Source: Eimeria necatrix
Taxonomy: Eukaryota; Apicomplexa; Conoidasida; Eucoccidiorida; Eimeriidae
NCBI RefSeq assembly: GCF_000499385.1
Contig: NW_013651773.1
Location: 2,260-17,409 of the forward strand
Direction: 5' to 3'
Length of the DNA: 15,150 bases
Shown here: one piece after another, positions 1 through 15,150 of the stretch
Layout of the letters: the number at the start of each line of letters is the position of its first letter
Numbering within the stretch: the stretch's first letter is position 1
Program-made: the position numbers and the translations under genes
Notes under the pieces: generated by a model
The model's input: only the letters and a program-made list of their open reading frames with translations
Databases searched by the model: none
What the model was told of the DNA's origin: nothing

Positions 1-1744
1 AGATTATGCAGTATCGAGTGCCTTAAAGAGCACGATGCGTGTTACAGACAGAATAAGTAATCGCCTGAAACTAGCGTACTAGCTTGCGAGCATTTCGCTT
101 ACCTTAATGTAAGACGTTTACCATTTGTGTAGTAGGAAGCCTCAGTTGAAGTGGGAATTCGGCAGGTCATCGTCAAATTCGTTTTAAAAGAAAAAAATGC
201 AGTTACAAATCCGACACGGTCTACGGCTACGGCCAATGCAAGTAGCTTTTTTCAACTAAATGCCTTTCTTGATCCGTGTGCGGCCATCTGCATGATCAGC
301 GACTAGAATTTACATGAAACGTACGTTCGAATCCGATCAAGGGCAAAGCTAAGAATGTTCTAAGATTGCACAAAATGCACATCACGTAATCGATGCTCAT
401 CTTGTATCCTTTGGTCTCTCTTCGTGCTGCTGCCAAGAATTCAAAGTATCATACCTCATGCACTCAGACACTATGCCTGAAATATGTAACACTCTCGAGA
501 CACGCAGCCTGTCACAACCGCCCACAGGTCCTCTGCAAGAAACACAGCCGACCTAAAGACAACGAGCGAATGAATGCTACTCTTTCACACCTCAGTACTG
601 TTTGGCGCTGGCTTCACCTACAACAGAAATCTGCGACGCGAACCTTCAAACGGCACTTCAATTTTCGAGCAATTCTCTGTGCGGGAAGCTACCATGGTTA
701 CTAAACCAACATTAATAGAGATAGGCGATTTGAACTGCTTGTCCAATACAGTATTCTGAGTTTCCAACAAAAGGCTGACTTGAACATCTGACGCCGCTGC
801 GAATTCAGAGCAACCGCAATGGCGAAATCGCCACTTAACACAAACAACGGCAGCATCGCCGCTACCGTAACGTATTCCCCGCTACTTGCTTATCAACAGG
901 ACGTACTACCTTAACGTACAGCTTCGTACAAACACTTGTTTACGTAGTGCGTTTCACTTCAGCGACCCACAGATAACGCGGCGAACTAATGATCATGCGG
1001 TTCATCAAGCACCACGCTCGTTTGGTCGCCACATAGAATTTTGACGTCCAATAAAAAACGACAACAGGCAGCTCTCCAGACAGTTTGTATGAACGCAAAA
1101 CGAAGTGAGGCGCCTTCCCTGTATCCAGCTACAAGTGCAAGCGCCAGGGTTTCTTACGTTGCGCATGGGTGCGACTGTGATGCCTTTGCAGGCTCTCGAA
1201 ATATTTCGGGCCTTTGAGCAAACGCCAGCTAAGCCGAAAACTGCCCTGTAGCTTGGACGGTGCTCTCTTTGTAGCTCGCTGCATGCATGTTTGAGGAGCT
1301 AAGCGAAATCCATGAGCAAGGTAATTTCGAAAAACGTGAGTGAATCACACGCTTTTGGGACGGCCCCAGTGCTGCAAACCACAACACAGACGTCGACACA
1401 AGGATCGCGTCATTTCGGCCCCAAAATTGATTCCAGGCGCTATGTTTTTCCCAGTTGCCTCCAGCACTTTGCAACAATGGCTGAGCAAATACAACTGCGC
1501 ATCTATTTGACTTCGGCAAGCAAAGCCGTCAATATTCATCGTCAGGCGCTTCAACAAACGTGATGCACAACATAGGAAAGTAGGTCTTCGTCTGAAGCTG
1601 GTGCGCTTCTTCACCATAGTTATGCTCAGAGCAGAGTTGGCAGCACATGCAGCACGTTTAATTGCGTAGCCCAGCCCTATCGAGCAAGATTGCAACGCGG
1701 CGGCCTATATCCCGTGACAGCATATCGGCGTCTCATCATCTTAC
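1..1744. other. No gene found; possible continuation of the array
   Basis: No convincing exon, RNA gene or mobile element is visible. Module spacing would place a C site near 1275-1380. The only candidate there is 1349-1351 (minus CGT, Arg), with a poor acceptor ending AAAAG and donor gtgattc. Weak candidates also fall at 886-888 (CAA, donor gtagcg) and 218-220 (ACC, donor gtgtcg), at roughly the expected B and A distances. None is strong enough to call. Short open frames here show no family features. Confidence 0.4.
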
Positions 1745-1747
1745 TTC
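1745..1747 (-). CDS. Micro-exon A0, codon GAA (Glu where Gly is expected)
   Basis: The acceptor is aaccttgccttttcag and the donor gtaagatgatg, among the best splice sites of the whole array. By spacing it is an A-class (Gly) position, but the triplet is GAA, one base from GGA. It may be an interruption of the helix, the end of the helix, or a mutation. Confidence 0.68.
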
Positions 1748-4700
1748 CTGAAAAGGCAAGGTTTCTAAAGTACTTTTCTTGAGGTCTCTTTTCTCTCAAA
1801 ACTGGGTCAGCCTGTTGCGTACTGTTCAGCAGGCCGGTCGAGGCATGTGATCCACCTTGTAACATCTTGACCCGGCTGCTTTAAATCTTCTTGGTGCCCG
1901 CTAAACAACGACAGAAATAAATATGAGCACATCACAGTCGCAAGCAGCAGGACGCACACATCATCCCGCTGCACAAGAATGTACCCCTATCTCTCGTCGA
2001 GCCCAACTGCATCTCCGTATATCCGCCCATAAAGCACGTGGCTTAAGTGTTTTCCACATTACTGCGTGAAACTCTCAAAAACATTAAAGCGGCTGTCTTG
2101 TAGGTGGCCATGCGTCTGCTCTGCTGTAGGATCAACGAAAATAAAACGGTCACAGTAAAACAACAACTCGTAGCAGCTCGCTGGGTTGAGATAATACGGA
2201 CCAACGGAGATAGGCCGCGCAGCACCTTCCAGTCTGCAAATCACATTAACAGGACTATCGCTAAAATCATGTCTAGGGCCTCTTCAAAAACAGCCGTTGC
2301 GGATATAGATCACAAGATCGCTCAAACCCATCAGCGTTGGACATCGATATTCAAGGTCGTCTCTCTTCACCCACTCTCTGCACTCCGCGAAGAGCATCTT
2401 GTATCTTGGTCAAGCGTATTCCCTTGAAATGATGCCGTAGACTTTTGATTACCATAATTGGGCCATGCCTCAGGAAGGACCCTTAGCGAAACTTTTTAAC
2501 AGTTCGTTAGCCATGTTCTAAATATCAAACATGTGTCTCAACTTCAAGATAAGCCTACTCAGTCGTTTTGATATTTCAGCTTAATTTACTGCACAAATGT
2601 AGGTTTTGGTCTTGCGCTCAAGTCACTCTTAACATGCGATCGAGATATTTTGGGCCAGTCCTGGTGCTATGAAGATGCCTCGTACTGACTGCGCCCACGG
2701 ACGAAAAAGACATCACCCAAGGTGCAGCATGCCCCAACCTATCTATTCACAGGCCAGTATTTATATAGTAGAGAAGGAAACTAACTGGCGCCAGAGGTTT
2801 GTTACTCAGTGATGATTGGGTTTGCAAAAGAACGAAAGCCTCTGCACTGGCAACTGCTGAGATAGGGTCGGGCATCAAAATGTCATGCTGCCTTGCATCT
2901 ACCAACAGTGGAAACTGTACAAGCAAAGGGACAAAATGGCTGTCCTTTACGTGGTATCTACATGCCCCGAATTGTCAAAAGCGAATAACTTGAATGCAGG
3001 CTGATTCTGAGCTCTTAATTCAAACTTTCAAGCGGACTAGTCACCCAACGATAGAACACACTACATACGGGTACATATGGTTGCAATGTCCACAGTTTCC
3101 TAACAAGTCGCCTCCAGCAAAACTCACTCCCTGGAACACCGATCGTTTTCACATTCCAAAAGCAGTATGTGCCGCAGACTTTTGCGAGGCCTTTACGAAA
3201 TGATGCAAAAGGAAGCCAACGTCTCCAATGAATACAGCAGCACGTGCAGAATGATGGTGAATATGCTTTTGATGAATGCTTGTGCAAATACCACGACGGA
3301 GAATATAGGCAATAGGCACTAAGTGAAACAGCAGCCCCCACAGTTTCTTTAAAAACATAATTTCAAGTGAAAGGTATCATAGCCGTAAGGAAACAATTCA
3401 TGCTCAGCATGAGGTCTCCCCGAGAAAACTTTAGCCTGATTGTGCAAAAGTCGATCATTGCTTGGTAGTTCAGCGCATGCACGATTTGTCGCACTTTCAA
3501 TACTAAAGCGGTACTAGAAAAACAAGAAGATTCCCCCGAATATGTATGCTCATAGGAACAGCTAAAGCAGTGTCGACTGGAGCTCTGGTCCAAATTCTGT
3601 AGGATCATAAATGCATCCGCCTCTCTACATACTACCACCACAGCAATACTGTGAACTTGCTAATAGTTCTAAATTCAGACATGAGAACTGAACGGACACT
3701 AAGTGCGGAATCCCCCATAGCCTTAGAACAAGCGAAATTGCATCAAATCCTAAATTCTGCAACATCAGCTATCAATCACTAGCAATGCTTCTTATCACAT
3801 ACAGGCTGCACCAAAAGAAAGAGCGGATCTCTCACGCGCGCCCGTTGCCTTCCAAACGCAGCATATGACTTCAAGCTTTGGCAGCGGTATTTGGGAGTCC
3901 AGCGACTCAGACGATCACCATTTCATGTGAAGAATACACCAAAATACGATTATTTCTCAGCATGCTGCAAAAATTCTTGACAAGAAATATTGAGCGTCAC
4001 CCACTAGTTTCATTGCGCAGCTGTACCGACAACAAAGCTCTGCACGGAAGGCTTTTCCTTAATCGCTTGAACAGGCAATTCAAGTTCACTTAAGCGAGGA
4101 GCTGCAGGATTCCTCACGCCGACATGAGACACATCGAGCAAGCACCATCCCCATCAATCCAACGTCCCTCGAGCGCCCCTTTCTAAGGAAGGAAAAGCAC
4201 AGAACATCCTTCTGCATGCACTCACCAGCTGCGCCCGGAAAATGTGTCGACGTGCAACAGAGCAACGTGATGTAACAGCTGACGATCACAATACCAGCGG
4301 CATGCTCCGATATGAAACGTAAACGCATCTCAGCTTTTTGGTACTACATGCTTTACAAAGTTAAAATAAGCAAAGTGTCGGTCACATGCAGCTGCTGAAC
4401 GTATGGGCAAAAATGCTTCGCCCCTACGGTGACAGCTATTGTGAAGTCAAAGGATGTTGCAAACAACCAGAATGATCGTTATTCTCCACCCATTACAGAA
4501 AACTAACTATCGAAACAGCAGCAGTCTGCGAGCTAGCAAAGGCAGTTCACATGGATGACAGACTACCTCGTCCGTGAAGCAAAAACACCATAGCGTTTAC
4601 GGCACCGGGTAATAGTGAACACAAAACAACGCAATTGGTCAGTATCGCGCAGCGACACTAACCAATTGTGTGTACTGACCTCGACTTCCTAGATGCTTAC

Positions 4701-7700
4701 TCCCTGGATATAAATCTTCCAGTTACGACCTATATACATGTCTTGTTTGTGCTGATTGCTACCTAGACCTTCCATAGTAATTGCGAAAGCAGGACAGCAA
4801 CATGAGAAGCCCCTCAATTTATGTAAGGCGCCGCTGAATATGCTCTTAGCCTCGAAGACAAACACGAAAAGGAGTTCATACACCTAAACAGCGGGATGCA
4901 AGCATCATCTCCCTAAAATGATACAAGCTGCCGCCCCAGTTCAGCCAGCGTATAGGTTGCCCGGTTCACAGGCTTGGTGGTGATAGTTCCACAATGCTTG
5001 ACCATTTAAGCACTTGCCTATCATCGCCCTGGCACCTGGGCAAGCGCGCCATTTTGCACAACCAAAATGATGAGGAAAAAGAGCAAAGTGGCAAATTTCC
5101 AACAAGTGAAGAGACATGGAAGTGTAAAGCGAGCATGCAGCATTGCGCCGCCCTGCATGTAATACTAGCAAGAACTTAGTTACCCTAGTTTATCCACTTT
5201 GCTGATCGCATTTATTCCACACGTGAAAGCTAAGCAGGTTTCCATTCCGTTTGTCGTAGCTTTTACTGCACAAACAAAACCGCGTAAGGTGCGGAGGCCA
5301 ACTACCGTAGCCACCAAAAGTCACCACCATTGTTTCACGTACTGGCTGAACGCCACATGAAGCTTAATAAACATGTACCAAATACGCGTTCCTTTTCTTA
5401 TGAGCAGCTAATTGTCAACACCGCTTTTTGTTGAAATTTGTGCATCGAAGTAGCTGATCGGCATCTCGCCAGGGCAAAATGCATCGGACGCCAGGCAAGG
5501 AGTGACGCCGCCAAAATTCGTACGTTAGATAACAGGATAACAGAAGGTATCAGCGTTAATATTCAGCACGTTTTGTTCGTTAAAAGCATGTTCTCCATAT
5601 ACTATACACCACGTTAAACAGGAGCATTACGTGTGACCACCCTAGTCCACGTACAACGTACAAATACCTTAAACGAAAAAGGCATATTTAGCACAGCTGA
5701 CAACGTTGGAGTTAGGTGCTATTATGTGTTACTCTGAAGCAACAAAAGCGAAAATTCACAGCATGTGGGCTCACGGGCTGCACAAAAGCAATGCAATACT
5801 GTCCAAAAGCCCAGCGCGTCAAGTCCGCTGACATCTGCTCAGGAAGCGGCGCGTTTGACCTGAAGATGACTGGAAACGATTTGCTGTTGTTTCGGTACTA
5901 GTAGTCTGCTGCATCAAGAAGGCAAGCATCTGTCGCATGCAACTGGAAAGATCATTACCATCCCCATAAAGTTGTCGATACCTACGATCCCTGAAAAGCA
6001 GGAAACAAAATGATTGTGTTTCTCCTATCCAAAGCAGCATCCAATTTAAGCAGAACAGCTTTTGTTCCGACAGAGAGCGTCAGTGCATCGCCGCACCCCC
6101 CGTAGTTGTTTGGGGCCTCAACATGGCTGCAACGTACTCCCTGGGGAAACAACCCTCCATTATTACGTAACTTAAATCGAAGCTCGTCTCCAGTGCTGCT
6201 GAGGCAATATCGATGCAGTCGCGCGAGCAGAGATGATATGCAGAAATCTTCGCAAAATGTTCAAGAGGTCGCTGAAGGTGCATGAGCTCATGCAAACGTG
6301 CAAACACTGCGTGCACGAAAGCAGTGCTATCATAGTGCACAGACACCCAATTCTCATACTGCTGCAGAAAATGAACGGCACAAACTCAATTGAAGCAGCA
6401 CATGCTTTCCCAAACCACAAAGTGTTGACACATTCAAAAAAGTGTCCAAGTGAGCTGTCTAGAACCTCCCAGGCCGTTTGACCAAATGCTCTCTTTTGCC
6501 TCGAAAGTAGGCGAATGCGTGTCATTTTGCGCAACAAGAGCAGATGTGTACACCCTAATAAAAATGGAAAGCACCAGCACTCAGTTCTGCCTGAAAGATC
6601 TGGATGAATAGAGGGCGCGCGCAACACCCGCCGCTCCACACACTGCGCCGACGAAAATGTCGCCACTACGACCTCTTCACATTGCCTGTAAAATCTACAC
6701 AGGGAAGATACAAAAACATGCTTTTGTGCTTAATTCACTCAAAGCAAATACAATTATATCAGGCGATTTTCGGCAGCGTGTGTCGTAACGTACTGGCTGA
6801 ACGCCACAAGAAACGTGATAGGTCGAAGTGGTCGGAAGCATTTTCGTCAATGAGTCGTAACTGCTTTGAATATAATATCAAAAAGACAAACTCCCTCTGC
6901 GTCGTGTGATAGAGCCAAGCACTCCATGTTTAACGTTTACCGACTACGTTTGTAGCGAGACGTCGCATACCTCTCTTGCTGAATGTTTCCTGCTACTAAA
7001 AGACAGCAGGAGGAGGAAACATTCAGCAGGAAACCGCACTAGAGTTTTAACCTAGGAAATACCTTGAAAGCTGGGCTCGACTTAAAAGCCACTACAAACA
7101 TACAGCGAGCGTTTTCCAAATGTTTCCCAGTCAGTTGCTGCTCTGAAAGCACTGTCACAAAAATTTATACTGCATGTACGCACAGGCTTCGGATATATAT
7201 TGCAATATCCTTCATAGGCACTGCATGTCGCAGTCGCTAAGGACTATACAACAAGTAGCATGCATCGCATTGCAAAGGCGGCTGAAGTAGAGCTAGTCCT
7301 TCAGTACTTAGTGCTGTTTGCTGCTTTTAGAGAACAATGATGTGAGCATAATGTGTATTTAAATAGTGTATTATGAGGAAAATGGAAAGTAACAAGACAG
7401 AAATTCTACCAATGATTTGTCAACCTCAGCAACCTAGCTTGAAAAGATGCCGTCGTGTAGGTCAGATGTCGTTGCGTATGCAACACAACTATCAGGCACA
7501 TTCAATCCCCCCATGGCCATACGCTCAATAATGCTTTGACACCTTACAATTAGTGCAACTTACTCCCTGGTAAGTCTCTGCTGTTTACATGAAATGCATT
7601 CCTCTGAAGTGCCGGCCATTATTTTTTTGAAGCAACCGCTATAGGGGGAGAACAATAAAGCAAATCTCGCAACATGCGCATTAAGCCCATGACCATTAAT

Positions 7701-10700
7701 GGTTTTGATGCCTTAACGAACCTTGACACTAAAGGGTGCAAAGATTCCGCCGATTAGAACAACGAATTTCGTTTCCACACTTAAGTACAAGCGGATGGAA
7801 CCTAAATTCTTCGTGGACGTGCATAGATTCATTTGAACTCTGCATGGATGCTGCGGCCAGCAAACGCCTTGGCGAGACTTCCAGCACCCTGTACGCCTTT
7901 TGAGGAGCAGTTTATCCTTACCTCATATTGAGTGCAAAAGTCATTTACATTCATTTCTAATGTGAATGGGAAGATGCTAACAATACTGGAAAATTCTAGA
8001 AGCTGCGTGAACAAAAGAAGCACGCAATCCACACAACCATGCACGCCAACGTGACGAGAATATCACCCCACCAATGTCACACCTTGCAAATAGCAGTAAT
8101 CCCGAACCGATAAATAAACATCGTTTAATCCGCCATTCTTCAGCAAACAATCAGCCAACATGTTTAGAGGAAGTCGAAAATTTTACAGCTTCAACTATCA
8201 GGAATATTCGGTGTTTTCACATACAATCTGCATGCCACATGAGTGCGTGGACAACTTAAACAGCCACACATATTTTCCAAGGCGGAATACCCCAAATGTG
8301 GAGATCGGAGGTGAAGGGCAACGTCCCAGCCAAAGATGCTTTTTATACAACGCAAAAGGGAAAGACGTGATGTATGAAACAATGGGTTTCGCACCCACAC
8401 CCATGTGCCGGAGAGCAAGAAAACATGTAACACTTTTCTTACCTTAAAAACCAATAATGCCATTAGTACAAGCTATACTGTCCATGGAATGGGAGCTTCT
8501 ATTTGTGTGGAAAACATATGAGTTCGACCCAAAGCATAATTGTACAACCCAGGACTTCCATAGCGAAGACACAGTGTATTGCTCTGCACGGGAGCATCGA
8601 ACTGCATGCACTCACGGGCTGCACAGAAATAAAGCGACGTTGTCCGCAACAAAGACGTTTCAGAGCTGCTTACAGGCGCACAGCAAGAATCATGGTTTGC
8701 CAGGAGACGGCCGCCGTGGACATCCTTGTTTTTTGGTGTGCATTACTGTCGTATTCTTCAAAGCTACACTAGACCTATTCCGCGCAGTTCCGCAGAGCAC
8801 AGAAACACCATACTTAAAAGCAATGTTCATCTTTAAACCATAGGATATTATGTAACCCAAGCTGTTAATATTCAGGCCAGATGTTATTCCCCGTAGAATG
8901 CGAATATTAGAGGGATTCAAGCACTCTTCAATATCAAGCAATAATGCAGGACACTGGCACCCATTACATCTAGGCATTCCACTTCTATTGGGCCTTACCC
9001 CCTGGAAATGTGAGGGTCAAACAAATATACGTGCACTGCATGATCGTGTCGGTATCCGGCTAGCTCCTAGATAACAATTGCGCAGACACGAAATGACCCA
9101 TGAAAGATGCTTCAGAAGGTGTTGAGTAAGTTCTTGATGCTTGCAAATGGACTCCGCCGAATGTAGCCTAAATGCGCGTTAACAATTGACTACAAGCAAA
9201 GATGCCAACATTTCATTTGCTCAACATCGCGCTATCACTCGGCACAAATATTCCTCCCAGTACATATAGAAATGACAGAAAGGCATAAATTCAAATGCCT
9301 CTGCCGGGATTGTAGCAAGCACAATGTGACGGGTAGGTTCACCAGTATTCTAAAGTGGAGACTGGGAGGGGTTTTCTGTACGTTGTAAGATGTTTATCTG
9401 AGAGTCCACCATTGATTCATAATGTGCTGTATTGCAATTTCAACGCAATTGAAACGGACTCAACAACAGAGCCCAAAGCACCAACTTCGCGAGCCGAAAT
9501 AACGTGTGCGAAAGAGAAACGCACGGAGCATCTGGTGAACCGCACAACACGCTGGCAAGAGTATTGCAAGAAACGATATCCGCCTTGGTATCGGCAGTTA
9601 GTCCGATGCGTCAAATGGATGGATATTCAGTTGAGAGTTTACGCAAACTATGAAAAGCAAAGTCCCGCCAGTCCAAAATCTTTCCCAGCTTCAACAACCA
9701 ATAACTAAAATAGTGTCCCCACACTTACTGGCTTTAAAGGTTCCGCATTTTTTTTCCAAAAAGATCAGAACCTCTCATGAACCGCAAAACGACACGCTGT
9801 ACAAACCCCAAAAAAGCCAGACGTCCAATATTTCACTAGGCCTGCAATGAATAGGTGCGAAACATGTAATTTCCTGCCGATCACAAGCCTCTTGATAGTT
9901 ACATGATAACATGTAGCTACCACGCATGTAACTCATGAGAAAAAGCCACTTAAAAGATCAAACACATACCCTCATCTGCCGAAACATGTCTCATAACAAC
10001 TTCCAAAACGCCATTCGCTGAATCTATGAAACAGTTGTAGAAATCGACAACTATTGCGGCACATCATGCACACAGCTACTACCGCTGAAGCGTGTTCAAA
10101 TCGTTCTCCCCCACAAACCGCGTGACAAAAACGCTGCACTACGGCTACTCACTCTCTGCAGAGAAATGACGTAACGTGACACAGCGGCTGAAGGCTACAC
10201 AGCAAGCAGCATGCTGCGTTTTGAGACGGCAAGCGGATGCATTCTGGTCCTCTGGCATGCTTTTTAGAACGTCAATAAAGCCTTTATTTGGTCACACGCA
10301 ACTGCTGAGTGTTTTGGCAAGGGCGTGTTTCGTTTGCTTCGGTAGTTATTATATCGGTAAATAAAAATCGAAAACCGAATTCCTCCTATTCGCTCATCCA
10401 CCGCAGGCCACTTATTAAGAAATTAGCCCAGACGCTTCGTTATTCACTTTTCCCTTGCTGATCGGTAGCTCGCAAAAGCAGTTGAGGCAGACGGATTGGC
10501 GGATGTAAGATCCGATGCAGAGCCGCCACATTTAGCACCACAGGGCACTTACCCCCTGATAAAAAGAGCCTCCAACTGTCGATACATGTTCAGGCTTCAT
10601 TGCTGCGCGTCGACTAACAGGGGTCTGAGTGGTGTCTTTAGCACGCTGCTGGCGCATTGAATTCAGTTCGATTGCTGCCTTATTGCTATGAATGCGTGTA

Positions 10701-12892
10701 AATGTCCGCAATTCTAATAAAATGGGATAACCACAGCAAAATCGCATCACACAGCCAGATACGTTAAAGAAGCCCCAACGATGGGAGCAATGCGACACTC
10801 GCCGCCCTGCAGTTGGCGCTGACAGGGCTACTGCCATGCTAACCTCAACTTTGCTGAGTGCAGTAGCAGTGGGCCTGTCAAATGCACGGGCATCTATTTC
10901 GTAGCTTTTAGCATCTGCACAAGAGAAAACCGCGAAGTGCAGCATGCCCTAGTGTCTGAACTATCAATACTCAAAAATCATGTGTGTTCACATACTGGCT
11001 GCAAGCCTCGAAGAGTGGACATCCCACACAAATGCGCTGCCTTTGGGCAAACACATCGAAGGACTTTAACCTGAATCAACTCGGTGCGTGCAGCGACAGG
11101 CATTTACCAAGATAGATGACTGATGTTCAACTTACTAAGCAACAAGCCTGTACACTAGAAGCACCCTCTGAACAGGTTGCTTTCAGTTCTAGTGCGCAAT
11201 TTTCTCCAAAATTCGGAATTCAATCCTGCAGTAGTCGCACGTATAGAAAAGCCTGTTTGGCTTCGCCCGAAAAGAGACTCTGTGAGCTCTGTGTGGCACG
11301 CAGGATACCAAAGTTAAAAACGCAGCTGCCATTTTACAGTTGCTGTATCATTTAACCTACTTCACGTACTGCAGAGGACAACACGATCCGCCGGACGTCC
11401 TGCACTCACGGGCTTCACAGAAACATTGTGCCGTAATCTGGAACTACGACACGGTATATCCGTTGAAGGTTACAAACCTAGAAGCAAGCTTTCCCCGGAG
11501 AGAAAAAGCAATCAGATAGCGCCTGCCACCACCCACATATCTATTGTCGTTTTAAGAAAATATTTCGTCAGAACCCTCTAGGATTTTTTCTATTGAACAA
11601 TAATTCAAGAAAGCACAGATCCGCCTCAACCAATTGCACAGAGAACAGTGAGTATGAAACATCAATTTTTTTTCGAAAGCTATTGGGGAGGGACAAGAAG
11701 TAAGCAAAGACACACATTACCTCATTCGCGTGTCCATTGAAGCATCCCTATCGTCAAATGCGTGGCGATGCAGACGGGGAGTGCCGTCGTGCAAGCAACT
11801 CAAACCTTATACGAATTCAGCGAGCCAGTAGTATTAAACAGCAGTGCATCGATGGGACCACCACCAGTACACAAAACATCAAGTTCGCTGAATCATACTC
11901 CCTGTAGAAGCAGCGCTTCTAAAATAATTACTTATGAGGTACGGTCGTCTAAAAACGAGGTCTGTGCATCTGTAAAGCAAAAGCGAAGAAAGCTAGGGCA
12001 TGAAATAAACCAGACAGCGTGCGGACCAGCCCACCAAAGGTAGTCTTCATGTCTATTGACAGAAAACGTGCGAAGGCGCAATTAGTTCATCCGCACTAAA
12101 GCGGCCTTCTCACCACAATGATACCCATCTGTCTTTATAGCAAATACAGGAGAGCACCTTAACAAAAACTGCGTACGCTGAGAGCGCTGCCCAGGCACTG
12201 CACGGCTTTTGCTGTGAACAAAAATCCAGATGAGGAGTGTGAACCGTGAACTTTCCCCACGCCCAGTGAACGTCTGCCCTCAATTGCCCTGCTGCTGGAC
12301 GACTACTCGCCTAATATCACGCCATGTTTATACACAGAGAACAACGAAGCATCGAACTAAAAATGATTTGATACGTCTGCAAAATCTCGGTGCGCGCTGG
12401 CCGGTTGAGCGCAACAACGTAAGTATTGCCCTGCTAGCTTTTCCAGTTCCGCTATAGCAGTTACTCCCGGCGAGGCAATTGAATTTACTTCTATGCTTTC
12501 ACATACACACAAAAGAAAACTGCCAAGTGATGTGACAGTCCCTACCACCTCAGCTATTATTCTTCACCATTTGCATTCACATACTTGCTGCACGTCAGGA
12601 CACGTTAGCGACCATTCCATGCTAATGCATCTTTTTGGTACCGGTACGGATACTTAAGCACACGGTCAGAAGACGCACAATGAAAACTTTTATCAAAGAC
12701 AATATTCCAGGTCCAACTGCTGCAGCAGGTCAAGCCTGCTAAAGCCCTCAACAGACTGCTCAAAAGATACATGACAATCTTTAGCTGCAGGCCGTGAAGG
12801 CTTTTGTGCAACAGTTCTTTCTGCTATAAGCAATACCGCTAGATGACTATGCACGCACAACCGCGGAACGCCGCACAGCGTGTACCTACCAG
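1745..12892 (-). CDS. Collagen-like triple-helix gene (partial) built from 24 single-codon exons
   Basis: Seen: on the minus strand, 24 composite sites of the form acceptor AG, three bases, donor GT occur at regular spacing. Joined in order, the triplets read LQG PPG RPG PIG, then PPG PPG LPG SRE. All junctions are phase 0. Gly is invariant at seven consecutive third positions, and X and Y are Pro, Leu, Arg, Ser, Gln and Ile, as in collagens. Introns run from about 302 to 727 bases, so only 72 of 11,148 bases are coding. Family knowledge: fibrillar collagen helix exons are usually 54 bp or other multiples of 9 and start with a Gly codon. Exons of one codon in a long run are not something I know to be described. 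Inferred: an extracellular or cuticular collagen-like protein that forms a triple helix. Both ends lie outside the window. The low-coordinate end has Glu where Gly is expected. No other coding potential is convincing in the introns. A non-coding repeat is the alternative, but it would not explain the strict Gly register. Confidence 0.83.
2375..2377 (-). CDS. Micro-exon B0, codon AGA (Arg, Y position)
   Basis: The acceptor is ctcttcgcggagtgcag and the donor gtgggtgaag. The donor is one step from the B-class gtatgtgaa form. Spacing to A0 is 630, as in other modules. Arg is frequent at Y. Confidence 0.65.
2686..2688 (-). CDS. Micro-exon C0, codon TCA (Ser, X position)
   Basis: The acceptor is ctttttcgtccgtgggcgcag and the donor gtacgaggc. 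Placement fits, 442 from A1 and 311 from B0. A rival at 2782-2784 (TTA) has a poor donor, gtttcc. Confidence 0.62.
3128..3130 (-). CDS. Micro-exon A1, codon GGA (Gly)
   Basis: The acceptor is acgatcggtgttccag and the donor gtgagttttg. This is the last of the seven in-register Gly codons in reading order. Confidence 0.78.
3803..3805 (-). CDS. Micro-exon B1, codon CCT (Pro, Y position)
   Basis: The acceptor is ctctttcttttggtgcag, a strong pyrimidine tract, and the donor gtatgtgataag. Spacing to A1 is 675. Confidence 0.83.
4226..4228 (-). CDS. Micro-exon C1, codon CTG (Leu, X position)
   Basis: The acceptor is acacattttccgggcgcag and the donor gtgagtgcatgcag, identical over 14 bases to C4. Gly-Leu-Pro is a very common collagen triplet. 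Confidence 0.82.
4632..4680. repeat. Nested inverted repeats in an intron
   Basis: caattggt at 4632-4639 pairs with accaattg at 4661-4668, and ggtcagta nearby pairs with tactgacc at 4673-4680. The two pairings overlap and are mutually exclusive in part. They lie about 20 bases into the intron that begins at the A2 donor. No function is evident. Confidence 0.45.
4701..4703 (-). CDS. Micro-exon A2, codon GGA (Gly)
   Basis: The acceptor is ggaagatttatatccag and the donor gtaagcatc. A-class core kept. Spacing to C1 is 475. Confidence 0.8.
5343..5345 (-). CDS. Micro-exon B2, codon CCA (Pro, Y position)
   Basis: The acceptor is gcttcatgtggcgttcag and the donor gtacgtgaaac. A tandem AG after CCA could give codon TAC with a weaker donor; CCA fits the Gly-X-Y register and is preferred. 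Confidence 0.8.
5775..5777 (-). CDS. Micro-exon C2, codon CCC (Pro, X position)
   Basis: The acceptor is gcattgcttttgtgcag and the donor gtgagcccac. The flanks match C4 and C7. Spacing to B2 is 432. Confidence 0.82.
6138..6140 (-). CDS. Micro-exon A3, codon GGA (Gly)
   Basis: The acceptor is gagggttgtttccccag and the donor gtacgttgc. Good pyrimidine tract. Spacing to C2 is 363. Confidence 0.82.
6794..6796 (-). CDS. Micro-exon B3, codon CCA (Pro, Y position)
   Basis: The acceptor is cacgtttcttgtggcgttcag and the donor gtacgttacg. The core and nearby intron match B2 closely (shared plus-strand tggctgaacgccaca), pointing to a relatively recent duplication of these two modules. Confidence 0.8.
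6978..7030. repeat. Short imperfect inverted repeat (hairpin) in an intron
   Basis: The left arm gctgaatgtttcctgct (6978-6994) pairs with the right arm at 7005-7028, which carries an extra six-base bulge (aggagg region). The loop is about 10 bases. It sits in the intron between C3 and B3. It is short for a microRNA precursor and no mobile element features flank it. Confidence 0.6.
7184..7186 (-). CDS. Micro-exon C3, codon CCT (Pro, X position)
   Basis: The acceptor aatatatatccgaag ends AAG and is weak. The donor gtgcgtacatgcag resembles the C-class form gtgagtgcatgcag. Placement fits the module, 390 from B3 and 380 from A4. This is one of the least certain exons by splice strength. Confidence 0.65.
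7564..7566 (-). CDS. Micro-exon A4, codon GGA (Gly)
   Basis: The acceptor is acagcagagacttaccag, with a modest pyrimidine tract, and the donor gtaagttgc is near consensus. Spacing to C3 is 380. Confidence 0.8.
8225..8227 (-). CDS. Micro-exon B4, codon ATT (Ile, Y position)
   Basis: The acceptor is cactcatgtggcatgcag and the donor gtatgtgaaaac. The B-class flanks are well kept while the codon itself differs from the usual CCA. The site is therefore conserved independently of the triplet. Ile is less usual at Y but allowed. Confidence 0.75.
8616..8618 (-). CDS. Micro-exon C4, codon CCC (Pro, X position)
   Basis: The acceptor is gtcgctttatttctgtgcag and the donor gtgagtgcatgcag. The first 14 intron bases are identical to those of C1, which supports common origin of the C-class sites. 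Confidence 0.83.
8999..9001 (-). CDS. Micro-exon A5, codon GGG (Gly)
   Basis: The acceptor is gaccctcacatttccag and the donor gtaaggccc. A clear pyrimidine tract precedes CAG, followed by GGG and a good donor. The next exon is C4, 383 bases away. Confidence 0.85.
9729..9731 (-). CDS. Micro-exon B5, codon CCA (Pro, Y position)
   Basis: The donor gtaagtgtgg is strong. The acceptor gcggaacctttaaag ends AAG and has a weak pyrimidine tract, making it one of the poorest acceptors of the set. A tandem AG after CCA would give the stop triplet TAA with donor gtgtgg, which is rejected. The spacing to A5 is 730, the longest of its class. Confidence 0.68.
10153..10155 (-). CDS. Micro-exon C5, codon AGA (Arg, X position)
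   Basis: The acceptor is cgtcatttctctgcag and the donor gtgagtag. The spacing to A6 (400) and B5 (424) matches other modules. Arg here gives the triplet Gly-Arg-Pro, an allowed collagen triplet. Confidence 0.78.
10553..10555 (-). CDS. Micro-exon A6, codon GGG (Gly)
   Basis: The acceptor is gaggctctttttatcag, a strong pyrimidine tract, and the donor gtaagtgccc is near consensus. This is one of the two clearest sites in the array. The overlapping 137-codon minus-strand open frame (10532-10945) runs through both splice sites and has no family features. Confidence 0.85.
10996..10998 (-). CDS. Micro-exon B6, codon CCA (Pro, Y position)
   Basis: The acceptor is ctcttcgaggcttgcag and the donor gtatgtgaacac. 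A second AG directly after CCA creates a tandem acceptor. Using it would give codon TAT with a weaker donor, so CCA is preferred. Confidence 0.8.
11410..11412 (-). CDS. Micro-exon C6, codon CCC (Pro, X position)
   Basis: The acceptor is gcacaatgtttctgtgaag, ending AAG rather than CAG. The donor is gtgagtgcagg, the C-class form shared with C1 and C4. A rival site at 11366-11368 (TAC) lies only 41 bases away, too close for both to be used with a normal intron between them. Confidence 0.75.
11899..11901 (-). CDS. Micro-exon A7, codon GGA (Gly)
   Basis: The acceptor is agcgctgcttctacag and the donor gtatgattc. It has the A-class core CAG, GGA, GT. The next exon on the minus strand is C6, 489 bases away. 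Confidence 0.78.
12585..12587 (-). CDS. Micro-exon B7, codon CAA (Gln, Y position)
   Basis: The acceptor is gtcctgacgtgcag and the donor gtatgtgaatgc, the typical B-class donor. Gln is common at the Y position of collagens. It lies 686 bases upstream of the Gly exon at 11899. Confidence 0.75.
12890..12892 (-). CDS. Micro-exon C7, codon CTG (Leu, X position)
   Basis: The acceptor is cactgcttttgtgcag and the donor gtaggtac. The acceptor closely matches that of C2 (ttgcttttgtgcag). This is the most upstream convincing exon in the window, 305 bases from B7. The Gly codon that should precede it is not found up to the right edge. Confidence 0.75.
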
Positions 12893-13335
12893 CTGCACAA
12901 AAGCAGTGCAAAGTTTGCCAAAATTCCAGTTGTGCACAAGTTTGTAGTAGTTTCAGTTGCTTGATTTGCTTCAATATAGAATAACAAACCCTTGTGGCAT
13001 GTCAGCGTAGCATCAAAGCGAGAGAAAACAGTGTGGTCAACATTCCGGCTTATATGTGAAACACTCTGTAAGCAGAAATGTGATGGAAGCAATACCATTA
13101 AAGCATCTGCTTGAAAGGCAAATTTAAACATACACACTTTTTAGGGCCTTTGAGTATGGACTAGAAAACGCTAGGAAAACAGCAAATAAACGACTCAGCT
13201 AATTGCCATAATAAAAATGCATTTACACAGGAATAACATGTAATAATGACGCATTAGACACTAAAAATGAGAGTCTCCGAAAATATGCGACACGCTACTC
13301 TTGTCGTCGCTCTCTGTCGTGTTACAAAAAAACAA

Positions 13336-13476
13336 AACATCTCGCACCTAACGCACAAAAAAGCTGCACTCCAACATGTCAGTACAAACTAGGCCATGGC
13401 TGCGCACCACGTGAGCTCCGCGTATTCACGCTCGGCAAATAGCGCAACCAAGTTTATCAAGCGTCAGCGAGCCATT
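13336..13476 (+). repeat. Direct repeat, copy 1
   Basis: This matches 14834-14974 at high identity, offset about 1498 bases. Fainter similarity extends leftwards to about 13240. It includes the shared block gccatggctgcgcaccacgt. The 1.5-kb period is close to that of the micro-exon modules. At 13370-13372 the minus strand has GGA followed by gtgcag, but the acceptor AG is missing (it reads gtt). Confidence 0.8.
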
Positions 13477-13588
13477 TCATACCTGTGCCGAGCTAGTGCC
13501 GGCGAGGCATACGAGGAGAACCTGCGAAAGAAGACTCCGAAGACTGCAATTGTCCGTGAATTCCGAGTTCCCGGAACTATGAGAATAT

Positions 13589-13616
13589 CATTTGGCTCAT
13601 ACCAAGAAGCCAAATG
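13589..13616. repeat. Perfect 9-bp inverted repeat
   Basis: catttggct (13589-13597) and agccaaatg (13608-13616) are separated by 10 bases. A small hairpin is possible. It could be chance. Confidence 0.4.
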
Positions 13617-14833
13617 CGTTTTGGGGCTATTGAGTTTTAGCGCTACTTGGTGGCTCGGACTGCGCTTCCTTACCGAGACATATACCATGCGAAGAGTTCA
13701 AGATGGCGAATTAGATGCAAATATATGATTTGCCGCGGCGTCGCCAACTACTGCATTGGCGCGCACAAGTGCTATTCAAGAGTATCAGCCGTCTGTATTT
13801 TCATGAAGTCCGACGACGCGGTTATAGGCAGTGCCAAATTGCGTTTTGTGTGTCCCGCATGGGTTACTGACATGTTCATGGAGCGCTTCCAGGTGCCAAG
13901 AAACATGTAAAACCTAACAAGCAGATCGTCGCAGTATGAAGCAACCTCGCACACGAATCAATGCGCCACCATGAGTACCAAAGCCTGCGGAAAACAGAAC
14001 GCGACGAGGAACAGCATGACAGGGCTCTCGGCACAAGCGAAGCAGCCCACGACGTGAGCTAGTAACGTGTGGACCGCGGAACATCGACCGCAATTACTGC
14101 GACGAGAAACCAAGAGCAGCAGGGCGGGCTTTCCACGCACGTCCTGGGTTCACCAAAGCGCATGACAGGCGACACTGAACGGATACAACATGCGTACAAC
14201 ACTGGCTGGGGCGCCGACGTCCACCGACGAATTCAAGCAGTGTTCTTTGTCACGATGCAAGCAAGGTATCTCGGAAAGCAACTAAAAGGGATGCACGAAA
14301 CGACCAACCTGATCCAGATTTCTCAGTGCGCTGCAGTTGCTTCCACTAATTGGAATATTTGCCGTTCCGTCAGGCATAGCTCCGAGCACCTGCAAGTAAC
14401 TTTGCAGCACCAAAGAAAGCTTCGGCGTTATTTCGCAGTGCTGCTTCCGACACGAGACACTGCCAAGCTACGTCAGCAGAGCAAGACGTCTGTTTCCTGC
14501 ATTCCGTAAAAGCGTGTTTCGTCGAGTGAAAAGGGAGACACTTTTTCCTTGAAAGCGACGACACCTCGGACGTGGGCGTAGTCTGCATACGTTACTGCAC
14601 GTTTCCAGCACACAGCAACGTCGACAGTTGCGCACGAAGAAAGCGTGGATCCACGCAGCACGTACAAACCGTAAATATGCGTGACTGAGCACTTCTTGGC
14701 AACACTGTGGCGCGGCACTGAATTTCCGTCTGTCCAAATGCCTAATCATGCATTGAAGACAAAAAATGCCCGCCTCCCGAAAACGGTGAGCCGTTATTTT
14801 CTCAGCGCTTTCTGTAGAGCTACATAAAAACAG

Positions 14834-14974
14834 AACATCTCGCACCGAACACACAAGAAAGCTACACTCCAACATATCAATACAAACTAGGCCATGGCTG
14901 CGCACCACGTGAGCTCCGTGTATTGACGCTCGGCAAATAGCGTACTCGAGTTATCAAGCGTCAGCAAGCCATTC
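14834..14974 (+). repeat. Direct repeat, copy 2
   Basis: Second copy of 13336-13476. The open frame starting at the shared ATG of copy 1 is broken here by an early TGA. The similarity is therefore not driven by a conserved protein in that frame. The A-like triplet lies at 14868-14870, again without an acceptor. Confidence 0.8.
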
Positions 14975-15044
14975 CTTATCTGCAAAATAGCATATGTAAA
15001 GTAGATATGTCTGTGAATATCCTAAGATTCAGGCTGGCGAAAAC

Positions 15045-15062
15045 GCCCGCACCGGTGCGGGC
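15045..15062. repeat. Perfect 18-bp GC-rich palindrome
   Basis: gcccgcaccggtgcgggc is its own reverse complement. The sequence after it is noticeably more GC-rich than the intron DNA to the left. This may mark the edge of a different element that continues beyond the window. Confidence 0.6.
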
Positions 15063-15150
15063 CACCAACCCACAGGGCCGCCAAGGAAGCAAGAACCCTG
15101 AGTGGGGAGCTTCCAAGGAAAATCGATTTCAGAACTTGGGAAGATGACTG

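Follow-up and report, generated by a model that had tools for sequence, protein, structure and literature searches.

An array of 24 predicted one-codon exons with a collagen-like Gly-X-Y register in an Eimeria-like coccidian

The window, a stretch of 15,150 nucleotides from the genome of an Eimeria-like coccidian, contains 27 ORFs of at least 80 codons, the longest of 164 codons, and no known RNA family was found in it. Its minus strand carries 86 sites at which exactly three bases separate an AG acceptor from a GT donor (AG-NNN-GT), and 24 of these, lying between 12892 and 1747, form an ordered array. The original prediction had read this array as a collagen helix encoded one codon per exon, and its description of the sites holds on re-reading: all 24 are present with the triplets it listed, seven consecutive Gly codons stand in register among Pro-rich X and Y residues (Pro makes up about 10 of the 16 X/Y codons), and the array introns measure 302–727 bases, as claimed. 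None of the 24 triplets is a stop codon, as against six among the 62 remaining AG-NNN-GT sites of the strand. At least seven other contigs of the same genome carry paralogous sequence about 80% identical to the window; three of them, C337, C224 and C173, are mutually close, with an intron difference of 4–10%.

Read in the minus-strand direction, the candidate one-codon exons begin with CTG (Leu, X; 12890–12892) and CAA (Gln, Y; 12585–12587). The in-register Gly codons (first bases at 11901, 10555, 9001, 7566, 6140, 4703 and 3130) follow, each with its own X and Y exon. The first is GGA Gly (11899–11901), succeeded by CCC Pro (11410–11412) and CCA Pro (10996–10998). The second is GGG Gly (10553–10555), with AGA Arg (10153–10155) and CCA Pro (9729–9731), the last having the weakest acceptor context. 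Next come GGG Gly (8999–9001; also GGG in C337), CCC Pro (8616–8618; CTC in C337) and ATT Ile (8225–8227; AAT in C337 and C224), then GGA Gly (7564–7566; GGA in C337 and C224), CCT Pro (7184–7186; TCT and ACT in paralogs) and CCA Pro (6794–6796; GAA and GAT in paralogs). The fifth and sixth Gly codons, GGA at 6138–6140 and GGA at 4701–4703, are both GGA in C337 and C224; the former precedes CCC Pro (5775–5777; CCT and CTT in paralogs) and CCA Pro (5343–5345; CCA in C337 and C224), the latter CTG Leu (4226–4228; CCG in three paralogs) and CCT Pro (3803–3805; CCT in three paralogs). The seventh, GGA (3128–3130; GGA in three paralogs), leads to TCA Ser (2686–2688; CCA in three paralogs) and AGA Arg (2375–2377; CCA, CCA and CCG in paralogs). 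The final site, at 1745–1747, breaks the register: it reads GAA (Glu) in the window and GGA (Gly) in all three paralogs.

The donors of the array are of the GTRNGT type, and the acceptors of sites 9731, 11412 and 7186 end in AAG rather than CAG. Intron length depends on phase: introns between X and Y measure 383 ± 47 bases, between Y and Gly 637 ± 80, and between Gly and X 416 ± 46. Flanking sequences follow the same periodicity, with a similarity of 0.410 between sites of the same phase vs 0.285 across phases, a separation that none of 20,000 label shuffles reaches. The array repeats a three-exon Gly-X-Y unit of about 1.4 kb, by whose duplication it appears to have grown.

The region originally delimited contains a real array, but only part of the locus, which also takes in a likely signal peptide upstream, further one-codon exons of a second class downstream, and the paralogs. 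In the window the second class is represented by a predicted exon GTA (Val; 907–909), with GAT, TTT and GAG at the equivalent place in three paralogs. It lies, on the minus strand like the array, within a repeat unit of about 1.25 kb (354–1642) that occurs in tandem copies in C173, C224 and C337, and these downstream segments appear to have grown by duplicating this one-exon unit. There is one such exon per unit; AG-NNN-GT is kept in 20/20 units, with no stops, and the codons are very different among the 20 copies. A search of 13 aligned units for conserved AG..GT pairs found no larger exons: no pair other than the 3-nt one is shared by all 13. Candidate exons of 9 and 7 bases near 622–638 and 526–532 were rejected because they are inconsistent between copies. 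Neither a C-terminal exon nor a stop codon turned up before the ends of the contigs.

Upstream, a two-exon signal peptide (13688–13483) likely precedes the array, in phase with it. Its first exon would be ATG GTA TAT GTC TCG (MVYVS; 13674–13688, minus strand) with donor GTAAGG, an alternative first exon starting at 14163, and its second a 39-nt exon, VLLVCLAGTSSAQ (13483–13521, minus strand), that forms the end of the signal peptide between acceptor TCTTTCGCAG and donor GTATGA. This candidate emerged only when the threshold was lowered below its first setting: at the stricter threshold the real sequence gave none and 8 of 200 shuffles gave some candidate, and at the lowered threshold 43 of 200 shuffles did, none equally hydrophobic. 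No strong site for a Gly exon was found in the interval between the signal exon and the Leu codon at 12892.

Sixteen of the 24 array sites can be aligned to paralogs, giving 36 site comparisons which, like the codon changes below, are not independent because C337, C224 and C173 are closely related. AG, GT and the exact three-base length are kept in 36/36 of these comparisons vs 41/81 for other AG-NNN-GT sites; counted by site, AG and GT are kept in every copy at 16/16 alignable array sites vs 14/35 others (Fisher p = 2e-5). All 36 comparisons agree at intron positions −3 to −1, +1 to +3 and +5, and 35 of them at +6. Inside the triplet, identity by position is 0.72, 0.58 and 0.89, vs 0.825 overall. 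The five alignable in-register Gly sites read GGN in 10/10 paralog comparisons, and differences at X/Y codons are about twice as frequent as in the introns close by. Between the window and C337, X, Y and second-class exon bases differ at 12/33 positions vs an intron difference of 0.187 (Fisher p = 0.014), with replacement and silent codon changes at 8:1; between the window and C224 the figures are 13/30 vs 0.185 (Fisher p = 0.0016) and 8:0. The codon excess is non-significant between C337 and C224 (p = 0.2) and between C337 and C173 (p = 0.14). On C173, the second array is missing a clear Y exon in the interval 22257–23441.

The 42-residue predicted product has Gly at every third residue of its array-encoded part up to the Glu at 1747, and its sole Pfam match is to Collagen (18.6 bits, E 0.0016), below the cut-off of 27.2 for a model of 60 positions. 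Ordinary collagen genes were also sought elsewhere in the genome; the 116 Pfam Collagen matches obtained were not counted as collagen. Many of them overlap across frames and both strands, such matches also occur in 3 of 14 controls, and the five inspected are GGGGCCCC-type repeats. A collagen helix is unexpected in an Eimeria-like coccidian. Our literature search found no apicomplexan collagen described; in the available text of a Besnoitia paper, the collagen mentioned is the host's only (PMC9714946). The predicted array product includes the peptides LQGPPGRPGPIG and PPGPPGLPGSRE.

Taken together, the 24 three-base segments are very probably one-codon exons of a secreted, collagen-like Gly-X-Y gene family, situated behind a likely signal peptide. 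The earlier proposal that each triplet is an exon of its own gains support, at the level of sequence, from the conservation of splice signals and three-base length, the retention of Gly, the change at X and Y, and the assignment of intron length classes by phase.

Several other readings must be weighed against this one. Since the 24 sites were hand-picked among 86, their choice by eye proves little, and it could be argued that any pattern is selectable from so many. A donor-filtered pattern, AGNNNGTRNG, which makes no use of the triplets, finds 30 sites on the sense strand, including all 24 of the array, vs 4 on the antisense strand; in 300 dinucleotide shuffles of the window the mean is 7.4 (sd 2.8, maximum 17). 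The longest Gly-X-Y chain is 23 in the window vs at most 4 in the 300 shuffles, and chains of 15 (C337), 14 (C224) and 6 occur in paralog contigs. A matrix built on flanks only, trained on 16 window sites and 15 C337 sites, ranks 7 of the 8 remaining window sites 1–7 among 27, with 9731 tied 10th–11th. By leave-one-out scores, 17 of the 24 array sites beat all 62 other sites and 7 do not; pattern searches found X-type sites in 2 places and second-class sites in 6, vs 0 in each control. Paralog conservation, the held-out matrix and the shuffles rule out chance selection, whose probability we consider negligible: the array is confirmed as real, far beyond chance. The splice sites could be real and the triplets noncoding, either as stepping stones in long introns, akin to recursive splicing, or as short non-coding exons. 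Sites of this kind are known to serve in the stepwise splicing of long introns, and it is the splice signals, not the triplets, that are most strongly conserved. Recursive splice sites (AG|GT, with a zero-length exon) resemble those of the array in that acceptor and donor nearly touch within a long intronic stretch, but they have no bases between AG and GT, whereas here exactly three are kept throughout. With Gly fixed at every third exon, no stop triplet and an in-phase predicted signal-peptide exon just upstream, a noncoding role is improbable.

It is also conceivable that the family was once spliced in this way and is now decaying, the window copy being a pseudogene. The replacement of Gly by Glu at 1747 and the weak acceptors at 9731, 11412 and 7186 would fit such decay, as would contig C759, which retains just three sites in a row and shows no sense excess (8 sense vs 10 antisense). 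Against it, AG or GT is lost in 0/36 array comparisons vs 40/81 at other sites despite a divergence of about 18%, so that selection would be needed on most copies; the idea is highly improbable. Collagen is typical of animals, and it might be suspected that animal DNA contaminating the parasite sample supplied an odd collagen gene, the more so as the window lacks a (CAG)4 run, unlike many Eimeria contigs. However, at least 21 further contigs in the assembly share the 175-base repeat at 14976–15150, including C939 with its dense CAG runs (24 in the 3.1 kb of L023), and C337, C224 and C173 each have a CAG run, although the CAG argument for an Eimeria origin rests on few contigs; of eight other loci checked for CAG runs, six lacked them, besides one in L056, and none was decisive. 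The GC content of the window, 46.3%, fits the 47.1% given for Eimeria falciformis introns (PMC4287421). Contamination is hardly credible.

If the segments are one-codon exons, their introns would be removed by intron definition, probably sequentially from the 5′ end, each step adding one codon and exposing the next donor. The donor signal is confined to the intron (+1 to +3, +5 and +6), and the codon itself is therefore free to change. Gly held constant while X and Y outpace the introns is what might be expected of a secreted rod that varies its surface residues from one paralog to the next; a role in the oocyst wall or at the surface would be a guess. On balance we favor a broader reading, covering the helix and beyond, in which a variable secreted protein is stored as single-codon cassettes: each residue would ride on a duplicable unit of 0.4–1.3 kb, with splice signals fixed and codon hypervariable, and the protein would lengthen and diversify residue by residue through duplicated DNA units.

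Exons of animal collagen helices usually measure 54 bp or other multiples of 9. The predicted gene shares with animal collagen genes, e.g., those of type I, a Pro-rich Gly-X-Y pattern and presumably secretion; it differs from the fibrillar genes in having one 3-nt exon per residue, with separate exons for Gly, X and Y. Isolated 3-bp exons, often alternative, are described as micro-exon 8 of Drosophila homothorax and in troponin T and NCAM (PMC7392893). There, too, a single codon forms an exon between normal splice sites, whereas the window has 24 in a row; our literature search found no run of consecutive 3-nt exons described. The closest known kind are the micro-exon genes (MEGs) of schistosomes, which encode secreted parasite proteins with an N-terminal signal peptide and have many tiny multiple-of-three exons and long introns (PMC10526429, PMC4350168). 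Those of Schistosoma mansoni are put at 6–81 bp in the text and 3–81 in the abstract, mostly 15 bp (PMC10526429), and dN/dS above 1 is reported for three MEGs (PMC10526429, PMC4350168). Many symmetric micro-exons in long introns, a predicted signal peptide and a fast-changing mature part are common to both. Unlike in MEGs, every exon found after the predicted signal peptide is 3 nt long, the exons fall into two repeat classes, and the phylum is another; nor are MEGs collagen-like, a term absent from the available text of PMC10526429.

Should transcripts confirm these exons, an exon at the lower size limit would occur dozens of times consecutively, providing a test of how the spliceosome handles exons too short for exon definition and an example of splice signals that sit wholly in the intron and leave the codon free. 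The gene would represent a class invisible to ORF-based and most spliced-alignment tools, would place a collagen-like protein in Apicomplexa, and would suggest a new route to diversity of parasite secreted proteins. Donor and acceptor scores trained on the one-codon exons also pick out, in ordinary surface-antigen genes of the same genome, GTAAGT donors and CAG acceptors at boundaries judged by eye.

The minus strand of the window holds 86 AG-NNN-GT sites, and all 24 one-codon exons of the original prediction (1747-12892) are found among them with their listed codons. Because the 24 were picked from 86, the tests were designed without reference to triplet identity. A donor filter, GTRNG, retains 30 sense-strand sites, including all 24, and 4 on the opposite strand; the filtered count in 300 dinucleotide-preserving shuffles averages 7.4 (sd 2.8, maximum 17). 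At a spacing of 250-760, up to 23 sites can be chained in Gly-X-Y register, whereas the opposite strand gives 2 and no shuffle exceeds 4. When the later sites and the related contig C337 were used to train a matrix of the flanks, seven of the eight earlier sites took ranks 1-7 among 27 candidates, and the remaining one came in at 10-11. In leave-one-out scoring, 17 of the 24 array sites score higher than each of the 62 other sites; the remaining 7 fail to do so.

Three contigs of the same assembly, C337, C224 and C173, match the window at ~80% in stretches reaching 7 kb; weaker matches come from two more, C759 and C593. For the 5' half of the window, identity to C1070 and C328 is 79%, and another part of C328 covers the region of the signal exons at 81%. 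Sixteen of the 24 sites have an aligned counterpart in one or more of C337, C224 and C173, giving 36 comparisons (16, 14, 6). AG, GT and the exact three-base length are kept in all 36, against 41 of 81 comparisons at other AG-NNN-GT sites; counted per site, the figures are 16/16 and 14/35 (p = 2e-5). None of the 36 comparisons shows a difference at intron positions -3 to -1, +1 to +3 or +5, and +6 is unchanged in 35/36. Variation lies in the exon bases (identity 0.72, 0.58 and 0.89 by position vs 0.825 overall). Five Gly sites read GGN in 10/10 paralog comparisons. Site 1747 encodes Glu in the window and reads GGA in 3/3 paralogs, so the Gly register continues there. Against the prediction, only three sites stand in a row in C759, and sense sites are not above antisense ones there (8 vs 10). 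A pattern search found an X-type site with codon GTC at C328:7747-7773. About 110 bases of the window (6881-6996) are inverted relative to C224 and C337, adjoining a near-perfect inverted repeat around 6970-7030 recognized by eye.

Intron lengths fall into three phase classes, X-Y (383±47 bases), Y-G (637±80) and G-X (416±46). Flanks of same-phase sites are more similar than those of different-phase sites (0.410 vs 0.285; reached in 0/20,000 shuffles), and old intron-to-intron similarity is observed directly at multiples of ~1.4 kb. On the simplest reading of these patterns, the array would have been built up as a Gly-X-Y unit of three exons was duplicated again and again. With Gly sites excluded, exon bases differ at 12/33 positions between the window and C337, against 0.187 in flanking introns (p = 0.014), and at 13/30 between the window and C224, against 0.185 (p = 0.0016); replacement and silent codon changes number 8:1 and 8:0. 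The four remaining pairs point the same way, significantly for C224-C173 (p = 0.019) and window-C173 (p = 0.009) and not for C337-C224 (p = 0.2) or C337-C173 (p = 0.14). Because C337, C224 and C173 are closely related, all these comparisons represent few independent events. The X and Y codons likely diversify under a fixed Gly frame; relaxed constraint alone would not produce exon change exceeding intron change.

Upstream of the array on the minus strand, likely exon 1 (13688-13674; ATG GTA TAT GTC TCG, donor GTAAGG) is followed after 152 bases by likely exon 2 (13521-13483; 39 nt, acceptor CAG, donor GTATGA). Joined, they encode MVYVSVLLVCLAGTSSAQ, which looks like a signal peptide, and the reading phase carries over into the first codon exon. 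Enumeration at a first threshold did not recover the 13688 start; a lowered threshold recovers it together with one alternative first exon at 14163. At the lowered threshold, shuffles yield some candidate in 43/200 cases and an equally hydrophobic one in 0/200; a chance origin of the candidate is not negligible.

Downstream of the helix, ~1.25-kb units stand in tandem in C173, C224 and C337. AG-NNN-GT is present in 20/20 places homologous to one point of this unit, with no stops: the codons read E, T, Y, Q, C, G, G, R, K, Y in C173, F, T, F, G in C224, V in the window (GTA, 907..909) and D, T, F, G, G in C337. In an alignment of 13 of the 20 units, this is the sole AG..GT pair kept in all 13; with one kept site per unit, each 1.25 kb of the region would contribute a single residue. 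At its far end (19500-25346), C173 carries a second Gly-X-Y-like series, GGA 21825, CCT 22257, GGG 23441, CCT 23885, CCA 24329, GGA 24534 and CCT 24940, in which some Gly sites are preceded by shorter introns; a clear Y site between 22257 and 23441 was not found. The C173 end reappears at the start of C933 (96% identity) and of C1074 (94%). The array contigs end before any C-terminal exon or stop codon is found, and the window's contig opens with 2259 bases of N, hiding the sequence 3' of the gene past the window.

Donors are strong in their intron part (GTRNGT), and most acceptors end in CAG. Donor and acceptor scores learned on the array also select GTAAGT donors and CAG acceptors at apparent exon ends, judged by eye, of ordinary surface-antigen genes in this genome. 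Given this fit and these signals, the ordinary spliceosome likely acts on the array, via intron definition, and codons would be joined one by one during splicing. The predicted product matches Pfam Collagen at 18.6 bits, which falls short of the 27.2-bit cut-off and counts against the prediction. Schistosome micro-exon genes resemble the predicted array in their secreted product, signal peptide, symmetric micro-exons within long introns and rapid change (PMC10526429, PMC4350168); they differ in exon size, which is mostly 15 bp there and 3 nt here. Isolated 3-bp exons are known from several genes (PMC7392893); literature searches found neither a consecutive run of 3-nt exons nor an apicomplexan collagen. 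Each predicted exon equals one codon throughout the visible part of the mature chain; the array may alternatively be seen as the extreme of micro-exon genes.

The assembly examined comprises 44.0 Mb in 1148 contigs, and its inspected loci carry both CAG and AAACCCT repeats. PF11054, the Eimeria TA4 surface antigens, has 131 exon matches in it (best E 1.7e-61) and none in 14 control genomes. These repeats and matches mark the genome as Eimeria-like; TA4-type genes form large arrays on C38, C26, C79 and other contigs (loci L061-L064). A 175-base dispersed repeat (window 14976-15150) has matches on at least 21 other contigs at 73-89% identity. Window segments 14982-14743 and 13485-13244 are two copies, 80.6% identical and 1.5 kb apart, the former beginning directly behind the dispersed repeat and the latter directly behind the likely signal-peptide exon.
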